A stretch of DNA of 64,000 nucleotides from Longimicrobiales bacterium (lineage in GTDB: Bacteria > Gemmatimonadota > Gemmatimonadetes > Longimicrobiales > Gaopeijiaceae): contig OX639991.1 in the NCBI GenBank assembly GCA_951828585.1, forward strand, positions 2,760,576 to 2,824,575, in the 5' to 3' direction. The notes under the pieces are model-generated. The model was not told the DNA's origin and searched no databases. It saw only the letters and a list, made by a program, of their open reading frames with translations. Each line of letters opens with the position of its first letter. Position 1 is the stretch's first letter. Positions 1 through 64,000 of this stretch are shown piece by piece. The translations under genes and the position numbers were made by a program.

Positions 1-677
1 TCCCGTTCCTTCGCTTCCCGGGCCGTCTCGAGCTCGTCGTCGCTGTTGACCCCGAGCAGGACCACGTTCTCGCCCTTGTAGCGCTCCAGCATCTCGCGCT
101 GGTGGGGGTACTCTTCACGGCAGGGGCCGCACCACTCGCCGGAGAAGATCAGCACGACGATGTTGCCGCGATAGTCCTCGAGGGTGAACCTGACCCCGTC
201 GGTGTCCGTGCCGACGATGTTCTGGGCGACCTGGCCCGGCGTCAGGACGAGGAGGCGCCGCTGCTCGTCGATCATTCTTGCGTGGCGGGAATGATCCGCC
301 TTGAGGCCTTCCAGGTGTTTGCCTACGCGTTGACTCTGTTCCGCGGTGACGAGTCCCTTCCCCAGCGCCCAGCGGAACCCCTGCAGGTAGCGTTGGCCCT
401 GTCGCCTGAAGCTCTTGACGGTTTCGGGGAGCGCCAACACCGAATCGAGGGTCGCGAGCAACTGGCCGACCTGTTCGTCCTCGAAGAACGTACCTTCCGG
501 GTGACCGGTTACGGTGCCGCGGAAGTCCTCGTGCGCGATGTCCCAGCTGCCTGCGCCGCAGGCGGTCGCCAGGGAGATGGAGAGCAGGGTGAGCCATCTG
601 GCGGGGCCGGCGCCTCGCCGCTCCCGGTGCTCGCGGGGGCCTGCCGACGGAGTGCTGGCGGGATTGCTCGTGTTCAT
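1..677 (-). CDS. TlpA-like thioredoxin-fold lipoprotein (3' end cut by window edge)
   Basis: Exported thiol-disulfide oxidoreductase-like protein; the C-terminus lies beyond the left edge. Reading from the ATG at 677, a short hydrophobic stretch ends in a lipobox (LATAC, Cys about residue 31), so a lipoprotein outside the cytoplasm is predicted. About 110 helical residues follow, then a TlpA/AhpC-TSA core: GNIVVLIFSGEWCGPC, with the WCGPC redox motif, followed by a stretch ending in LLGVNSDDELET. It is a clear paralogue of the protein at 5640-6500 (same layout, WCAPC there). The family usually reduces or isomerises periplasmic cysteines; the substrate is unknown. It is transcribed away from the nitrile hydratase operon. 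Family assignment is firm, role inferred. Confidence 0.8.
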   Translation of the reverse strand, partial: MNTSNPASTPSAGPREHRERRGAGPARWLTLLSISLATACGAGSWDIAHEDFRGTVTGHPEGTFFEDEQVGQLLATLDSVLALPETVKSFRRQGQRYLQGFRWALGKGLVTAEQSQRVGKHLEGLKADHSRHARMIDEQRRLLVLTPGQVAQNIVGTDTDGVRFTLEDYRGNIVVLIFSGEWCGPCREEYPHQREMLERYKGENVVLLGVNSDDELETAREAKER

Positions 678-855
678 TGTGGACCTGCCTTCCAGAAGGG
701 CATCGCGATGAAGGGTCCTGCTGTCATACTTGACGACATTGGGTGATGGGTGGTTTCCCCGCAACGGCGGGGTGCTCCGCTCGCGAGCGCTTACCATCTG
801 TCGCGAGCTTGCGTAACCCCGCCCGCCCGGCCACGATGGGCGGCAGGAGGAAGAT

Positions 856-1533
856 ATGGACGACTACGAACACACCGATGGCCACGATCACGGCCATGGC
901 GGCCACCACCACCACCACGACCACGATCATCAGGACGTCCCCGCCGACATCGCCCTGCGCGTAAAGGCGCTTGAGTCCGTGCTGGTCGAAAAGGGGATGG
1001 TTGACCCGGCGGAGCTCGACGAGATCGTCGACAGGTTCGAGAACCGGGTGGGCCCGCGTAACGGGGCGCGGGTGGTGGCGCGCGCGTGGGTCGATGCCGA
1101 GTACCGCGAGCGCCTGCTGGCCGACGGCAGCGGCGCCATCGGGGAACTGGGCTACCTGGGCGGCCAGGGCGAGCACATGAAGGTCGTCGCGAACACGGAT
1201 CGGGTGCACAACGTCATCGTCTGCACGCTCTGTTCATGCTATCCGTGGCCGACGCTGGGTCTGCCGCCGTCCTGGTACAAGTCGTCCGCGTACCGGGCAC
1301 GTGCCGTGATCGAGCCCCGCGAGGTGCTGCGCGAGTTCGGTCTGGACGTGCCGGGGGACGTGGAGGTTCGGGTCTGGGACAGCACCGCCGAGATCCGCTA
1401 CCTGGTGCTTCCCGAACGGCCGGCGGGCACGGAGGACCTGACGGAAGAGGAGCTGGCGGAACTGGTCACGCGCGACTCGATGATCGGCGTGGCAACGGTC
1501 CCCGCGCCGCCGTCCCCGGGAGGCGGATCGTGA
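856..1533 (+). CDS. nthA: Nitrile hydratase alpha subunit, cobalt type, with His-rich N-terminus
   Basis: Hydrates nitriles to amides together with the beta subunit. The metal site C123-T-L-C126-S-C128 is present; Thr in VCTLCSC is the signature of the cobalt (low-spin Co(III)) class, whereas iron enzymes have Ser. The flanks ([26 protein letters not shown]) are typical. Length is 225 residues against a usual 200-210. The surplus is an N-terminal tail with 11 His among residues 6-25, mixed with Asp and Gly, like metal-storage tails of metallochaperones. Start 856 has AGGAGGAAGAT just upstream. The stop overlaps the beta start by 4 bases (GTGA). Function is certain from the motif; the tail's role in cobalt capture is inference. 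Confidence 0.96.
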
Positions 1534-2183
1534 ACGGTATACACGACATGGGCGGGATGGACGGCTTCGGGCCCGTGGAGCGCGAGGAGAACGAACCGGT
1601 CTTTCATCATCGCTGGGAGGGCCGGGTCTACGCGCTGACCCGGGCGGTCAAGCGCTGGGGCGTCGGCCGCAACTGGCCGGGATTCCGGTTCGTCCTCGAG
1701 AACATTCCGCCCGCCGACTACCTGAGAATGTCGTACTACGAACGCTGGTTCCACATGATGGTCAGCCGGCTGGCCGGAAGCGGACTGGTGAGTGGAACCG
1801 AGCTGGAGACCGGACGCTCGGATCCGGGAGCTCAGGCACCTGAAATCCTGCCGTCCGCCGATACTGGATCGCTCGGCTTCGGCCTCCTTGACCGGGAGGT
1901 TCCCGCCCGTTTTCGCCCGAACGACACGGTGCGCGCCCGCAATCTGCACGCGTTCGGGCACACGCGTCAGCCGCGTTACGTGCGGGGAAGGGTGGGGACG
2001 GTCGTGGAGGACTTCGGCGTGTATGCGCTGCAGGACAGCGACGCGGGGGGAACGCAGCCGTGCGACCGTCCCCAGCACGTCTACTCGGTTCGCTTCGAGG
2101 CGCGGGAGCTGTGGGGGGAACGGGCGGCTGCAGGGGACGCCGTCTACGTCGACCTGTGGGAAGAGTACCTGGAGGCGGTGTGA
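1530..2183 (+). CDS. nthB: Nitrile hydratase beta subunit
   Basis: Second subunit of the nitrile hydratase heterodimer, cytoplasmic. The protein opens with [17 protein letters not shown], the standard beta-subunit N-terminus that wraps around alpha, and ends with the SH3-like barrel ([12 protein letters not shown] to [13 protein letters not shown]) carrying the conserved Arg residues that contact the claw-setting cysteines. It is 217 residues, normal for the family. Start is GTG at 1530, overlapping the alpha stop by GTGA; its own stop overlaps the activator start in the same way, so the three are translationally coupled. A longer reading of this frame back to 1086 only overlaps nthA and is not credible. 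Confidence 0.95.
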
Positions 2184-2557
2184 CCTCGCCCCGGCTCGAC
2201 CCAGGCCGTCTCGCCGCGCTGCCACTGCTGCCGCGTGACGAGGAAGGCCCGGTCTTCGACGAGCCGTGGCAGGCGCAGGCCTTCGCCCTGGCCGTGAAGT
2301 TGTCCGAGCAGGGCCACTTCACCTGGAAGACCTGGGCGCAAACACTCGCGGAAGAACTTGCGGCGGCGTCGGCGCGGGGCGAACCGGACGACGGATCGCG
2401 CTACTACCATCACTGGGTGGCGGCGCTGGAACGGCTGGTGGTTGAGCGCGGCCTGAGCGGGGACGCCGCTCTGAACGAACGCAAGCTCGCATGGGCCGAC
2501 GCATATCGCCACACGCCGCACGGGCAGCCCGTCGAACTGCGGGAAGGGTCACCCTGA
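2180..2557 (+). CDS. Nitrile hydratase accessory/activator protein (P14K-like)
   Basis: A 125-residue protein of the family that inserts cobalt and helps oxidise the claw cysteines of the alpha subunit (P14K, NhlE and beta-like activators). Signature stretches are FDEPWQAQAFALAVKL, GHFTWKTWAQTLAEEL, YYHHWVAALERLVVERGL and WADAYRHTPHGQPVEL; the last two match activators and not true beta subunits. Start is GTG at 2180, sharing GTGA with the nthB stop. A dedicated activator agrees with the cobalt-type motif in nthA. Its stop overlaps a CTG codon that appears to start the next gene. Confidence 0.9.
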   Translation: MTSPRLDPGRLAALPLLPRDEEGPVFDEPWQAQAFALAVKLSEQGHFTWKTWAQTLAEELAAASARGEPDDGSRYYHHWVAALERLVVERGLSGDAALNERKLAWADAYRHTPHGQPVELREGSP

Positions 2558-3384
2558 AGACCGTCCTCATCACCGGTTGCTCTTCCGGAATCGGCCTCGA
2601 CGCGGCCAGGACCCTGCACCGTCGTGGGTGGCATGTCTTCGCCACCTGTCGGCGGGAGGAGGACTGCGAGCGCCTGCGCGGCGAAGGGCTCGATAGTTTC
2701 CCCCTCGACTACGGCGACACGTCCTCGGTCGAAGCCGCGGTGGCGGAAGCGCTGTCACGCTGCGACGACGCCCTCGACGCCGTGTTCAACAACGGCGCCC
2801 TGGCGATCCCCGCCGCGGTGGAGGATCTCGGCCGCGACGCCCTGGACGCCATCTTCCACGTCAACCTCTTCGGCCCGCACGAGGTCGTGCGACGGGTGCT
2901 TCCCGCCATGCGCGCGCGGGGCCGTGGCCGGATCGTCAATTGCTCCTCGGTGCTGGGCTTCGCCGCCATCCCCTTCAGCGGCGCCTACACCGCGACCAAG
3001 CACGCCATGGAGGGGCTGACCGACACCCTGCGCCTCGAACTGCGCGGCACGGGCATCAAGGTGTCTCTGATCCTGCCGGGCCCCATCCACGGCACGCCCC
3101 TCCACGAGAAGGCTCTCGCCCACATCGATCGGTGGATCGACGACGAAAACAGCGTCTGGCGCGAGTTCTACCAGACGAAGATGAAACCGCGCATGGCCAG
3201 TGCGAATCCCTCCCGGGCTCCGTTCAGCCTCGGCCCCGAGGCGGTCACCGCCAAGCTCGTCCACGCACTCGAGAGCCCGAGGCCCCGGGTGCGCTACTAC
3301 GTCACCCGTATGGCCTATGTAGCCCGGTTCCTACGCACCTTCGCCCCGCCAAGGCTGCGCGACGCGATCGCAGCACGGTTCTGA
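2554..3384 (+). CDS. Short-chain dehydrogenase/reductase, probable CTG start
   Basis: Classical Rossmann SDR of about 276 residues, cytoplasmic NAD(P)-dependent oxidoreductase. Cofactor motif TGCSSGIG lies near the N-terminus, then NNGA, the serine in NCSSVLG and catalytic YTATK. The sequence resembles bacterial SDRs without a fixed substrate. Start choice: no ATG, GTG or TTG lies between the far-upstream ATG at 2491 and the Rossmann strand. CTG at 2554 overlaps the activator stop as CTGA, mirrors the GTGA overlaps of the two preceding junctions, and has GGGAAGG six bases upstream. I therefore favour CTG. Its place as fourth gene of the nitrile hydratase operon suggests a role in the same pathway (inference). 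Confidence 0.88.
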   Translation: MKTVLITGCSSGIGLDAARTLHRRGWHVFATCRREEDCERLRGEGLDSFPLDYGDTSSVEAAVAEALSRCDDALDAVFNNGALAIPAAVEDLGRDALDAIFHVNLFGPHEVVRRVLPAMRARGRGRIVNCSSVLGFAAIPFSGAYTATKHAMEGLTDTLRLELRGTGIKVSLILPGPIHGTPLHEKALAHIDRWIDDENSVWREFYQTKMKPRMASANPSRAPFSLGPEAVTAKLVHALESPRPRVRYYVTRMAYVARFLRTFAPPRLRDAIAARF

Positions 3385-3553
3385 CCTATTCAATCGCGAG
3401 CACCCTGACACTTGTCATGCGCGTGCTCGTTTGCTGTACACGTGGATCCGAAAATCCTCCTGCAGGGCCAACATCGCCTCTTGCACGCCCCGCACTTCAC
3501 CTCGAAGCTCAGCGAGTTCTTCGCCTACGCTGACGAGTCCGTCCCTTCCTGAA

Positions 3554-5322
3554 CCCCCCTTATTCACGAATGGCCGGGAGGCGAGGCGACGTGAGGCGGC
3601 AAGTGCTTTAGATTCAGAGTGTTAGAAGGATCGCGAGCACCTGCCAGCCATCACGTCGGGGGTGAAGATAATGGATGCGCCGTTCAGCTTCAACAGGTCG
3701 ATCAGGATTGGGTCCGGCCGGGACCGGATCACGGGGGATTCGGGGGCTCTGACGGGGCGCGAGCTGCTGCGGCGCAGCAGGGTGGTGCGGTTTCTGGCGG
3801 AGGGGCTGCCGGACAAGCGGGACGGGCGCCGGATCCGGCATTCTCAGAGGCGGCTGGCGCGGACGCTTCTGCTGCTGGCGGGGCAGGGCCGCCGGGACCA
3901 TGGCGACGCGACGGAGCTGCGCGACGATCCGGCGCTGCGGCTGGCCACCGGCGACCGGGCGGGCACGGCTCCGCTGGGCGAGGGCGGGTGCCTGCCCTCG
4001 CAGCCGACGCTGTCGCGGCGGGTGGCGGCGTGGTCGGCGAAGGAGGGCGTCGAGGTGCTGCGCGAGGGGTTGCAGCGGCTGGCGGGGTGGCGGCTGAAGG
4101 CGATGGGCGGCCGGCGGCGTCCGAAGACGCTGGTGATCGACATCGACAGCCTGCCGGTCGAGGTCCATGGGGAACAGCCGGGCAGCGCGTGGAACGGCTA
4201 CTATCACCGGCGCGTGTATCATCCGATCGTGGCGGCGGCGGGGGAGACGGGCGACATCCTGGATCTGCGGCTGCGCGAGGGGCAGGTGCACACGGCGGAC
4301 GGCGGGCTGGAGTTCGTCCTCGAGGTGCTGGAGCGGGCGGAGCGGCATCTGTGCGGGAAGGCAGCGGTGCGCTTCGACGCGGGATATCCCGGCGAGCCGC
4401 TGATGGCGGCGCTGGAGGAGCGGGGCACGCACTACGTGGCCCGGGTGCGCAACAACGCCGTGCTGAAGCGCCTGGCGCTGCCGGCCATGGACGCCGTGGT
4501 CTGGGATGCGCTGAACAACGGGGCGCCCGGCGGCGAGCCCCGCACCTGGGTTTGCGAGTCGTCCTACCGGGCCGGGTCGTGGTCCCGTTCCCGCCGGGTC
4601 GTGCAGGTCGTCGTCGAGCGGCCGGGCGAACTCATCCCGCGCTGCTTCTGGCTGCTGACCTCGATGCCGTCGGAGGAGATGTCCGGCGAGGACCTCCTGG
4701 CGCTGTACCGCAAGCGCGGCAAGGCGGAGGGCCACCTGGGCGAGCTGATGAGCGTCGTCTCCCCGGCCCTGTCGTCCACGTCGCGCCGCAAGAGCCACTA
4801 CCGGGGCAAGAAGATCGCGAAGCGCGAGAAGGGTGTGGACCCCTTCGCGTGCAACCAGGTGCGCCTGCTGCTCGCCGGCTTCGGCTACCAGATCATGCAC
4901 GTCCAGCGCGCCGTGCTGGAGCGCATGACCGGAACCGGCTGGAGCCTGCGGCGTCTCGCGGACCGCGTGCTCCGCACCCCGGCGCGCTTCACCGTATCGG
5001 GCCGCCGGATTACGATGACCATCGGAGGCGCGTCGGCGCACTGGCGCATGCTCGCCCGCGGGCTCGCGACCCTGCACGGGCCCTCCGGATAGCGCGGGCG
5101 CCGCCAGGCGCCGAACCCTTTCCCGGCCCCGGCGGCCGCAAGGACGCCGAGGTGTCTCCAAGCGCCGGAAACCGGCTCGGTTCGGTCGAACAAACTAACC
5201 TTTTCGGACTCGAAACGCCCGTTTTTTGCCCCCGGAACCGCCCCCGACCCGCCATCGGGGTTGTGAGAGGCCTCTCAGCCCCCTACCTTGCCCTCGACTC
5301 GCGAATTCATGAATAAGGCAGG
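3554..5322 (+). mobile_element. IS1380-family insertion sequence with 5-bp target duplication
   Basis: The left end CCCCCCTTATTCACGAAT (3554-3571) and the reverse complement of the right end, CCTGCCTTATTCATGAAT (5305-5322), match at 15 of 18 positions. The element is flanked by direct repeats CTGAA at 3549-3553 and 5323-5327. Size is 1,769 bp with one transposase gene, typical of IS1380. The boundaries are independently supported because excision with one CTGAA copy restores an open frame in the interrupted gene. About 230 bases between the transposase stop and the right end hold no gene. Confidence 0.92.
3671..5092 (+). CDS. IS1380-family DDE transposase
   Basis: Transposase of the surrounding insertion sequence, about 473 residues, full length for the family. 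Acidic catalytic positions are visible: first Asp in TLVIDIDSLPVEVHG, second in VRFDAGYPGEP, and the Glu of the C-terminal signature LYRKRGKAEGHLGEL (Y-x2-R-x3-E type). Basic N-terminal residues probably bind the ends. ATG at 3671 is chosen because GGGGGTGA precedes it; a GTG at 3662 in the same frame is possible. No frameshift or stop is seen, so the element may still be active. Very GC-rich third positions allow a long antisense open frame that is not a gene. Confidence 0.93.
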   Translation: MDAPFSFNRSIRIGSGRDRITGDSGALTGRELLRRSRVVRFLAEGLPDKRDGRRIRHSQRRLARTLLLLAGQGRRDHGDATELRDDPALRLATGDRAGTAPLGEGGCLPSQPTLSRRVAAWSAKEGVEVLREGLQRLAGWRLKAMGGRRRPKTLVIDIDSLPVEVHGEQPGSAWNGYYHRRVYHPIVAAAGETGDILDLRLREGQVHTADGGLEFVLEVLERAERHLCGKAAVRFDAGYPGEPLMAALEERGTHYVARVRNNAVLKRLALPAMDAVVWDALNNGAPGGEPRTWVCESSYRAGSWSRSRRVVQVVVERPGELIPRCFWLLTSMPSEEMSGEDLLALYRKRGKAEGHLGELMSVVSPALSSTSRRKSHYRGKKIAKREKGVDPFACNQVRLLLAGFGYQIMHVQRAVLERMTGTGWSLRRLADRVLRTPARFTVSGRRITMTIGGASAHWRMLARGLATLHGPSG

Positions 5323-5639
5323 CTGAAACGATATCCGCCCCCAGGTCGGTCCGCACCTTGGCCATTTCCGCGCGGAGTCCGTCACGGAGCTTGGCCATGT
5401 CGGCACGGAGTTCGTCGCGGAACTCGGCGATCTCGCGCTGCAGCCTGAGCATGATACGCCATCCCAGCGTCGCCACCGCCGTCGCCGTTGCCACCAGTGT
5501 CGCCATCAGGCCGACCGTCTGCCACCAATCCATCGCGTCCTCCCTCCGGGTCGTTCCGGGTGTCTGCAAGATACGCATGCCCCGATGAGGATCACAACTT
5601 TCGGGGCCGAGACAAGGTATCGCGGCTCCCCGTGGGCGC

Positions 5640-6500
5640 CTACATGGCAGGATGGGCCAAATCCACCGCCCGCCCCTCCCGCAACAAGGCGTCCACCGCC
5701 TCGATCAACTGCTCCAGGCGCGGGTTCACATGCCGGATGACGCCTTGCCCGTCCAGGATGTAGGTGGTCGGCCACGCCCACACCACCCAGGAAGTTGCGA
5801 TCGGGCCCCGGGTGGACTCGTCCCACCAGGTTCGGTAGTCGAGCGCCTCCCGCTCCTTGGCCTCCTTCACGGTCTCGAGGTTGCGGTCGCTGTTGACCCC
5901 CAGCAGAACGACCTTCTCGTCCTTGTAGCGTTTCAGCATCCGGCGCTGGTACGGGTACGCCGCCCGGCAGGGCGCACACCACTCACCCGTGAAGAACAAC
6001 ACCACGATGTTGCCCCGGTAGTCCGCGAGCCGGAACTCGACCCCTTCGATGTCCGTGCCCACAATGTCGTGCGCGACCTTCCCCGGCGTCAGGTTCTCGA
6101 CCAGGTGACGATGTTCCGTGATCAGCTTGCGTGCTTCAGGATGTCTTGCCAGAAGCTCGTCCATGTAGGCCACGATGCGCCCCGTCTGCTCCGGCGAGAG
6201 AAGCTTGCTGCGAAGCGAGTCGTTGAATGCCCGCAACTGCTTGCGTCCCTTGTCGAAGATGTCGTAGGCGTTCTCCGGAATGGTCATCAGGGAATCGAGT
6301 CGGGCGAGCCACTCGTCGACTTCCGTGTCTTCCGGCCGGGTCGGGACGACGAGGGGGTCGGTCGCGTCGTCGGTGGAGGCGAGCTGGACAGCGGGGACCG
6401 GGGCAGCGGATGCCGGGTCGCCCTCGACGCGATTCACTCCCTGGCAGGCACCGGCCAGCGTGATCGCCAGTGGACAGATCCACTTCGCCAGAGTGTTCAT
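5640..6500 (-). CDS. TlpA-like thiol-disulfide oxidoreductase lipoprotein
   Basis: Exported lipoprotein of 286 residues: ATG at 6500 with GGGAGA upstream, signal MNTLAKWICPLAITLAGAC with Cys19 as lipid anchor, a spacer, a helical domain (residues about 50-140) and a C-terminal thioredoxin fold with VLFFTGEWCAPCRAAYPYQRR (WCAPC) and the cis-Pro region WPTTYILDGQGVIRHV. It would act on cysteines outside the cytoplasm. Same architecture as the partial protein at the left edge, so the two are paralogues separated by about 5 kb. It lies 26 bases downstream of the gamma-glutamyltransferase stop and may share its transcript; a glutathione/thiol link is inference. Confidence 0.88.
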   Translation of the reverse strand: MNTLAKWICPLAITLAGACQGVNRVEGDPASAAPVPAVQLASTDDATDPLVVPTRPEDTEVDEWLARLDSLMTIPENAYDIFDKGRKQLRAFNDSLRSKLLSPEQTGRIVAYMDELLARHPEARKLITEHRHLVENLTPGKVAHDIVGTDIEGVEFRLADYRGNIVVLFFTGEWCAPCRAAYPYQRRMLKRYKDEKVVLLGVNSDRNLETVKEAKEREALDYRTWWDESTRGPIATSWVVWAWPTTYILDGQGVIRHVNPRLEQLIEAVDALLREGRAVDLAHPAM

Positions 6501-6526
6501 ATCGACTCTCCCTGAAAGGGGCGACC

Positions 6527-8296
6527 TCAGTACGCGATCGCGTAGGCCTCGCGGCGCGGATCCGATGCGGCGGTCAGCGTCCCATCGCGGTCGCGCAGGA
6601 TCATCTGCGCCCCGCCAAAGGTCGCCGTCCACCCGTGCACGACCTCGACATCATGACCCATTTCACCGAGCCGCGCCAACACGGCAGGCGTGGCGCGGTC
6701 CTCGAAAGCTACCCTGAGCCCTCCGTAGCTTCGGAACCGGGGCGCCTCGATGGCGGCTTGCGGCGTCATCCCGAAGTGCACCATGTTGTTGACGATCTGA
6801 AGCAGACTCTGCGGCTGGCTGTCGCCGCCCGGGGTGCCCAGGGTGAAGGCGAAGGACCCGTCGCCGCGCAACGCCATCATGGGAGTCAGCGTGTGGTAGG
6901 GCCGCTTGCCGGGAGCAATGACGTTGGGGTGCCCCGCTTCCAGGTTGAAGAGCGCACCGCGGTTGTGCAGCACGACCCCGGTCTCCGGCTCGAGCAGCCC
7001 CGAACCGAAGCCGGCGAACAGGCTCTGGATCCAACTGACCGCGTTGCCCCAGCGGTCGACGGCGGTGAGGTAGACGGTGTCGCCGGAGTCGTCTCTGGAC
7101 GGGTCGCCGGTGTTTCGCGCGCTCGAGGTTTCCCCCACGCCGGGATCACGAGACTCGACCGCCGTCCCCGGATCCACCTGCGCGGCGCGCCCCTCCAGAT
7201 ACTTAGCGTCAAGCAGGTCCCCCAGCGGGATGTCCGTAAACTCGGGGTCCGCCGCCCAAAGGTCGCGGTCCGCGAAGGCGAGCTTCTTCATCTCGATGAG
7301 GGTGTGTAGGTAGTCGGCGCTGCCCTGGCCCATCGCGCGCAGGTCGAAGGCCTTCGCCATCTCGAAGAGCTGCAGCTGCGCGATGCCCTGGGTGTTGGGC
7401 GGCAGGACGAGCATGGTGAAGTCCGCGTAGTCGCCCCGCAGCGGCTCCACCCAGGTGGTCGTGTGCGACGCCAGATCGGGTGCACGCAGGTACCCGCCCG
7501 CGGCTTCGAGGAATGCGGTCAGCGTTTTTGCGACAAATCCGCTATAGAAGCCTGCCTTCCCCTCGGCGGCGATGCGCTCTAGGGTGGCCGCCAGCGCGGG
7601 GTTGCGAAGCAGCGTGCCGACTGCGGGGGGTTCGCCACCGGGCATGTAGAGCGCGCGGGCATGATCGTTCAGCGCGCCTGACTGGACCGTGAAGTCACTG
7701 GCGAGCCGGGTGGAGACGGGGAAGCCGTCGCGGGCGTACCCGATTGCGGGGGCCAGTAGTTCCGCGCGGGGAAGAGTGCCGAAGCGGTCCAATGCGTCGA
7801 CCCAGGCCGCGACCGCGCCGGGGACCGAAACCGAAAGCGGGCCGTTCCCTGGCATTTCATCGAGCCCCTGTTCGGCGAAGAGGGTGGGAGTGGCGAGCAC
7901 CCCGGCGCGGCCGCTGCCGTTCATGGCGTGCACCTGGCCGGTCACGGCTTCGTAGTAGAGGGCGAAGGCGTCCCCCCCAACGCCGTTCATGTGGGGGCGG
8001 ACGACGGCCAGCATGCCGGCCATGGCGATCGCCGCGTCCATGGCGTTGCCGCCTCGGCGCAGGACCTCGTAGCCGGCGGCTGCGGCCAGAGGGTGCCCGG
8101 CCGAGACGGCGCCGCTCACGCCGCGCACCTCGGGGCGGTTGGTGTTGGGGAAGGTCATTTCGCCTGCTCCTTCGATGGTGCCGTTGCCCTGGCCTGGTCC
8201 ATCGGCGCTTCCGCACGCCGTCGCCAGGAGCAGGAATCCTGCAAGGACGCCCTTGCCGAGCGTACGTCGCCACGCACCGATCATTGTCTCCGGCAT
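6527..8296 (-). CDS. ggt: Gamma-glutamyltransferase (lipoprotein form)
   Basis: N-terminal-nucleophile hydrolase of 589 residues that cleaves or transfers the gamma-glutamyl group of glutathione-type compounds after autocleavage. A lipobox LLLATAC places Cys28 as anchor, so it is exported. Family landmarks: SAGHPLAAAAGYEVLRRGGNA, GVGGDAF, NGSGRAG (substrate Arg130), then the autocleavage point before Thr407 in DDSGDTVYLTAVD, and the C-terminal RGALFNLEAGHPN and GTPGGDSQPQ stretches. The usual TTH at the nucleophile is DTV here, as in the wider GGT family, so the exact donor is uncertain. Start 8296 (MPETMIG) has GAAGGA upstream; longer readings to 8746 cross intergenic repeats and the divergent gene and are rejected. 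Confidence 0.9.
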   Translation of the reverse strand: MPETMIGAWRRTLGKGVLAGFLLLATACGSADGPGQGNGTIEGAGEMTFPNTNRPEVRGVSGAVSAGHPLAAAAGYEVLRRGGNAMDAAIAMAGMLAVVRPHMNGVGGDAFALYYEAVTGQVHAMNGSGRAGVLATPTLFAEQGLDEMPGNGPLSVSVPGAVAAWVDALDRFGTLPRAELLAPAIGYARDGFPVSTRLASDFTVQSGALNDHARALYMPGGEPPAVGTLLRNPALAATLERIAAEGKAGFYSGFVAKTLTAFLEAAGGYLRAPDLASHTTTWVEPLRGDYADFTMLVLPPNTQGIAQLQLFEMAKAFDLRAMGQGSADYLHTLIEMKKLAFADRDLWAADPEFTDIPLGDLLDAKYLEGRAAQVDPGTAVESRDPGVGETSSARNTGDPSRDDSGDTVYLTAVDRWGNAVSWIQSLFAGFGSGLLEPETGVVLHNRGALFNLEAGHPNVIAPGKRPYHTLTPMMALRGDGSFAFTLGTPGGDSQPQSLLQIVNNMVHFGMTPQAAIEAPRFRSYGGLRVAFEDRATPAVLARLGEMGHDVEVVHGWTATFGGAQMILRDRDGTLTAASDPRREAYAIAY

Positions 8297-8489
8297 CGCG
8301 TCCTTCTCCTGGACTGTTCGTCCGTGGTGAACCCCGTCGCGGCGCAGATACAGGGAGGGGAGACCTCTCGCAGGGGCCGCCAAAGGGTTCGTCGTGGTGG
8401 TCGGGTTTGGCACGTTGGCATCTCCTCGGTGTTCGCGCCACCCCGCGACAGGTCCGGAGTAAGCGGTTGGCTGCGCGCACGCGTCAAAT

Positions 8490-8645
8490 GCATGGGTCCC
8501 TGGGCAACCGCCCCACGACAGAAATCCCCATTGGAGCGCTCCTGCCTTCTTGAAACGATCGGGTGCGCCCGCGCGTAGAAAGCGATAGGTCCCCGGACAA
8601 CCGTCCCACGAAAGGAATCCCCGAATGAACCGCTCCTGCCTCCTG
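8490..8645. repeat. Imperfect duplicated leader upstream of a propeller gene; gene-free stretch 8297-8624
   Basis: Two segments of about 62 bases, roughly 8490-8551 and 8582-8645, are about three-quarters identical: shared pieces include CCACGA, AATCCCC and CGCTCCTGCCT. The second copy covers the leader, start codon and first codons of the propeller lipoprotein at 8625; the first copy has lost the ATG (ATT) and stops soon after. This looks like a local duplication of a gene start. The rest of the 328-base divergent region between ggt and the propeller gene shows no other gene or RNA. Confidence 0.55.
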
Positions 8646-9881
8646 GCTCTTACCGTCGTCTTACCCCTCACCCACTCATGCAACAGTGGCCCCGGCGCCA
8701 CCGACCCGGCTGTGGACGCACCCCTGACCGCCACGACCGAGGACATCTACACGGTGGGCGCAAGCGCCGGAGAGGAATGGGAAACGTTCGGCCGGATCGG
8801 CGCGGTTGCCTTCAACGCCGACGGCGAACTCTTGGTCTTCGACGCACAGAGCTACCGGGTCATCGTGGTTGGTTCCGACGGCGGCCTCCTCCGCACCTTC
8901 GGACGGCAGGGCGAGGGGCCCGGCGAATTGCAGGCGCCGCTTGCCTTCAACGTCCTCCGCGACGGGCGCGCGGCCATCTTCGACTTCGGCCGCCCGGGCG
9001 CCTTTGAAGTCTTCGACGCGGCGGGCGAATTCGAGACAAGCGTCACGGTCGACATCATGCAGGGGGTGCCCGGAAGCCTTCTCCTGCCCTTGCCCGATGG
9101 ACGCCTGGTGTCCGCCGGCGGGCCCCGCTTCAGCTCTCCCTCTTCCGGCGACGAGTCATCGGAAGAGGAGGACTATCGGCGCGATATCCATGTCTTTTCA
9201 CTGTCCGGGAATGACCCCGAAGTCCTGTACAGGGCATGGGACCTTCCCCCCACCGAGACCGACGTGACGGTCGAGAACGAGGCGGGGCGGACGGAAATGA
9301 CCATCAACCGCATGCGCGCCTTCGAACCCGGGCTGCACCTGGCCGTCCGCGCCGATGGCCAACTCGCGGTTGCGGACTCCACGGCCTACGAGGTGAAGCT
9401 GGTCGACGCGGCGGGAAACGTGACCGGGACCTTCGGCAGGCCCATCGCGCCCGTGGTGGTGACCGAGGCGATCCGGGAGGCCACGAGGGCGTACCGCATC
9501 GAACAGCTCAGCATCTCGTCGCAGATCGGACTATTGGGACAGCAGATGTCCAGCGCCGAGGCGGCCCAGTTCCGCGAGATGCTGGCGGAGCAGGTCGAAA
9601 CCATGATCTTCGCGGACGAGATTCCGGTGATCGCGGGAATGGCCGTGGACTGGGAGGGCCGGATCTGGATTGCGCGTTCGCCGTCGGAGGTGGGTGGAGA
9701 AGGGCTTACCGATGTTCTGAATGCGGATGGGGATTACCTGGGGACGCTGTCGGCCGGTGGGCTCGCGATCCCCGACGCATTCGGCCCGGACGGGCTCATG
9801 GCCTACATCGAGGCCGACGAAATGGGCGTTCAGAGGGTGCGGGTCATCAGGCTGGCGGCGCTCGAGGGTGAAGTTTCGTGA
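8625..9881 (+). CDS. Six-bladed beta-propeller lipoprotein
   Basis: Exported protein of 418 residues: signal peptide with lipobox LTHSC (Cys19), then a propeller of NHL/6-bladed type. Blades are visible as repeated strand pairs ending in D-x-G steps, for example FNADGELLVFDAQSYRVIVV and FDAAGEFETSV, and the family hallmark GRQGEGPGELQAP. A C-terminal blade reads VDWEGRIWIARS. No catalytic residues are evident; such proteins are presumed binding or scaffold proteins at the cell surface. It belongs to the same family as 14053, 45913, 47307 and the propeller half of 39590. Partner unknown. Confidence 0.85.
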   Translation: MNRSCLLALTVVLPLTHSCNSGPGATDPAVDAPLTATTEDIYTVGASAGEEWETFGRIGAVAFNADGELLVFDAQSYRVIVVGSDGGLLRTFGRQGEGPGELQAPLAFNVLRDGRAAIFDFGRPGAFEVFDAAGEFETSVTVDIMQGVPGSLLLPLPDGRLVSAGGPRFSSPSSGDESSEEEDYRRDIHVFSLSGNDPEVLYRAWDLPPTETDVTVENEAGRTEMTINRMRAFEPGLHLAVRADGQLAVADSTAYEVKLVDAAGNVTGTFGRPIAPVVVTEAIREATRAYRIEQLSISSQIGLLGQQMSSAEAAQFREMLAEQVETMIFADEIPVIAGMAVDWEGRIWIARSPSEVGGEGLTDVLNADGDYLGTLSAGGLAIPDAFGPDGLMAYIEADEMGVQRVRVIRLAALEGEVS

Positions 9882-10188
9882 GGCCCCGACTTGCAGCTCG
9901 GGCGTCCTGCTTGCCCTTGTTGCTGGCCTCACAGGTGCAGGAGGCGAATCCACGCCGCCTTGCACGAGGTCGCCTGAGTGGGATTTCGCAGTGGGCGACG
10001 TAACCGAGGTCAGGGATCGGAAGCCGCCCTGTCGCATCGAGTTTCGCGAGACCGGCGTGCGCCTCCGGGCCGTGGCCGATGGATCGAGACCGGGATGGAC
10101 TGTTGGCAGGCGATCGAGGGCATTACCTCCGCATGGCGGATTCCGCTGGAGCCCTGATGGCACCGCGACGACTTACACGGATCTCTAA
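9878..10188 (+). pseudogene. Fragment of another beta-propeller lipoprotein gene
   Basis: GTG at 9878 overlaps the preceding stop (GTGA) and opens a signal-peptide-like run (VRPRLAARASCLPLLLAS) that ends at 10003. In the next frame the sequence continues as SSGVLLALVAGLTGAG, then EWDFAVGDVTEVRD, then IEFRETGVRLRAVADGS, which resembles the first blade of this lipoprotein family, and stops at 10188 after only about 70 more residues. The natural reading needs at least one frame change and the rest of the propeller is missing. I treat it as a truncated, frameshifted copy adjacent to an intact relative. Confidence 0.5.
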
Positions 10189-10235
10189 CGATCTAACGGC
10201 TAAGAAGGGATAGAGGGCATACGTACGCAGGGACC

Positions 10236-10418
10236 GGACGTGTCAGCTTCGCGTTCTTCGCGGACCTGGAGAAGCGAAGGATGCTTTACGCCACCCCGGG
10301 GCGGAAGGGGGATGTGCTGGGAGAGTTCCGAGCCGATCTCGTGGCCCACGGGGGAAGCGGGAATGGCGTCGAGGAGCTGTGCATGGACATGTCCGCAGCG
10401 TACAAGGTGGTCCAGTAA
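10236..10418 (+). pseudogene. ISL3-family transposase remnant
   Basis: A 60-codon open stretch without a start reads GRVSFAFFADLEKRRMLYAT and then DLVAHGGSGNGVEELCMDMS, ending at TAA 10416. This matches the part of ISL3 (DDE_Tnp_ISL3) transposases where a conserved strand gives the colour-coded pattern K-R-x-L-x-x-x-P-G, then D-L-x-x-H-G-G and the catalytic-region MDMS-A. Nothing recognisable of the element lies before or after, so only an internal scrap survives. Recognition is by motif resemblance only; an HMM search would settle it. Confidence 0.55.
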
Positions 10419-10487
10419 CCATCCGCAAACACTCGTCCGGAATTCCTCCGATGGCTCCACTCGCGGATCACCCAGGGACGCTCCCCT

Positions 10488-11251
10488 TCAAAAACTCCCT
10501 TCAACCCACACCCAGTGTCCAGGGCTGGTAACTTTGGTGTAGCAGGTTAGGGAATTCGGACCGGCGGGACATGAGTAGTAATCTGCGCCATTCGGGCCAC
10601 CGGATTGCTTGGGGCCGCTACAAGTCCCCAAGCCTATACATGTCGTCTGGAAGGTCGGAGGGACCCAAAGCCAGTATCCGAATGTGTTGTTGTTGTTGCC
10701 GCCGCCGCCGCCGCCGCTGCTGGGCGGGGGAGGCGGGGTCTCGTAGCAGTCGTCGTACCAATCCTTGGCTGTTTTCTTTACCCAGGCCTCGCTCCTATTC
10801 GGGTAGGAGTGGTGGGTAACCTCATGCCCAAGATAGTCGGGCCGAAGGTCTTTTCGCCACCCGATCAAGTAATGATTCGGGTCGTGAAAGCCTCCTAGCC
10901 AATTGGACGTATTCCTGTTGGCCAGGGAGTCGAAGGTGATCTTGTACGTATCACCCTTCCATGCTCTCTCGAACAGATCCACGAAGAACTTCGGGTCTTG
11001 CTGCAACTGCCCTTCACCGCAGCGCCATACACGAATCCCCTCATGGCATGGGCCCACGAGCTTGTAAGCATGATGTCACACCCGTATGAGTCGTAGCCGC
11101 TATTGCCCAGCGCGGTCGTGAGTGCCGGGCAGTTGAGGAGCGGGTTCTCGCTAATCTGCAGTGGCGGGATTTCCATTATCCAGCGGGTGCCCACGGTACC
11201 CGCTGCCAAGGCGAGCGCAAGAACAGGGCCGACAACACTCAGGGCCTTCAA
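10488..11251 (-). pseudogene. Exported HExxH protein (putative zinc metalloprotease), frameshifted
   Basis: ATG at 11251 starts a signal peptide (MKALSVVGPVLALALAAGTV) and a Cys-containing domain, open to about 11013. The downstream frame then carries FFVDLFERAWKGDTY, YLGHEVTHHSYPNRSEAW (HEVTH fits the HExxH zinc-protease pattern) and a C-terminal low-complexity linker of Pro, Gly and Asn encoded by CCG and TTG triplet runs near 10690-10720, ending at 10488. Joining needs a -1 shift in VKG/GEGQLQQD. The ATG overlaps the upstream gene's stop (ATGA). Either a real lesion, a sequencing error or recoding; no classic slippery heptamer is seen. The substrate is unknown and the family is not one I recognise. 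Confidence 0.55.
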
Positions 11252-12011
11252 CGGTCTATCCGAAAGGTGTTGGATGAATGGGTAGTACCAGCAGGGGCTA
11301 CGCGCACGCTATACGCAAGCCAGCCCAGCACGCCGGGGGCACCGCGGGCGGTGGCGGCCACCCGATCATAGGCGGCCAAAGCCTCATCGCGGGTGACGCG
11401 CCGGACCAGCACGGCACTGCCTGGCTCCAATGGTTCCTCCGGGAACGTACCTAATACCTCATCGTAAAGATCTTCGTTAAACGGAACCTGCCGGTTACGA
11501 AATGTGCGAAGGTCGACTATAACGCCGCCGGTACCGGTTGGGTCCGTCGGCAAGCCTGGCCAAGGAGGGTCCAGGAATGGGGCGGGCTGGTGTCTCACGC
11601 TGTAAACCACCAATAGTAGACCGTCAGCGTCCGCACCCGGGAGCCTGCAAATGGGATCGCCATAGAAGTCTCTCTTGTCAAGGTTACAGATCCTCGGATC
11701 GTCGCGAACTACCTTCCACCCTCTCGCGACGGCGACTTCCTCGACCGCCGGGGACCAATTGGGGTCTTCCGGCCGTTGTGACCTGAACTCCACGAATACG
11801 CTTTCGCCCAACCCGAATGTCCGGTCGCCCTGGTGGACCGTGGTCCGGCGCTCCAGGTCCACGATGTGGTCCAGGGCGGCAATGACCGCCGCATCGTTTT
11901 CTGCAAGCCCCGGCAGAACCAGGAGGGGGGGGCATCCGATTCGCACGCCGAGATGGCGGTGCCGAGCGCCAAGGTGACGGTTGCCAATGATTTGGTGGTG
12001 GGTTGCATCAT
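11248..12011 (-). pseudogene. Lipoprotein of unknown function, off-frame at a G8/C8 tract
   Basis: ATG at 12011 encodes a clear lipoprotein signal (MMQPTTKSLATVTLALGTAISAC), running into GATG-C8-TCC at 11925-11932. After the tract the coding-like sequence continues in another frame: LAENDAAVIAALDHIVDLER, then GLGESVFVEF, then the end at 11248 (NTFRIDR). One extra C (nine) would join them as ACESDAPPLLVLPGLAEND. So the gene is off in this sequence but could switch by slippage, or the tract is a sequencing error. Its stop overlaps the start of the HExxH protein, so the two form a coupled pair. No family recognised. Confidence 0.6.
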
Positions 12012-12085
12012 CTAGATTGCTCCATGTGCGGCGGGTGAAGTGCCTCTCATCTTCATATTCACCTGAGCTTTCGAAACCGCATTCA

Positions 12086-12791
12086 ACCCGCTTATTCGGC
12101 AACTCCGGCTTTTCGGAGCCGAAAGACAACGAAGGCGAATCACACCGGAAAACGCAACCCCTGCGAGGCCGCCAGGTCCGGCGGCTGCGTCTGGGCCGAT
12201 CGCGGTATGGGCACCGTAAGTCGGTGCAGGAGAACGCGTGGTGGGAACGGCGCAAGCGCTGGGATCCGCCGCACCTGCGACTCCACGAGGCTCTACCTTT
12301 TCCGGGCGAGCACCCCCGTGCCCCCAACGGAGCCCCGGAGCCCCCCTCCGGGCCGGCGGAAGGCACCGCCCGGCCGGGCGCGCAGCACGCTCAGGCCGAG
12401 CCCGGTGTGCCGTCCTTCGTGGCCGGGCACCGGCCCGGGCAGCGTCTCATGGTCGGTCGGGCCGGAATCGCGGCGGGCCGCCCGCGCGAACGACCATCCG
12501 CGCGGGCCCGTGTCCCTCGATCTTCCCGCGCCCCCTCGCCCCCATTCAGGCAGGCGAAACGCGAAGGGGGCACCGGACCCGGGGGACGGCAACCGCTCCC
12601 GAGTCCCGGTGATCCGCTCGTCGCCGGTCGCGACCCTGACCGGGCTTGTGGCGTTTCGCAATCCCATGCCACCCGTTTCACCCGGGAAAGACCCCGATGG
12701 ACCGTGGCGAGATTGCCGTAACAGGTGACGCTCACGCCACTTACGGTTCGCACGCCAATCCTGGCTGAGAGGGCTCGTGAATAACGCGGGT
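12086..12791. mobile_element. Possible 706-bp non-autonomous element (IS1380-like ends)
   Basis: The left end ACCCGC-TTATTC (12086-12097) and the reverse complement of the right end ACCCGCGTTATTCACGAG (12774-12791) agree over 12 bases with a 1-base gap. TTCA stands on both sides (12082-12085 and 12792-12795). The ends resemble those of the IS1380 element at 3554 (TTATTCACGA core). A hairpin CTCCG-N6-CGGAG lies just inside the left end. The interior has no plausible coding frame, only low-complexity GC-rich open frames. This would be a deletion derivative moved in trans. Short repeats make chance matches possible, hence modest confidence. 12797-13057 next to it shows nothing. Confidence 0.4.
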
Positions 12792-13057
12792 TTCAAGGTA
12801 GCGAATCAGCATCGTACGGGCGGGCTAGGTGGATTTTCTCGACTCCTTGACAGGTGGCACGGTGTGGCCCGATTCCCGCCGCTCAGCGTTGCCGGACCAT
12901 CCTCTACACGCACTTCCTCCAGAAGGGGGACCATGCGACGGCCCCCCCTTGCCTATAGCATGCACCCGAACGTCGTGGGGTCCGGCACGTGGATCCAGCC
13001 GAGGGTCAGTCTGGCGCACGCACCGTCGCTCGAGCATACTTCCATCCCCACACACCC

Positions 13058-13213
13058 TCACTCCAGCATCTTGAACACCCCGTCCTGCGCGTCCCGGTAG
13101 AACTCGATATACATCTTCGTCCACAAGTCGTCGTCGAGGTTCGTCAGCTCCCGCCGCGCCGCCACCCGCATCGGCAGCACGGCCACATGCCTGTCCACGG
13201 CCAGCACTTGTCG
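13058..13213 (-). pseudogene. C-terminal remnant of an unrecognised gene
   Basis: Reading down from 13213, about 50 codons without a start give a protein-like tail: GQRQVLAVDRHVAVLPMRVA, then LDDDLWTKMYIEFYRDAQDG, ending VFKMLE at a TGA (13058-13060). Upstream in frame there are stops, so the body of the gene is gone. I do not recognise the family. It lies in the decayed stretch between the possible element at 12086-12791 and the VanZ gene. Confidence 0.3.
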
Positions 13214-13345
13214 TTGCCCCGCCTATTACGAACTGACAAGGACACCAAAGGCCAAAGGGCTCCAGTCCGGCCGGCCCAGGGGGGTGGGAGCCCGAGTGCC
13301 TCGAGCCGAGGACCCTGGCTGGTCAATGAGGAGCGGCTGATTCCC

Positions 13346-13933
13346 CTACGGCGGATCAAGCGGCCCCATCGCCGGCCCCACCAGCGACGACCCCCACCGC
13401 CGCGCCCGCCGCAACGCCACGCTTGCAACAACCGCCATCACCGCGGCCAGCACGTTGAACAGGATGTCGACCGGGTCGAAGACGCGGCCGGGAATCAGCT
13501 TCTGGATCCCCTCGTCGATCACGCCCACGAGCGACGCGGCCACGATCGCGAGCAAAGCGGGCGCGGGCACCCGTCGGCCCTGGCCCCTTCGTTCCGTCAG
13601 CGCCTCATGGATGAAGACTGCCACCACGCCGTACTCCACCAGGTGCGAGCGCTCCGTCGGGGCCGACATGCGCACGATGATCAGGAGGTAGGCGGCCGCG
13701 ACTCCCAGCGCGACCGCGATCTCGGCGCCGCCGGGCCGCGCCTTCAACCCCTGCGTGATGACGGTCAGCAGAACCAGGATGCAGCCGAGCAGGAAGAGCC
13801 ATACGGAGAAGAAGTCGTTGCCCAGCTGTTCGGTCAGCGTGCGTGCGAGACCAAGGGTGGAGTAGATGGCCGCCACGACGACCGCGGTCCAGACCCAGAG
13901 TCGGCGCTCCCGCCTGGAAGAGAAGAAGGACAT
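13346..13933 (-). CDS. VanZ-like integral membrane protein
   Basis: A 195-residue inner-membrane protein with about four to five hydrophobic segments. The family signature is in the C-terminal half: ERSHLVEYGVVAVFIHEAL, then GVIDEGIQKLIPGRVFDPVDIL and FNVLAAVMAV (the D-E-x-x-Q and R-x-x-D-x-x-D pattern of VanZ/PF04892). Named after the teicoplanin-resistance accessory protein, the family has no agreed biochemical role and occurs widely in bacteria. Transcribed divergently from the propeller gene at 14053, with the double-palindrome site between them. Confidence 0.8.
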   Translation of the reverse strand: MSFFSSRRERRLWVWTAVVVAAIYSTLGLARTLTEQLGNDFFSVWLFLLGCILVLLTVITQGLKARPGGAEIAVALGVAAAYLLIIVRMSAPTERSHLVEYGVVAVFIHEALTERRGQGRRVPAPALLAIVAASLVGVIDEGIQKLIPGRVFDPVDILFNVLAAVMAVVASVALRRARRWGSSLVGPAMGPLDPP

Positions 13934-14026
13934 GGGGTGAATCTAGCAGTATCCCGCGGAAAAACCTCTCCCGGCATTCGAGCGGCGATGCATCCGCGCT
14001 GGACCGCTTCGCTTCACCTGTTCACA

Positions 14027-14067
14027 ATGTAAAGTCGGCATTACATTATGTCATGTCCAGTATACAT
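14027..14067 (+). promoter_or_regulatory. Double-palindrome site, copy A
   Basis: ATGTAA-N8-TTACAT, one base, then ATGTCA-N8-ATACAT. Two 20-bp palindromes, centre to centre 21 bp, that is two DNA turns. The start ATG of the propeller gene (14053) sits inside the second palindrome, at the same offset as in copies B (52088) and C (60488). Either a cooperative repressor operator or a promoter with TACATT as -10 box and a leaderless start. Confidence 0.65.
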
Positions 14068-15303
14068 TATGCCTTTCGGAGATCCCACGTCGCCGTCATC
14101 TTGCTTTCGGCAGCGTGCGGCGTTTCCGACCGGAGCGAGGCAATCGGTCCGGGCCGCGTGGACAGCGCGGGGGTGGAGATCGTCCGGAACATGGATGAGC
14201 TGTGGCCTCGCGGGGAACTCGTTCAGCCCGCCAGGCGCGTCTTCGGTTCCGAAGAAGAAGGCCCGGAACTCTTCGGTAGAGGCGTCACCGCTCGACTTCA
14301 TCGGAATGGATCGCTGTGGATCGCGGATTCGCAGGCCCAGGAGATCCGGGTATTCGACCCCGGCTCCGGGGCGCATCTGTTTACGATCGGTGGGAGGGGC
14401 GACGGCCCGGGTGAGTTCCGGCGGAGTGCGTTCCTCGGGTTCGATGGCGACGGAAGTGCCTACGTGTATGACTCTGAGCACCGGCGACTATCGGTGTTCT
14501 CCGAGAGCGGGGAGTTCCTGAACAGCAAACTGATGCCGTCGTCCCTCGGCATCTCGCCGCGGCCACTTCATGTGACCCCGGCGGGAACCCTTCTTGGCCA
14601 AATCCCGAGAGAAATAAGGCGCATACCGGTGGACGGCTCGACTGTGAGGGATACGGTCAGAATCTGGACCATGCCGCTGGACGGTACGGCCCCCACTTTG
14701 GTGTGGAAGGCCCCGAGCGCACTGTGGTACTTCCGGGATGGAGTGCAGGTCGTCGTTCCGTACACCGGGGTCCTTCCAGCACCTTACGTCGGCGGTTCAC
14801 TCTGGGGGCTCCGGGACGACCGGGTCTACGTGACCGATGCCGCCGGGGAGGCGTCGTATACGGTGTACGGCCCGGCAGGTCTCGAGCGCAGGGTCGAAAT
14901 CGATCGGGCGCCCCGCCGGATCGATGACTTCTCCGCGTCGAAGTTCGTTGAGCGTTTGCGGGGCATCCCCCTTCCCGAGTCCCGGGTGCGATTCTACGAA
15001 AGACACTTGTCCGACATGCCGATTCCCGAGGCACAACGACGGCCCTGGGATGCCCTGGTGGTTACGGATGAAGGCGGCGCGTGGCTCCTGCGAACGGGCG
15101 ACGCCGAAGCGGTGATGGTCGGCGCCCCACCGAATGATCGAACCTGGGACGTATTCGACGCCGAGGGCATCCTCGTCGGCGATATCCGACTGCCCGCCAA
15201 CGTCGGGCCGGTTCAGGTGAGCGGACAGTCCGTGCTGACGATCGTGGGTGACGAAATGGGTCGTAGCACGGTCGCGATCCATGACGTGCGCTGGACTGGG
15301 TAA
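14053..15303 (+). CDS. Six-bladed beta-propeller lipoprotein
   Basis: Exported lipoprotein of 416 residues. ATG 14053 is the only start that keeps the signal peptide MSSIHYAFRRSHVAVILLSAAC (Cys22 in LSAAC). The propeller follows, with DSAGVEIVRN, the hallmark GGRGDGPGEFRRS, YVYDSEHRRLSVFSESGEF and a closing blade WDVFDAEGILVGDIRLP. No ribosome-binding sequence precedes the ATG, which lies within the double-palindrome site; translation from a leaderless mRNA is possible. Longer readings back to 13843 run through the divergent promoter region. Function unknown beyond surface ligand or partner binding. Confidence 0.82.
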   Translation: MSSIHYAFRRSHVAVILLSAACGVSDRSEAIGPGRVDSAGVEIVRNMDELWPRGELVQPARRVFGSEEEGPELFGRGVTARLHRNGSLWIADSQAQEIRVFDPGSGAHLFTIGGRGDGPGEFRRSAFLGFDGDGSAYVYDSEHRRLSVFSESGEFLNSKLMPSSLGISPRPLHVTPAGTLLGQIPREIRRIPVDGSTVRDTVRIWTMPLDGTAPTLVWKAPSALWYFRDGVQVVVPYTGVLPAPYVGGSLWGLRDDRVYVTDAAGEASYTVYGPAGLERRVEIDRAPRRIDDFSASKFVERLRGIPLPESRVRFYERHLSDMPIPEAQRRPWDALVVTDEGGAWLLRTGDAEAVMVGAPPNDRTWDVFDAEGILVGDIRLPANVGPVQVSGQSVLTIVGDEMGRSTVAIHDVRWTG

Positions 15304-15321
15304 CACCTCTCCTACCGATTG

Positions 15322-15372
15322 GACAGCCAGCATCGCACTGGACAGCCAGCATCGCAGACAGCCAGCATCGCA
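15322..15372. repeat. Three direct copies of GACAGCCAGCATCGCA
   Basis: Exact 16-base copies at 15322-15337, 15341-15356 and 15357-15372, immediately outside the left end of the insertion sequence at 15374. The first two are separated by CTG, the last two abut. No coding capacity. They may reflect repeated target duplication or slippage at the insertion site. Confidence 0.85.
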
Positions 15373-15373
15373 C

Positions 15374-17104
15374 TGTCAAACCGGAATAGAAATGTCCGGG
15401 GGTAGAGCGAAATAGAAATGTCCCCCCCTGGGTGGGTGTTTGCCACTCCCGGCCAGCCTGAGCGGGTTGGGGGTGGGGTGGGTAGTGGGACCCCCCGATC
15501 GGAGGGACGGGCATGCCCGGCCCGGAGATCGGGGGGTTGCCGGCGGTCGCGTTGGTCTGGGTCACACCCTGCCTTGCCCGGACGGTGTGGGTCCACGAGG
15601 CGGTGATCATACCGATCCCGCATCCGATTTCCGGCGAGGTCCCCGGCCATCAGCGCCGCTCGCGAGTCCGGCATCCGGCAGATCGGCAGGCCGTCCGTTG
15701 CGCGCAGCCTCTTGTTCCGCGAGGCGCTTGTCCCGCCGTGCCATGGCCATCCGGGCACCCCCGTGGATTTGCTTTCGCCATGGATGGTCCGGTGGGGGCT
15801 TCGGCGGCTTGGACCCCGGCTTGCGGGGCTTCGCGGGCTGAGTCTTCGTCGGTGTTGCCGGGGGACGGGCCCGACCCAGGGACTCGACGGCCAGGTAGCG
15901 TTGGCCGATCCGGAAGTGGATGTCCCCGCAAAGTCGGCGCTCAACGACGACCTCGTCACCGGGCCGAACACCTCGGGCCTCCCGCTCCGGGATCTGCCAG
16001 TACCGGTTCTTGAAGCGGATGATGAAGTCACGGGCCACCTTCCGGGTCTCCGTCTCGGCAAACAGGGCCTCCAGATCTATGCCGGGCGGCAAGGGCCGGT
16101 GCGCGTCGAGGGCACTCTGGGGCGCGACCACGAAGCGCTCGTTCCAGAACGGAACCCAGGAATCGGCCAGGAAGCGGTTCGCTGCGTCAAGGGTGGAGAT
16201 CCCTGCCACCCGCATTTCCTTGATCAGGCGGTCCTGCGCCGTACCGAAGGTCCGCTCGACTCGTCCCTTCGCCTGGGGAGAGCCTGCCAGGATCACCTCG
16301 ACCCCCAACTCGCCCAGCGCCCGGGAGATGATCGTATCGGTCCGCTCCTCCTTCTTCGCCAGCCACTGCCCGAAGTGTCCGGCGTGGTCCGTGTAGACAG
16401 CCAGGGGGCGGCCGTGGCGCTGCAGGTATCCGATGATCGCCCGGCGGTTCTCCGCACCGTCGTCGCGCTCGACGAAGCGGGCCATCATCAGCCGGCTCGT
16501 CGCATCGTCATGGATCGAGATCAGCACCTGGTCGCCCGCAGCCCGGTCCTCCAGCCACGCATGCACCGAGCTGTCCCACTGTTCCAGCTCGCCCAACGCC
16601 GCCCGCCGCGGACGCCGGCTGCGGTGCTTGGCCCGCCTGCGCTGCCGCTTCCACAGGCCGGCCTCCATCATCCAGCCCCGCAGCGTGTCCGGGCTCACCC
16701 GCAGCGCGAAGCTTCTCTCCAGGTGCTCCGCAAGCAGCGTAGGCCCGAAGTCTCGGTACAGCGGTTCCCTCGCGACTTCCAGCGCCCGCTCTCGAAACCC
16801 CCGCGGCAACGCCCTGTTCGACCGCCGCCCGCGCAGTCCGTGCACTACGGCCGCATCGCCCTCAGCCTCGAACTTCCGGCGCAACCTGCGAAAATGCCGT
16901 CGCGTCACCCCGATCCGCACCGCTCCCGCAGCCGCGCTAAGCACTCCCTCCTTCACCTGTCTCAACACCGAGATGCGATCCCTCTCCTTCAGACTCAAGT
17001 CCATTTGCTCCTCTCCCGGATCCGGTTCCGTCGTTGACCGAACATGATCCGAAAGAGGACATTTCTACTTCGCTAAGGGAGGACATTGCTAAATCGGCGC
17101 GACA
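15374..17104 (-). mobile_element. ISNCY (IS1202-type) insertion sequence
   Basis: A transposase gene between ends that both begin TGTC and carry two internal copies of the same box. Left: TAGAAATGTCC at 15389-15399 and again about 15414-15424. Right, inverted: GGACATTGCTAAATC (17081) and GGACATTTCTACTTCG (17057). The length of 1,731 bp fits the family. No exact target duplication is seen; the left flank instead consists of three 16-bp repeats. Between the left end and the transposase stop lies a hairpin with CCCCCCGATC and GATCGGGGGG arms (about 15490-15536), probably a terminator inside the element. Confidence 0.8.
15607..17004 (-). CDS. ISNCY-family (IS1202-type) transposase
   Basis: A 465-residue transposase: N-terminal helix-turn-helix (residues about 5-110, including VLRQVKEGVLSAAAGAVRIGV), an rve/DDE integrase core with HDDATSRLMMARF, YTDHAGHF and SPQAKGRVERTFGTAQDRL supplying the acidic triad, and a basic Pro-rich tail ending with DHPWRK, a signature of this group. 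ATG at 17004 has GAGAGGAG upstream. No lesion is visible. It reads leftwards within the element and ends near an internal hairpin. Confidence 0.93.
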   Translation of the reverse strand: MDLSLKERDRISVLRQVKEGVLSAAAGAVRIGVTRRHFRRLRRKFEAEGDAAVVHGLRGRRSNRALPRGFRERALEVAREPLYRDFGPTLLAEHLERSFALRVSPDTLRGWMMEAGLWKRQRRRAKHRSRRPRRAALGELEQWDSSVHAWLEDRAAGDQVLISIHDDATSRLMMARFVERDDGAENRRAIIGYLQRHGRPLAVYTDHAGHFGQWLAKKEERTDTIISRALGELGVEVILAGSPQAKGRVERTFGTAQDRLIKEMRVAGISTLDAANRFLADSWVPFWNERFVVAPQSALDAHRPLPPGIDLEALFAETETRKVARDFIIRFKNRYWQIPEREARGVRPGDEVVVERRLCGDIHFRIGQRYLAVESLGRARPPATPTKTQPAKPRKPGSKPPKPPPDHPWRKQIHGGARMAMARRDKRLAEQEAARNGRPADLPDAGLASGADGRGPRRKSDAGSV

Positions 17105-17214
17105 CAGCCCGTCTCAGCACGGTTGCCGGGACGAACCCTCCACTCCTACCTTGAAGCCAGACCCGCAACCGCCCGGATCGCCCACTCGGTTGCAACAGCG
17201 CCAGGAGGATGAAG

Positions 17215-17895
17215 ATGCCCAGTCTCTTTACCACAATGTTCCTCGTGTCCGCCGTCGCGTCACCCGCGGGCGGATTCGCGCTTCCCGGCGACGAGCTCAA
17301 GTGCCAGGCCAGGGGCGGAGCCGGTGACATGCCGGACGCGATCGTACTCCTCGACCACAAGGTGCTCGAGGGTGACCGGGAGGACGCACGAATCCAGATC
17401 ACCGAGTTGAATGACGACATCGCCAGTTTGCAGATCGTCTGCTGGCGCTGGGTCGAAGCGCAATACGGTATCAAGGTGCGTCTGGGGGCTACGTACGTCC
17501 TCACGAAGGGATGGATCGAACAGACCCGCAAAGACCGGATCGCCGCCCTGGAAGCGCTCGTCTCCGCCCAGGACCGGCATCGGGAGCTGACCGGACAGTA
17601 CGCCGCCCGGGTCGAAGACCTGCCGGATTTCGGCGCCCTGTCCGACTACGGCTTGCCGGACCACCTGCAAATCGACCTGAGCATGACCGGCAGCGGCTGG
17701 AAGGCGCGGCTGGAGCCGGTGGAGGGGTGGGCGACCGATGCTCACGCCAACCTCGGCCCGGTATACCGTTGCTTCGCCTATGCGGGTGAGGCGCCCGAGG
17801 GATGGGAGATGTTGCGCGACGGACAGCCGGGGCCCGCGGAGCGGAAGCCCGAGTGTTTTGAGCCGGGGACCCTGGCCCGGGCCATGAAGCGCTAG
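17215..17895 (+). CDS. Hypothetical exported protein
   Basis: A 226-residue protein with a signal peptide (MPSLFTTMFLVSAVASPAGG) and no recognised domain. The mature part has DAIVLLDHKVLEGDREDARIQ, VCWRWVEAQYGIKVR and a central helix RIAALEALVSAQDRHRELTG, with four Cys. The start at 17215 is chosen over the ATG at 17209 because AGGAGG lies directly against 17209 and at proper spacing from 17215. It stands alone just outside the right end of the insertion sequence, with one 34-bp palindrome after its stop. Confidence 0.65.
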   Translation: MPSLFTTMFLVSAVASPAGGFALPGDELKCQARGGAGDMPDAIVLLDHKVLEGDREDARIQITELNDDIASLQIVCWRWVEAQYGIKVRLGATYVLTKGWIEQTRKDRIAALEALVSAQDRHRELTGQYAARVEDLPDFGALSDYGLPDHLQIDLSMTGSGWKARLEPVEGWATDAHANLGPVYRCFAYAGEAPEGWEMLRDGQPGPAERKPECFEPGTLARAMKR

Positions 17896-17913
17896 TTGAG
17901 CCGAGGCCGCCGC

Positions 17914-17947
17914 TTGTCCGCCACTTTGAGCCCTTAGTGGCCGACAA
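17914..17947. repeat. 34-bp dispersed palindrome, copy 1
   Basis: TTGTCCGCCACT-N10-AGTGGCCGACAA, single copy between the exported protein and the DDAH-like gene. It overlaps a possible GTG start of that gene at 17937, which argues for the later ATG. Confidence 0.85.
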
Positions 17948-17969
17948 AACCCACGATCAGGACACGCCC

Positions 17970-18839
17970 ATGACCTTCGGCGTGAGCAGCATGGCGGCTC
18001 CCCTCCGCCTCGTGGCGATGCGCCGTCCGGGCCCGGCCACCTTCGAAGCCGACCCGGAACTCTGGCACTACACGCGTCGGCCGGACGCCAAGCCGCTGGC
18101 TCATCAATACGACCTCTTCGCGCGCCACATCGAGCATGGGGGCGCCGAAATCGAGTGGATTCCCGGCGCGGACGACGGCCTGGCGGACTCGATCTTCGTC
18201 TTCGACCCCTCCTTCATGACGCCGCACGGTGCGATCGTCCTGCGCCCGTCGAAGGCGCTGCGGGTCCCGGAAGTGGCGCTCCACGAAGCCCTCTACGAGC
18301 GGCTTGACATCCCCGTGATCGGGACCATCGAGGAGCCGGGGACCGCCGAGGGCGGCGATCTGGTCTGGCTCGACGAGACGACACTCCTCGCGGGGCGCGG
18401 TTTCCGGACCAATCAGGCCGGCATCGATCAACTCCGGGAAATTCTTGGGCCGCTTGGCGTCGAGATTCATGTATTCGACCTTCCGATGTGGCGGGGAAGC
18501 GCGGCCTGCCTGCACCTGCTGTCATTGATGAGCCCGCTGGACCGGGACCTGGCGCTGGTCCATCCGCCGCTCCTGCCCGTGGCGCTGTACCGGATGTTGC
18601 GGGAGCGGGGGATCGAGTGCCTTGAGGCGAACGAGAAGGAATTCGTGGCATCGGGAGGACTGAGTGTGAACGTGCTGGCGCTGGGGCCGCGCAAGTGTCT
18701 GACGCTGGCCGGTTTTCCGCGGACGCTGCGGACCATGAAGGAGGCCAAATGCGAGGTGACCTGCTTCATGGCGGATGCGCTGTGCCTGCCGTGCGAGGGT
18801 GGGCCGACGTGTCTGACCTTGCCGGTGTGGCGGGGGTGA
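17970..18839 (+). CDS. Dimethylarginine dimethylaminohydrolase / amidinotransferase-family enzyme
   Basis: Pentein-fold enzyme of 289 residues. Guanidine-modifying superfamily features are in order: DSIFVFDPSF (substrate Asp loop near residue 73), EGGDLVWLD (E127-G-G-D), the catalytic His in AACLHLLS (H182) and the nucleophilic Cys in GGPTCLTLP (C281). The product would be citrulline from methylated arginines or a related deimination or amidine transfer; the pattern fits DDAH-like proteins best. ATG 17970 with AGGA upstream is preferred to the GTG at 17937 inside the palindrome repeat. Monocistronic as far as can be seen. Confidence 0.82.
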   Translation: MTFGVSSMAAPLRLVAMRRPGPATFEADPELWHYTRRPDAKPLAHQYDLFARHIEHGGAEIEWIPGADDGLADSIFVFDPSFMTPHGAIVLRPSKALRVPEVALHEALYERLDIPVIGTIEEPGTAEGGDLVWLDETTLLAGRGFRTNQAGIDQLREILGPLGVEIHVFDLPMWRGSAACLHLLSLMSPLDRDLALVHPPLLPVALYRMLRERGIECLEANEKEFVASGGLSVNVLALGPRKCLTLAGFPRTLRTMKEAKCEVTCFMADALCLPCEGGPTCLTLPVWRG

Positions 18840-18929
18840 GCCCCATCTCCCCCGGCCATGTAGTACCCTTCATCCACAACGCCGACTCGCGTCCGGTCAC
18901 TGTCTACTGCAACATGGGGTCAACAAGTC

Positions 18930-19145
18930 ATGGCCTGGGAATTCATCGCACGCATCTCCATTGTCTTTGTCCTCACCGCTGGCGGGGTGATTCTGCTGCA
19001 ACCGGTCATGGTGCGTCTCGGAGCCCTGCTCGACGCGCTGGCGCTCCAGAAGTCCAGGGCACCTGACGAGGAGAATCGCCGCCTCCGCAACAGGGTCGAC
19101 ACGATGAACGAGAGGCTGACCCAACACGACGATGATCGGTGCTAG
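18930..19145 (+). CDS. Small single-pass membrane protein with coiled-coil tail
   Basis: 71 residues: one membrane helix (IARISIVFVLTAGGVILLQP, residues about 5-25), then LGALLDALALQKS and a charged heptad tail RRLRNRVDTMNERLTQH. Length and layout recall phage-shock-protein-B-like or other small anchor proteins, but no specific match is claimed. It ends 26 bases before the stop of the convergent toxin gene. Confidence 0.55.
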   Translation: MAWEFIARISIVFVLTAGGVILLQPVMVRLGALLDALALQKSRAPDEENRRLRNRVDTMNERLTQHDDDRC

Positions 19146-19170
19146 TCGATCAACAGCAGGGTCGAGCCGG

Positions 19171-19632
19171 TCAAGCGGTGCCGCCGAACGCGGCTTCTTC
19201 GAGCCGAGCCATCCCGGTCGGGTCATCGAGCATGATCGCGTCTACGCCGGGAACGCGATCGGATACGATTCGTGCGAGCATTCGGTCCGCCGTGACGAGA
19301 ACCGAGTCCGTCAGCCGGGCACAGGCGATATAGAGGCTGTCGTAGACCGGGTGGCCGGTGTGCATCGCGATCGCCACTGCGTCCCGCAGCAACATGTCGC
19401 TGGTTTGAAGGTGGATTACCCTGGGCAGGGTGACGAACCCTTCCACGAAGGAGTGGGGCGAGCCGATTTCCCCCCGGTGAGCCTTCTTCCAGATCGCGTT
19501 GGCGCCCTCGGCCAGCAGCAGGTCCGGCGAGTAGCGTCTGATTCCGGGGCCCAGGAGAATTCGGGCCTGGTCATGGTGATTCTCCGCGATGAACCATTTG
19601 ACCGCCACGCTCGCATCGACGGTGACCTTCAC
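19171..19632 (-). CDS. PIN-domain toxin (VapC/FitB type)
   Basis: Ribonuclease toxin of 153 residues. PIN acidic residues: Asp5 in VTVDASVAVKWF, Glu in LLLAEGANAIW (about 42), Asp in HPVYDSLYIACA (about 98) and Asp in VLVTADRML (about 116), which together bind Mg or Mn. It overlaps the antitoxin stop by 4 bases, the usual antitoxin-first order. Targets (tRNA or rRNA in the family) cannot be told from sequence. Confidence 0.92.
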   Translation of the reverse strand: MKVTVDASVAVKWFIAENHHDQARILLGPGIRRYSPDLLLAEGANAIWKKAHRGEIGSPHSFVEGFVTLPRVIHLQTSDMLLRDAVAIAMHTGHPVYDSLYIACARLTDSVLVTADRMLARIVSDRVPGVDAIMLDDPTGMARLEEAAFGGTA

Positions 19633-19865
19633 CGATTGCGGTCCTCACGGATCAGCCTGGTGCTATCCGTCTGTCCGGTACCGACCGTGGTGGCGGCCAG
19701 AGCGTCCGCGCGTGCGAGGAATTCGGCGGTCCGCAGGTAGTCCGACGCTTCCCGGGTGAGCACGTAGCGAACCTCGCCCTCCAGAGAGCGTTCATTCTTC
19801 TTCGCCCGTGCCTTGAGCAGGTCGATGACTGTGTCGTCCAGTTTGCGTATCGTGACGCTTCCCAT
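19629..19865 (-). CDS. FitA-like ribbon-helix-helix antitoxin
   Basis: 78-residue antitoxin: N-terminal Arc/FitA-type ribbon-helix-helix (VTIRKLDDTVIDLLKARAKK, then SLEGEVRYVL), C-terminal toxin-wrapping tail. The start is 19865 (MGSVTIRKL) with GGGGAG upstream; an extension to 19922 would run over the promoter. Binds its own promoter in the family; the AT-rich palindrome-bearing region at 19910-19938 is the likely operator. Confidence 0.88.
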   Translation of the reverse strand: MGSVTIRKLDDTVIDLLKARAKKNERSLEGEVRYVLTREASDYLRTAEFLARADALAATTVGTGQTDSTRLIREDRNR

Positions 19866-19909
19866 GAACAGGCTCCCCGGGTCTGGGGTGGTCTTTGGAT
19901 GATTGCAAC

Positions 19910-19938
19910 ATGCTATCATCATGCATGCATATTGTCAA
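19910..19938 (-). promoter_or_regulatory. Promoter/operator of the toxin-antitoxin pair
   Basis: On the minus strand TTGACA (19938-19933), a 17-base spacer and TAGCAT (19915-19910), about 45 bases before the antitoxin start. The spacer contains ATGCATGCAT, a self-complementary stretch suited to ribbon-helix-helix autoregulation. Strongly AT-rich against the surrounding DNA. Confidence 0.65.
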
Positions 19939-19964
19939 CCCCGACGGTTGACCGCCCGATGTGC

Positions 19965-20567
19965 CTACCCCTCGTCCCCCTCCTCACGCGGCCCGAACTT
20001 CACCAGCAACCCCCCGACCACCGAGGTCAGAAACCAGGTGACGAACGCCATCCCGAAGACGTCACTCGCCCACATCACGTCGGCGGCCCAGGCGCCCACC
20101 GCGCTGCCGAACCAGACGGCGAGGTTCTGGAGCTGGAAGTCGAGTTGGGCGCCCCGCTTCATGCTGTTGAGGGCGCGCGTGACGAGGTAGAAGACGGTTC
20201 CCCCGAAGCCCAGCCACGCCAAGCCGAACGGCATCCCGCCAGCCGGGTAGAGATCGGTGAACGAGACGAGGAATCCCAGGGCCGTGCCCACGGCGCCGCC
20301 CGCGAAGATCCAGCCGGGGGCTGGAAGCCTCGACGGTTTGGCGGGAACGGCGGCCGGCTCGAGGGCCGCCAATTCGGTGGCGGGTTCCTCGTCGGCCGTG
20401 ATCTCCTTGATGGCCTTGTCGGTCGCCGCCGGATCGATCCCCGCCTCGGCCGCGATGCGGCGCAGTTCCTCGACGCTCAGGGTGTCGCCGCTGGCGTCGA
20501 TCTCCGCCGCGCGCTGCAGGATCAGAGAGACCTGCGAAGCGGTTATCTTGGCCGGCACGTCGGTCAT
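19965..20567 (-). CDS. Membrane protein, paralogue of 21947-22543
   Basis: 200 residues. A soluble N-terminal domain (SQVSLILQRAAEIDASGDTL, then SVEELRRIAAEAGIDP, helical, residues 8-60) is followed by a Pro/Ala linker and four hydrophobic segments from about residue 84, ending with LLVKFGPREEGDEG. The protein encoded on the other side of the Fic gene has the same layout and near-identical signature pieces (LQRAAEIDA, VEELR-IAAEAGI, SMKRG-QL-FQ-N, FGPR). The family is unnamed to me; the N-terminal part looks like a small regulatory helical domain. Role unknown. Confidence 0.72.
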   Translation of the reverse strand: MTDVPAKITASQVSLILQRAAEIDASGDTLSVEELRRIAAEAGIDPAATDKAIKEITADEEPATELAALEPAAVPAKPSRLPAPGWIFAGGAVGTALGFLVSFTDLYPAGGMPFGLAWLGFGGTVFYLVTRALNSMKRGAQLDFQLQNLAVWFGSAVGAWAADVMWASDVFGMAFVTWFLTSVVGGLLVKFGPREEGDEG

Positions 20568-20663
20568 CGGTCACACCCTCCGGATAGCAGGTCGCGTCCA
20601 GCGCGGTTCACCACGGTCCCCCGCCGGAAACTTGGCTGAACGACCCGCCGGGTCAACAGCCCT

Positions 20664-21767
20664 TCACCCCGCCACCGCCTCGAGCAGCCGGGGGAACCTC
20701 AGCACGGCCGGACGCCTTCCCTTCGCGGGAACGGCCTCCTCGAGCACACCCTTGTCGCGCAGCCGCGAGAGCATTCTGCGCGCAGTCCGCGACGGGATCC
20801 TCCCTGCGGCCGCGAATTCGCTGGCCCGGAACACGGGTTGCGCGAAGAGACGGTCCAGCGCCGCCTCGACGTACCGGGCCCGGGTGCGGCGCGCCACATG
20901 TGATTCCGCTTCGGCGCGCAGTTCCAGAATCGTGCGGATGGTCGCCGCGCTCTCCCGCGCCTGCGCCCGGATCGCATCGAGAAGGTAGAGGCACCACCCC
21001 GTCCAGTCGTCATCGCGGGAGACGCCGAGCAGGGCGTCGTAGTAGAAGACGCGACGCGGCGCGATCTGGCGGCTGATGCAGAAGACGGGAGTGCCGATCA
21101 GGCCGTACTGCCGCATCAGTAGTGGGATCAGCATGCGGCCGAGCCGGCCGTTGCCGTCCAGGAACGGATGCACCGCCTCGAACTCGGCGTGTTGCACCGC
21201 GACCTGGACCAGGCGGTCGGGGGAGTCGGCGTGGACATAGCGTTCCCACGCGCTCATGCCGCCGGGCACCTTCCCGGCCGGGGCGGGCACGAAGGTGGCG
21301 GTCTCGGAGGTCGATCCCGGCCCGCCGATCCAGACGGGCGTGTGACGGAAATCACCGGGAGACTTGTCGCGGCCCCGCTCTCCGGCGAGCAGCCGGCCGT
21401 GCGCTTCGCGGACCACGCGCAGGGACAGCGGCTTCTCGGGGAGCATCTCCGCCGCCCGCCGCTCCGCCGCCAGGTAGTTGAGGACTTCGTCGGCGTCTTC
21501 CTGCGAGTAGGGGTTGGCGGGTTCCAGCCCGGCGTCGGTCTCGAGGACCTCGGTGACGGTTGTGAAGATGTTCTCGATGCGCGAAGAAGAGACGGCTTCC
21601 TGGACGCGCAGGGCGGCCAGCGTGGCGTGCGCGTTGGGCACGGTGCGGAGCAGGCTGTCGTACCTGGCGACGGCGGCGGCGGTTGGGCCGATGAGCGGTA
21701 TCAGCCTGCGCCAGTCGAGGCGGTCCTCCGGGGGGAAGCTGTCGGGCTGGTAGTGGACGGGGGGCAT
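20664..21767 (-). CDS. Fic-domain protein with class II inhibitory motif
   Basis: 367-residue AMP-transferase-type Fic protein. The active-site motif HPFLDGNGRLGR lies at residues 200-211 (catalytic His200). An N-terminal helix carries SSRIEN (S61-x3-E65-N66), the inhibitory [S/T]xxxE[G/N] motif placed before the Fic core, so class II and self-restrained. The C-terminus from about 300 is a winged-helix-like module (AEFAAAGRIPSRTARRML, then LRDKGVLEE), common in DUF4172/Fic proteins and able to bind DNA or partner. Start 21767 (MPPVHYQPDSF) is the usual N-terminus; 21809 is possible. No antitoxin partner is needed. Two 34-bp palindromes stand upstream. Confidence 0.92.
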   Translation of the reverse strand: MPPVHYQPDSFPPEDRLDWRRLIPLIGPTAAAVARYDSLLRTVPNAHATLAALRVQEAVSSSRIENIFTTVTEVLETDAGLEPANPYSQEDADEVLNYLAAERRAAEMLPEKPLSLRVVREAHGRLLAGERGRDKSPGDFRHTPVWIGGPGSTSETATFVPAPAGKVPGGMSAWERYVHADSPDRLVQVAVQHAEFEAVHPFLDGNGRLGRMLIPLLMRQYGLIGTPVFCISRQIAPRRVFYYDALLGVSRDDDWTGWCLYLLDAIRAQARESAATIRTILELRAEAESHVARRTRARYVEAALDRLFAQPVFRASEFAAAGRIPSRTARRMLSRLRDKGVLEEAVPAKGRRPAVLRFPRLLEAVAG

Positions 21768-21829
21768 AGGGTGGGGGGTTTTGTCGTGTCGGGGGGGATC
21801 TGGGCTCAATTCGGGCTCGACAAGCTGGT

Positions 21830-21903
21830 TTGTCCGCCACTAAATGGCAACAGTGGCCGACAAAATTGGTTGTCCGCCACAAAGAGGCAATAGTGGCCGA
21901 CAA
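21830..21903. repeat. 34-bp dispersed palindrome, tandem copies 2 and 3
   Basis: Copies at 21830-21863 and 21870-21903, period 40 bp, same orientation, between the Fic gene and the membrane-protein paralogue. The loops AAATGGCAAC and AAGAGGCAAT are related. Arms TTGTCCGCCAC and GTGGCCGACAA are unchanged in both. Confidence 0.88.
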
Positions 21904-21946
21904 AATCCTTCGGCACCCCGCTGATCAGGCGATCAGCGACAACCCA

Positions 21947-22543
21947 TCAAGACTCGTCGTCCCGTGGCCCGAAGTTGATGATCATCCCACCCACCATCGC
22001 GGCCACCAGCCATATGAGCGTCACCACAAAGAGCCCGTCGTCCGCCAGGAGCGGATAGGAGAAGGCGGCCCCCACCGCGGTCCCGAACCAGAGCACGACG
22101 TTTTCCATCTGAAAGTTGAGCTGCGACCCCCGCTTCATGCTCTTGATGGCGCGTCGGAGGAGATACGCGGCGGCACCTGCGAGACCAGCCAGGCCCAGGA
22201 AATTCGGGATCCCCAGCGGCAACAGGATATTGCCCAGGCTGATGACAGCCCCCAGGGCGACCCCCAGCGCACCCCCCGCCACGATTCGTGCGGGAGATGG
22301 GGGGACAGGCGCGGCCGCGCGGAGGGGCGGCGAACCTGCCGCCGCCAACTCCAAGCCGAATTCCTGGCCGGCGAAAAGCTCCTGGAGCGCGTGGTCGGTC
22401 GCTTCCGGGTTGATACCGGCCTCGGCGGCAATGAGGCGCAGTTCCTCGACGGTCACCCTGTCGCCCGCTGCGTCGATCTCGGCCGCTCTCTGAAGGACCA
22501 TCGAGATCTGCGACTCGGAAATGCTGGTCGGCAAAGCGGTCAT
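21947..22543 (-). CDS. Membrane protein, paralogue of 19965-20567
   Basis: 198 residues. N-terminal helical domain (SESQISMVLQRAAEIDAAGD, then VEELRLIAAEAGINPEATD), linker, four hydrophobic segments, C-terminal MIINFGPRDDES. Alignable end to end with the protein on the far side of the Fic gene, so the pair arose by duplication; the Fic gene and palindromes now separate them. ATG at 22543 follows GGAGG within ten bases. Function unknown. Confidence 0.75.
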   Translation of the reverse strand: MTALPTSISESQISMVLQRAAEIDAAGDRVTVEELRLIAAEAGINPEATDHALQELFAGQEFGLELAAAGSPPLRAAAPVPPSPARIVAGGALGVALGAVISLGNILLPLGIPNFLGLAGLAGAAAYLLRRAIKSMKRGSQLNFQMENVVLWFGTAVGAAFSYPLLADDGLFVVTLIWLVAAMVGGMIINFGPRDDES

Positions 22544-22620
22544 GGGTGAACCTCCTGGAATCTGATGGCGACCTCGACTGCAAGCTAGCTAGTCCGGGAC
22601 GTGCGATTTGGTCAACGCGT

Positions 22621-22660
22621 TTCGGATCCCAAGTTTCGGATCCCAAGGGTTCGGATCCCA
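22621..22660. repeat. Three short direct repeats TTCGGATCCCA
   Basis: Copies at 22621-22631, 22635-22645 and 22650-22660, spacing 14 and 15 bases, between the membrane protein and the end of the long operon. The flanking bases vary. Possibly binding sites or simple slippage. Confidence 0.7.
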
Positions 22661-22682
22661 CGGGTTTCAGTCCTGCCGACGC

Positions 22683-23993
22683 CTACCCCGCCCCCCGCAG
22701 CCTCCTCGACGCCCACTCCAGCATCAGCAATCCCATCAGCACCCCGAACAGCAGAGGCAGCAGCCGCGGATCATCCAAGACCCCCGCGAGTTCGAGTTCG
22801 CGGGGCGCCGGGGTCCCGATCCTGTCGACCAGTGTCGCGAGCGGTGTCGGCTCCACTTGGCCGGTGATGCGGCGGTCGAAGCGGGGCGCGTAGGCCACGC
22901 CGCTCGCCAGCGCCGACCACCACAGACGGTGGGCCTCGACGGCGTCCTCGGCCAGGCCGGCCATCCGCCAGCGCCAAGTGCCCAGGTAGCCGATCTGGAT
23001 GACCCGCCCCTCTCCCACCCGCCAGCCTGCGACGGCCACGTCGTCCTCGCGGGTCTCCAGCACCATGGCGCCGTCCTTGAGGTTGTAGAGGTCTCCCAGC
23101 GCGAGGGACTGGCGCGGATCTTCGGCGGTCTCGGGCCGGAAATCCGTCGGGCGGCTCGGGATGCCCCAGCGGGCGGGCAGCAATGGGGCCAGCGAGGGCA
23201 CCGAGGACGCTTCTCCCAGGACGATGAGCCCGCCGCCCTGCCTCCTCACGTACCGCGGCAACTGGTCGGCGTAGCGCTTAATCACCGAGTCGACCGCCAC
23301 CACGAAGGAATAGCGGGCCGTGTCGAGCCGGACCTGCCCGGCACCCTGTTCGACGTCCCCGGAGGGAGCCACGGCGAAGCGGGCGTCGACCTGCCAGCCG
23401 CGCTCCTCGAGGGCCGCGGCGATGAACTTGCCTTCCCATCCAGCCATTGCCACGACCAGCGCCGACCTGATCGAGACGGAGTCCTGCAGGTCGTTGCTGG
23501 CGAGGCCGTTTCCGTCGATGCTCGCGTGCAGTAGGCCTTCCAGACGGGGGAGGACGAAGACGGTGCCGAATCCCTGGGCGGTCGTGCTGTCCAGGGCGCC
23601 GAGTTCGTCGCGCAGCTCGACTTGCGCTCCCGGCTGCGTGGCAACCCACACCCTGGACGGCTTCCGCGGATCGGCCACCGGCTCCACGCTGACGGCGCTC
23701 GGCGCGGGGGTCCGGCCGTCCCAGCTGGCCTCGGTTCCCGCACCGGGGAAGGCCGCGATCCAGTCGCGAATGTGCGGTGCGGGGATCGAATCGAGCGCCG
23801 CGTGGATCCGGCGCGGGGACTCGCTGGTGCTCCAGCGCGCTAGGGCCTCCTCGACGGCGGCGCCGTCCGCGCGCAACGAGGGGCGTTCGCGTAGCGAGTA
23901 GATCGCGTGGCCGATGAGCAGGACGATCAGCGCCAGCGCGGCGGCGCGGGTCGCGCGCTCGAAGAGGAGGCGAAGGCGGTGGCGCAGGCGCAT
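22683..23993 (-). CDS. Membrane protein with amidotransferase-like domain, last gene of the MoxR operon
   Basis: 436 residues: a membrane helix near the N-terminus (AAALALIVLLIGHAIYSL), a large extracytoplasmic region and a C-terminal hydrophobic helix (LLPLLFGVLMGLLMLEWASR). The middle carries a class I glutamine-amidotransferase-like fold without obvious catalytic triad (VKRYADQLPRYVRRQGGGLI, then VIQIGYLGTWRWRMAGL), as in the last genes of BatA/DUF4159 operons. ATG 23993 has GAGG at good spacing; an ATG at 24101 overlapping the DUF4159 stop is an alternative. It probably works in the same membrane complex as its operon neighbours (inference). Confidence 0.7.
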   Translation of the reverse strand: MRLRHRLRLLFERATRAAALALIVLLIGHAIYSLRERPSLRADGAAVEEALARWSTSESPRRIHAALDSIPAPHIRDWIAAFPGAGTEASWDGRTPAPSAVSVEPVADPRKPSRVWVATQPGAQVELRDELGALDSTTAQGFGTVFVLPRLEGLLHASIDGNGLASNDLQDSVSIRSALVVAMAGWEGKFIAAALEERGWQVDARFAVAPSGDVEQGAGQVRLDTARYSFVVAVDSVIKRYADQLPRYVRRQGGGLIVLGEASSVPSLAPLLPARWGIPSRPTDFRPETAEDPRQSLALGDLYNLKDGAMVLETREDDVAVAGWRVGEGRVIQIGYLGTWRWRMAGLAEDAVEAHRLWWSALASGVAYAPRFDRRITGQVEPTPLATLVDRIGTPAPRELELAGVLDDPRLLPLLFGVLMGLLMLEWASRRLRGAG

Positions 23994-24084
23994 GGTCGCC
24001 TCGATGTCGCGGTCGGGGGACGGGCGGGGTGGGGTGGTGCCGGGCGCGCCGGGGTCTTCCCGCGAGGGGGGGCGGGGCGGGGGG

Positions 24085-24885
24085 TCAGCTGGTGAGGGCA
24101 TAGACGACCAGGTTGACGCCGAAGCGGGTGGGATCGACGGCGATGAATCGCTTGGTGTCGGGGCCGAAGGACCACTCCGACGTGTAGTCCTTGCTGCTGT
24201 AGAGGAGTGAGATGCGTTCGCCGCGGAAGACGCCGTACAGGTGCCGGTGCAGGAGGTTGTCACCCCAGCCGTTCAGCTCGTGGGAGGTCGCGGGCGGCCC
24301 GCGGTCGAATTCGAAGAACTTGGTGTAGAGTTCGTGATCGTTGGGGATCTCCTGGAGCGCGTCCGGCCCGAAGGTTCTGGCGATCTCCTCGTGGGCGGTC
24401 TTGTGGAACTCGCCGTCGATGTCGTGGTTGTGATCATCCACGACGATGAAGCCGCCCCGGTCGACGTACTCGAGCAGGTTTGCGCGTTCCTGTTCGGTGA
24501 AGGCGAGCGGAAAGTGGCCGGTGAACCACACGAAGGGGTGCTCGAAGATCTGCCGGCTCCCGAGCGACACGATGGAGCCGCGCGGGGCCACGGGTAGCAC
24601 GGTGTAGCGGGCGATGGTGTCGATGAGGTTGGCCACCATGCCGAGGCCGCTCTCCCAGTCGCCCACCTCGTATTGGACCGAGGTCCAGCGGAACTCCTCG
24701 GCGGGGAGGGGGAGGTTGAGGGGTGTGTGCCGGGGGTCCGCGCCGTGGGGGACGCGGGTGGCCGATCGGGATGAAGCTTGCGGACTCCGGGGGTTGCAGG
24801 CCCAGGGATGGGTCACCCGTTCGAGTGTCCTGGCGACCAGGGGGTCGGTCGCGTGCCCAGCCCGGAGACCGGCCGCCGGTCCCAT
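24085..24885 (-). CDS. DUF4159 domain protein
   Basis: 266 residues, dominated by a DUF4159 domain: FRWTSVQYEVGDWESGLGMV, then HPFVWFTGHFPLAFTEQERA, NLLEYVDRGGFIVVDDHNHD and a C-terminal SFGPDTKRFIAVDPTRFGVN. This is a Rossmann-like fold related to amidotransferases and is typically encoded beside MoxR, DUF58 and BatA. The start at 24885 overlaps the DUF4175 stop as TGATG with GGAGAA upstream; the 24900 and 24912 ATGs are less well placed. Function unproven in the family. Confidence 0.85.
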   Translation of the reverse strand: MGPAAGLRAGHATDPLVARTLERVTHPWACNPRSPQASSRSATRVPHGADPRHTPLNLPLPAEEFRWTSVQYEVGDWESGLGMVANLIDTIARYTVLPVAPRGSIVSLGSRQIFEHPFVWFTGHFPLAFTEQERANLLEYVDRGGFIVVDDHNHDIDGEFHKTAHEEIARTFGPDALQEIPNDHELYTKFFEFDRGPPATSHELNGWGDNLLHRHLYGVFRGERISLLYSSKDYTSEWSFGPDTKRFIAVDPTRFGVNLVVYALTS

Positions 24886-26819
24886 CACCGTTTCTCCCAT
24901 AGCGCGCTCCACGATGTGAGTCGTCTCCTGATGATCGTCCGGCCCTCGAGCGCGCGGCGCACCTCGGCGAGCGACGCGGTCGCATCCTCGTCTGCGCGGA
25001 TGGCCGCCACGGCTTCACCCAACACCGAGGCCAGCCCGGGGAACTCGCGCAGCGCTTCCACCTGCATGCGCATGAGCGTGTTCATGGCGCTGTCGGGGGC
25101 CGCTTCCAGCAGGCGCACGGACTCCACGTAGTTGGCCATCAACTCACGCCGTTTCTCGCCGGACATCTCCCGTCGGACACGCGGCGCGGCATAGCCGGTG
25201 TCCTTCCCCTGCATGCGGACCCGCCCAAGGTTGACGAGAAGTTCAGGCGGTTGCCCCCGGAAATAGTACCGTTCGGTCAGAGCGAATTCCTGCAGCAACT
25301 TGAGCGCGGCCCACATGGGCGGCAGCGCCTCGCCGGTTTCGGCGATGTAGAGCGCGCGCACGCCCTCCCAGAGCGCTTCGTGAGCCTCCGCCAGGAGCGG
25401 ATTGGGGTCGAAGACGCCTTCCATGGTCCACTCCCGCTGCATCAACTCGACGGTGCGGATGACGCGCCGGAGCTGGATCCCGATCGACTGCGCCGAATCG
25501 ACGAAGAGGTCGCGCGACATGGTGCGCCTCTCGGCGTGGATCTCCTCGGTGAGCTGGATGAGGTAGCGAAGGCTCAGGAAGAGGCTGTCGTTGGGCGGGG
25601 GCGCGCCTTCAATGGCAAGCGAGTCGTACTCCGACGAGGTGGCGAGGCGCAGGACGCGTGTCTCCGAGGTGGCGTAGCTTGGGCCCGACAGCGTGTTGTT
25701 GTCGAAGGTGACGGCGCGAAGGGAGAGCATGTCGCCCTCCTCGAGCGAAAAATACGCCAGGGGCAGTGTGAGCGAGAACTCCCCGCTGCGGGCATTGTCG
25801 AGGTCGCGGCGCTCGAGGGTGTCGCGGCGGAAGGTGATGTGTCCCTCCTCTTGTCCCATCGTTACGATCGACTCGAAGAAGGCTCCGCCGAGACCGATGT
25901 CGTCGCTCATCCGGGCGTGGAGTTCGATGTCACCTTCGATGGTGCGTACGGTTGTGTCCCGCATGGGGAGCAGAAGCTCGACGGAGGGCGTCGCGTCCCG
26001 CCGGGGATCGATCACCACCAGCCGCTGGTATTGACGGTCCCTGAGTTCGAGGGCCACGGCGGAGTCGGGCAGGGTGAAGGCGGATTGCCAGCCGTCGTCG
26101 CCCTCCGGGGCCGCTTCGAGGGGGGTCTCGCCGAGGAGGATCTCGATCCCGTCGGGGATGCCCTCGCCGTGCAGGTCGACGGTGCTGCCGGCCAGGCCGG
26201 CGATGGTTGCGGGATCGTCGAACTCCTCGCGCCGCAGTCCGCTTCGCCGGGCGTAGGCGGGTGGAGTGACCGAACCTCGGAGCACGTCCAGGCGGCTGGG
26301 CATTTCAGTGACTTCGGTTGTGTCGTCCGCCGCCGTTCCGACGACGGCGGTGCGCCAGTTCTGCGGGACGGCCGAGTAGGAGACGCCGGTGACAAGGAGC
26401 AGGATGGCGGCCGGGAGGAGCGATCGCAGCGCGGCGCGCCTGACGAAGGCTCCGGGATCGACCCGGGCGATGATGGGGGCCAGGCGTTCGCCGAAGCGGT
26501 CGGCGTAGCGTGGGTCGATGGCCGTGACGAGGGCGTAGCGAAGCTCCGGGGCGCGCTCCTCGACCCAAAGCGCGACGCGTTGCAGGGACCAGACGAAGCG
26601 GCGGCGCCAGAGGAGGAGGACGAGGGTGGCGAGACCTGCTGCGATGGCGGCCGGCAGGATCACCGGGCGGATGCCGGGGGGGAAGGGGAGGGCGAGGGAG
26701 AGGAGCATCGCGGCCACGAGGACCCCGAAGGTGACGCCGGCGCCCAGGAAGAGAGCGGTGAGGGTTGTGAGGAGACCCAAGCCGCGCTTGGTGCGCTGGA
26801 CTTGCTGGAGGGGCGTCAT
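24885..26819 (-). CDS. DUF4175-type membrane protein
   Basis: 644 residues: two membrane helices in the first 75 (LTTLTALFLGAGVTFGVLVA and VILPAAIAAGLATLVLLLW), a third near 135 (SLLPAAILLLVTGVSYSAV), then a long extracytoplasmic part with Ig-like strands (VTPPAYARRSGLRREEF, MSDDIGLGGAFFESIVTM) and a helical C-terminus. This is the layout of DUF4175 proteins of MoxR/Bat operons. ATG 26819 overlaps the stop of a 15-codon micro-ORF (ATGA). Its first residues (MTPLQQVQRTKR) are repeated in the two micro-ORFs upstream, a product of tandem duplication. Confidence 0.8.
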   Translation of the reverse strand: MTPLQQVQRTKRGLGLLTTLTALFLGAGVTFGVLVAAMLLSLALPFPPGIRPVILPAAIAAGLATLVLLLWRRRFVWSLQRVALWVEERAPELRYALVTAIDPRYADRFGERLAPIIARVDPGAFVRRAALRSLLPAAILLLVTGVSYSAVPQNWRTAVVGTAADDTTEVTEMPSRLDVLRGSVTPPAYARRSGLRREEFDDPATIAGLAGSTVDLHGEGIPDGIEILLGETPLEAAPEGDDGWQSAFTLPDSAVALELRDRQYQRLVVIDPRRDATPSVELLLPMRDTTVRTIEGDIELHARMSDDIGLGGAFFESIVTMGQEEGHITFRRDTLERRDLDNARSGEFSLTLPLAYFSLEEGDMLSLRAVTFDNNTLSGPSYATSETRVLRLATSSEYDSLAIEGAPPPNDSLFLSLRYLIQLTEEIHAERRTMSRDLFVDSAQSIGIQLRRVIRTVELMQREWTMEGVFDPNPLLAEAHEALWEGVRALYIAETGEALPPMWAALKLLQEFALTERYYFRGQPPELLVNLGRVRMQGKDTGYAAPRVRREMSGEKRRELMANYVESVRLLEAAPDSAMNTLMRMQVEALREFPGLASVLGEAVAAIRADEDATASLAEVRRALEGRTIIRRRLTSWSALWEKR

Positions 26820-26863
26820 GCTGCTCTCCTCTTCCGCTGGACTTGCTGCGGGCGGGCTGTCAT
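26816..26863 (-). CDS. Micro-ORF 2 (15 residues) from duplicated gene start
   Basis: ATG 26863 to TGA 26816 encodes MTARPQQVQRKRRAA. Its stop overlaps the DUF4175 ATG and its start overlaps the stop of micro-ORF 1, both as ATGA. The sequence is a copy of the DUF4175 N-terminus joined to the KR-x-AA end of BatA. Whether the peptide matters is unknown; coupling of ribosomes from BatA to DUF4175 is the simplest effect. Confidence 0.5.
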   Translation of the reverse strand: MTARPQQVQRKRRAA

Positions 26864-26904
26864 GCAGCGCTCCTCTTCCGCTGGATCTGCTGTTGGAGGG
26901 CCAT
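26860..26904 (-). CDS. Micro-ORF 1 (14 residues) from duplicated gene start
   Basis: ATG 26904 overlaps the BatA stop (TGATG) and the frame ends at 26860, encoding MALQQQIQRKRSAA. With micro-ORF 2 it forms a chain of overlapping starts and stops that replaces a single gene junction. The underlying DNA is about three copies of a 43-bp unit containing CCTCTT and CGCTGGA. Confidence 0.5.
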   Translation of the reverse strand: MALQQQIQRKRSAA

Positions 26905-28400
26905 CAGGCTGCTTTCCTCTTGCGCTCACGACCGGCTGACCCGCCTCGATTGCCACGCCGTGAGCGGCCGCTCGCGGGTCCCTTGTCGGATCCCTTTGCC
27001 AGCCGTCGCCTTGCCCAGTGCTCGGCGAGCGCGACAAGAAGGGCCAGCGCGAGGATCCATGGAACGGCAGGGGTCACTCGTTTTACCTGGCGCCCGATTT
27101 CGGATGCGGGCGCGAGCGGGCCGTCTCCCGCGAAGGCGGTCAGGAATTCGTCGGAGAGGGGGGTCGGATCGCCGGGTTCGCCGCACGGGGCGTCGAGGCC
27201 GGCCAGGAAGCGCTGAAAGGCGGGGCGGAGGATCGCGTCGCCCTCGGTGGGGAGGGGGATCGCGATGGAGCGGACGCAGCCGTCGGCGGTGGCTGTTTCG
27301 AAGGCGGCGGGCTCGCCATCCATCCAGCGGGCGTAGACTCGGGTGTTTTGGGGGGGGGTGGTGGGAGATGGGCTGCTGGCGGAGAGTGCGGCGGGTGTCG
27401 CGGTCGCGGGTCGCCAGCGGCGCTCGAAGGGGTAGACCATGACGGCTTCGTTCGCCCGCACGCCGGCGATGGTGTCCGGGGTCTCGCGTTGGGTCCAGAG
27501 CTCGGACGCGGCGGAATCGGCCCACTCGACTCGTGCGCGTGCGACCTGCCTGGGCGATTCGGTGGCGATTTCCGTCGGTACGGGGTCGGTGACCGCCGTC
27601 CGCACTCCTGTCGGCAAACCGTCCGCGGCGCCCACCCCCCCCACCCTCACCACCTCGATGCGGCCCGGCCACAGCGCCCGGATCCGCTCCGTCGCGGCGT
27701 CCCGCTCCTCACGCGCAAACGGCGAAATCACGACCAGCTCCAGCGAGTCGGCCCCGTCGCGCAGCCTCGACGCGGTGCGGAGCGCGGCGATCAGCGCACT
27801 CGAGAGTGACCCCTTTGCGGCCCGGGTCCGCCGCGATCCCTCGCTGGGGGCTCCCCGTGGCCCGGTCCCCTCCCCGGCCAGCCGCCCCTCCGGTGAGTCG
27901 AGAGTCCCCTCCCCGGCGAGCACCCCCGTTGAGTCCACAGGCTGTCCGGCGGGGCCGTCTCCCGAAACCGTCCCCCCCTCCACCACCGCCTCCAGCGAAT
28001 CCATCGCCCCCCCCACCTCGCGCGCCTCGCGGTCGAAGAACACCACCGCCGCCGCGCCCTCCACATACCCCCGCGCACTGTCCGCCAGCTCGTGCGGACT
28101 CCCCACCGCCCGCGACACGTCCACCACGGCAATACGCGCGACCGGAGCCGAGAGGGGGTGGAGGACGGGGCGGGCCAGCGCGGCCCCGAGCAGCAGGATC
28201 AGCAGTACCCGCAGCACCAGGAGCCAGGGGTCGCTGAAGCGCATGGTGATGGTGGTCGCTTGCACCGGAACCTTCGGGATGAACCGCACGGTGGGGAGCA
28301 GGTCGGTGTCGGGCTCCCGGGTGGACAGGAAGTGCAGCGCCACGACCCCGGCCGCGATGGCGCCCGCGGCGATGAGGTAGACGGGAGCGAGGAAGATCAC
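26904..28400 (-). CDS. BatA-type membrane protein (aerotolerance regulator N-terminal domain)
   Basis: 498 residues. It begins with the BatA/TIGR02226 N-terminal module: IFLAPVYLIAAGAIAAGVVA, ALHFLSTREPDTDLLPTVRF and a second helix LVLRVLLILLLGAALARP. A VWA-like extracytoplasmic domain follows (VARIAVVDVSRAVGSPHELA, with the DxSxx start of a VWA motif but not a full MIDAS), then a low-complexity insert and a C-terminal helix (ILALALLVALAEHWARRR) with a basic tail ending KRKAA. GTG at 28400 overlaps the DUF58 stop (GTGA). Acts with MoxR and DUF58 in an envelope complex of unknown task. Confidence 0.85.
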   Translation of the reverse strand: MIFLAPVYLIAAGAIAAGVVALHFLSTREPDTDLLPTVRFIPKVPVQATTITMRFSDPWLLVLRVLLILLLGAALARPVLHPLSAPVARIAVVDVSRAVGSPHELADSARGYVEGAAAVVFFDREAREVGGAMDSLEAVVEGGTVSGDGPAGQPVDSTGVLAGEGTLDSPEGRLAGEGTGPRGAPSEGSRRTRAAKGSLSSALIAALRTASRLRDGADSLELVVISPFAREERDAATERIRALWPGRIEVVRVGGVGAADGLPTGVRTAVTDPVPTEIATESPRQVARARVEWADSAASELWTQRETPDTIAGVRANEAVMVYPFERRWRPATATPAALSASSPSPTTPPQNTRVYARWMDGEPAAFETATADGCVRSIAIPLPTEGDAILRPAFQRFLAGLDAPCGEPGDPTPLSDEFLTAFAGDGPLAPASEIGRQVKRVTPAVPWILALALLVALAEHWARRRLAKGSDKGPASGRSRRGNRGGSAGRERKRKAA

Positions 28401-29281
28401 GCGCGGCTGCCGGTCTCGGGGGGACGCACGATTCGCTGCACCGACTGGGCCGCTCCCTGGCCGGTTACCACCTCGGTGTACGAGGCGCCGGCCATGCGCC
28501 AGTCCCGGGCCAGCCGTTCGCGCCAGGCGCCGAAGTTCTCCAGGTAGCGCAGCCGCGAGAGATCGGTCAGGGGGCGTTTGAGCTGCGCCTCTTCGGGATC
28601 GACGACGAGGGCGGGGCGGGTGGGGGGGGAGATTTCGGTAGTGTGTATAGTGTGTATAGCGTGCACTTCGCGTCCCGCGGCGGACCTCTGAGTGGCCAGG
28701 GTGAGGAGCTCATCGGCGTCGCCCAGGAAGTCGCTCACCACGGCAATGCGGGCGCGGGGATTCCGCCGGGCCACGGCGTCGAAGACGGGAGCCAGGCGTG
28801 GTGTGCCGGCCGGGTCGACGGTGGCCAGGAGGGCGAGGATCTGGTGGACGATGCCGCGCCGGGTTCGTGCCGGGAGATAGTGGCCGCCGGGCTGATCGGT
28901 GGCGACGGCGATGCCCACGGGGTCGCGGCCGGAGTGGGCTGCCGAGGCCAGGCCGATGGCGATGTGGCGGGCGAAGTGCCACTTCTCGAGGGTCGCCGCC
29001 GGGAAGGCCATGGAAGCCGATGCGTCCAAGACGACCATGGTGGGCAGGACGGTCTGCTCGGTGGAGAGACGGATGTAGGCGCGGTCCCGCCGGGCGAGCA
29101 GCTTCCAGTCGATCTTGCTGACCTCGTCGCCCTGCCGATAGGCGCGATAGTCCTCGAACTCGGCCGAGATGCCCCGCATCCAGGACCGGTGGTCCCCGGC
29201 GAGACCGGCCGGCGCCTTGTGGCGGGCGGGCCAGCGCAACGAACGGACCGCGTCGAGGAGCGCTCCGTCGGCCGGGTTCAT
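28397..29281 (-). CDS. DUF58 protein
   Basis: 294 residues. DUF58 core RGISAEFEDYRAYRQGDEVS, then KIDWKLLARRDRAYIR, followed by a VWA-like half (MVVLDASASMAF, IAVVSDFLGDADELL). No membrane helix, so cytoplasmic or peripheral. DUF58 proteins are regular partners of MoxR ATPases and BatA. The start at 29281 (MNPADGALL) is preferred; GTG 29317 is possible. The GTGTATA repeats at 28640-28660 within the gene encode HAIHTIHTTE and are coding, not regulatory. Confidence 0.9.
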   Translation of the reverse strand: MNPADGALLDAVRSLRWPARHKAPAGLAGDHRSWMRGISAEFEDYRAYRQGDEVSKIDWKLLARRDRAYIRLSTEQTVLPTMVVLDASASMAFPAATLEKWHFARHIAIGLASAAHSGRDPVGIAVATDQPGGHYLPARTRRGIVHQILALLATVDPAGTPRLAPVFDAVARRNPRARIAVVSDFLGDADELLTLATQRSAAGREVHAIHTIHTTEISPPTRPALVVDPEEAQLKRPLTDLSRLRYLENFGAWRERLARDWRMAGASYTEVVTGQGAAQSVQRIVRPPETGSRA

Positions 29282-29341
29282 GGCCGCGCTAATCGCCCGA
29301 GGAGCACGCTCGAACACCAGGAGAGGCTTTCCACGGGCGTG

Positions 29342-30418
29342 CTATACCGAAATGCGGCTCTTCGGCGGGGGCACCGCCTCGAGGAGGTGGTCGATGATGC
29401 CCTCGATGGTGATTCCTTCGGCCTCGGCGGCGAAGTTGGCAAGCACCCGGTGGCGCATGGCGGGGTGCAGCACGCGCTGGATGTCCTCGGGGGACACGTT
29501 GAGCCGCCCCTGCAGGAGTGCGTGTGCCTTGGCCCCCAGGATCAGCGCCTGTCCGGCACGCGGGCCCGCCCCCCAGCGCACGTACTGCCTCACCAGCTCC
29601 GGCGCTTCCGGTTCGGCCGGCCGGGTGGCGCGGGCCAGCGCCGCCGCGTATTCGAGCGCGGGCTCCGGCGCGGCCACCTCGCGTATGAGGTGGTTGAGCG
29701 CCAGCAGCCCAGGTCCGTCCAGTACCGGCTCGATGTCGGCGTCACCCACCGCCGTGGTCGCCCTTAGGATCCCCACCTCCTCTCCCTGCGACGGATACCC
29801 CACCCGGATGTCGAAGAGGAAGCGGTCCAGCTGCGCTTCCGGCAGCGGGTATGTCCCCTCCTGCTCGATCGGGTTCTGGGTGGCCAGGACGAAGAACGGC
29901 CGGGGCAGGTCCATCGTCTCGCCCCCGGCCGAGACGTGGCGCTCCTGCATGGCCTCGAGCATCGCCGCCTGCGTGCGGGGGGGAGCGCGGTTGATCTCGT
30001 CGGCCAGGATGATGTTGGCAAAGATCGGGCCGGGCACGAAGCGGAAGTTGCGGTGTCCGGTGGCCGTGTCCTCTTCCATGACCTCGGTCCCGGTGATGTC
30101 GCTGGGGACCAGGTCGGGCGTGAACTGAATCCGCCGGAAGTCCAGCGACATGGCTCGCGAAATCGTCTGGATCAGGAGGGTCTTGGCCAGCCCCGGAACA
30201 CCCACGAGGAGAGCGTGTCCACCGGCCAGGATCGCGAGCAGGACCTCCTCGATCACCTGCTCCTGCCCGACGATGACCTTCCCCACCTCTCCCTTGAGCC
30301 GGGTCACCCTGGACAGCAGCTCGTCCCTGGACGGGGCGGCCGGTCTCGCCGCCGCCCCGTCCCCCGATGGTTCCGTTGTCGTTCCCGGACCTGGGATCAC
30401 CGCGGCCTCAGACCGCAT
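29342..30418 (-). CDS. MoxR-family AAA+ ATPase
   Basis: 358-residue AAA+ ATPase. Walker A GVPGLAKT, Walker B IILADEINRAPPRTQAAMLE, sensor 1 FVLATQNPIEQEGTYPLPEAQ and the MoxR C-terminal lid (HRVLANFAAEAEGI). MoxR ATPases act as chaperones that assemble or activate VWA-containing partners, here DUF58 and BatA encoded just downstream. The start overlaps the PmbA-like gene end by 11 bases, so coupling is likely. Confidence 0.95.
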   Translation of the reverse strand: MRSEAAVIPGPGTTTEPSGDGAAARPAAPSRDELLSRVTRLKGEVGKVIVGQEQVIEEVLLAILAGGHALLVGVPGLAKTLLIQTISRAMSLDFRRIQFTPDLVPSDITGTEVMEEDTATGHRNFRFVPGPIFANIILADEINRAPPRTQAAMLEAMQERHVSAGGETMDLPRPFFVLATQNPIEQEGTYPLPEAQLDRFLFDIRVGYPSQGEEVGILRATTAVGDADIEPVLDGPGLLALNHLIREVAAPEPALEYAAALARATRPAEPEAPELVRQYVRWGAGPRAGQALILGAKAHALLQGRLNVSPEDIQRVLHPAMRHRVLANFAAEAEGITIEGIIDHLLEAVPPPKSRISV

Positions 30419-31790
30419 CGGCGATTGCCGTGAAGTTGAAGTCTCGGGACCGGACCGGCGGGAGCACGAAGCTGCCGCCCGCGGTCAGCACCGGCTCCCC
30501 GATCGCCTCGAGGTTGTTCAGGAAGAACATGTGGGAGTCCACGTAGCGCATGTTCGCGATCGGCCGGGTGATCTTCCCGCGCTCAACCAGCCACGTCCCG
30601 TCGCGGGTCACGCCGGTGAAGACCAGGCGCCGGAAGTCGGCGAACTGCGTGGTCAGGCGCGTCACGTAGATACCCCGGTCGCACGTCGCGATCATTTCGT
30701 CGAGAGTGGACAGCTGGGTTCCCGCTTCGGGCTGCAGCCGCACCGCGACCGGATTCGCCAGGGGATAGTCCTGGCCGCGCTCCTGCGCGACGCCGTCACC
30801 GTAGCTCAGCGCCCGGAGAATGCCGTCCCGTACCCAGTAGGTCTGGTCGAAGGGAACGCCCACCGGGTTGAAGGGACAGAAGGGTCCGTCCGGGTCCATG
30901 GGATCCGACACGAACGAGAGCCGGTCGTCGAAGACCTGCTGCCCGATCTTGGTTTCTCCGTTCGGGGCCGCCCAGACCGAAAATCCCGACTGCGCGGAGG
31001 GCAGATCCATGTGGTAGCGCATCATGAAGAAGATCATCTGCGCGTACGCGTCCGGCTCCAGGATCACGGTGTAGCGCGCCGGTTCGATGGCCTGCGGCTC
31101 GCGGGAGCGGTCCGCCTTGTCGGTGGCCCGGTTCGCGATCGCCGACCCGTTCAGATCGTTGAAGTCGTAAATCGCCTTGCCGGCCCACCCCGACCCCGTG
31201 TTGTCGTTCGTGCGGGCCGTGAGCGCCAGCGAGCCGTTCGTGCTGCGGCAGTAACCGACCAGCCCGGCGGAGTTCGCCACGAGCATGGACGCGACGCTGA
31301 GGTCGACCGTGCCCGCCGAAACGTACCCGTCGGTCCCCTCGATCGCGCTGACCGCCTTCTGGATGCGGTCCTCGATGTCCACCGCGCGGCTCGCCTCCGA
31401 CCACAGGCCGGGAGGAACCGGGTAGGTGCGGGGCTGGACGAGGCGGCTCGTCCCGTGTTCGCCGGGACCGTCGCGCGTGGCCTCCTCGGCCCAGCGCACG
31501 GCCTCCATGAGCCCGTCGTCGTCGAAGCGCTGGGTGACGCCGTTGGCCGTCTTGCCGTTCATCATCGTGGTGACCGTCACCTGGCCGAGCGACGCGTCGA
31601 GCTGCGTGGTGATCTCGTTGCGCGAGAAACGCGAGTTCTGCGCGTTGCTCAGCTGCACGTTGACGATCGTGTCCGCGCTCGGGTCCGCGAAGTCGAGCAC
31701 CTTCCGCGCGATCGCCATGGCCTCGTCCCTCGAGAGGATCTTGGCCGTGCTCGCCGCGGCTGCCGGGGTCCTGTTGTTTCGCCTGCTCAT
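30408..31790 (-). CDS. PmbA/TldE-type metallopeptidase-related protein
   Basis: 460 residues of the TldD/PmbA (U62) family, PmbA branch: AMAIARKVLDFADPSADTIV, RFSRNEITTQLDASLGQVTV, the central PARYTVILEPDAYAQMI and the C-terminal FRRLVFTGVTRDGTWLVERG. No signal peptide, unlike its two upstream partners. In E. coli PmbA/TldE lacks metal ligands and pairs with TldD to cleave unfolded or RiPP peptides; here the pairing partner would be one of the two exported TldD-like proteins, which is topologically odd. ATG 31790 overlaps the upstream stop (ATGA). Confidence 0.85.
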   Translation of the reverse strand: MSRRNNRTPAAAASTAKILSRDEAMAIARKVLDFADPSADTIVNVQLSNAQNSRFSRNEITTQLDASLGQVTVTTMMNGKTANGVTQRFDDDGLMEAVRWAEEATRDGPGEHGTSRLVQPRTYPVPPGLWSEASRAVDIEDRIQKAVSAIEGTDGYVSAGTVDLSVASMLVANSAGLVGYCRSTNGSLALTARTNDNTGSGWAGKAIYDFNDLNGSAIANRATDKADRSREPQAIEPARYTVILEPDAYAQMIFFMMRYHMDLPSAQSGFSVWAAPNGETKIGQQVFDDRLSFVSDPMDPDGPFCPFNPVGVPFDQTYWVRDGILRALSYGDGVAQERGQDYPLANPVAVRLQPEAGTQLSTLDEMIATCDRGIYVTRLTTQFADFRRLVFTGVTRDGTWLVERGKITRPIANMRYVDSHMFFLNNLEAIGEPVLTAGGSFVLPPVRSRDFNFTAIADAV

Positions 31791-33439
31791 GACCGCCTCC
31801 CGTAGGTGAAGACGTTGATTTCTCTGAACCGGGCCGCCGGCGCCCCCACCGTGCGCCCGATGTTCTGGAACGGATCGCCCTTGCCGGTGCCCCCGCCCTG
31901 GTAGCTGAAGGTGCTCGGTCCCCCGATCATGTCCATGGACCGCCAGAAGTCGGGGGTCCGGGCCAGGAACGCGGGACGATTGAGCGGTTCGCCGAGCTTG
32001 CCGTCGCGGATCTCGTGGGCCATGCCGCTCGCCGAGAACTGCAGGTTGAGCATGGGCGGATCCACGTAGCCGAAGCCGCCGCGGTGCATGTAGATGCCGT
32101 CCTCGGTCTCGGCGATCATCTCCTCGACGGTGACGTCCTCTTCGCCGGGGTCCATGATGGCGATGCTCGGCGCCACCACCTGAATAAGCGCCGATGCCTG
32201 TGACCCGGCCGTGCCCCGGGACTCCACCGGCATCCCGTTGCGCCTGTACCACCACTCCAGCTGCGGCGCGAACTCGCGCGTCGTGAAGTAGTCGACCAGC
32301 ACCCCTTCCCGGATTAGCTGGTAGTCCGCGGGCGCGACCCCCTCGACGTCCCACTTGTACATGCCGCCGGCCCGGGGCGCCGACCCCGTGGCCCGCACGT
32401 TCAGCTTCGGATTGTTGTAGGAGAACTGCCCGAGCACCTCCTCGGGCGGCGCGAGGTAGCTGGTCCCGCCCGCGTGCATCTCGTAGCCGAGCACCCGGTC
32501 GAACTCGAGCGCGTTGACGATCGAGGAGTTGAAGACCGAAGACACCGCCGACGAGTCGAGGACCAGGTCGTAGCGCCCGACGTCGGGCTCCTTCGCGTTC
32601 ATCGCCATGATCGCGTCGTCCACCGCCTGCTCGGCGTCCGCCGCGAAGGGGACCCCGTCGATCGCCTCCCAGCCGTAGCCGCCCGTCCTGAACGATTCCG
32701 GGCTGCTGGAACCGAAGGTCATGCGGTCGTCCGACATCACCTGGGCGAGGTAGTTGTTGCCGAAGCCATGGAAGCGCTGGGCGATGTACGACCCCTCGCT
32801 CGACGCGAACACGACATCGCTCTTGCCGAAGAGGAAGTCGGAGAATGAGGTGACCCCGGGCATCCCGCGCGCCTCTCCGACCTTCATGATTGCCTCGTTC
32901 GCCTCGATCTGAAGCTCAAGCTGGTCCTGGATCGTGTAGTTCCACGGGTCGGCGTCGATCGGAGTCTCCCACTGGCCGTCCTCCACCACGGGAGCCGAAG
33001 CGAGCTCCAGGGTGCGCGTCTTCCCCCAGGGGTTCAGCGACGACTGGCGCACCGCGAGCTGCGCCACCCGGGCAGCTTCTTCCTCGGTGACGATCGTGGA
33101 CGACGCGAAGCCCCACGCCCCGCCCACGCGCACGCGCACGCCAAAATGGAGCGACCCGGAGGTCAGCTGGGTGAGCACCTGGCGGTCCTGCACGATGGTT
33201 CTGCGGGTCGCCCCGCTGGCCACGCGCACGTCCGCGTAACTCGCCCCCGCGCCCTTTGCCGCATCGAGCGCGGTTGCCGCGATCGCGCGCACGTCGGGGT
33301 CCTGGAGCAGCGGGCGGAACGGGCGGTACTTGCGGGCCGCCGCGCAAGGGTCGGCCAGCAACGTCGAATCGAGGCCGACCAGCCCGGCCGCCGCGAAAGC
33401 CGAACCCGTTCGTACGAAATCCCTTCGGGACCAGGTCAT
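31787..33439 (-). CDS. Tat-exported TldD-like protein
   Basis: 550 residues. Twin-arginine signal SRRDFVRTGSAFAAAGLVGL, then TldD/PmbA domains: SYADVRVASGATRRTIVQD, the central RYDLVLDSSAVSSVFN, and the C-terminal DGIYMHRGGFGYVDPP and DFWRSMDMIGGPSTF. At the place where TldD has HExxxH the sequence is GYEMHAGGTSY: Glu and one His remain but the first His is Tyr. Metal binding is therefore uncertain. It shares well over half of its residues with the next gene upstream. Export by Tat implies folding with cofactor in the cytoplasm. Confidence 0.87.
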   Translation of the reverse strand: MTWSRRDFVRTGSAFAAAGLVGLDSTLLADPCAAARKYRPFRPLLQDPDVRAIAATALDAAKGAGASYADVRVASGATRRTIVQDRQVLTQLTSGSLHFGVRVRVGGAWGFASSTIVTEEEAARVAQLAVRQSSLNPWGKTRTLELASAPVVEDGQWETPIDADPWNYTIQDQLELQIEANEAIMKVGEARGMPGVTSFSDFLFGKSDVVFASSEGSYIAQRFHGFGNNYLAQVMSDDRMTFGSSSPESFRTGGYGWEAIDGVPFAADAEQAVDDAIMAMNAKEPDVGRYDLVLDSSAVSSVFNSSIVNALEFDRVLGYEMHAGGTSYLAPPEEVLGQFSYNNPKLNVRATGSAPRAGGMYKWDVEGVAPADYQLIREGVLVDYFTTREFAPQLEWWYRRNGMPVESRGTAGSQASALIQVVAPSIAIMDPGEEDVTVEEMIAETEDGIYMHRGGFGYVDPPMLNLQFSASGMAHEIRDGKLGEPLNRPAFLARTPDFWRSMDMIGGPSTFSYQGGGTGKGDPFQNIGRTVGAPAARFREINVFTYGRRS

Positions 33440-33520
33440 GTCACAGTTTTCCCTTTCTGGAGTGACGCCAAGGACGCAACACAGTAGGTCGGCGGAGAGG
33501 CCGAGGCAACGAACGCACGA

Positions 33521-35167
33521 TCACCATGAGTAGGTGAAGACGTTGACCTCCCGGAACCGCGCCGCCGGCGCCCCCACTGTGCGCCCGATCTGCTGGAACG
33601 GATCCCCCTTGACCGTTCCGCCTCCCTGGTAGCTGAAGGTGCCCGCGCCCCCGATCATGTCCATCGAGCGCCAGAAATCGGGGGTCCGCGCCATGAAATT
33701 GGGTTGGTTGAGCGGCTCGCCGAGCTTGCCGTCCCGGATCTCGTGGGCCATCCCGCCCGCCGTGAACGACATGTTGAGCATGGGGGGATCGACCGAGGCG
33801 AAGCCGCCGCGGTGGATGTAGATGCCGTCCTCGGTCTCGGCGATCATCTCCTCGATGGTCACGTCCTCCTCGCCCGGATCCATGATCGCGATGCTCGGCG
33901 CCACGAGCTGGATCAGGACGGATCCTGCCGACCCGGCCGCGCCCCGGGACTCCATTGGCATCCCGTTGCGCCGGTACCACCACTCCAGCTGCGGCGCGAA
34001 CTCGCGCGTCGTGAAGTAGTCGACCAGCACCCCCTCACGGATGAGCTGGTAATCCGCAGGCGCCACCCCCTCGACGTCCCACTTGTACATGCCCCCGGCC
34101 CGGGGTGCCGACCCCGTGGCCCGCACGTTGAGCATCGGGTTGTTGTAGGAGTACTGCCCGAGCACCTCCTCCGGCGGCGCGAGGTAGCTGGTGCCGCCCG
34201 CGTGCATCTCGTACCCGAGCACCCGGTCGAACTCGAGCGCGTTCACGATCGAGGCATTGAAGGCCGCCGACACCGCCGACGAGTCGAGAACCAGATCGTA
34301 GCGCCCCACATCGGGGTCCTTCGCGTTCATCATCATGATGGCGTCCGCCACCGCCTGCTCCGCGTCCGCCGCGAAGGGGATGCCGTCGATCGCCTCCCAG
34401 CCGTAGCCCCCCGTCCTGAAGGACTCCGGGCTGCTTGAACCGTACCTCTCGCGGTCGGGCGACATCGCGTCAGCGGAATAGACGTTCCCGAAGTTGTGGA
34501 AGCGCTGGGCGACGTACGAACCCTCGCTCGACGCGAAGACGACATCGGCCTTGGAGAACTCGAACCAGGAGTAGGCCCGGACTCCGACCTGTCCCTCGGA
34601 CTCGCCGACCTTGATGATCGCTTCGTTCGCCTCGATCTGAAGCTCGAGCTGGTCCTGAATGGTGTAGGTCCAGGGGTCCTGGTCGATCGGCGTCTCCCAC
34701 TGGCCGTCGGCCACCACCGGAGCCGGTGCCAGATCCAGCGTGCGCGTCTTTCCCCACGGGTTGAGCGACGACTGGCGCACGGCGAGCTGCGCGACGCGGG
34801 CGGCTTCTTCTTCGGTGACAATCGTGGACGACGCGAAGCCCCACGCCCCGTCCACCAGGACGCGCACCCCGAAGTTGAGCTGTCCCTGCATCGCCTGGGT
34901 TGCCACCCGCCGGTCCAGCACGATGGTGGTGCGGGTGGTCCCGCTGGCGACGCGCACGTCCGCGTAGCGTGCCCCCGCGCCATTCGCCGCCTCGAGCGCG
35001 GCCGCCGCAATCGCGCGTACGTCGGGGTCGTCGAGGAGGGGCCGGAAGGGGCGGTAGCGGTGCGCGGCAAGGGCAGGATCGGCCAGCAGCCGCGAGTCGA
35101 AGCCGACCACGCCGGCCGCCGCGAAGGCCGAGCCGGTGCGCAGGAAGTCTCTGCGGGACCACGTCAT
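33521..35167 (-). CDS. Tat-exported TldD-like protein (paralogue)
   Basis: 548 residues, first gene of the long operon. Twin-arginine signal SRRDFLRTGSAFAAAGVVGF and the same domains as the following paralogue, for example RYDLVLDSSAVSAAFNASIV, GYEMHAGGTSYLAPPEE and GAPAARFREVNVFTYSW. The divergence is concentrated in one surface-like stretch after NEAIIKVGE (QVGVRAYSWFEFSKAD versus TSFSDFLFGKSD). The duplicate pair probably acts as a heteromer or on different substrates (inference). ATG 35167 has GAGGAG ten bases upstream. One 34-bp palindrome lies before it. Confidence 0.87.
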   Translation of the reverse strand: MTWSRRDFLRTGSAFAAAGVVGFDSRLLADPALAAHRYRPFRPLLDDPDVRAIAAAALEAANGAGARYADVRVASGTTRTTIVLDRRVATQAMQGQLNFGVRVLVDGAWGFASSTIVTEEEAARVAQLAVRQSSLNPWGKTRTLDLAPAPVVADGQWETPIDQDPWTYTIQDQLELQIEANEAIIKVGESEGQVGVRAYSWFEFSKADVVFASSEGSYVAQRFHNFGNVYSADAMSPDRERYGSSSPESFRTGGYGWEAIDGIPFAADAEQAVADAIMMMNAKDPDVGRYDLVLDSSAVSAAFNASIVNALEFDRVLGYEMHAGGTSYLAPPEEVLGQYSYNNPMLNVRATGSAPRAGGMYKWDVEGVAPADYQLIREGVLVDYFTTREFAPQLEWWYRRNGMPMESRGAAGSAGSVLIQLVAPSIAIMDPGEEDVTIEEMIAETEDGIYIHRGGFASVDPPMLNMSFTAGGMAHEIRDGKLGEPLNQPNFMARTPDFWRSMDMIGGAGTFSYQGGGTVKGDPFQQIGRTVGAPAARFREVNVFTYSW

Positions 35168-35303
35168 ATCGAATCTCCTCGCCGTTGGGAATCACTGCAA
35201 CGGGTCACACCGAGACCGATAGTAGGGCGTGATGGGCGGATGTCGCAACGGAAAGGCTGGAATTGGGTGGCATGCCGGGCCACGGCCGGCTGGTGCGGTG
35301 ACC

Positions 35304-35337
35304 TTGTCCGCCACTCTTGGGGTCTTGTGGAGGACAA
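35304..35337. repeat. 34-bp dispersed palindrome, copy 4
   Basis: TTGTCCGCCACT-N10-TGTGGAGGACAA, single, slightly diverged right arm, 15 bases downstream of the TPR gene stop and upstream of the TldD operon. Same orientation as copies 1-3. Confidence 0.8.
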
Positions 35338-35352
35338 AGTCACCGCCGGGGG

Positions 35353-36129
35353 CTATCTCCCCAACCCGGGAATCAAGACATCGCGTACCCACGCGTAGCC
35401 GGGCGCCACCTCCAGCGCCCGGTCGTAGGCCGCGCGCGCCTCGTCCGTCTTCCCGAGCGCCGCATGCGTCTGCCCGAGCCACGCATGAGCCTCGGCGTGT
35501 CCCCACGCGGGGAGCGGCGTCTCCGGCTCGTCGTCCGCGAACAACTCGATCGCGGCCTGGAGGTGGCCGAGCGCAGCCTTGTGGCCGCCACCCCACATCT
35601 CGGGCGTATGGAAAGCCGAGATTCCCTCCAGCAGTCGGACGCGCGGGTTCCGCGGTCCAAGCGCCCTGGCGCGGCCCATTTCGATTCCCGATTGCATTCC
35701 CAGAGTCATGGCATCCGCTTCGCTGACCATCTGCATCCCCAGCGCGGACGACAGCAGCGCGTGCGACTCGGCGATGGGTTCGATCTCGATCGATCGTTCG
35801 AGGAAGGACTGCGCTTCGGCGAGCATGGCGAGCGCGCCGTCCATGTCCGTCTCCATCGTGGGGCCCGCAAGACGGTAGAGGGCATAGCCCAGGTAGTGGC
35901 TCACGAGCGCATGGTCGGGAAAGGCGGTCACGGCGCGGCGGGCCAGGGTGATCATCTGGCCCATAGCCTCGCCGTCGCCGGTGATCTGTGCTTTGTGGAG
36001 TCCCGTGCGCAGGCGTTCCGCGATGGCGGCGGAATCCAGGTCCTGGGCGGTGAGGGTGGGCGGTGTGGCTGTGATGAGCGTGGTGGCCAGCACGGCGGAG
36101 GCCGCCGCGAGTCTTTGCAGAAAGGACAT
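35353..36129 (-). CDS. Exported TPR protein
   Basis: 258 residues: signal peptide MSFLQRLAAASAVLATTLIT, cleaved near TLTAQ, then helical tetratricopeptide-like repeats (RAVTAFPDHALVSHYLGYAL, AQSFLERSIEIEPIAESHAL, LGHLQAAIELFADD, HAEAHAWLGQTHAALGKTDE, AAYDRALEVAPGYAWVRDVL). ATG 36129 with GGGAGA upstream. It lies 23 bases after the TonB receptor stop and so is probably the last gene of the regulator-receptor operon; a periplasmic helper of the receptor is possible but unproven. Confidence 0.8.
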   Translation of the reverse strand: MSFLQRLAAASAVLATTLITATPPTLTAQDLDSAAIAERLRTGLHKAQITGDGEAMGQMITLARRAVTAFPDHALVSHYLGYALYRLAGPTMETDMDGALAMLAEAQSFLERSIEIEPIAESHALLSSALGMQMVSEADAMTLGMQSGIEMGRARALGPRNPRVRLLEGISAFHTPEMWGGGHKAALGHLQAAIELFADDEPETPLPAWGHAEAHAWLGQTHAALGKTDEARAAYDRALEVAPGYAWVRDVLIPGLGR

Positions 36130-36152
36130 TTGTGTCTCCCTGGAGGTTGGGA

Positions 36153-38354
36153 TCAGAAGGGCAGGTTGGTCGTCACCCCGAAGTAGATGGTGCGGGGGAA
36201 CGGGGTCTTGAGGGGGATGCGCTCGGAGTAGTCGGCGCTGTACCGGTAGCCCCGTACGTTTGACCGGTCGAGCGAATTCATGATGGAGACGAAGAAGACG
36301 GTCAGGTTGTCGGCCCAGAGGCTCCGCAGCACGGTGGCGGACAGGTCGAGCCGGGTGTAGGTGGGCAGCCGCTCGCTCATGGGCGTCCCGTAGATGGGTT
36401 GCCACAGGTCTCGTTCCGGGTCGAAGGCCGCGCTGTGGACGGGCGTGAAGGGGACGCCGGTTGCGGCGCGGTAGGCGACGCCGGTCTCCAGCCAGCCCCC
36501 GAAACCGCGGTTCAGAACGACATTGAAGGTGTGCGTCACGTCGAAGGGCGACGGGGCGAGTTCTCCGCTGTCCGGGTCCGTGCGCTCGGAGCGGATGAAG
36601 CTGTAGGCCATTCTTCCGTCGAGACCCAGGAGGGCGAATTCCTCCTTGACGAAGAGGTCGACGCCGGTGGCCGCACCGGTTCCGCCCGCGCGGGCAATGC
36701 CGTCGCGGTTCCGCGCCGCGAGCGAACCGTAGCCCTTGCGGTACGCCTCGATGCGAATGAGGCGCGCACCGTCCTCCCAGGTCGCGCCGCCGATGAGATG
36801 GCGGGCGGACATGGCGGGGAGCGCGGGGTCTCCCAGTGTGGGTTCGAAGAGGAGGGGGTCGGGGACCTGGTGGAAGATGCCCCACGCGGCGGTCAGGGTC
36901 AGGTGTTCGGCCGCGCGCCAGGAGGAGGACAGCCTGGGGTCGACGGTGACGCGTCCGGTGAAGGTGGAGCGGTCGGCGCGCAGGCCGGCCAGGAGCCGAA
37001 GTGCGTTCGAAGGCTGCAGCTCGATTTCGCCGAAGGATCCCAGGCGCGTGCCGGACTCGTCGCCGGAGAAGACGGTGGTGGACGCGCCGGGCGCGTTGTC
37101 GTGCGAACGCGTGGGGATGGATCCCGTGAGGTCGGCGGTGCGGTGCTCCACCTCGGTTCCCGCGGCGAGCGAGGCGCCGCGTCCCAGCGGCACGTCGACC
37201 CTGGCCCGCGCCTGGGTGAGCCGGTCTTCGCGCTCCAGCCGGAACGCGCCGAAGTCCTCGTCTTTGCGCGAGCCGCTCGTCGCCAGCCCCCACGACAAGC
37301 TCGGCCCGCCGAAGTCCTCAAGCCCCGCGAGGGAGAAGAGGTCGGCGCGCCCGTCGGAGCGGTAGATGCCCGAATGCCCGGGGTCGTCGATCCGGACTCC
37401 TACCTGATCGGTCTGAAAGAGTCCGAACGCCTTGAGGCTGCCACCGTCGCGGTACATCCATTGCCCGCCGCCGCTTAGATCGCTGGAGCGGGGGACTGCG
37501 TCGAACTCGTCCCTCCTGCCCGTCATGCGCATCAGCAGCCCGGTGTCGGTGCGCGTTGCGGTCAGGCGCAGCCCCGCCGACTCCGACAGGTCCAGGTGCA
37601 GGCCCGCCGACAGGCCCCCGATCGCGGCGGTTACACCGAGTTCGCTCTCGGCCGGCTTGTCGACGCTCTCGAGGTCCGCGATCGCGGAGAGCGCGTCCCC
37701 GTACTCGGCGCCGAATCCTCCCGCCGAAAACTGGATGCCCCGGAGCTGGAAGGGATCGAAGCGGCCGAAGGAGATGGTGCGGTCGGTGTCGAGGCGAAAG
37801 GGCGAGAGAACCGTCGCGCCGTCGAGCAGCACCCGCGTCTCGGAGAGGTCGCCGCCGCGCACGAACAGCCCCGCCCCCTCGCCCACGCTCTGCAGTCCCG
37901 GGAAGGTCTGAATCGCGCGGAAGGGGTCCGCTGCAGCCCCCGGAGTGTACACGACTTCCAGTTCATCGAGGGCGACATCGGGAAGATTGCCGAGCCGGTA
38001 GGTGCCGGACTCGACCGTGATGGCCTCCAGGGTGACGGGGGCCGGCTGCATTGCGATCGAGACGGGGCCGGTGAGGGGTAGGGCGAGGATGCGGCGGACT
38101 TCGAGGTAGCCGGTGTGTTGAACCACCAACGTCGCGGAGCCGCGTGCCGTGGAGGTGAAACGGAACACGCCGGCCGAGTCCGTGGGGGCGCCCTCGAGGG
38201 TCTCCAGGAGGAAGGCGTCCACGCCGGGGAGTGGGCGGCCTGCGAGGTCCCGGACACTTCCGGTGACGGTGGAAGGCTCCTGGCCGGCGAGACTCGGGGG
38301 CGAAGGGGATGCCGCCACCACCACCAGGCACACGGTCGCGACCCGAATCACCAC
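36153..38354 (-). CDS. TonB-dependent outer-membrane receptor
   Basis: About 733 residues: signal peptide (VIRVATVCLVVVAASPSPPS), a CarboxypepD-regulatory-like domain (VTGSVRDLAGRPLPGVDAFL), the plug (DPFRAIQTFPGLQSVGEGAG, then LFVRGGDLSETRVLLDGATV) and a 22-strand barrel ending TIYFGVTTNLPF with terminal Phe. The ligand is unknown; receptors with this N-terminal domain usually take up peptides or glycans. GTG at 38354 lies one base after the regulator stop; the ATG at 38396 would overlap that gene. Operon: membrane protein, regulator, receptor, TPR. Confidence 0.88.
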   Translation of the reverse strand: MVIRVATVCLVVVAASPSPPSLAGQEPSTVTGSVRDLAGRPLPGVDAFLLETLEGAPTDSAGVFRFTSTARGSATLVVQHTGYLEVRRILALPLTGPVSIAMQPAPVTLEAITVESGTYRLGNLPDVALDELEVVYTPGAAADPFRAIQTFPGLQSVGEGAGLFVRGGDLSETRVLLDGATVLSPFRLDTDRTISFGRFDPFQLRGIQFSAGGFGAEYGDALSAIADLESVDKPAESELGVTAAIGGLSAGLHLDLSESAGLRLTATRTDTGLLMRMTGRRDEFDAVPRSSDLSGGGQWMYRDGGSLKAFGLFQTDQVGVRIDDPGHSGIYRSDGRADLFSLAGLEDFGGPSLSWGLATSGSRKDEDFGAFRLEREDRLTQARARVDVPLGRGASLAAGTEVEHRTADLTGSIPTRSHDNAPGASTTVFSGDESGTRLGSFGEIELQPSNALRLLAGLRADRSTFTGRVTVDPRLSSSWRAAEHLTLTAAWGIFHQVPDPLLFEPTLGDPALPAMSARHLIGGATWEDGARLIRIEAYRKGYGSLAARNRDGIARAGGTGAATGVDLFVKEEFALLGLDGRMAYSFIRSERTDPDSGELAPSPFDVTHTFNVVLNRGFGGWLETGVAYRAATGVPFTPVHSAAFDPERDLWQPIYGTPMSERLPTYTRLDLSATVLRSLWADNLTVFFVSIMNSLDRSNVRGYRYSADYSERIPLKTPFPRTIYFGVTTNLPF

Positions 38355-38355
38355 C

Positions 38356-38685
38356 TCACCCCGCCGCCTTTCCCTCGAGATCTTCCGGTTCGGCATTCAG
38401 CAACCGTTCCAGGTTGTCCACATACCCCTGGAACGCCTGCCGCCCGGTGTCGGTAATCCGGTACCGCGTGTGCGGCTTCCGGTCCACGAAGTGCTTGGTC
38501 ACCTGCACATAGCCGCCGTCCTCGAGCTTGCGCAGATGGGCGCCGAGGTTGCCGTCGGTGGCCTTGACCTGCTCGCGCAGGTAGGTGAATTCGGCGTCGT
38601 CGACGCTCACGAGAATGGCCAGTACCGAAAGCCTGATCCGCGAGTGGACGAGTGGGTCGAACTGGCGGTAGTCGTAGGTCTTCAT
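38356..38685 (-). CDS. Winged-helix transcriptional regulator (PF13601-like)
   Basis: 109-residue DNA-binding protein: DPLVHSRIRLSVLAILVSVD, DAEFTYLREQVKATDGNLGA, HLRKLEDGGYVQVTKHFVDR, TRYRITDTGRQAFQGYV. This is the ArsR/MarR-related winged-helix PF13601 pattern; such regulators are usually encoded beside the genes they control. ATG 38685 overlaps the preceding membrane-protein stop (ATGA). The 17-bp palindrome ACTCT-N7-AGAGT at 39344 upstream of the operon is a candidate operator (inference). Confidence 0.88.
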   Translation of the reverse strand: MKTYDYRQFDPLVHSRIRLSVLAILVSVDDAEFTYLREQVKATDGNLGAHLRKLEDGGYVQVTKHFVDRKPHTRYRITDTGRQAFQGYVDNLERLLNAEPEDLEGKAAG

Positions 38686-39299
38686 GCGACGAGGTGGAGC
38701 CGGAAGGACGTGCCCCGGCGGGCCCTGAGCGCCACCCCGGGCACCACCATGAACAGGACCAGCCCGCCGGCGATCACCAGGTTCGAAACCGGAGAGGGCC
38801 AAACCAGCAGCGCGCCTCCGAGGATCCACCACGCGGCCGCGAGCAGCCAGTAGCTCGCGTGGTTGGGGAGCACGGCCGAAGCAAAGAACGCGGTCCCGAT
38901 GACGACGGCCTCGACCCCCGGCGCGACCTGGTGCGGCAGAGAGTCGGAACCCTGGCCGAGGAACCCGACCAGTGACAGCGAGAGCCCGCACCCGAGCCAG
39001 ATCGAGGCCAGAATCCTGTTCACCAGCGAGTTCACCGGAGCCCGCTTCCGGTTGCGGTTTCCCAGCAGAGCCGAGCCGGCGAAGCCGATTCCGACCGTCA
39101 CGGCCCAAATCACGGTGATCGAGACGGGCATTTCGCCCTGGCGGACGAGGTGCGTGAGCGTTTGGGCGGCCGCCAGCAGGGAACCCCAGAGGATGAGGTG
39201 GCCGCTGCCGTCCGACGCGGTTTCCCGTGCACCCTCCATCAGGCGGCGGATGAAGGCGAGGTCGTCCTCCGGGCGGGGGGCTGGGGTGGGGTCGGGCAT
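38682..39299 (-). CDS. Membrane protein encoded with winged-helix regulator
   Basis: 205 residues. Short polar N-terminus (EDDLAFIRRLMEGARETASD), then five or six hydrophobic helices (HLILWGSLLAAAQTLTHLV, VIWAVTVGIGFAGSALLG, ILASIWLGCGLSLSLVGFL, VVIGTAFFASAVLP, LVIAGGLVLFMVVPGVAL). Typical partner of PF13601 regulators in Gemmatimonadota-like genomes as far as I recall; function unknown, possibly a sensor. First gene of the regulator-receptor operon. Confidence 0.75.
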   Translation of the reverse strand: MPDPTPAPRPEDDLAFIRRLMEGARETASDGSGHLILWGSLLAAAQTLTHLVRQGEMPVSITVIWAVTVGIGFAGSALLGNRNRKRAPVNSLVNRILASIWLGCGLSLSLVGFLGQGSDSLPHQVAPGVEAVVIGTAFFASAVLPNHASYWLLAAAWWILGGALLVWPSPVSNLVIAGGLVLFMVVPGVALRARRGTSFRLHLVA

Positions 39300-39343
39300 G
39301 GCGTGTCCCTTGTTGCCGGGTTCGTGGAGTGCGGTTGCAGAGT

Positions 39344-39360
39344 ACTCTATATTTCAGAGT
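39344..39360. promoter_or_regulatory. Palindrome ACTCT-N7-AGAGT, candidate operator
   Basis: A perfect 5-bp inverted repeat with AT-rich centre (ATATTTC), 45 bases before the ATG of the membrane protein-regulator operon, in the only AT-rich patch there. A TATAGA hexamer on the minus strand overlaps it. A likely site for the operon's own winged-helix regulator. Confidence 0.45.
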
Positions 39361-39444
39361 GACCACGAGCGACACCAATGTCAAGGCTTGGTCAACGGAA
39401 CGCCTCAGCGGAGGGGAGCCTCTTCTCGGCCCCAAGTGTGGGTC

Positions 39445-39581
39445 TTGTCGGCCACTATTGCCATTTAGTGGCGGACAAACCCGCCGCCTCGACCGTTGTC
39501 GGCCACTATGGCTCCGAAGTGGCGGACAAGCCCGCCAAATCAACCGTTGTCGGCCACTATCGCCCCGAAGTGGGCGGTCAA
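39445..39581. repeat. 34-bp dispersed palindrome, tandem copies 5-7 (inverted orientation)
   Basis: Copies at 39445-39478, 39496-39529 and 39547-39581 with an exact 51-base period. They read TTGTCGGCCACT-N10-AGTGGCGGACAA, the reverse complement of copies 1-4; the loop ATTGCCATTT of copy 5 is the complement of the loop type in copy 2. The 17-base spacers are alike (both contain CCCGCC and end ACCG), so unit duplication made the array. Confidence 0.9.
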
Positions 39582-39589
39582 ACGCTGCC

Positions 39590-41932
39590 TCAGCGCGATT
39601 CCAACGTCCGAGCCACCCGAAAGCCGTGACGGCCCCCGGCCCGTGGATCGTCGCCACGATATCCAAACCCCATGTTCCCCCCGCTACGGGTCGCCGCGCG
39701 CACGGTCCATGTGAAGTAGGGCCAACCGCCCCCACGCCAGGTGGCTCGCCTGCACTCCCCGTCGGGCCAGCCCGGCGGGGCATCCAGACGCGGCGATCCG
39801 TCGGCCGGATGACCCCTGTAGCTCTCGTGCCAACAATCGGCGACCACCTCGGACACATTCGAGAGCATGTCGTGCAGACCCCACGGGTTCGGTGGAAACG
39901 AGCCCACCGGCGCGGTGGAGCGATCGTCCCACCGGCTGCCGCATCCATTGCAGACCGCCCTGCCGGTGCCGAGCTCGTCGCCCCACCAGCGGGCGGTGGT
40001 CGTGCCGGCGCGTGCCGCGTACTCCCACTCGGCGCTGGACGGCAGCCGGTACGGCTGCCCGGTGGTCTTGCCGAGCCACGCCAGGTATCCCTCGGCGTCC
40101 AGACGGGAAACATGAATGACGGGCCGGTCACCCCGTCCGAATCCCCGGTCGGTGGGTCTGTAGCTGCAGCCGCCTTCGTCGACGCAATGATCCCATTCGT
40201 CGAAGGTGACTTCGTACTTTCCCAGCGCGAACGGGTAGGCGATCTCGACCTCGACTTGCGGTCGTTCCATGTCCCGCGTGCGCTGCGGCCGATTCGGATC
40301 CCTGTCATGCCCCGTTCGCTGCTCTTCCCCCTCGGCCCTTCCCATCAGGTAGCGTCCGGGGGGAAGTTCCACCACGAGTGGACAGGCCGGGCAATCCCGG
40401 AACTCGCGGAGGCCCGCCGGGTTCGGAGCGGGCTCCCGGGCCGCGCCGAGGTCTTCGGTCGGGTCTTCCGCCGCGGCCCTTGCAGTTTCTCCCTCCCCTC
40501 GCGGCCGCGGAGCTTCCCGCCCGGCAACGACCTGGTCTCCAACCGCGCCCGGCAACCCGTCCCCCTGCACGTCGTAGATCGACGCCAGCACCTGTCCCGT
40601 GGACAAGTCCAGGCGCATCCCGACGAATCTCGACCCGGAGAGGAACGCGACCGGAAGTACGTCCGCAGTCAGCGTCCCCAGGTATTCGCCCTCGGCGTCA
40701 AGGATGTCGACCGTCTCGGGAGCCAGTCCGCTGCCCCGGCGGGCCACCCACAACCGGCCCCCGGGATCCACCGCCAGCCCTATCACCGGCGCCAGCTCCC
40801 CCTCGTGACCCACCGCGTCGACCAGTTCCTCCGCCGAGATGCCGCACTGCCGCATGAACGCTCCATACGGCCCGGGCCCGAGACCGGCCGCCATCACGGC
40901 CATCTCGCGCGAAACCGCGAGCGGCCCGACCGGGCGGCGGAAACTGCCCATCGCTGCGCCATCCGACCAGACATCGATGCGGTAGTCGGGACCGTTCAGG
41001 TAGTAAAGGGTGCTGCCCGCACGAGCCCACACCACCTCCGGCGCGAAGACCCTGGGCGCGGGCATCGTCGCGCACGGCAACTCCACCATGACCATCTCGT
41101 ACGCGACTTCGTGGATGACGTGGTTTGCGTCGGCCGTTCGCACTTCCAACCGCTGCGCGACCCCCATCCCGGCGCTGCCTGAGGAGGTAACGGAAGCGAA
41201 GTAGCCGGGGCCGATGGCGAACCCGGGTCCCCAATAGTCCGTCGGTGCGCGCTCCTCGCCCAGGAATTCACCGCCGGCCGACCACCGGCTCAGGACGGCG
41301 CGCCGCGCGTCCAGCACCACCAGCACTTCGGCCGGACCGGGCAGTCCGTGACAGGACTCACTGTCGCAACTCTCCACCGCGAGCGCGCTGGGAAGCTGGA
41401 ATTCACCCGGACCTTCTCCGGCCCGTCCCAACTCCCCGAGGAATCCGCCCGCGGCATCGAAGACGGCGACCCGCCTCCCCGCCCCGTCCGCCACGAACAC
41501 GCGCTGCGCGGCCGGGTGCGCCACGATCCCCCACGGACGCGGTGAGAGCGCGTTGTCGGGTGACTCCAGGTCGGCCACGTGCACGATCCGCCCGCCAAAT
41601 GGATGGTCCCCCGCCTGGTTCTCGACGATGGCGATGGTGGCGGAGTCGCGGCGGATGGCGGCAGCGGGGTCAACGGCCGGATCCCTGTCGCAGGACGGGG
41701 CTGTGAGGAGCGCGGGAATCAGGATGGCCGCCTTGCCCGGCAGTCCGCGGACTCGGCCGCGCGAGCACCGAGGGCGAGGGGCCGGGCTGGGAAAGCGCTT
41801 TCCGCGGGCTGCCAGGGATCCGGGCACCCTGCCCGCGAACCGCATTCCAGGCAGCGCGCCGAACGAAACGCACGCGTGGGGGACTGCCGGCATCAGGGAT
41901 TCGCGGGGTCGTTGGAAAAGGGCAATCCGCAT
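39590..41932 (-). CDS. Beta-propeller lipoprotein fused to FGE-sulfatase (SUMF1)-like domain
   Basis: Up to 780 residues. A lipobox LLTAPSC around residue 80 suggests that the true start is later than 41932 (ATG 41845 also lies in frame). Residues about 95-440 form a six-bladed propeller (VHVADLESPDN, GRAGEGPGEFQLP, VDPGGRLWVARRGSG). After an acidic Pro/Arg linker, residues about 510-780 are a formylglycine-generating-enzyme-like domain: GRYLMGRAEGEE, LGKYEVTFDEWDHCV, PYRLPSSAEWEYAARAG, GSFPPNPWGLHDMLSNVSEV, closing GGRHGFRVART. The catalytic Cys pair of true FGE is not evident, so this is probably a binding domain. A strong promoter lies at 42003-42031. Confidence 0.82.
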   Translation of the reverse strand: MRIALFQRPRESLMPAVPHACVSFGALPGMRFAGRVPGSLAARGKRFPSPAPRPRCSRGRVRGLPGKAAILIPALLTAPSCDRDPAVDPAAAIRRDSATIAIVENQAGDHPFGGRIVHVADLESPDNALSPRPWGIVAHPAAQRVFVADGAGRRVAVFDAAGGFLGELGRAGEGPGEFQLPSALAVESCDSESCHGLPGPAEVLVVLDARRAVLSRWSAGGEFLGEERAPTDYWGPGFAIGPGYFASVTSSGSAGMGVAQRLEVRTADANHVIHEVAYEMVMVELPCATMPAPRVFAPEVVWARAGSTLYYLNGPDYRIDVWSDGAAMGSFRRPVGPLAVSREMAVMAAGLGPGPYGAFMRQCGISAEELVDAVGHEGELAPVIGLAVDPGGRLWVARRGSGLAPETVDILDAEGEYLGTLTADVLPVAFLSGSRFVGMRLDLSTGQVLASIYDVQGDGLPGAVGDQVVAGREAPRPRGEGETARAAAEDPTEDLGAAREPAPNPAGLREFRDCPACPLVVELPPGRYLMGRAEGEEQRTGHDRDPNRPQRTRDMERPQVEVEIAYPFALGKYEVTFDEWDHCVDEGGCSYRPTDRGFGRGDRPVIHVSRLDAEGYLAWLGKTTGQPYRLPSSAEWEYAARAGTTTARWWGDELGTGRAVCNGCGSRWDDRSTAPVGSFPPNPWGLHDMLSNVSEVVADCWHESYRGHPADGSPRLDAPPGWPDGECRRATWRGGGWPYFTWTVRAATRSGGNMGFGYRGDDPRAGGRHGFRVARTLESR

Positions 41933-42002
41933 GGCGTGGAGCTGACTGAAGGGCGGGTCATCGCACGGGGCCGCAAATGCCGCCTCCGAGACTTATAAAG
42001 AT

Positions 42003-42031
42003 ATAATATATATCAAGACTCTATATATCAA
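42003..42031 (-). promoter_or_regulatory. Strong sigma-70-like promoter with TATATATCAAG direct repeat
   Basis: On the minus strand TTGATA (42031-42026), a 17-base spacer and TATTAT (42008-42003), about 65 bases before the first ATG of the propeller-FGE gene. The plus strand shows two direct copies of TATATATCAAG (42007-42017 and 42022-42032) 15 bases apart. The most AT-rich patch of the window. Confidence 0.65.
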
Positions 42032-42072
42032 GTCGGCAGCGAAGCTGCGCAGTTCGTCGGCACTCATCGAGC

Positions 42073-43401
42073 CTACGGCACCACCCCACCCACCCCCGCC
42101 TCCGCCACGACCAGCAGCAGCGCCCTCTGTATCGCGAGATGCCCGTCCACGTTCACCCAGTACTCCCCGGGCGAATGCGCACCGAACCCGACCCCGCCCC
42201 GCCCGATCGTCACGGCCGGGATCCCAAGGGCGATGGGTATGTTCGAGTCCGTCGACGAACGGCGCAGCTGGCCCTTCACGCCGAAGTGCGCGGTCGCCGC
42301 CAGGGCGCGCTGCAGGAGCGGCGCGTTAGGGTCGCCTTCACCCGAGGGCCGGTCTCCGATCTTGAGCTTCTCGACCGTCAACGGAGGGCCAGCACGCCGC
42401 AGATTGTTCTCCTCCTCCAGCGCCCGGTCCATGGCCGCCAGGAACACCTCCTCGATGCGGGCCAGGCTCTCGGGGCTCACCGAGCGCATGTCCACCTCCA
42501 TCCAGCTTTCGGCGGGAATCGAGTTGACCGAGGTGCCGCCGCCGATCCGCCCCACGTTGTAGCTGGTGCGGGGACCGCTACGAGTCAGCGTGTCGGCGGC
42601 GTCCTGAAAGTGGCGTACCGCGCGGCTCATCGCGTGGGCCGGGTTGGCGAGCCCGAAGGCGCCCCAGGAGTGCCCGCCCGGACCCTTGAAGGTGACCCGG
42701 TAGCGGACCGAGCCCAGGCCCATCGCCACCAGCCCCGCCAGCCCCCCGCCGTCCACCTCGATCCACGCGTCCGGGCCCGCCTCCGGGTCGCGATAGATGT
42801 GCTTCATGCCGCGCAGATCCCCCAGCCCCTCCTCGCCCACGACCCCCACGAAGACGATATCGTCGTCGGACTCGATCCCGGCCTCTTCCAGCGCGCGCAG
42901 TACCGCGAGCACGACCACCAGCCCACGCGTATCGTCCCCGATCCCGGGCGCGAAGAGCGTGTCGCCGCGCTGGCGCACGGTCACGTCGGTGCCTTCGGGG
43001 AAGACGGTGTCCAGATGGCCGCCCAGCGCCACGGTGCGCCCGCCCCGTCGGCCCCGCCTCAGCCCGAACACGTTGCCTTCCGCGTCGGTCCACACGGAAT
43101 CGGCGCCGCACTCGGCGAGCAGTTCGGCGAAACGGCGGCCGCGCGCCTCTTCCATGAAGGGCGGCGCGGGGATTTCGTTGAGTTCGACGAGGCGTTCCAG
43201 CGCCCACTCGTCCAATCCCTCGATCACCTGGAAGGAGTTGCGGACCAGGGGATTCGCGGCCAGGTCTCTCACCTCGCCGGTGTAGTCGGGGGAAACGGCG
43301 GCCTGGGCGCTGATGTTGGTTTGGGACATGATCGCGAGGAGTAGGGCAAGCAGTCCGGGGATGGAAGGTAACGGTCGGGCGGCGTACGAACGGTTGGACA
43401 T
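42073..43401 (-). CDS. Exported M20-family metallopeptidase
   Basis: 442 residues. Signal peptide (SIPGLLALLLAIMSQTNISA), then an M20 di-zinc peptidase: GGHLDTVFPEGTDV (His ligand, catalytic Asp), GIGDDTRGLVVVL (bridging Asp), VGVVGEEGLGDLRG (Glu-Glu), the lid/dimer domain with FKGPGGHSWGAFG, and the final ligand in GVGFGAHSPGEYW. The motif set is complete, so it is likely active as aminopeptidase or carboxypeptidase-type. Start 43401 (MSNRSYAARPL); a reading to 43677 crosses the divergent gene. Divergent from the barrel gene at 43478. Confidence 0.9.
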   Translation of the reverse strand: MSNRSYAARPLPSIPGLLALLLAIMSQTNISAQAAVSPDYTGEVRDLAANPLVRNSFQVIEGLDEWALERLVELNEIPAPPFMEEARGRRFAELLAECGADSVWTDAEGNVFGLRRGRRGGRTVALGGHLDTVFPEGTDVTVRQRGDTLFAPGIGDDTRGLVVVLAVLRALEEAGIESDDDIVFVGVVGEEGLGDLRGMKHIYRDPEAGPDAWIEVDGGGLAGLVAMGLGSVRYRVTFKGPGGHSWGAFGLANPAHAMSRAVRHFQDAADTLTRSGPRTSYNVGRIGGGTSVNSIPAESWMEVDMRSVSPESLARIEEVFLAAMDRALEEENNLRRAGPPLTVEKLKIGDRPSGEGDPNAPLLQRALAATAHFGVKGQLRRSSTDSNIPIALGIPAVTIGRGGVGFGAHSPGEYWVNVDGHLAIQRALLLVVAEAGVGGVVP

Positions 43402-43477
43402 CCGTGGTTCACGGCCATACCGTACACGGGTTCGTGAGGGCGTATTCAGCGCTTCGATTGGCAGGAGGAGAATCCGG

Positions 43478-44308
43478 ATGAAAGGGAATCGGCGGCGACG
43501 GGCACGTTTTCCTCTGTACAGTATCGCGCTCGCCGGGGTTCTGGCAGGTCCGGCACTCCCCGCCCAAGCGCAACGGGATCCCGCCCCCAGGCGCGGGTTC
43601 TTCCTCCGGGTTGCCCTTCCCACGGGCAGTCTAGGCGCGACGATGCAGAAGACCGTCGACAACACGGACCCCAACACCCTCGTCCCCGAACCGAGGCGCG
43701 GAAAGGTGTATCACGACGAGGCGCGGGGGAGTGCGCTCAGCGTGGGAATCGGCGTGGCGGCGGGGTATCGCGTGCCGATCTCCCAGGGCACCTGGTTCCT
43801 GGAGGGCGATTTCGGCTTCGCCCTGCATCGCGGCAGGACGAACGCGCAATTCGCCGGAGTCGGCACTTCGGTGGATCGACGCCAGCTCGGGGAGAGCTGG
43901 CCGGACAGCTGGACCTACTCGAAGCGGGTCTCGTACGGGGCCACGGTGAGGTTGGGTGCCAGTCCGGAGGGGCTCCGCGACCGGGGGGGCGGCGTCTACG
44001 TCCTCGCGGGTGTACACTTCGCCGACATGCGGTTTGACAACCACTACCGCGGCTGTTTTTCACCCGACCCTTGCCAGGAATACGGAGGGGGCAACGAGAT
44101 TCGCGACTGGGATTCGCTCATCTGGGTTTCCGGACTCGGGATCGAGCGGCGGTTGAGCGAGCGGGTGTCCTTCCGCGCCGAGGCAAGGTATTCCAGATAC
44201 AACCTGGAGGATTGGATCACGCCTCTTGATGACGTGGGCGTCACGGTCATGTCAAGCATGGAGACGAGCGAACTGGGGCTGTCCATGGGGCTGGTCCGCT
44301 GGTTCTGA
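43478..44308 (+). CDS. Outer-membrane beta-barrel protein
   Basis: 276 residues with signal peptide (YSIALAGVLAGPALPAQAQ) and alternating amphipathic strands (GFFLRVALPTGSLGATM, SALSVGIGVAAGYRVPI, GTWFLEGDFGFALHRGR, VSYGATVRLGASPEGL, GVYVLAGVHFADMRF), ending ELGLSMGLVRWF with terminal Phe, the outer-membrane insertion signal. A small 8-12-strand barrel with one Cys pair in a loop (GCFSPDPCQEY). ATG 43478 follows GGAGGAG. Ligand unknown. Confidence 0.75.
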   Translation: MKGNRRRRARFPLYSIALAGVLAGPALPAQAQRDPAPRRGFFLRVALPTGSLGATMQKTVDNTDPNTLVPEPRRGKVYHDEARGSALSVGIGVAAGYRVPISQGTWFLEGDFGFALHRGRTNAQFAGVGTSVDRRQLGESWPDSWTYSKRVSYGATVRLGASPEGLRDRGGGVYVLAGVHFADMRFDNHYRGCFSPDPCQEYGGGNEIRDWDSLIWVSGLGIERRLSERVSFRAEARYSRYNLEDWITPLDDVGVTVMSSMETSELGLSMGLVRWF

Positions 44309-44336
44309 ACCGGCGGCCCGAGGAGAATTCAGCGTT

Positions 44337-45221
44337 TCAGCCCTCTCCGCCAGCCGGGCCGCCCGTCACTCCCGCCATCGGTTCGTCGCGGCTTACCACG
44401 CGCGTGGCGGGTCCGGCGATCAGTGGGTCGGGGCCGGTCACCACCTCGGCGTCCTTGTCCGGGTACTCCAGCCGGGAGAGGAATGACTGCATGGCGGCGA
44501 TCCGCGCCCGCCTCTTGTGGTCCGACTTGATGACGGTCCAGGGCGCGTCGGCGGTGTCCGTGTAAAACAGCATCGCCTCCTTGGCCTGCGTGTAGTCGGG
44601 CCATTTGTCGAGCGAAGCAATGTCGATCGGGGACACCTTCCACTGCTTGAGCGGGTCCGTGTTGCGCGCGTCGAAGCGGTGCATCTGCTCCTCCTGGGAC
44701 ACCGAGAACCAGAACTTGAAGAGCAGGATGCCGCTGTTGACCAGCATGCGTTCCAGCTCGGGGCACTGGCGCAGGAACTCGAGGTACTCCTGCCCGGTGC
44801 AGAAGCCCATGACCCGTTCGACCCCGGCCCGGTTGTACCAGGAGCGGTCGAAGAGGACCATTTCACCGGCCGTGGGCAGGTGCTGGACGTAGCGCTGGAA
44901 GTACCACTGCCCGCGTTCGACATCGCTGGGTTTGTCCAGGGCCACGACGCGCGCGCCGCGGGGGTTCACGTGTTCCATGAATCGCTTGATCGTGCCGCCC
45001 TTGCCCGCCGCGTCCCGGCCCTCGAAGAGAATGACGACTTTCATCCCCGAGCCCTTGACCCAGCGCTGCACCTTGAGCAGTTCGACCTGCAGTCCGGCCT
45101 TCTTCCGCTCGTATTCGCGCCGCTTCATCTTCGTCGTGTAGGGATAGACTCCCTCCTTGAAGACCCGCTTGATGGTCTCGGGGCCGAGATCGCTGTTGGG
45201 GCTGGGAGTGTCGCCGGTCAT
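44337..45221 (-). CDS. ppk2: Polyphosphate kinase 2
   Basis: 294-residue PPK2 that moves phosphate between polyphosphate and nucleotides (usually NDP to NTP in single-domain class I enzymes). Walker A region ILFEGRDAAGKGGTIKRF (about residues 64-81), lid GARVVALDKPSDVERGQWYF, Walker B LFDRSWYNRAGVERVMGFC, and DARNTDPLKQWKVSPID. Complete and of normal length. Start 45221 (MTGDTPSPNS); the ATG at 45254 is possible. Followed downstream by nothing on its strand; SixA lies just upstream in the same direction, so they may be co-transcribed. Confidence 0.95.
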   Translation of the reverse strand: MTGDTPSPNSDLGPETIKRVFKEGVYPYTTKMKRREYERKKAGLQVELLKVQRWVKGSGMKVVILFEGRDAAGKGGTIKRFMEHVNPRGARVVALDKPSDVERGQWYFQRYVQHLPTAGEMVLFDRSWYNRAGVERVMGFCTGQEYLEFLRQCPELERMLVNSGILLFKFWFSVSQEEQMHRFDARNTDPLKQWKVSPIDIASLDKWPDYTQAKEAMLFYTDTADAPWTVIKSDHKRRARIAAMQSFLSRLEYPDKDAEVVTGPDPLIAGPATRVVSRDEPMAGVTGGPAGGEG

Positions 45222-45306
45222 TTGCGGTCTCCGATGCGCTGAGTCAACGTCCATTTCAACTTAGTTGCGGGGTGGGCGGGCGAAAGGTGGGGGCCGGGCC
45301 GGGTGG

Positions 45307-45819
45307 TCAGCCGAGTGACCGCGGAATGATGTAGTCGAGCAGTTTCCCCCCTTCCCCCACCTCGTTCCAGTCGTCGCCGTCCAGTTCGATGACCGCGACC
45401 GCGCCGGTGGGGAAGGAGCGGATGATGCGGTCGCGCAGCTGCCGATCCCCCCTGCGGGCCAGGTGGGCCGCGAGTGCGTGGGTAGAGGGATTGTGGCCCA
45501 GGACCATCAGCGTTTCGACAGCGGAGGGCACGGAGGCGACGGTTTCGAGCACTCCGCGGGGCGGAGCGAGATACAGTTCGGAGAAATACTCGACGTGGGG
45601 ATCACCGCCGAAGCGGCGCGCCATGAGCTCCCAGGTCTCACGGGTGCGGCACGAGGAGCTGGAGTAGACGGCGTCCGGGGCGAAGCCGCGCTCGGCGAGG
45701 GCGGCGGCGACGAGGGGCGCGGCGCGGCGGCCCCGCCCGTTCAGGGGCCGGTCGTGGTCCGCGAGGGTCGGGTCGCCCCAGCTCGACTTCGCGTGCCGCG
45801 CGAGTAGCAGACGGCGCAT
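45307..45819 (-). CDS. sixA: SixA-like phosphohistidine phosphatase
   Basis: 170-residue histidine-phosphatase-superfamily protein without the alpha-helical insert, as in SixA. The RHG variant LLLARHAKSSWGDP (His9 nucleophile), SSSCRTRETWELM and the second His in VLGHNPSTHALA are present. SixA removes phosphate from phosphohistidine proteins such as ArcB or PTS components; the substrate here is unknown. Confidence 0.9.
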   Translation of the reverse strand: MRRLLLARHAKSSWGDPTLADHDRPLNGRGRRAAPLVAAALAERGFAPDAVYSSSSCRTRETWELMARRFGGDPHVEYFSELYLAPPRGVLETVASVPSAVETLMVLGHNPSTHALAAHLARRGDRQLRDRIIRSFPTGAVAVIELDGDDWNEVGEGGKLLDYIIPRSLG

Positions 45820-45912
45820 GTGGCCTCCGGTCCTGATCGTGGTGCTCTGGTCGCCCGTGAAGCGAATCGCATAGCCTATGACTACACGCGGTCCGAGGCA
45901 ATGTTCACCCCT

Positions 45913-47178
45913 TCAGGAGCCGGGCAACGCGATCCTGTAGCGAACCACCCGCTGTACATCCAGATTGCCCCGTTCGACCGCCCAGACGAAGGAACGGCCG
46001 AAGACGGGAGGAGCCGAGAGGCTGAATCCTTCGGGCGGGACCACGGCCCCGAGGTAGGTTCCGTCGGCTTCGAACACATCGTAGCGGAGCGGCTCGACCC
46101 AGGTGAACGGAGAGGATTCGGGATTGGCCGGATCGTGATCCTCGTTTGCGACCTGTTGCGCCTCCGTCCACAGACTCACCCAGATTCGGCCATCGCTTCC
46201 GGCGCTCAAGCCCCGGAAGGGCGGCTTGTGATCCGGAATGGCGGCACCGTCCCAGTTCCAGTCTGCATCGACCTCGCGCATCGTGTTCACAATCCTCTGT
46301 TCATGGCGGTCGCGCTCATCGTCCGCCACCGCCACCGGTGTGTGGTTCCTCTCGATGCGCAGCACGCCACTGTCCCGCTCGAGGTTGATCCGGTATGCCG
46401 TGGAGAGTGCCGACATGAAGTGGCCGGTAGGGTGGACCGTCCGGTACCAACCCGGGCTGAACGGTACGGTCGCGCCGACGGACATCCACCGATCCCCGCT
46501 CTCGCCAGCGGTGCTCATACCGTATTTGTCGTCGTCGAAGTCGGCGGGGGCCTCGGGGGCCGAGATCGTGTCGATCGGTGTGCCGTCGGAGTCCATGACG
46601 ATGAAGCGCCTCTCGATCTCGGAGATGTCCACATAGATTCGGCCCTGGTCATCGCGGTACAGCGGGGTACTCCAGAAACGCTCACTCGGCAGGTACCTCC
46701 ACTCCTCGTTCTCCCCTGTCTCCAGCCCGAACAGCTGCACACGCCCGTTCGCCGGATCCCTCACGAGCAGGCGGCCGTTGGAGATGGCAAGCCCGATGGG
46801 CACCTTGAATTCACCCGGCCCCTCGCCGTACCTGCCCAGCGTCTTGACGTAGGTGCCCTCTGAATCGAAGACGCGAACGTGCCGGGCCTGTCTATCCAGC
46901 ACGTACACGTTGTGGTCGTCGTCGACGGCGATCGCGCTTACCGAACCGAAGAGGTACTCCTCCGCGCCGTCGAGCTCGCCGATCGAGACTTCCGGCACGA
47001 GCGTGGCGTCTCCGCCCCAGACGCTTCCGCTCACGGTCCTGACCACGGTCGTGTCGCCGATGGTCTCGGTCTCGACGACGGTCTCGGTCGTGTTCTGCGA
47101 GTCGGAGATGGGCCCGCAGGCGAGGGGGAGGGAGGCTACTGCCAAAGGGACGGCTATCCTGCGGATCGGTGTTGTCAT
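45913..47178 (-). CDS. Six-bladed beta-propeller lipoprotein
   Basis: 421 residues; signal VPLAVASLPLACGP with Cys21 as lipid anchor, a Thr-rich spacer (TTETVVETETIGDTTVV), then the propeller: AIAVDDDHNVYVLDRQARHV, GRYGEGPGEFKVPIGLAI, RVQLFGLETGENEEWRY and DGRIWVSLWTEAQ. Same family as the proteins at 8625, 14053 and 47307. Its blade numbering and the conserved GEGPGEF are intact. Probably surface-exposed; partner unknown. Confidence 0.85.
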   Translation of the reverse strand: MTTPIRRIAVPLAVASLPLACGPISDSQNTTETVVETETIGDTTVVRTVSGSVWGGDATLVPEVSIGELDGAEEYLFGSVSAIAVDDDHNVYVLDRQARHVRVFDSEGTYVKTLGRYGEGPGEFKVPIGLAISNGRLLVRDPANGRVQLFGLETGENEEWRYLPSERFWSTPLYRDDQGRIYVDISEIERRFIVMDSDGTPIDTISAPEAPADFDDDKYGMSTAGESGDRWMSVGATVPFSPGWYRTVHPTGHFMSALSTAYRINLERDSGVLRIERNHTPVAVADDERDRHEQRIVNTMREVDADWNWDGAAIPDHKPPFRGLSAGSDGRIWVSLWTEAQQVANEDHDPANPESSPFTWVEPLRYDVFEADGTYLGAVVPPEGFSLSAPPVFGRSFVWAVERGNLDVQRVVRYRIALPGS

Positions 47179-47306
47179 GAGGGGGAGCCTTGGGTGGGGG
47201 TGGGAACCTCCCGGGGAAGATACGCATCGGGTGGTGAAAAATCAACAGGTGGTGTTCGCGGTTCATTGCTACACGTGTCTCGATGGAGCGCCCTGCCAGC
47301 CAGCCG

Positions 47307-48476
47307 TCACCGGCCGAACGGCAGGTCTCCGATGTCATACCAGTCGAGCGCCCGGTCCGGAATCCCGTCGGCATCGTCCGGCCCGACCTGCCTTTCAACC
47401 AGGACGACCAGGGTGGACCCGAGGAGGTCGAAGGCCCTCAGCCGGTCCCTGACCCTCACCGACCCGGCCAACGCGTCATTGGCGTACACGTCCAGGTAGG
47501 ACCATTCGTGCGTGTCGCGCCGCGTGGCGACCCAGTAGCGGTTGGCGGCGTCGAACAACTGGTGTTCCGTGCCCAGAGTGTAGCGCTTGGGCCTGGTTCG
47601 ATAGTCTTCCAGCATCTTGTCGACCAATGAGCGGTATGTGCCGTCCGGACTGATTTGGCGAACCCTGGCCATTATTTCGGGGTTCGATAATTGCCCGCGT
47701 CGAGCCCTCATCCTTTCTTCTTCCCTTGCCACGTCCCGTTCGTCCGGGAGTTCCGTCGGCGCACGCAGCACGGTGGCGTCGCCGGTGTTGTCGACAAAGA
47801 TCAGATGACCTTCGCAGCCCACGAAGACCCATCCCTCAGTCCGGTCGGGGATGCCCCAGGCGCCTTCCCCACAGGCGACATCCCAGGGCCCGGTCGGCGA
47901 CGCTTCCTCCCGCACGACCTCCTCGGAGGCGATGTTCACGTCGTACCGGGTCATGAGCGAATCGGGGATCCAGCCCCGCCACACCACACCCGTGAGGACT
48001 GTGCCGAACGACCGGTCGGGATGCAGATATGGCGTTCGCACCTCCGATAAGTGAGCACCCGATGGCTCGAAGACCGTGAAGCGGCCCAGCCTTCGGTCAT
48101 AGACTCCAACCGCGCCCTCCTCGCCGCGCACGAGGTCGAGGTTGTCGGGGCTGTCGGAGCTGCCAAACTCGCCGGGACCCTCCCCCACTCGGCCGAAGAC
48201 TCCCACAACGGCGCCCTCCGTGTCCACGCAGCGTACCTTGGTCTCGTAGGAATCGACCACGCAGGCCGTGCGTTCGTCCGCAAGCAGCGCGACCTGGTGG
48301 CTCTCGCTCAGTGGGACGGTCACCGTACCGATCACCTCGGGCGTGAAGATTGCGCCGTTGGTCGTGTCATCCTGACCGCAGACGCCCGCGAAGGCCAGGA
48401 GTGCCGCCACGGAGAGGATCCGAAGTGGCCTGACGGGGTTGAAGCAGCGTCGCGAGGGCGCGGTTGTGTACGGCAT
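47307..48476 (-). CDS. Six-bladed beta-propeller protein, probable lipoprotein
   Basis: 389 residues. Signal RILSVAALLAFAGVCGQD (LAFAGVC, lipobox-like), then the propeller: VALLADERTACVVDSYETKV, FGRVGEGPGEFGSSDSPDNL, GVYDRRLGRFTVFEPSGAHL, PDRTEGWVFVGCEGHLIFVD. It lies directly upstream of the gene at 45913 on the same strand with a 128-base gap, so the two may be a tandem duplicate pair. Confidence 0.82.
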   Translation of the reverse strand: MPYTTAPSRRCFNPVRPLRILSVAALLAFAGVCGQDDTTNGAIFTPEVIGTVTVPLSESHQVALLADERTACVVDSYETKVRCVDTEGAVVGVFGRVGEGPGEFGSSDSPDNLDLVRGEEGAVGVYDRRLGRFTVFEPSGAHLSEVRTPYLHPDRSFGTVLTGVVWRGWIPDSLMTRYDVNIASEEVVREEASPTGPWDVACGEGAWGIPDRTEGWVFVGCEGHLIFVDNTGDATVLRAPTELPDERDVAREEERMRARRGQLSNPEIMARVRQISPDGTYRSLVDKMLEDYRTRPKRYTLGTEHQLFDAANRYWVATRRDTHEWSYLDVYANDALAGSVRVRDRLRAFDLLGSTLVVLVERQVGPDDADGIPDRALDWYDIGDLPFGR

Positions 48477-48721
48477 TGGTGAGCTCCCAGGTCGAACGGA
48501 TGCGATTGGTTACCGAGGGCCGAGTATTGCGGCTGATCGGCACGACGTCAAATGTAGTCCGGATGCAACGGCCACCTGTCTACAAGCGTCCGACGAGTTC
48601 CGCACACCGCCGGCGCCGGAAGACATCGTAGCCGTCGCCGACGCAGTGATCGAATGCGAGACCGCCGAGGATTTCCTCCGGCGGGTAGGGGAGGCGTGAC
48701 TTCGACGGTCCGCTTGGCCTC

Positions 48722-49360
48722 CTACCGGCCGAAATCCACCCCCGCCCGAATCGTGAAGCCCCGGTTCCTGACCGACTCGTCGCTATCGTCAATGAGGTTC
48801 AGGATGCCGAATCCGTAGAGAGCCTCGACAACCACGTCGCGACCGCCCACGTCGAAGCACACCCCGGCACCTCCCGAGACCCCGAAGTCGAAGGTCTTGT
48901 AGGGGTCGTCCTCCAGTCCCTCCCCACAATCCGCAGTCACATTGACGCCCTCGGCGGAAAACGTTGTTGAACATGCTACCCTGAGACCCAGTGTGGGCCC
49001 GACGAGCAAGTAGGGTGCCGTGCCAATCGGAATCTTCCCGAACGCGCCGATGTCGATGTACGCGAGGTTGACCGAGGCTTCAAAGCTCTCCCCGGAGTCC
49101 AAGCCTACCGGGATGTCCGCAGTCAGTGTTGCCCCCCGTTGCGCATATGCCGCGGACAGGAGAAGTCCGGGCCCCCCGCTCCCCAGGGACGCGGTGACGC
49201 CGAGATGGAAGCCGGTCAGATAGGACACCTCGAACTCTTCCTCCTCCTCCGATGCGGCGAGGGTGCTGAGCGTCATGCCCCCCCTGACGCCGAACGATGT
49301 CTGGGCGGCGAGGGGGGTGGCGATGGTCAGTGCGGCCAGAACTGCCAAGTACTTCTTCAT
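48722..49360 (-). CDS. PorT-like outer-membrane beta-barrel protein
   Basis: 212 residues: signal MKKYLAVLAALTIATPLAAQ, then an OMP_b-brl_2-type barrel (TSFGVRGGMTLSTLAASEEE, YLTGFHLGVTASLGSGG, GLLLSAAYAQRGATL, YIDIGAFGKIPIGTAPYLLV, VVVEALYGFGILNLIDD, RGFTIRAGVDFGR). One periplasmic or loop disulfide is possible (ACSTTF, DCGEG). ATG 49360 with AGGACAGG upstream. Small barrels of this type are frequent and mostly uncharacterised. Confidence 0.82.
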   Translation of the reverse strand: MKKYLAVLAALTIATPLAAQTSFGVRGGMTLSTLAASEEEEEFEVSYLTGFHLGVTASLGSGGPGLLLSAAYAQRGATLTADIPVGLDSGESFEASVNLAYIDIGAFGKIPIGTAPYLLVGPTLGLRVACSTTFSAEGVNVTADCGEGLEDDPYKTFDFGVSGGAGVCFDVGGRDVVVEALYGFGILNLIDDSDESVRNRGFTIRAGVDFGR

Positions 49361-49415
49361 CCTGTCCTCCCGTGGTCGGATCGATGGGATGCGACGTGTA
49401 CCCTCGATACGATTG

Positions 49416-50999
49416 CTAGGGAATAAAGTTCCCGGATCTGCCGGAAACTGTTGGGACCGAAACACCTGTGTCCGCCCCGGCCCACACCTCCGCCAGCACG
49501 GCGTAGGCCTCACGCGCCGCGACCTCGTCGCCAAGCGCCGTGGCGGTGACAGCCAGTCCCAGCAGCGACTGGGTGCGGTTCGGGGTGCGGGCGAGCTGGT
49601 TCTCCCAGGCGGTCCGCGCCTCCGCGTGGCGGTCAAGTGCGGCCAACTCTGCCGCGAGGAGTTCATGCGGCGGCATGAGCGTCGCGGGTGGGCCAAACTC
49701 ATACGGCAGGGCCTCTTCGCGCGTGGCCGCCTCCTCCAGCAGCGTGATCCCGGCCTCCACATCGCCGTCGGCCAGCGCGATCAACCCGTCCAGTTCGAGA
49801 AGCAGGATACCGCGCCGGGGGTCTCCCTCGTCATCCGGTTTTCCGTGGCGGGATCTCAGCTGCGCAGCGCCCTCCGCATCACCCGTCCGCAACGCGGCCA
49901 GCGCGTCCACGAAGTCGTAGGGCAGCGCCAGGTTCGGGAATGCATCCAGGTCGGCCGCAAACGCATCCCCCACCCCCCAGTCCCCCCCGTCGATCACCGC
50001 GCGGGCCCGCATGTTCACGAAATACCCGGCCTCGCCGCGCGTCGGCCCGTCCGCCATGCGTTCCCGGCACGCCTCCATCCCCGCGGCCGCGTCCTTCAGC
50101 CGCCCCTGCTGCAGATACCCATAGTGCAGCCACGACGTGTAGTGCCCGCACACGTTCGGCCGCCGCCCCTTCCCCTCCAGCCCCGCGTTCTGCACGTCCC
50201 GAGCGCGCACGTTCGCGGTGACCACATCGTCCCAAAGGCCCATTGCCACGAAGATGTGCGAGGTCATGTGCTGCGCGTGAGAGGCGTCCGGCGCGATCTC
50301 GGAGTAGGCGCGCGCGGCGGGGAGCCCGAGCGGCGCGTGGACGGGATCGTCGAAGGCATGGATGATGTAGTGCGCGGCGCCAGGGTGCATCGGGTTGGCC
50401 TCGAAGACGGGCTGCGCCACGGCGGCGGCCTTCATGTAGATGGCGAAGTCGCGGCCGTCGTGCGCGGTGCCGAGGAGTGAGAGGGCGTAGAGGGCGGCGG
50501 CGTCGTGGTCGTCGGGGTATTTTTCGGAGAGGCGCCGCATGGCGTCGCGGTAGCGGAAGTCGCGGAACTGCTTGGGGCCGTCGCCGTAGAGGACTTCGAC
50601 GGTTTCGAACCAGTCGCGTTCGCGTTCGGTCGGGATTCGTGCGAGGCGTTCGGAGGTGGTGGAGGCGTACTGCTCCAGGATGGCGAGCGCCGCGTCGCGG
50701 TCCTGCTGCATCCAGATCGGGTGGTTGTGGGTCTGCGCCTCGCCCCAATACGCCATTGCGAAGCCCGGGTCGATCTCGCGAGCCTTCCGGAACCGGGTTG
50801 CCGCGTCCTCGTACTCGAAGTTGTGGAGCAACAGGAGACCGGCTTCGAAGTGCGGCTGCGCTTCGGCGGCACCCGAAGTCGGAAAGTCCACCGATCCGAG
50901 GTTCTGGGCCGCGCCCGGTGCGGGGGTAAGCGTGAGAAGCGCTCCCACGGTCGTGAGCGCCGCCACCGAAGACGTCGAGATCCACCTTTGCTTTTTCAT
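49416..50999 (-). CDS. Exported TPR protein
   Basis: 527 residues. Signal peptide (SSVAALTTVGALLTLTPAPG), then tetratricopeptide-type repeats: AGLLLLHNFEYEDAATRFRK, REIDPGFAMAYWGEAQTHNH (the usual opening of this family), YALSLLGTAHDGRDFAIYMK, AHYIIHAFDDPVHAPLGLPA, HAQHMTSHIFVAMGLWDDVV and a C-terminal ELLAAELAALDRHAEARTAW. The family is common in Gemmatimonadota and Acidobacteriota; no enzymatic motif despite the conserved His residues (HxxHAF, HAQHMTSH), which could bind a metal or heme. ATG 50999 behind GGAGAGGG. Confidence 0.85.
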   Translation of the reverse strand: MKKQRWISTSSVAALTTVGALLTLTPAPGAAQNLGSVDFPTSGAAEAQPHFEAGLLLLHNFEYEDAATRFRKAREIDPGFAMAYWGEAQTHNHPIWMQQDRDAALAILEQYASTTSERLARIPTERERDWFETVEVLYGDGPKQFRDFRYRDAMRRLSEKYPDDHDAAALYALSLLGTAHDGRDFAIYMKAAAVAQPVFEANPMHPGAAHYIIHAFDDPVHAPLGLPAARAYSEIAPDASHAQHMTSHIFVAMGLWDDVVTANVRARDVQNAGLEGKGRRPNVCGHYTSWLHYGYLQQGRLKDAAAGMEACRERMADGPTRGEAGYFVNMRARAVIDGGDWGVGDAFAADLDAFPNLALPYDFVDALAALRTGDAEGAAQLRSRHGKPDDEGDPRRGILLLELDGLIALADGDVEAGITLLEEAATREEALPYEFGPPATLMPPHELLAAELAALDRHAEARTAWENQLARTPNRTQSLLGLAVTATALGDEVAAREAYAVLAEVWAGADTGVSVPTVSGRSGNFIP

Positions 51000-51225
51000 C
51001 CCTCTCCATCCTTCTTTTTCAGTTGGTCCACCGATGGTCACCTCCCCCAATGTTCCCTTTGCGCGGACGCCCGCGCCAGCCCGGAAACCGGCGTGGTCCC
51101 GTTGGCCGTTCGCCCGGCCCTGTGTAGAATTCGGGTTCGCGGGTGCACCGGACCTACCGGACCCCGCCCAAAGGCGACTCGCATCGATCGCGCTTCCCCA
51201 ACCCCACGAAAGGCGACACCTCACA

Positions 51226-52002
51226 ATGTCCGACACACCCCTGGGCCGATTCTCCTGGCACGAACTCATGACCACGGACCTGGACGCGGCCCGCGACTTC
51301 TACACGAAGATCACCGGCTGGGGCACCAGCATGTGGGACGGCGGCGAAAAGCCGTACGAGATGTGGATGAACGGAGAAATGCCGGTCGGCGGCCTCATGG
51401 ATCTGCCTTCGCCGGACGTTCCTCCGTGCTGGCTGGCCTACATCTCGACGCCCGACATCGACGGGACGCTGGCGAAGGTGAAGGAACACGGCGGTGCTGT
51501 TCACGGCGAGATGGCCGTGCCCGAGGTGGGCCGTTTCGCGGTGATCGCGGATCCGCAGGGCGGGGTGATCGCGGTCCTCGAACCCGAGGGTGAGACTCCG
51601 GGTCACGATGGTGTCGCGGAGCCTGGGCAGTTTTCCTGGCACGAACTCGCGACCACGGACGCCGACGGCGCCTGGGCTTTCTACTCCGCGGTGTTCGGCT
51701 GGACGGAGGCGGGGCAGATGGACATGGGAGAGATGGGAGTCTACCGGATGTTCGGCAGGGGTGCGCATCCGCTGGGGGGCATCTTCAACGGTCCGCCGGA
51801 GATGCCGGCCGTGGGCTGGCTGCTGTACGTGCGTGTGCCCGATGCGCATGCCGCCGCGAAGACCATCGTCGAGCTCGGGGGGCGGATCCTGAACGGGCCG
51901 ATGGAGGTGCCTGGAGGCGACGACTTCATAGCGCATTGCATGGACGCGCAGGGGATCGCCTTTGCGGTGCACGGATCGGCGCCTGGTGGCGAGGGCGAGT
52001 AG
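51226..52002 (+). CDS. VOC (glyoxalase-type) protein with two tandem domains
   Basis: 258 residues made of two homologous halves, each starting FSWHELMTTDLDAARDFY or FSWHELATTDADGAWAFY and closing with PQGGVIAVLEPEG or AQGIAFAVHGSA. This is the bi-domain arrangement of vicinal-oxygen-chelate proteins such as CFP32/hydroxylase-like relatives. The metal ligands His (HEL) and terminal Glu are present in the first half and less so in the second. Substrate not predictable. ATG 51226; longer readings to 50656 overlap the divergent TPR gene. Confidence 0.88.
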   Translation: MSDTPLGRFSWHELMTTDLDAARDFYTKITGWGTSMWDGGEKPYEMWMNGEMPVGGLMDLPSPDVPPCWLAYISTPDIDGTLAKVKEHGGAVHGEMAVPEVGRFAVIADPQGGVIAVLEPEGETPGHDGVAEPGQFSWHELATTDADGAWAFYSAVFGWTEAGQMDMGEMGVYRMFGRGAHPLGGIFNGPPEMPAVGWLLYVRVPDAHAAAKTIVELGGRILNGPMEVPGGDDFIAHCMDAQGIAFAVHGSAPGGEGE

Positions 52003-52087
52003 GCATGGCGCGCCGGGCTCGGATGATCGGCGCAGCGCCGGGTGTGTGGTGAAGCGGTAGCTGGGCGGGTAGGGTGAACGTGCCAAT

Positions 52088-52128
52088 ATGTAATCTATAT
52101 CTTACTTAATGTAATGTTTGCTATACAT
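52088..52128 (+). promoter_or_regulatory. Double-palindrome site, copy B
   Basis: ATGTAA-N8-TTACTT, one base, then ATGTAA-N8-ATACAT. Same geometry as copies A and C. ATG 52114 inside it starts the GNAT gene. The best-conserved copy and the only AT-rich stretch between the VOC and GNAT genes. Confidence 0.65.
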
Positions 52129-52617
52129 TTTCGCCCCATGACGCCAGAGGACTGGCCGGCCATGGCGGAAATCTACAGGCAGGGGATCGAGTCCGGGGAC
52201 GCCACCTTCGAGACGGAAGTGCCGGACTGGGAGAGCTGGGCCGCGGCCCGAAGTCCGGATTGCCGGATCGTCGCTGAATCCGATGGCAGGGTTGTCGGTT
52301 ATGCCGGGCTCAGTCCGGTGTCGAAACGCCCGGTCTACGCGGGAGTCCGCGAAGTCATGATCTACATCGCGGAGTCGGCGCGTGGCCAAGGGGTTGGGGG
52401 ACGCCTCCTGCGCGAGCTCGTCGACGAAACCGAGGCGCGAGGCATCTGGACGCTGCAGGCCGGGATTTTTCCCGAAAACGAGGCCTCGATCCGGATCTTC
52501 CAAAGGGTCGGATTCCGGATCCTCGGGACGCATGAGCGGCTCGGCCGCTTCCACGACGGCCGCTGGCGCGATGTGGTGCTGATGGAGCGGCGGAGTCTGG
52601 TCGCGGGGGTGGACTGA
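52114..52617 (+). CDS. GNAT N-acetyltransferase (phosphinothricin/methionine-sulfoximine type)
   Basis: 167 residues. The N-terminus FAIHFRPMTPEDWPAMAEIY with RQGIESGDATFE is that of the PAT/MnaT branch acting on phosphinothricin or methionine sulfoximine analogues. Motif A VREVMIYIAESARGQGVGGR supplies the acetyl-CoA loop (R-x-x-G-x-G), followed by LQAGIFPENEASIRIFQRVG. ATG 52114 gives the canonical first strand; ATG 52138 would cut it. No ribosome-binding sequence precedes 52114, which lies inside the double palindrome, so leaderless translation is possible. Confidence 0.88.
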   Translation: MFAIHFRPMTPEDWPAMAEIYRQGIESGDATFETEVPDWESWAAARSPDCRIVAESDGRVVGYAGLSPVSKRPVYAGVREVMIYIAESARGQGVGGRLLRELVDETEARGIWTLQAGIFPENEASIRIFQRVGFRILGTHERLGRFHDGRWRDVVLMERRSLVAGVD

Positions 52618-52638
52618 AGAGGTTTCCCGCGCCTGTGC

Positions 52639-53700
52639 CTACGCCACCTCGATCCCGTCATCCAGGAACACGTCCTGGATCAGGTTCAGCAGCTTCACCC
52701 CTTCGGACATGGGGCGCTGGAACGCCTTGCGCCCCGAAATCAGCCCCATACCCCCGGCCCGCTTGTTGATCACCGCCGTGCGGGCCGCCTGCGCGAAGTC
52801 GTTGTCCCCGCTGGAGCCGCCCGAGTTGATCAGCCCGGCACGCCCCATGTAGCAGTTGGCCACCTGGTAGCGCGTCATCTCGATGGGGTGGGCGCCGGGG
52901 ACCAGGTCGGAGTAGACCTTGTCGTGCGTGCGCCCGAAGCCGACCGCGCGGTAGCCGCCGTCAAGCTCGGCCTGCTTCTGCTTGATAATGTCGGCCTCGA
53001 TCGTGACGCCGAGGTGGTTGGCTTGTCCGGTCAGGTCGGCGGCCGCGTGGTAGTTCTTTCCCCCCGTGTTGAAGGCGGACTGCCGCAGGTAGCACCACAA
53101 CACGGTCACCATGCCCAACTCGTGTGCCATCTGGAACGCCTCCGACGCCTCCTGCAGCTGGCGCATTCCCAGCTCGGAACCGAAATAGACCGTCGCCCCC
53201 ACCGCCGCCGCCCCCAGATCCCACGCCTGCTGCACGCTCGCGAACATGACCTGGTCGTAGCGGTTGGGGTAGGTCAGCAACTCGTTGTGGTTCAGCTTGA
53301 CGAGGAAGGGGATCCGGTGCGCGTACCGGCGCGACACCGAGCCCAGCACGCCCAGCGTGGACGCGACCGCGTTGCACCCGCCCTCCACGGCCAGTTCGCA
53401 GATGTTGCCCGGGTCGAAATAGACCGGATTCGGCGCGAACGACGCCCCCGCCGAGTGCTCGATCCCCTGGTCGACGGGCAGGATGGAGACGTAGCCGGTG
53501 CCGGACAGCCGGCCGTGGCCGAGGATCTGCTGCATGCTGCGCAGCACCTGGGGGTTGCGGTCGGTCCCCGCGACCACCCGGTCGACGAAATCGGGGCCGG
53601 GGAGGTGGAGTTGCTCGCGCGGGAAGCCGCGTGCGCGGTAGGTGAGGAGGTCGTCGGCCTCGTGGCCGAGAAGGTCCTGGATTCTGTCGGATGCGGGCAT
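52639..53700 (-). CDS. fbaB: Class I fructose-bisphosphate aldolase (DhnA type)
   Basis: 353 residues. DeoC/FbaB-like TIM barrel: [80 protein letters not shown], the Schiff-base region and C-terminal [20 protein letters not shown], where GGSSG binds phosphate. Catalyses cleavage or formation of fructose-1,6-bisphosphate without metal. Convergent with the GNAT gene, 21 bases apart. Confidence 0.93.
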
Positions 53701-53832
53701 GATTGGCGTGGTGGAGGGTGTTTGGCCGGTATGGAGGTGGGGGTCGGACTCGGTTGCGCATGTTAGTGTGGACCCGAGCGGCACCGGTGTCCAGTGGTGG
53801 GGGGCCGTGTCCGGCGTGCGAACTCGGAAGCT

Positions 53833-53858
53833 GACTCGGAAGTGCTCGCTTCCGAGTC
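53833..53858. terminator. Hairpin, 10-bp stem
   Basis: GACTCGGAAG-TGCTCG-CTTCCGAGTC, a perfect 10-bp stem with a 6-base loop, between the divergent aldolase and NAD-binding genes; ACTCGGAAG is also repeated just before it (53822-53830). No T-run, and its place between divergent starts suggests an operator as readily as a terminator. Confidence 0.4.
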
Positions 53859-53928
53859 TCCGGAGTCCGAAATTGGAACCCCGTCTGGAACCCGGAAACC
53901 ACCTTGCCGCCATGGGGTACCCATCCGC

Positions 53929-55431
53929 ATGGAAATTCCCTACGTCAGCCACTCGCTCGTCCTCGTCACGGGCGCCAGCGGATACGTCGGCGGACGCCTC
54001 GTCCCGGCCCTGGAGGCGAAGGGCGAACGGGTGCGCTGCCTGGCCCGCACGCCGCGGTATCTGGAAGGCCGGTTCTCCCCCGCGACCGAGATCGTCCACG
54101 GCGATGCACTCGACCCGCCGTCGCTCGATGCCGCGCTCAAGGGCGTCGACACCGCCTACTACCTGGTGCATTCCATGGGATCACGGGCGGATTTCCGGGA
54201 ACGGGACCGCGCTTGCGCGCACAACTTCGCGTGTGCCGCGCGGCGGCAGGGGGTGCGACGGGTCATCTACCTGGGGGGGCTGGGTAGCCACCGCGACCTC
54301 TCCGCCCACCTGGCCAGCCGTCAGGAAGTAGGCGACATCCTCGCCTCGTACGGCCCACCCACCGTGGAATTCCGCGCCTCGATCATCATCGGTTCGGGGT
54401 CGCTCTCCTTTGAACTGATCCGCGGTCTGGTCAACCGGCTGCCGGTGATGGTCACCCCGCGATGGGTCCGTGCCGAGGCGCAGCCGATCGCCATGGGTGA
54501 CGTCATCGACTACCTGCTGCACGGTCTTGACCTGGAGGCGGACGGCAACGAGGTCTTCGAAATCGGGGGCCCTCAACGCGTGACCTACGGCGAACTCATG
54601 CAGGAGTATGCCCGTCAGATGGGGGTGCGGCGTTTGATGATCCCGGTTCCGTTCCTCAGCCCGCGTCTCTCGAGTCTGTGGCTCGGACTGGTGACGCCGC
54701 TCTACGCGCGGGTGGGCAGGAAGCTGATCGACAGCCTGCGCCACGACACGGTCGTCCACGACCGGCGGGCGCTCGACCGCTTCACCGTCCGTCCCCTGGC
54801 GGTGCGTGCAGCCATCGCGGGGGTCCTGCTGGAGGAGGACCGCGAGATGGCGCGCACACGCTGGAGCGACGCCGTGTCCGCGAGCGGGAGCCGGCCGCGC
54901 TGGGGTGGAAGGCGCTTCGGTTCCCGGCTGATCGACCGGCAGCAGGCGTTGACGGCGGCCGAACCGGAGCGCGCGTTTGCGCCCATCCAGCGCATTGGCG
55001 GGGTTGGGGGCTGGTACTTCGCCACCTGGTTGTGGATGCTGCGCGGTGCGCTCGACCTGCTTGCGGGGGGTGTGGGCATGCGCAGGGGTCGGCGTCACCC
55101 GGTCGAATTGCGGACGGGCGATCCGCTGGACTTCTGGCGGGTCGAAGCCTTCGAGGAGGGCCGGCTGCTGCTGCTCAGGGCCGAGATGAAGGTGCCCGGC
55201 CGGGCCTGGCTGCAGTTCGAGGTGGAACCGGAAGGTGGGGGAAGCCGAATCACGCAGACAGCCGTTTTCGATCCGTCGGGGTTGGGGGGACTGGCGTACT
55301 GGTACGGCCTCTATCCGGTGCACTGGCTGATCTTTCGAGGGATGCTCAGGGGGATCGTGAGGGCGGGTGCCGCGGCACCGCCGCCCGCGGGCGTTGTCTG
55401 GCCGGCGAATACTCCGCAACTTCCGAGCTGA
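53929..55431 (+). CDS. NAD(P)-binding atypical SDR with DUF2867 domain
   Basis: 500 residues. N-terminal Rossmann domain ([60 protein letters not shown]; residues 1-310), then DUF2867 ([58 protein letters not shown]; residues about 340-485). The fusion is a known layout in many bacteria without an assigned reaction; the C-terminal part resembles a lipid-binding fold. Two hydrophobic stretches near the C-terminus suggest membrane contact. ATG 53929. Confidence 0.88.
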
Positions 55432-55469
55432 AGTCGCCACCGAGGCGCCGCGCATTCGTGGAGGCGCCC

Positions 55470-55494
55470 AAACCCTGACGTAACGTTAGGGTTT
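55470..55494. promoter_or_regulatory. 25-bp palindrome AAACCCTGACGT-A-ACGTTAGGGTTT
   Basis: Eleven of 12 base pairs match around a single central base, 30 bases before the LVIVD protein ATG and 38 after the preceding stop. Good shape for a dimeric repressor site; as a hairpin it could also end the upstream transcript, though no T-run follows beyond TTT. Confidence 0.45.
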
Positions 55495-55524
55495 GTCGGA
55501 CCACCGGCTTGGAAGGAGCCAACA

Positions 55525-57663
55525 ATGTCGAACAGGCCGTGGATGGATCCCCGCGAGCACCGAGATCATCGAAACGCCGGGCTGGCATGGTGCGCCCGGA
55601 TCGTCCGTCATGGGCTCCTTGCCCTGATCGTGGTCGGCACAGTTGCGGCCGCCGCCGTCCCGCTCCGCGCCCAAACCGACGACGACCCGATCGTGCAGCT
55701 CGTCGCCGAACCGGCAGAGTTGACCATGCGGGTCGGGGACGAGGTCGAGGTCAGGATCACGGGGGTGACCCGCTCCGGCGCTCAGGTGGACGCCCCGCCG
55801 GTGCGGCTGGTGGGCCCGTTCTCGGCGGTGCGGGTGAGGGAGGGGGTCGTCACCGCGCTGGCGGCGGGGGACTACTCGCTGATCGCCACGCTGGTTCAGG
55901 ATGGCGATCCTCCCGCAGGCGAAACGGTCATGGTCAGGGTGCCGGTCCGCATCGACTGGCCGGCCGTCGCGCGGGTGGTCGTCACTCCTCTCACAAACCA
56001 CAGTCTGCTTGCAGGAACCACGATCCGTCTCGGGGTCCGGGCCGAGCATGCGGACGGCAGCGAACGCCCCGATCCGCAGGTCGAGTGGCGGAGCGACACG
56101 CCCGGCATTGCGACCGTCGACGGCTTCGGCCGCGTCACGGCTTCCGCCCCGGGCACGGCCACCATCACCGCCACCGTCGACGGCGTGACCGGCACGGCCA
56201 CCCTCTCCGCCGCCCCCTTCACGGCCACCACCCTGACGATCACCGGCGGCGTCTCCCGCGCCCGCACCGGCGACGTCATCGATTTCGGCGCCGAGGTGCG
56301 GAACGAGGGCGGCGAACTCCTCCCCCGCGTCCCCGTCGAATGGTCCCACGCCTACGAGGCGGCGCCCGGCACCATGGCCCCTCCCGCCACCGCCCAGGTA
56401 CACGACGGCCGCTTCGTCGCCGACCTCCCCGGTCTCTACTCGGTCGTGGCCAATGCCGGCCCCCTCGCCGCGCGCACCTCCTTCGAAATCGTCTCCCGCG
56501 ACGTGGTCCAGCAGCTCGAAATCCACGGACAAGGCCGCGAACAGCGGGTCCGCACCACCGACTTCTGGGTTTTCGAGGGCGTGGACGAGCGCGACTACGC
56601 GGTCACCGGGGCCAAGCGCTCCGACGGCTACGGTTTCGTGTGGGACGTGACCGATCCCGCGAACATCTTCAAGACGGATTCTGTTCAGGTGGACGCGCGC
56701 TCCGTGAACGACATGAAGGTGTCGCCCGACGGCCGCTACGCGACCATGACGCGCGAAGGGGCCTCCGACCGGCGCAACGGGGTGGTCATCCTCGACCTGG
56801 CCGATCCGGCCCACCCCGTGATCGCGTCGGAGGTCACGGAATACGGCCTGACCGGCGGGGTCCACAACGCCTTCCCCACCAACGACCACGTCTTCGCGCT
56901 GGCGGGGGGCGACAAGTACGTGATCCTGGACGTGAGCGACATCTACAACCCGCGCTACGTGGGCGAGTACAACCATCCCGACAGCCGGCTCCACGACGTG
57001 TGGGTGATGGACGGGCTGGCCTACTCGGCAGAGTGGGCGACCGGGCTGGTGGTGGTGGACGTGGGGGACGGGCGCTGGGGCGGGTCTCCCGAGAACCCGG
57101 TGTTCGTGAGCAGCTATCCGCTGCCGACGGGGGGCACGCACGCGGTCTTTCCGTACATCTCGGAGTCGACGGGGAAGCACTACGTCTTCGTGGGGGACGA
57201 GATCATGACGCGGCGGGGTCTGGCATGGGAGGGGCCGGGGCGGGGGCGGGGGTCCTACCAGCTGCCGTACGACGCCGAGACCGGTATGCATGGCATCCCG
57301 CTGGTGACCCAGGGGTACATCCAGATCATCGACTTTTCCGACCCGGAAGATCCGGAGATGGTGGCCCGGTACGAGGTCCCCGAGTATGGAACGCACAACA
57401 TCTGGGTGGAGGACGACGTCTTGTACCAGGCCTACTACGAAGGGGGCGTGCGCATGGTGGACGTTTCGGGGGAGCTGATGGGCAACCTGTACACGCAGGG
57501 GCGCGAGATCGCGGTCTTCAAGGCTTTCGACCCGGCCGGGTACGTGCCCAATTCGCCGATGGCGTGGAGCGTCATGCCGTTCAAGGGGCGCATTTTCTTC
57601 TCCGACACGAATTCCGGGCTGTGGTCGGCGCGGCTGGTGCCGCGGAGCCGGCCGATCAGTTGA
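55525..57663 (+). CDS. Exported LVIVD-repeat protein with Ig-like (Big2) domains
   Basis: 712 residues. Long N-terminal signal (VRHGLLALIVVGTVAAAAVP, cleavage near LRAQ), two or three Ig-like domains (VAEPAELTMRVGDEVEVRIT; PGIATVDGFGRVTASAPGTA, the Big2 signature), then a beta-propeller of LVIVD repeats (GVVILDLADPAHPVIASEV, YVILDVSDIYNPRYVGEY, GYIQIIDFSDPEDPEMVARY, GGVRMVDVSGELMG). LVIVD proteins are bacterial surface proteins often found with cytochromes or hydrolases; ligand unknown. Not in the GEGPGEF family. Confidence 0.87.
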   Translation: MSNRPWMDPREHRDHRNAGLAWCARIVRHGLLALIVVGTVAAAAVPLRAQTDDDPIVQLVAEPAELTMRVGDEVEVRITGVTRSGAQVDAPPVRLVGPFSAVRVREGVVTALAAGDYSLIATLVQDGDPPAGETVMVRVPVRIDWPAVARVVVTPLTNHSLLAGTTIRLGVRAEHADGSERPDPQVEWRSDTPGIATVDGFGRVTASAPGTATITATVDGVTGTATLSAAPFTATTLTITGGVSRARTGDVIDFGAEVRNEGGELLPRVPVEWSHAYEAAPGTMAPPATAQVHDGRFVADLPGLYSVVANAGPLAARTSFEIVSRDVVQQLEIHGQGREQRVRTTDFWVFEGVDERDYAVTGAKRSDGYGFVWDVTDPANIFKTDSVQVDARSVNDMKVSPDGRYATMTREGASDRRNGVVILDLADPAHPVIASEVTEYGLTGGVHNAFPTNDHVFALAGGDKYVILDVSDIYNPRYVGEYNHPDSRLHDVWVMDGLAYSAEWATGLVVVDVGDGRWGGSPENPVFVSSYPLPTGGTHAVFPYISESTGKHYVFVGDEIMTRRGLAWEGPGRGRGSYQLPYDAETGMHGIPLVTQGYIQIIDFSDPEDPEMVARYEVPEYGTHNIWVEDDVLYQAYYEGGVRMVDVSGELMGNLYTQGREIAVFKAFDPAGYVPNSPMAWSVMPFKGRIFFSDTNSGLWSARLVPRSRPIS

Positions 57664-57706
57664 TGGGGCGCGAAACGGTCGGCCGCTACGGGCGTACACG
57701 ACTCGC

Positions 57707-58816
57707 ATGACTTCATCGCATCCGATCCCCGTCGGACTGCTGGGTGCCACCGGCATGGTGGGCCAGCAGTTCGTCCTCCAGCTCGAGGGTCACCCCTGGT
57801 TCCGGGTCGCGTGGCTCGGCGCGAGCGAGCGGAGCGCGGGCCGGACCTACGCCGAGGCCGCGCGCTGGGTCCAGGACCGTCCCATGCCCGAGGGCGTGGC
57901 CGGGATGGTGGTGCAACCCGCGACCGTGTCGGCAGACTGTCCCGAGGTGGTCTTTTCCGCCATGGACGCGTCGGCTGCGGGCGGGATCGAACGGGCCTTT
58001 GCTCGCGCGGGGCATTTCGTACTCTCGAACTCGCGCAACCACCGCCTCGACGCGGATGTCCCCCTCGTCATCCCGGAGGTGAACCCGGACCACATGGAGC
58101 TGATCAAGCACCAGCGCCGCGAGCGTGGCTGGCCCGGGGCGATCGTCACCAACCCCAACTGCTCGACCATCACCCTGACGATGGCCCTCGCCCCGCTCCG
58201 TCCCTTCGGCATCCGGCGCGTGCTCGTGACCACGCTGCAGGCGGTGAGCGGGGCGGGCTACCCGGGTGTGCCCGCGGTGGACATGCTGGGCAACGCGGTA
58301 CCGTTCATCGGGGGCGAAGAGGACAAGCTGTCGGTGGAGACGTGCAAGCTGCTCGGGGAGCTGCGGGGTGGGGGGGACGGGGTGGAACCGGCGGCCGTGA
58401 CGGTGAGCGCGCACTGCAACAGGGTCCCGACGGTCGACGGTCACCTGGTGTGCGCTTCGGTGGAGCTGGAAGCGCAGCCGTCGCCGGACGATGCGCGGGA
58501 AGCGATGACGGCCTTTCGCGGGCGTCCCCAGGAACTGGTCTTGCCGACCGCGCCGGGGCGGCCGGTTCAGGTCGTGGCGGGCGCCGACCGTCCGCAGCCG
58601 CGGCGCGATGTCGGGGCGGGGCGGGGGATGGCGGTCACGGTGGGACGGGTGCGCGAATGTCCGCTGCTGGGCCTCAAGTTCGTCGCCCTCGGGCACAACA
58701 CGATCCGGGGCGCGGCGGGGGCGTCGGTGCTGAATGCCGAGCTGCTGGTGGCGGGGGGGTGGATGATCGGTGCGCAGTCGCTTCATGGCGCCGAAAACGG
58801 CGAGGGACAGCGCTGA
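57707..58816 (+). CDS. asd: Aspartate-semialdehyde dehydrogenase
   Basis: 369 residues; makes L-aspartate-4-semialdehyde from aspartyl phosphate with NADPH, the first committed step shared by lysine, threonine and methionine. Nucleotide motif LLGATGMVGQQFVLQL, catalytic Cys in IVTNPNCSTITLTMALAP, substrate region VSAHCNRVPTVDGH with the active His. Head of the asd-dapB-dapA-dapD operon; 8 bases separate it from dapB. Longer than many bacterial Asd and closer to the archaeal/fungal-type length. Confidence 0.96.
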   Translation: MTSSHPIPVGLLGATGMVGQQFVLQLEGHPWFRVAWLGASERSAGRTYAEAARWVQDRPMPEGVAGMVVQPATVSADCPEVVFSAMDASAAGGIERAFARAGHFVLSNSRNHRLDADVPLVIPEVNPDHMELIKHQRRERGWPGAIVTNPNCSTITLTMALAPLRPFGIRRVLVTTLQAVSGAGYPGVPAVDMLGNAVPFIGGEEDKLSVETCKLLGELRGGGDGVEPAAVTVSAHCNRVPTVDGHLVCASVELEAQPSPDDAREAMTAFRGRPQELVLPTAPGRPVQVVAGADRPQPRRDVGAGRGMAVTVGRVRECPLLGLKFVALGHNTIRGAAGASVLNAELLVAGGWMIGAQSLHGAENGEGQR

Positions 58817-58823
58817 CTGGGCG

Positions 58824-59585
58824 ATGGCGGCTGACTCTTCTCCCCGGACCCCACTGCGAATCGCGCTGCTGGGCCACGGGCGGATGGGACGCCTGATCGA
58901 GCAGCTGGCACCGGAGCACGGCGCGACCGTGGTCCTTCGACTCGACGGGTCCAACAACCAGGACGGCTCCGGGCTCAACCGAGCAGCCCTCCGCAAGACC
59001 GATGTGGCCATCGACTTCTCGACCGGCGCTTCGGTCACCTCCGGCAACCTCGAACGCCTGTGCGACCTCGGGATCGACACCGTGGTCGGCACCACCGGGT
59101 GGGACGACCGGCGTGCCGCACTCCTGGCACACGCGCGGAGCAGCCGGATCGGCCTCGTCCACGGCGCGAACTTCTCGGTGGGCGTCAACGCCTTCTACCG
59201 CATCGCGGCGGCCGCCGCCCGCACCCTGGCCCGGTGCGGCGGCTACGACCTCGCCGCCTTCGAGTCGCACCACCGGGGCAAGCGCGACGCCCCCTCGGGA
59301 ACGGCGCTGCGCATCATCGACGAGGTCCGCGCCGCGGGCTGGAGCGGCGAGATCGACGTCACCAGCCAACGGACGGGTTACGTTCCCGGCACCCACGAGC
59401 TCCAGTGGGACTCGGCCGCCGACACCGTGCGGCTCAGCCACACGGCCCGGTCCCGAGCCGGATTCGCACGCGGGGCACTCGCCGCCGCACACTGGATCCA
59501 CGGCCGTTCCGGCGTGTACGATTTCGCGGAGTGCTGGGAGCGGGTGGTGGCGGGGGACGGCCCATCAAGCGAAGGCAGCCGATGA
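58824..59585 (+). CDS. dapB: 4-hydroxy-tetrahydrodipicolinate reductase
   Basis: 253 residues, NAD(P)H-dependent reduction to tetrahydrodipicolinate. LLGHGRMGRLIEQL (usual GxxGRMG), VAIDFSTGASV, DTVVGTTGWDD, GANFSVGVNAFYR, and the catalytic FESHHRGKRDAPSGTA (HH and Lys). Shares the ATGA overlap with dapA. ATG 58824 chosen over 58770, which overlaps asd. Confidence 0.95.
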   Translation: MAADSSPRTPLRIALLGHGRMGRLIEQLAPEHGATVVLRLDGSNNQDGSGLNRAALRKTDVAIDFSTGASVTSGNLERLCDLGIDTVVGTTGWDDRRAALLAHARSSRIGLVHGANFSVGVNAFYRIAAAAARTLARCGGYDLAAFESHHRGKRDAPSGTALRIIDEVRAAGWSGEIDVTSQRTGYVPGTHELQWDSAADTVRLSHTARSRAGFARGALAAAHWIHGRSGVYDFAECWERVVAGDGPSSEGSR

Positions 59586-60493
59586 AGACCACAAACGACA
59601 CGGCGGCGCGGGAGAGACCCTTGCTCCACGGATGTGGAACCGCCCTGGTCACACCCTTCCTTCCTGACGGCGCTATCGACGAGGAACGCGTTGGCGCCCT
59701 GGTGCACCGGCAGGTGGCAGCGGGGATCCACTTCCTGGTGCCGGGTGGGTCTACAGGCGAAGGCGTCACCCTGAATGGCTCGGAAAAGGTCCGGGTCACG
59801 GAGCTGACCGTGGAGGCGGCGGGTGGCGCGGTCCCGGTCATCGCCGGCTGCGGCGGCAACGACACCGCCGAGGTGGTTGCCCTGGCCAGGTCGCTGGAGG
59901 GCACCGGCGCCGCCGGCCTCCTCGTTGTCACCCCGTACTACAACAAGCCCACCCCGGACGGTCTCTTCCTCCACTACACGGCGGTGGCGGAGGCCACGAG
60001 CCTTCCCATCGTCGTCTACAACGTCCCCAGCCGGACCGGCATCAACGTCACCGCCGAAACCCTCGCGCGGCTGGCCACGATTCCCGGCGTGGCGGCCGTC
60101 AAGGAGGCTGCGGGCGACATCATGCAGATGGCGCGGGTGGTCCAGGCGGTCCCCGCGGACTTCGCGGTCCTCTCGGGTGACGACGGCGCGACGCTGCCCT
60201 CAATGGCCCTGGGGGCGCACGGGCTGATCTCGGTGGTCTCCAACCAGATCCCGGGGCCGATGGCCGAACTCTGCGACCGGTGCCTGGCGGGGGACTTTGC
60301 CGGCGCCCGCCGGGTGCACCGCCGCTGGCTGCCGCTCATGGACGCCAACTTCTTCGAGACCAACCCGGGACCCGTAAAGTTCTCGATGGCCGAAATGGGC
60401 CTGCTGGAGGACCGCTGCCGTCTTCCGCTGGCCGCGGTCGGCGCCGAAAACCGGCGGCGTATGCGTGAAGTGATGGAGTCGGCAGGACTGTAA
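59582..60493 (+). CDS. dapA: 4-hydroxy-tetrahydrodipicolinate synthase
   Basis: 303 residues. Condenses pyruvate with aspartate semialdehyde. TIM-barrel lyase motifs: GCGTALVTPFLPDG, VPGGSTGEGVTLNGSEK (pyruvate-binding GSTGE), VVTPYYNKPTPDGLFLHY (catalytic Tyr), GVAAVKEAAGD (Schiff-base Lys). Complete. Its TAA stop (60491-60493) lies inside the double-palindrome site C, so the dapD-proximal signal overlaps the end of this gene. Confidence 0.96.
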   Translation: MKTTNDTAARERPLLHGCGTALVTPFLPDGAIDEERVGALVHRQVAAGIHFLVPGGSTGEGVTLNGSEKVRVTELTVEAAGGAVPVIAGCGGNDTAEVVALARSLEGTGAAGLLVVTPYYNKPTPDGLFLHYTAVAEATSLPIVVYNVPSRTGINVTAETLARLATIPGVAAVKEAAGDIMQMARVVQAVPADFAVLSGDDGATLPSMALGAHGLISVVSNQIPGPMAELCDRCLAGDFAGARRVHRRWLPLMDANFFETNPGPVKFSMAEMGLLEDRCRLPLAAVGAENRRRMREVMESAGL

Positions 60494-60528
60494 TGAGAAC
60501 TTTACAAAATGTCATGTTCGGTTTACAT
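60488..60528 (+). promoter_or_regulatory. Double-palindrome site, copy C, between dapA and dapD
   Basis: CTGTAA-N8-TTACAA, one base, then ATGTCA-N8-TTACAT. It overlaps the dapA stop and contains ATG 60514 at the conserved position, here opening a 10-residue leader ORF that ends over the dapD start. Suggests separate control of dapD inside the operon. Confidence 0.65.
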
Positions 60529-60546
60529 GGGAGAAGCCCTTTTTGA
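60514..60546 (+). CDS. Leader micro-ORF coupled to dapD
   Basis: ATG 60514 encodes MFGLHGRSPF and stops at TGA 60544-60546, overlapping the dapD start as TTGA. The ATG is the one embedded in the double palindrome; in copies A and B that ATG starts the main gene. Its first residues (M-F-G-L-H) mirror MFAIH and MSSIH there. Could serve translational coupling or attenuation; no run of Lys codons, so not a lysine attenuator. Confidence 0.4.
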   Translation: MFGLHGRSPF

Positions 60547-61376
60547 TCGCCGACCGCATCGACGAGGCCTTCGCCCGCCCCACCCCCCTGGAGAGCGACC
60601 ACGACCTCTTCGCCGAGTTCCGCGACCTCCTGGGCGCCGGCCGGGTCCGCGCCGCCCAACCCGACCGCGCCGCCCCGCACGGCTGGCGCGTCAACGTATG
60701 GGTCAAGCGCGGCATCCTGTTGGGATTCCGGCTCGGCACCCTGGCCCGGTTCGATCTCGGCGACGGCCTCTTCCACTTCACCGACAAGTCGACCTTTCCA
60801 CCCAGGACCACGTCCCCCGGGGGCGGCACGCGCGTGGTCCCGGGCGGATCGGCGGTGCGCGAGGGGGCGTTCCTGGGTCGCGGCGTGACCTGCATGCCCC
60901 CCATGTACGTCAACGTCGGCGCGTGGGTGGGCGATGGCACCATGATCGACTCGCATGCGCTGGTGGGCAGCTGCGCGCAGGTCGGCCGCCGCTGCCACAT
61001 CAGCGCGGGGGCGCAGATCGGCGGGGTGCTCGAACCGGTCGGCGCGCTTCCCGTGATCGTCGAGGACGACGTGCTGGTGGGGGGCAATTGCGGCGTCTAC
61101 GAGGGCGCGATCGTGAAGCTGGGGGCGGTGCTGGGGGCGGGGGTAATCCTGACGCGTACGACCCCGGTCTATGATATCGCGCGGGGCGAGGTGATCCGCG
61201 CCGAGGGCAAGAGTCCCCTGGTCATTCCCGAGGGCGCGGTGGTGGTTCCCGGGTCGAGGCCCATCGGAAGCGGGCGCGGCCGCGAGTGGAATCTCTCGCT
61301 GCAGGCCCCGGTGATCGTGAAGTACCGCGACGACCGCACCGACGAGCGCATCCGGCTGGAAGAGCTGTTGCGCTGA
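60543..61376 (+). CDS. dapD: Tetrahydrodipicolinate N-succinyltransferase
   Basis: 277 residues, left-handed beta-helix acyltransferase of the succinylase branch of lysine and peptidoglycan-precursor synthesis. Motifs: MPPMYVNVGAWVGDGTMIDS, HALVGSCAQVGRRCHISAGA, IGGVLEPVGALPVIVEDDVL, then VGGNCGVYEGAIV. TTG at 60543 is the start with GGGAGAAG upstream; no ATG or GTG fits. Last gene of the operon; a hairpin follows at 61411. Confidence 0.94.
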   Translation: MIADRIDEAFARPTPLESDHDLFAEFRDLLGAGRVRAAQPDRAAPHGWRVNVWVKRGILLGFRLGTLARFDLGDGLFHFTDKSTFPPRTTSPGGGTRVVPGGSAVREGAFLGRGVTCMPPMYVNVGAWVGDGTMIDSHALVGSCAQVGRRCHISAGAQIGGVLEPVGALPVIVEDDVLVGGNCGVYEGAIVKLGAVLGAGVILTRTTPVYDIARGEVIRAEGKSPLVIPEGAVVVPGSRPIGSGRGREWNLSLQAPVIVKYRDDRTDERIRLEELLR

Positions 61377-61410
61377 GACCTCTCCGCCTCCACTCATCTT
61401 GTCCGCCGCG

Positions 61411-61433
61411 TGCGCCATCAGTAAAATGGCGCA
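61411..61433. terminator. Hairpin downstream of dapD
   Basis: TGCGCCAT-CAGTAAA-ATGGCGCA, a perfect 8-bp stem with 7-base loop, 35 bases after the dapD stop. No T-run, so possibly Rho-assisted or an mRNA end stabiliser. The remaining 165 bases to the next gene show nothing clear. Confidence 0.45.
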
Positions 61434-61598
61434 ACTCCCATCAACTGCACACGATCCGCGCGAACTGCCGTCGCTGGTCCGTCATCCTTCAGCCCCGCGG
61501 CGCGTCCCGGATCCCAGAGCGAGAGTCCTCCCATCCATCTCTTCGAAAACACGGGTCATCTCCTGGCCCAGGAAGACGGCTCCGGCGCCGTCAACCTG

Positions 61599-62102
61599 TT
61601 GTGGCTCGCCATCGGCATCGGCGCCGTCGTGGTGCTCCTCTACGTTCTCGTCACCGTCTTCTTCGGGTGGGGCAAGTGGAAGTCGAGCCGCCAGAACATC
61701 GACATGGAGCTGGAAGTCGGCGTACGCCCAAGGCTCGACGCTTTTCTCCGTGAGTTCGCCGCCAAGATGAAGTGGAATGACGACTCGACGGAACGTCTCT
61801 CCTCCGCGGCGGAGGAGGCCTTCATGAGCCTGGTCCGGCAGGACGAGGGTGTCACGGACACCGGCCACCGGCAGCTGCGCGTGGTCATCCGGCGTGACGG
61901 CGACGCGGCCGAGATGGAGTTCATGGCCGCGCCCCAGGGGACCAACCTCGAGGAACAGATGGGGCTCATCAGGGACCGGGACACGCCGGTGAGCGGCCGC
62001 GACCTGTCGCTACGCCTGCTGCGCCACTACGCCTCGTCGGTGAGCCACCGGCAATACCATGCGATCGACCTGCTGACCGTGCGGGTCAAGGGGTCAAGGT
62101 AG
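61599..62102 (+). CDS. Membrane-anchored HATPase/RsbW-like protein
   Basis: 167 residues: one N-terminal helix (IGIGAVVVLLYVLVTVFFGW), then a histidine-kinase-ATPase-like fold of the anti-sigma RsbW type without a kinase partner: LDAFLREFAAKMKWNDDSTE, RLSSAAEEAFMSLV (N-box-like AAEEAF), AAPQGTNLEEQM, LSLRLLRHYASSVSHRQYHA. The same domain forms the C-terminal part of some bacterial xanthine/uracil or SulP-type permeases, as far as I recall. TTG 61599 is the only credible start and has no good ribosome-binding site; upstream codons stay open, so a longer or fused ancestor is possible. Confidence 0.65.
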   Translation: MWLAIGIGAVVVLLYVLVTVFFGWGKWKSSRQNIDMELEVGVRPRLDAFLREFAAKMKWNDDSTERLSSAAEEAFMSLVRQDEGVTDTGHRQLRVVIRRDGDAAEMEFMAAPQGTNLEEQMGLIRDRDTPVSGRDLSLRLLRHYASSVSHRQYHAIDLLTVRVKGSR

Positions 62103-62156
62103 GGGACGCGGTTCGTAGGCCTGGGTAAGTGGCTGTCGCGGCGCGGGAACGTCGAG

Positions 62157-62569
62157 ATGTCGCTTGATGCGGGGGTGCAGCGGGTTCTCGAGGAGTTCCT
62201 TGAGGAGTTCGCGGCGCGCATGAAGTGGGACGAGGAGGCGACCCGGCGGCTGTGTGCGGTCGGCGAGGAGACCTTGATGAGTCTGGTGGAGCATGAGGGG
62301 GACGCCGGTTCGGGTACGCGAAGGCTCCGGGTGGGGGCGCGCAACGATGGGAAGGACACGGTGATCGATTTCCTGGCGGCGCCGAAGGGGACGAATCTGG
62401 AGGAGGAGATGGCGGTGGCCCGGGAGGGTGGTGTACCGGCCGATGCGCGGGAGATGTCGCTTCGGTTGCTGGCGCACTATGCGGTCTCGGTGCAGCTCGG
62501 CAGTACCGGGCGAATGATCTGGTGACGGTGCAGGTGGAGGAGACTACCCCCCCAACGACCGCGACATGA
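62157..62569 (+). pseudogene. Frameshifted tandem duplicate of the RsbW-like gene
   Basis: Homologous to the preceding gene from its membrane-proximal segment on (GKWLSRRGNVEMSLDAGVQR versus GKWKSSRQNIDMELEVGVRP, starting before ATG 62157). It keeps FLEEFAARMKWDEEATRRL, APKGTNLEEEM and MSLRLLAHYAVSVQ, then loses frame: the open frame stops early at 62525, while RQYRANDLVTVQVEE continues in the next frame to 62569. A single missing base in the codon before CGG (about 62496) explains it. It also lacks the membrane helix. Its tail overlaps the convergent hydrolase gene. Confidence 0.65.
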
Positions 62570-63914
62570 ACTCCACCGCCCTCTGGATCGCCTCCTGAAG
62601 CGACAGAAAATCATGCCCGCCCCCCTCGTAAATATACGCCTCGAAGTCCGGCGGCCCCCGCCCCAGCGCCTCCATCACCGCGATCAGCGATTCCGCCTGC
62701 GACACCGACACGGTCTGGTCGATGGTGCCGTGGTGCAGCTGAACCGCGGGCAGTCCGGCCGCGTATAGAACCGACGACCGGCGCACCAGCTCCAGCCGCG
62801 CTTCGTCACGCGGAACCTCACCCCGGATGAACGGTTGCACGACCGTGGAATCCAGATGAGCGACCCCCGGCAGTCGGCGGGGCAGGCGCAGCGCCGCCTC
62901 GCGCACGATCTCCCGCAACCACTCGTCGAAGAAGTCGGTCGGGCCGAAGAAGGCGACCAACCGTTCGATGCGCTCATCCCGCGCCCCCGCGAGCAGCGCG
63001 ACCCCCGCGCCGCGGCTTCCCCCGATGATGCTGTAGACGCCCGGCTTCGCCGCGGGTGTCGTCTCGAAGGCCACGTTCACGAGCGCCATCGCGTCGTCGA
63101 CGTCGTAGTCCCAATGACTGGACATGCCCTCCGAGACCCACGCCAGGCTGTCGTGCCTCAGTGGTTCGCTGCGAAACGACGGTAACACGTACACGAAGCT
63201 GTCGCGCAGTTCGCCCAGCGCGAGACTGACGAACTGCAGGTCGGCCACCGACACGCCCCCGTCGCCTCCATGCAGGAACGTCAGCATGTGCAGGCTCTCT
63301 TCGGATGCTCCCGCGGGCACCACGATCGCGCCGTAGTGGCGGTGGCCGGTTACCACGTGCGAAACGATTCTCAGATTGGCGGGCGCGCCCACCAGCAGAA
63401 TCTCCTCGGAGAGTTCGACCTGCACCCCAGCGACCGAAACATCGCGTCCGGCCCAGTCCGCGCTGATGGCGTCGATCTCCGCCTGGGTGGCCGGCTCGAA
63501 GAGGGTGTCCAGTTCGGCCTCGAGGTCGAGCGCGACCGCCACGACGCTGGCGATGGCCTCGCCTGCCGCGACGTTCAGAGTCTGGTCGCCGGGGTCGGAG
63601 CCGAGGGTCCAGAAGGCGGTGGCGCGGCCATCGTCGCCGGTGGTGGCCGAAGCGGAGTCGACCTGGCCGTGACCCGTACCAGGCGTGAAGCTGATCTCGG
63701 TGCCGGAAAGGGTCCGGCCCGCCTGGTCGAGTACCTGCACGATCACGGAGTCCTCGAGCGGGAGACCCTGAACGGCCCGCTGGCCGTCTCCCGCGATCAC
63801 TTCGATGGTGGTGGGCGCGGGCTCGATGACCACGGGGTCGGGCTCGTCGCAGGTGGTCAGAACGGCGACGGCCAGGAGTGGGGCAAGGACGAAGTGGTGG
63901 CGCGGTGGGTGCAT
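62544..63914 (-). CDS. Alpha/beta-hydrolase lipoprotein with Ig-like N-terminal domain
   Basis: 456 residues. Lipobox AVLTTC (Cys22), an Ig-like Big1-type domain (VQVLDQAGRTLSGTEISFTP, then GRATAFWTLGSDPGDQTLNV; residues about 35-120) and a C-terminal serine hydrolase: oxyanion strand MLTFLHGGDGGVSV, nucleophile elbow IIGGSRGAGVALLAG (Ser in G-x-S-x-G), acid in HHGTIDQTVSVSQAESL and His in YEGGGHDFLSLQEAI. Likely a surface esterase or peptidase-like enzyme of the prolyl-oligopeptidase group. The 86 bases to the right edge hold nothing recognised. Confidence 0.87.
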   Translation of the reverse strand: MHPPRHHFVLAPLLAVAVLTTCDEPDPVVIEPAPTTIEVIAGDGQRAVQGLPLEDSVIVQVLDQAGRTLSGTEISFTPGTGHGQVDSASATTGDDGRATAFWTLGSDPGDQTLNVAAGEAIASVVAVALDLEAELDTLFEPATQAEIDAISADWAGRDVSVAGVQVELSEEILLVGAPANLRIVSHVVTGHRHYGAIVVPAGASEESLHMLTFLHGGDGGVSVADLQFVSLALGELRDSFVYVLPSFRSEPLRHDSLAWVSEGMSSHWDYDVDDAMALVNVAFETTPAAKPGVYSIIGGSRGAGVALLAGARDERIERLVAFFGPTDFFDEWLREIVREAALRLPRRLPGVAHLDSTVVQPFIRGEVPRDEARLELVRRSSVLYAAGLPAVQLHHGTIDQTVSVSQAESLIAVMEALGRGPPDFEAYIYEGGGHDFLSLQEAIQRAVEFMSRSLGG

Positions 63915-64000
63915 CGGCAGGTGCTTCCTGTAAGCGGGGTGGTATTCGGAAGCTACGGCGGATCGATTGAGCCGTCGATACCAGCCCCGCCCCCGCCGGG

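Follow-up and report, generated by a model that had tools for sequence, protein, structure and literature searches.

Tandem stop/start junctions between the BatA and DUF4175-like genes of a Longimicrobiales bacterium: a probable local duplication of an ordinary translational-coupling junction

Three stop/start junctions follow one another in tandem on the minus strand between a BatA-domain gene and a DUF4175-like gene in the window, a stretch of 64,000 nucleotides from a Longimicrobiales bacterium. The starts lie at positions 26904, 26863 and 26819, and two micro-ORFs stand in series between the two genes. The array is likely to have arisen when an ordinary translational-coupling junction was duplicated locally in tandem, and its chain of micro-ORFs is likely to have formed without selection and to be near-neutral.

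The BatA-domain gene (26904..28400, minus strand; 498 amino acids; PF07584, E=1.1e-10; from the list of ORFs) ends with a TGA at 26906-26904, which forms an overlapping TGATG with the first of the duplicated start codons. It is followed in the sequence by micro-ORF 1 (MALQQQIQRKRSAA, 14 amino acids; 26860..26904, minus strand) and by micro-ORF 2 (MTARPQQVQRKRRAA, 15 amino acids; 26816..26863, minus strand), whose ATG forms an ATGA overlap with the micro-ORF 1 stop. The stop of micro-ORF 2 in turn overlaps, again as ATGA, the ATG of the DUF4175-like membrane protein gene (24885..26819, minus strand; 644 amino acids; from the same list). The protein encoded by this gene starts with MTPLQQVQRTKR at 26819, and this start is conserved in the 8 full-length sequences that were aligned. 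Each of the three starts is preceded by a Shine-Dalgarno-like AAGAGGAA/AAGAGGAG sequence, which doubles as codons for 'KR' or 'RKR'. In front of micro-ORF 1, this sequence is AAGAGGAAA and lies within the BatA tail (26913..26921, minus strand); micro-ORF 2 is preceded by AGAGGAG (26870..26876, minus strand) and the DUF4175-like gene by AAGAGGAG (26826..26833, minus strand). The gap from AGGAG to ATG amounts to 6 nt at the second and third starts. Since each unit comprises the end of the upstream gene, a Shine-Dalgarno (SD) sequence, a stop, a start and the head of the downstream gene, the repeated unit is a complete junction.

Tandem Repeats Finder (TRF) describes the array as 2.8 copies of a 44-nt unit (26803..26926, minus strand), consisting of BatA tail, SD, stop/start and DUF4175 head, with a score of 157; when the window was shuffled 60 times with its dinucleotides preserved, no score exceeded 68 (periods of at least 18). 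The start-to-start distances are 41 and 44 nt, and the steps counted from an AGCG(C/G)A motif are 44, 44 and 41. The original prediction had described a junction duplicated in tandem with its reading chain intact, and the TGATG, ATGA and ATGA overlaps as well as both micro-ORFs are found as it claimed; its copy number of about three also holds, but its unit of 43 bp does not agree exactly with these spacings and with the TRF period of 44. Folding of the junction RNA gave an unremarkable structure (z = +0.76).

The two genes are part of the series MoxR (AAA_3) - DUF58 - BatA - DUF4175-like - DUF4159, and the named relatives of the locus are Gemmatimonadota MAGs. The DUF4175-like protein has no match in Pfam, and its name is that of the original prediction. 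In the window (24085-26819), the DUF4175-like and DUF4159 genes are separate, and in other genera of the family they form one frame of about 955 amino acids or more. A search of a plasmid collection with BatA gave no match. In distant orthologues, BatA again often overlaps the next gene by ATGA or TTGA, with NTGA overlaps in several of them, which argues for an ordinary coupled gene pair as the ancestral starting state.

The origin of the unit is indicated by its borders. In an outgroup with 82% identity (L013), two AGCGCA motifs flank a single junction at a distance of 41 nt from each other (-19 and +22, counted from the start); thus, a direct repeat borders the position of the unit in an unduplicated relative. 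In the window, the upstream AGCGCA lies in the BatA tail (26921..26926, minus strand), where the TRF array begins, and the downstream one lies within codons 8-10 of the DUF4175-like gene (26792..26797, minus strand). Both inserted copies carry AGCGGA instead, at 26882 and 26838. At the AGCG(C/G)A motif, the copies in the window switch from the sequence of the downstream gene (GTCC or ATCC) to that of the upstream gene (AAGAGGAG). Such a switch at a 6-nt microhomology is, as judged from the sequence, the trace that slippage or unequal exchange leaves behind, and either of them would have been the molecular event.

In the proposed course of events, the ancestral BatA tail would have read ...AGCGCA-AGAGGAG-GCAGC-ATGA..., with the ATGA opening the DUF4175-like gene and AGCGCA recurring at its codons 8-10, a state that the outgroup still shows. 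Slippage or unequal exchange between both AGCGCA motifs would copy a 41-nt unit, which contains the SD and the stop/start overlap together with a few codons. Reading from any copied ATG would then continue to the TGA of the next copy, thereby producing a chain of coupled micro-ORFs. The copied frames reach the next stop in frame because 41 equals 2 mod 3 and each start precedes the stop by 1 nt; later length changes of +3 and -3 preserve the chain. With a slip length of 2 mod 3, the micro-ORF chain is therefore a geometric by-product, to be expected beforehand in about one case out of three. Such a duplication would be almost harmless and could drift, with expansion, fusion and collapse among sister species.

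These states are represented among the relatives. One junction is present in seven of the nine genus members that have the gene, with the window's own genome counted, and this junction is a single plain ATGA in L003 and L005-L010. A sister species at 93% protein identity (L004/L012) possesses its own three-copy array with a period of 41 and a TRF score of 125. In L012, the second ATG has become ATC, the middle start and SD are lost, and a frame change fuses the micro-ORFs into one 29-amino-acid frame, which extends from the BatA ATGA to the DUF4175-like ATGA and has the product MTALRQPVRRTRKSGITPLRKLRRTRRTA. Another sister species (L003/L014, 93%) has a single junction, and its BatA ends with ...GRQQVQRKRRAA (QQVQRKRRAA), which corresponds to the tail of micro-ORF 2; this BatA tail is best read as the remnant of a collapsed array. 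Since each of three neighbouring segments yields a tree with its own order of the sister species, the states in the three species may stem either from one ancestral array or from repeated slippage. Units within a genome are slightly more alike (0.83) than orthologous units (0.73-0.74), hinting at repeated slippage or conversion, but the comparison covers 41 positions, which are too few. A 'very recent' duplication, as had been suggested initially, does not fit these data, as the units of the window array are only 72-83% identical and the sister species carries an array of its own.

Multiplied starts were also found in two other genera. In one of them (G052; L046:1500-1598), a 34-nt SD-ATGA unit is present three times before the gene of an unrelated 54-amino-acid membrane protein, and in the congeners G050 and G051 the junction is single. 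In the other, a distant genus (G086; L061:1428-1481), four ATGGCTGA starts lie within about 54 nt at the same BatA|DUF4175-like junction and link three micro-ORFs in series (MTHEGDG, MADPIDG and MAEPMADPIDG), of which only the first is preceded by an SD. Thus, junction multiplication recurs, with independent start multiplications in two other genera, one of them at the BatA|DUF4175-like junction. The repeated hit on this junction may hint at something special there, a hint drawn from two events. The pattern SD-ATGA-15..45-SD-ATGA occurs once in the window's own genome and in 13 of 395 genomes of the phylum, compared with 4 genomes with a match to the control pattern; most of the matches are not duplications. 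One 400-kb part of the own genome, analysed in stretches with a crude self-written gene caller, contained 218 co-directional gene pairs, 48 of which had classical overlaps. Among the gene junctions of this sample, a strong tandem repeat was seen at just one further site (L091:3519-3717), where 99 bp at the end of a gene are perfectly duplicated in tandem but form no micro-ORF chain. The window also contains tandem palindromic REP-like units, TTGTC(C/G)GCCAC...GTGGC(C/G)GACAA, at 21830-21906 (two copies) and 39445-39583 (three copies).

The stop/start overlaps of 4 nt or 1 nt, the co-directional genes and the SD within the upstream frame are those of an ATGA-type coupled pair; translation of the DUF4175-like gene may depend on upstream translation. 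Coupling needs overlaps or very short gaps, and a gap of about 20 nt almost abolishes it (PMC10666635); an insertion of 85 nt would therefore uncouple the genes unless it had its own hand-overs, which the array carries. Some ribosomes may pass from BatA via micro-ORF 1 and micro-ORF 2 to the DUF4175-like gene by termination-reinitiation, while others may start afresh at the strong last SD, which is the DUF4175-like gene's own. With both relay passage and fresh starts at the last SD, expression would be little changed.

Whether the chain is maintained by selection was considered from its divergence and from simulations. Between the window and L012, the spacer has diverged by 0.26 and the fourfold-degenerate sites of the adjacent gene by 0.28. 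The micro-ORF peptides differ throughout between the two genomes, and purifying selection was not detected, in a comparison that has low power with only two array genomes. When a three-copy array was allowed to diverge neutrally to the observed extent, a working chain was left in 34-51% of runs; for random spacers between identical ends, the share was 28%. Since neutral runs often keep the chain, two intact chains in two genomes are evidence neither for selection nor against weak selection. The original prediction had also proposed selection for ribosome hand-over and subunit ratio, which is not supported, as a 41-nt slip yields the chain by itself, the spacer diverges at the fourfold rate, the peptides are unconserved and neutral simulations retain the chain. 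The duplicated junction probably arose as a near-neutral accident and is no new regulatory device on this reading.

The strongest alternative is a relay kept by selection, in which the added hand-overs serve to adjust the DUF4175:BatA ratio or to safeguard coupling. The chain is intact in both three-copy genomes, the window retains all three SDs and overlaps, and intact chains and SDs would also be expected under weak selection for coupling. Furthermore, an 85-nt spacer without a relay is expected to abolish coupling, for which about 20 nt suffices in E. coli and Haloferax (PMC10666635), and a three-micro-ORF chain exists at the same junction in G086. However, L012 has lost the middle start and SD, the sister L014 manages with a single junction, and the neutral-like divergence and simulations described above also speak against it; a selected relay is thus rather improbable. 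Somewhat less credit still is given to a broader version, according to which this junction repeatedly gains serial micro-ORFs in the family and the multi-step relay adjusts the protein ratio as a naturally evolved translational attenuator tunable by copy number.

Functional micropeptides are highly unlikely: start, SD and stop are all in place in the micro-ORFs, but their sequence is merely BatA tail plus DUF4175 head, it diverges at the fourfold-site rate, and the sister species yields a different, single 29-amino-acid product. Hardly any weight falls on an inserted mobile repeat that preserves coupling, like the mycobacterial MIRUs. The geometry is that described for MIRUs, in which short stop/start overlaps couple a short ORF to the genes beside it; however, the unit is made from the two flanking genes themselves, and a second copy of the array was not found in the complete 4.47-Mb genome (next best match, E 0.47). 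Assemblies are error-prone at tandem repeats and the array was judged from assembled sequence rather than raw reads, but an artefact has a negligible probability, because the copies differ at 17-28% of positions, which makes read collapse or stutter implausible, and a comparable array is present in a separately assembled MAG; the single junction that the original prediction named as a counter-finding is indeed the state of most relatives, without the array being artefactual.

Taking the array as a local duplication of a coupling junction, it illustrates that such a junction can be duplicated with little damage. As the copied piece holds an SD, a stop and a start, one slip length in three rebuilds an unbroken hand-over chain. 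Tiny relay ORFs between operon genes could arise naturally in this way, and the case also carries a warning, as an intact chain of overlapping micro-ORFs alone is not evidence of function. If protein ratios shifted with copy number, junctions of this kind would act as tuning elements in nature. No paper describing the local duplication of a coupling junction turned up in the literature collection searched, which is not proof of absence.

The array shares with ATGA/TGATG coupled pairs, which act by termination-reinitiation, the 4-nt or 1-nt overlap, the SD inside the upstream frame and the location between neighbours of the same operon (PMC6728339, PMC10666635). In contrast to these pairs, the junction is present three times, and the hand-over would have to cross two micro-ORFs of 14-15 codons. 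According to a review that cites Supply et al. 1997, MIRUs insert at start codons and contain an ORF coupled at a -4 nt spacing (PMC12548453). Like the array, they are depicted there as a short ORF at a gene start, with a stop/start overlap with the neighbour and little effect on expression; however, MIRUs are described as dispersed and apparently mobile, whereas the array is single in its genome and derived from its own flanking genes (PMC12548453). An overlapping ORF that preserves coupling is thus common to both, and dispersed genomic copies are not. In the bicistronic design (BCD) expression cassettes of synthetic biology, a short leader cistron holds the SD of the next gene, and the leader stop overlaps the next start. 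The array likewise has leader cistrons with an SD and a stop overlapping the next start; unlike the synthetic BCD, it is natural, has two leaders in series between two operon genes, and its relay action is putative. By analogy with MIRUs and BCD cassettes, both of which PMC12548453 mentions, the array would work like a translational relay, but one that is locally made and not dispersed.
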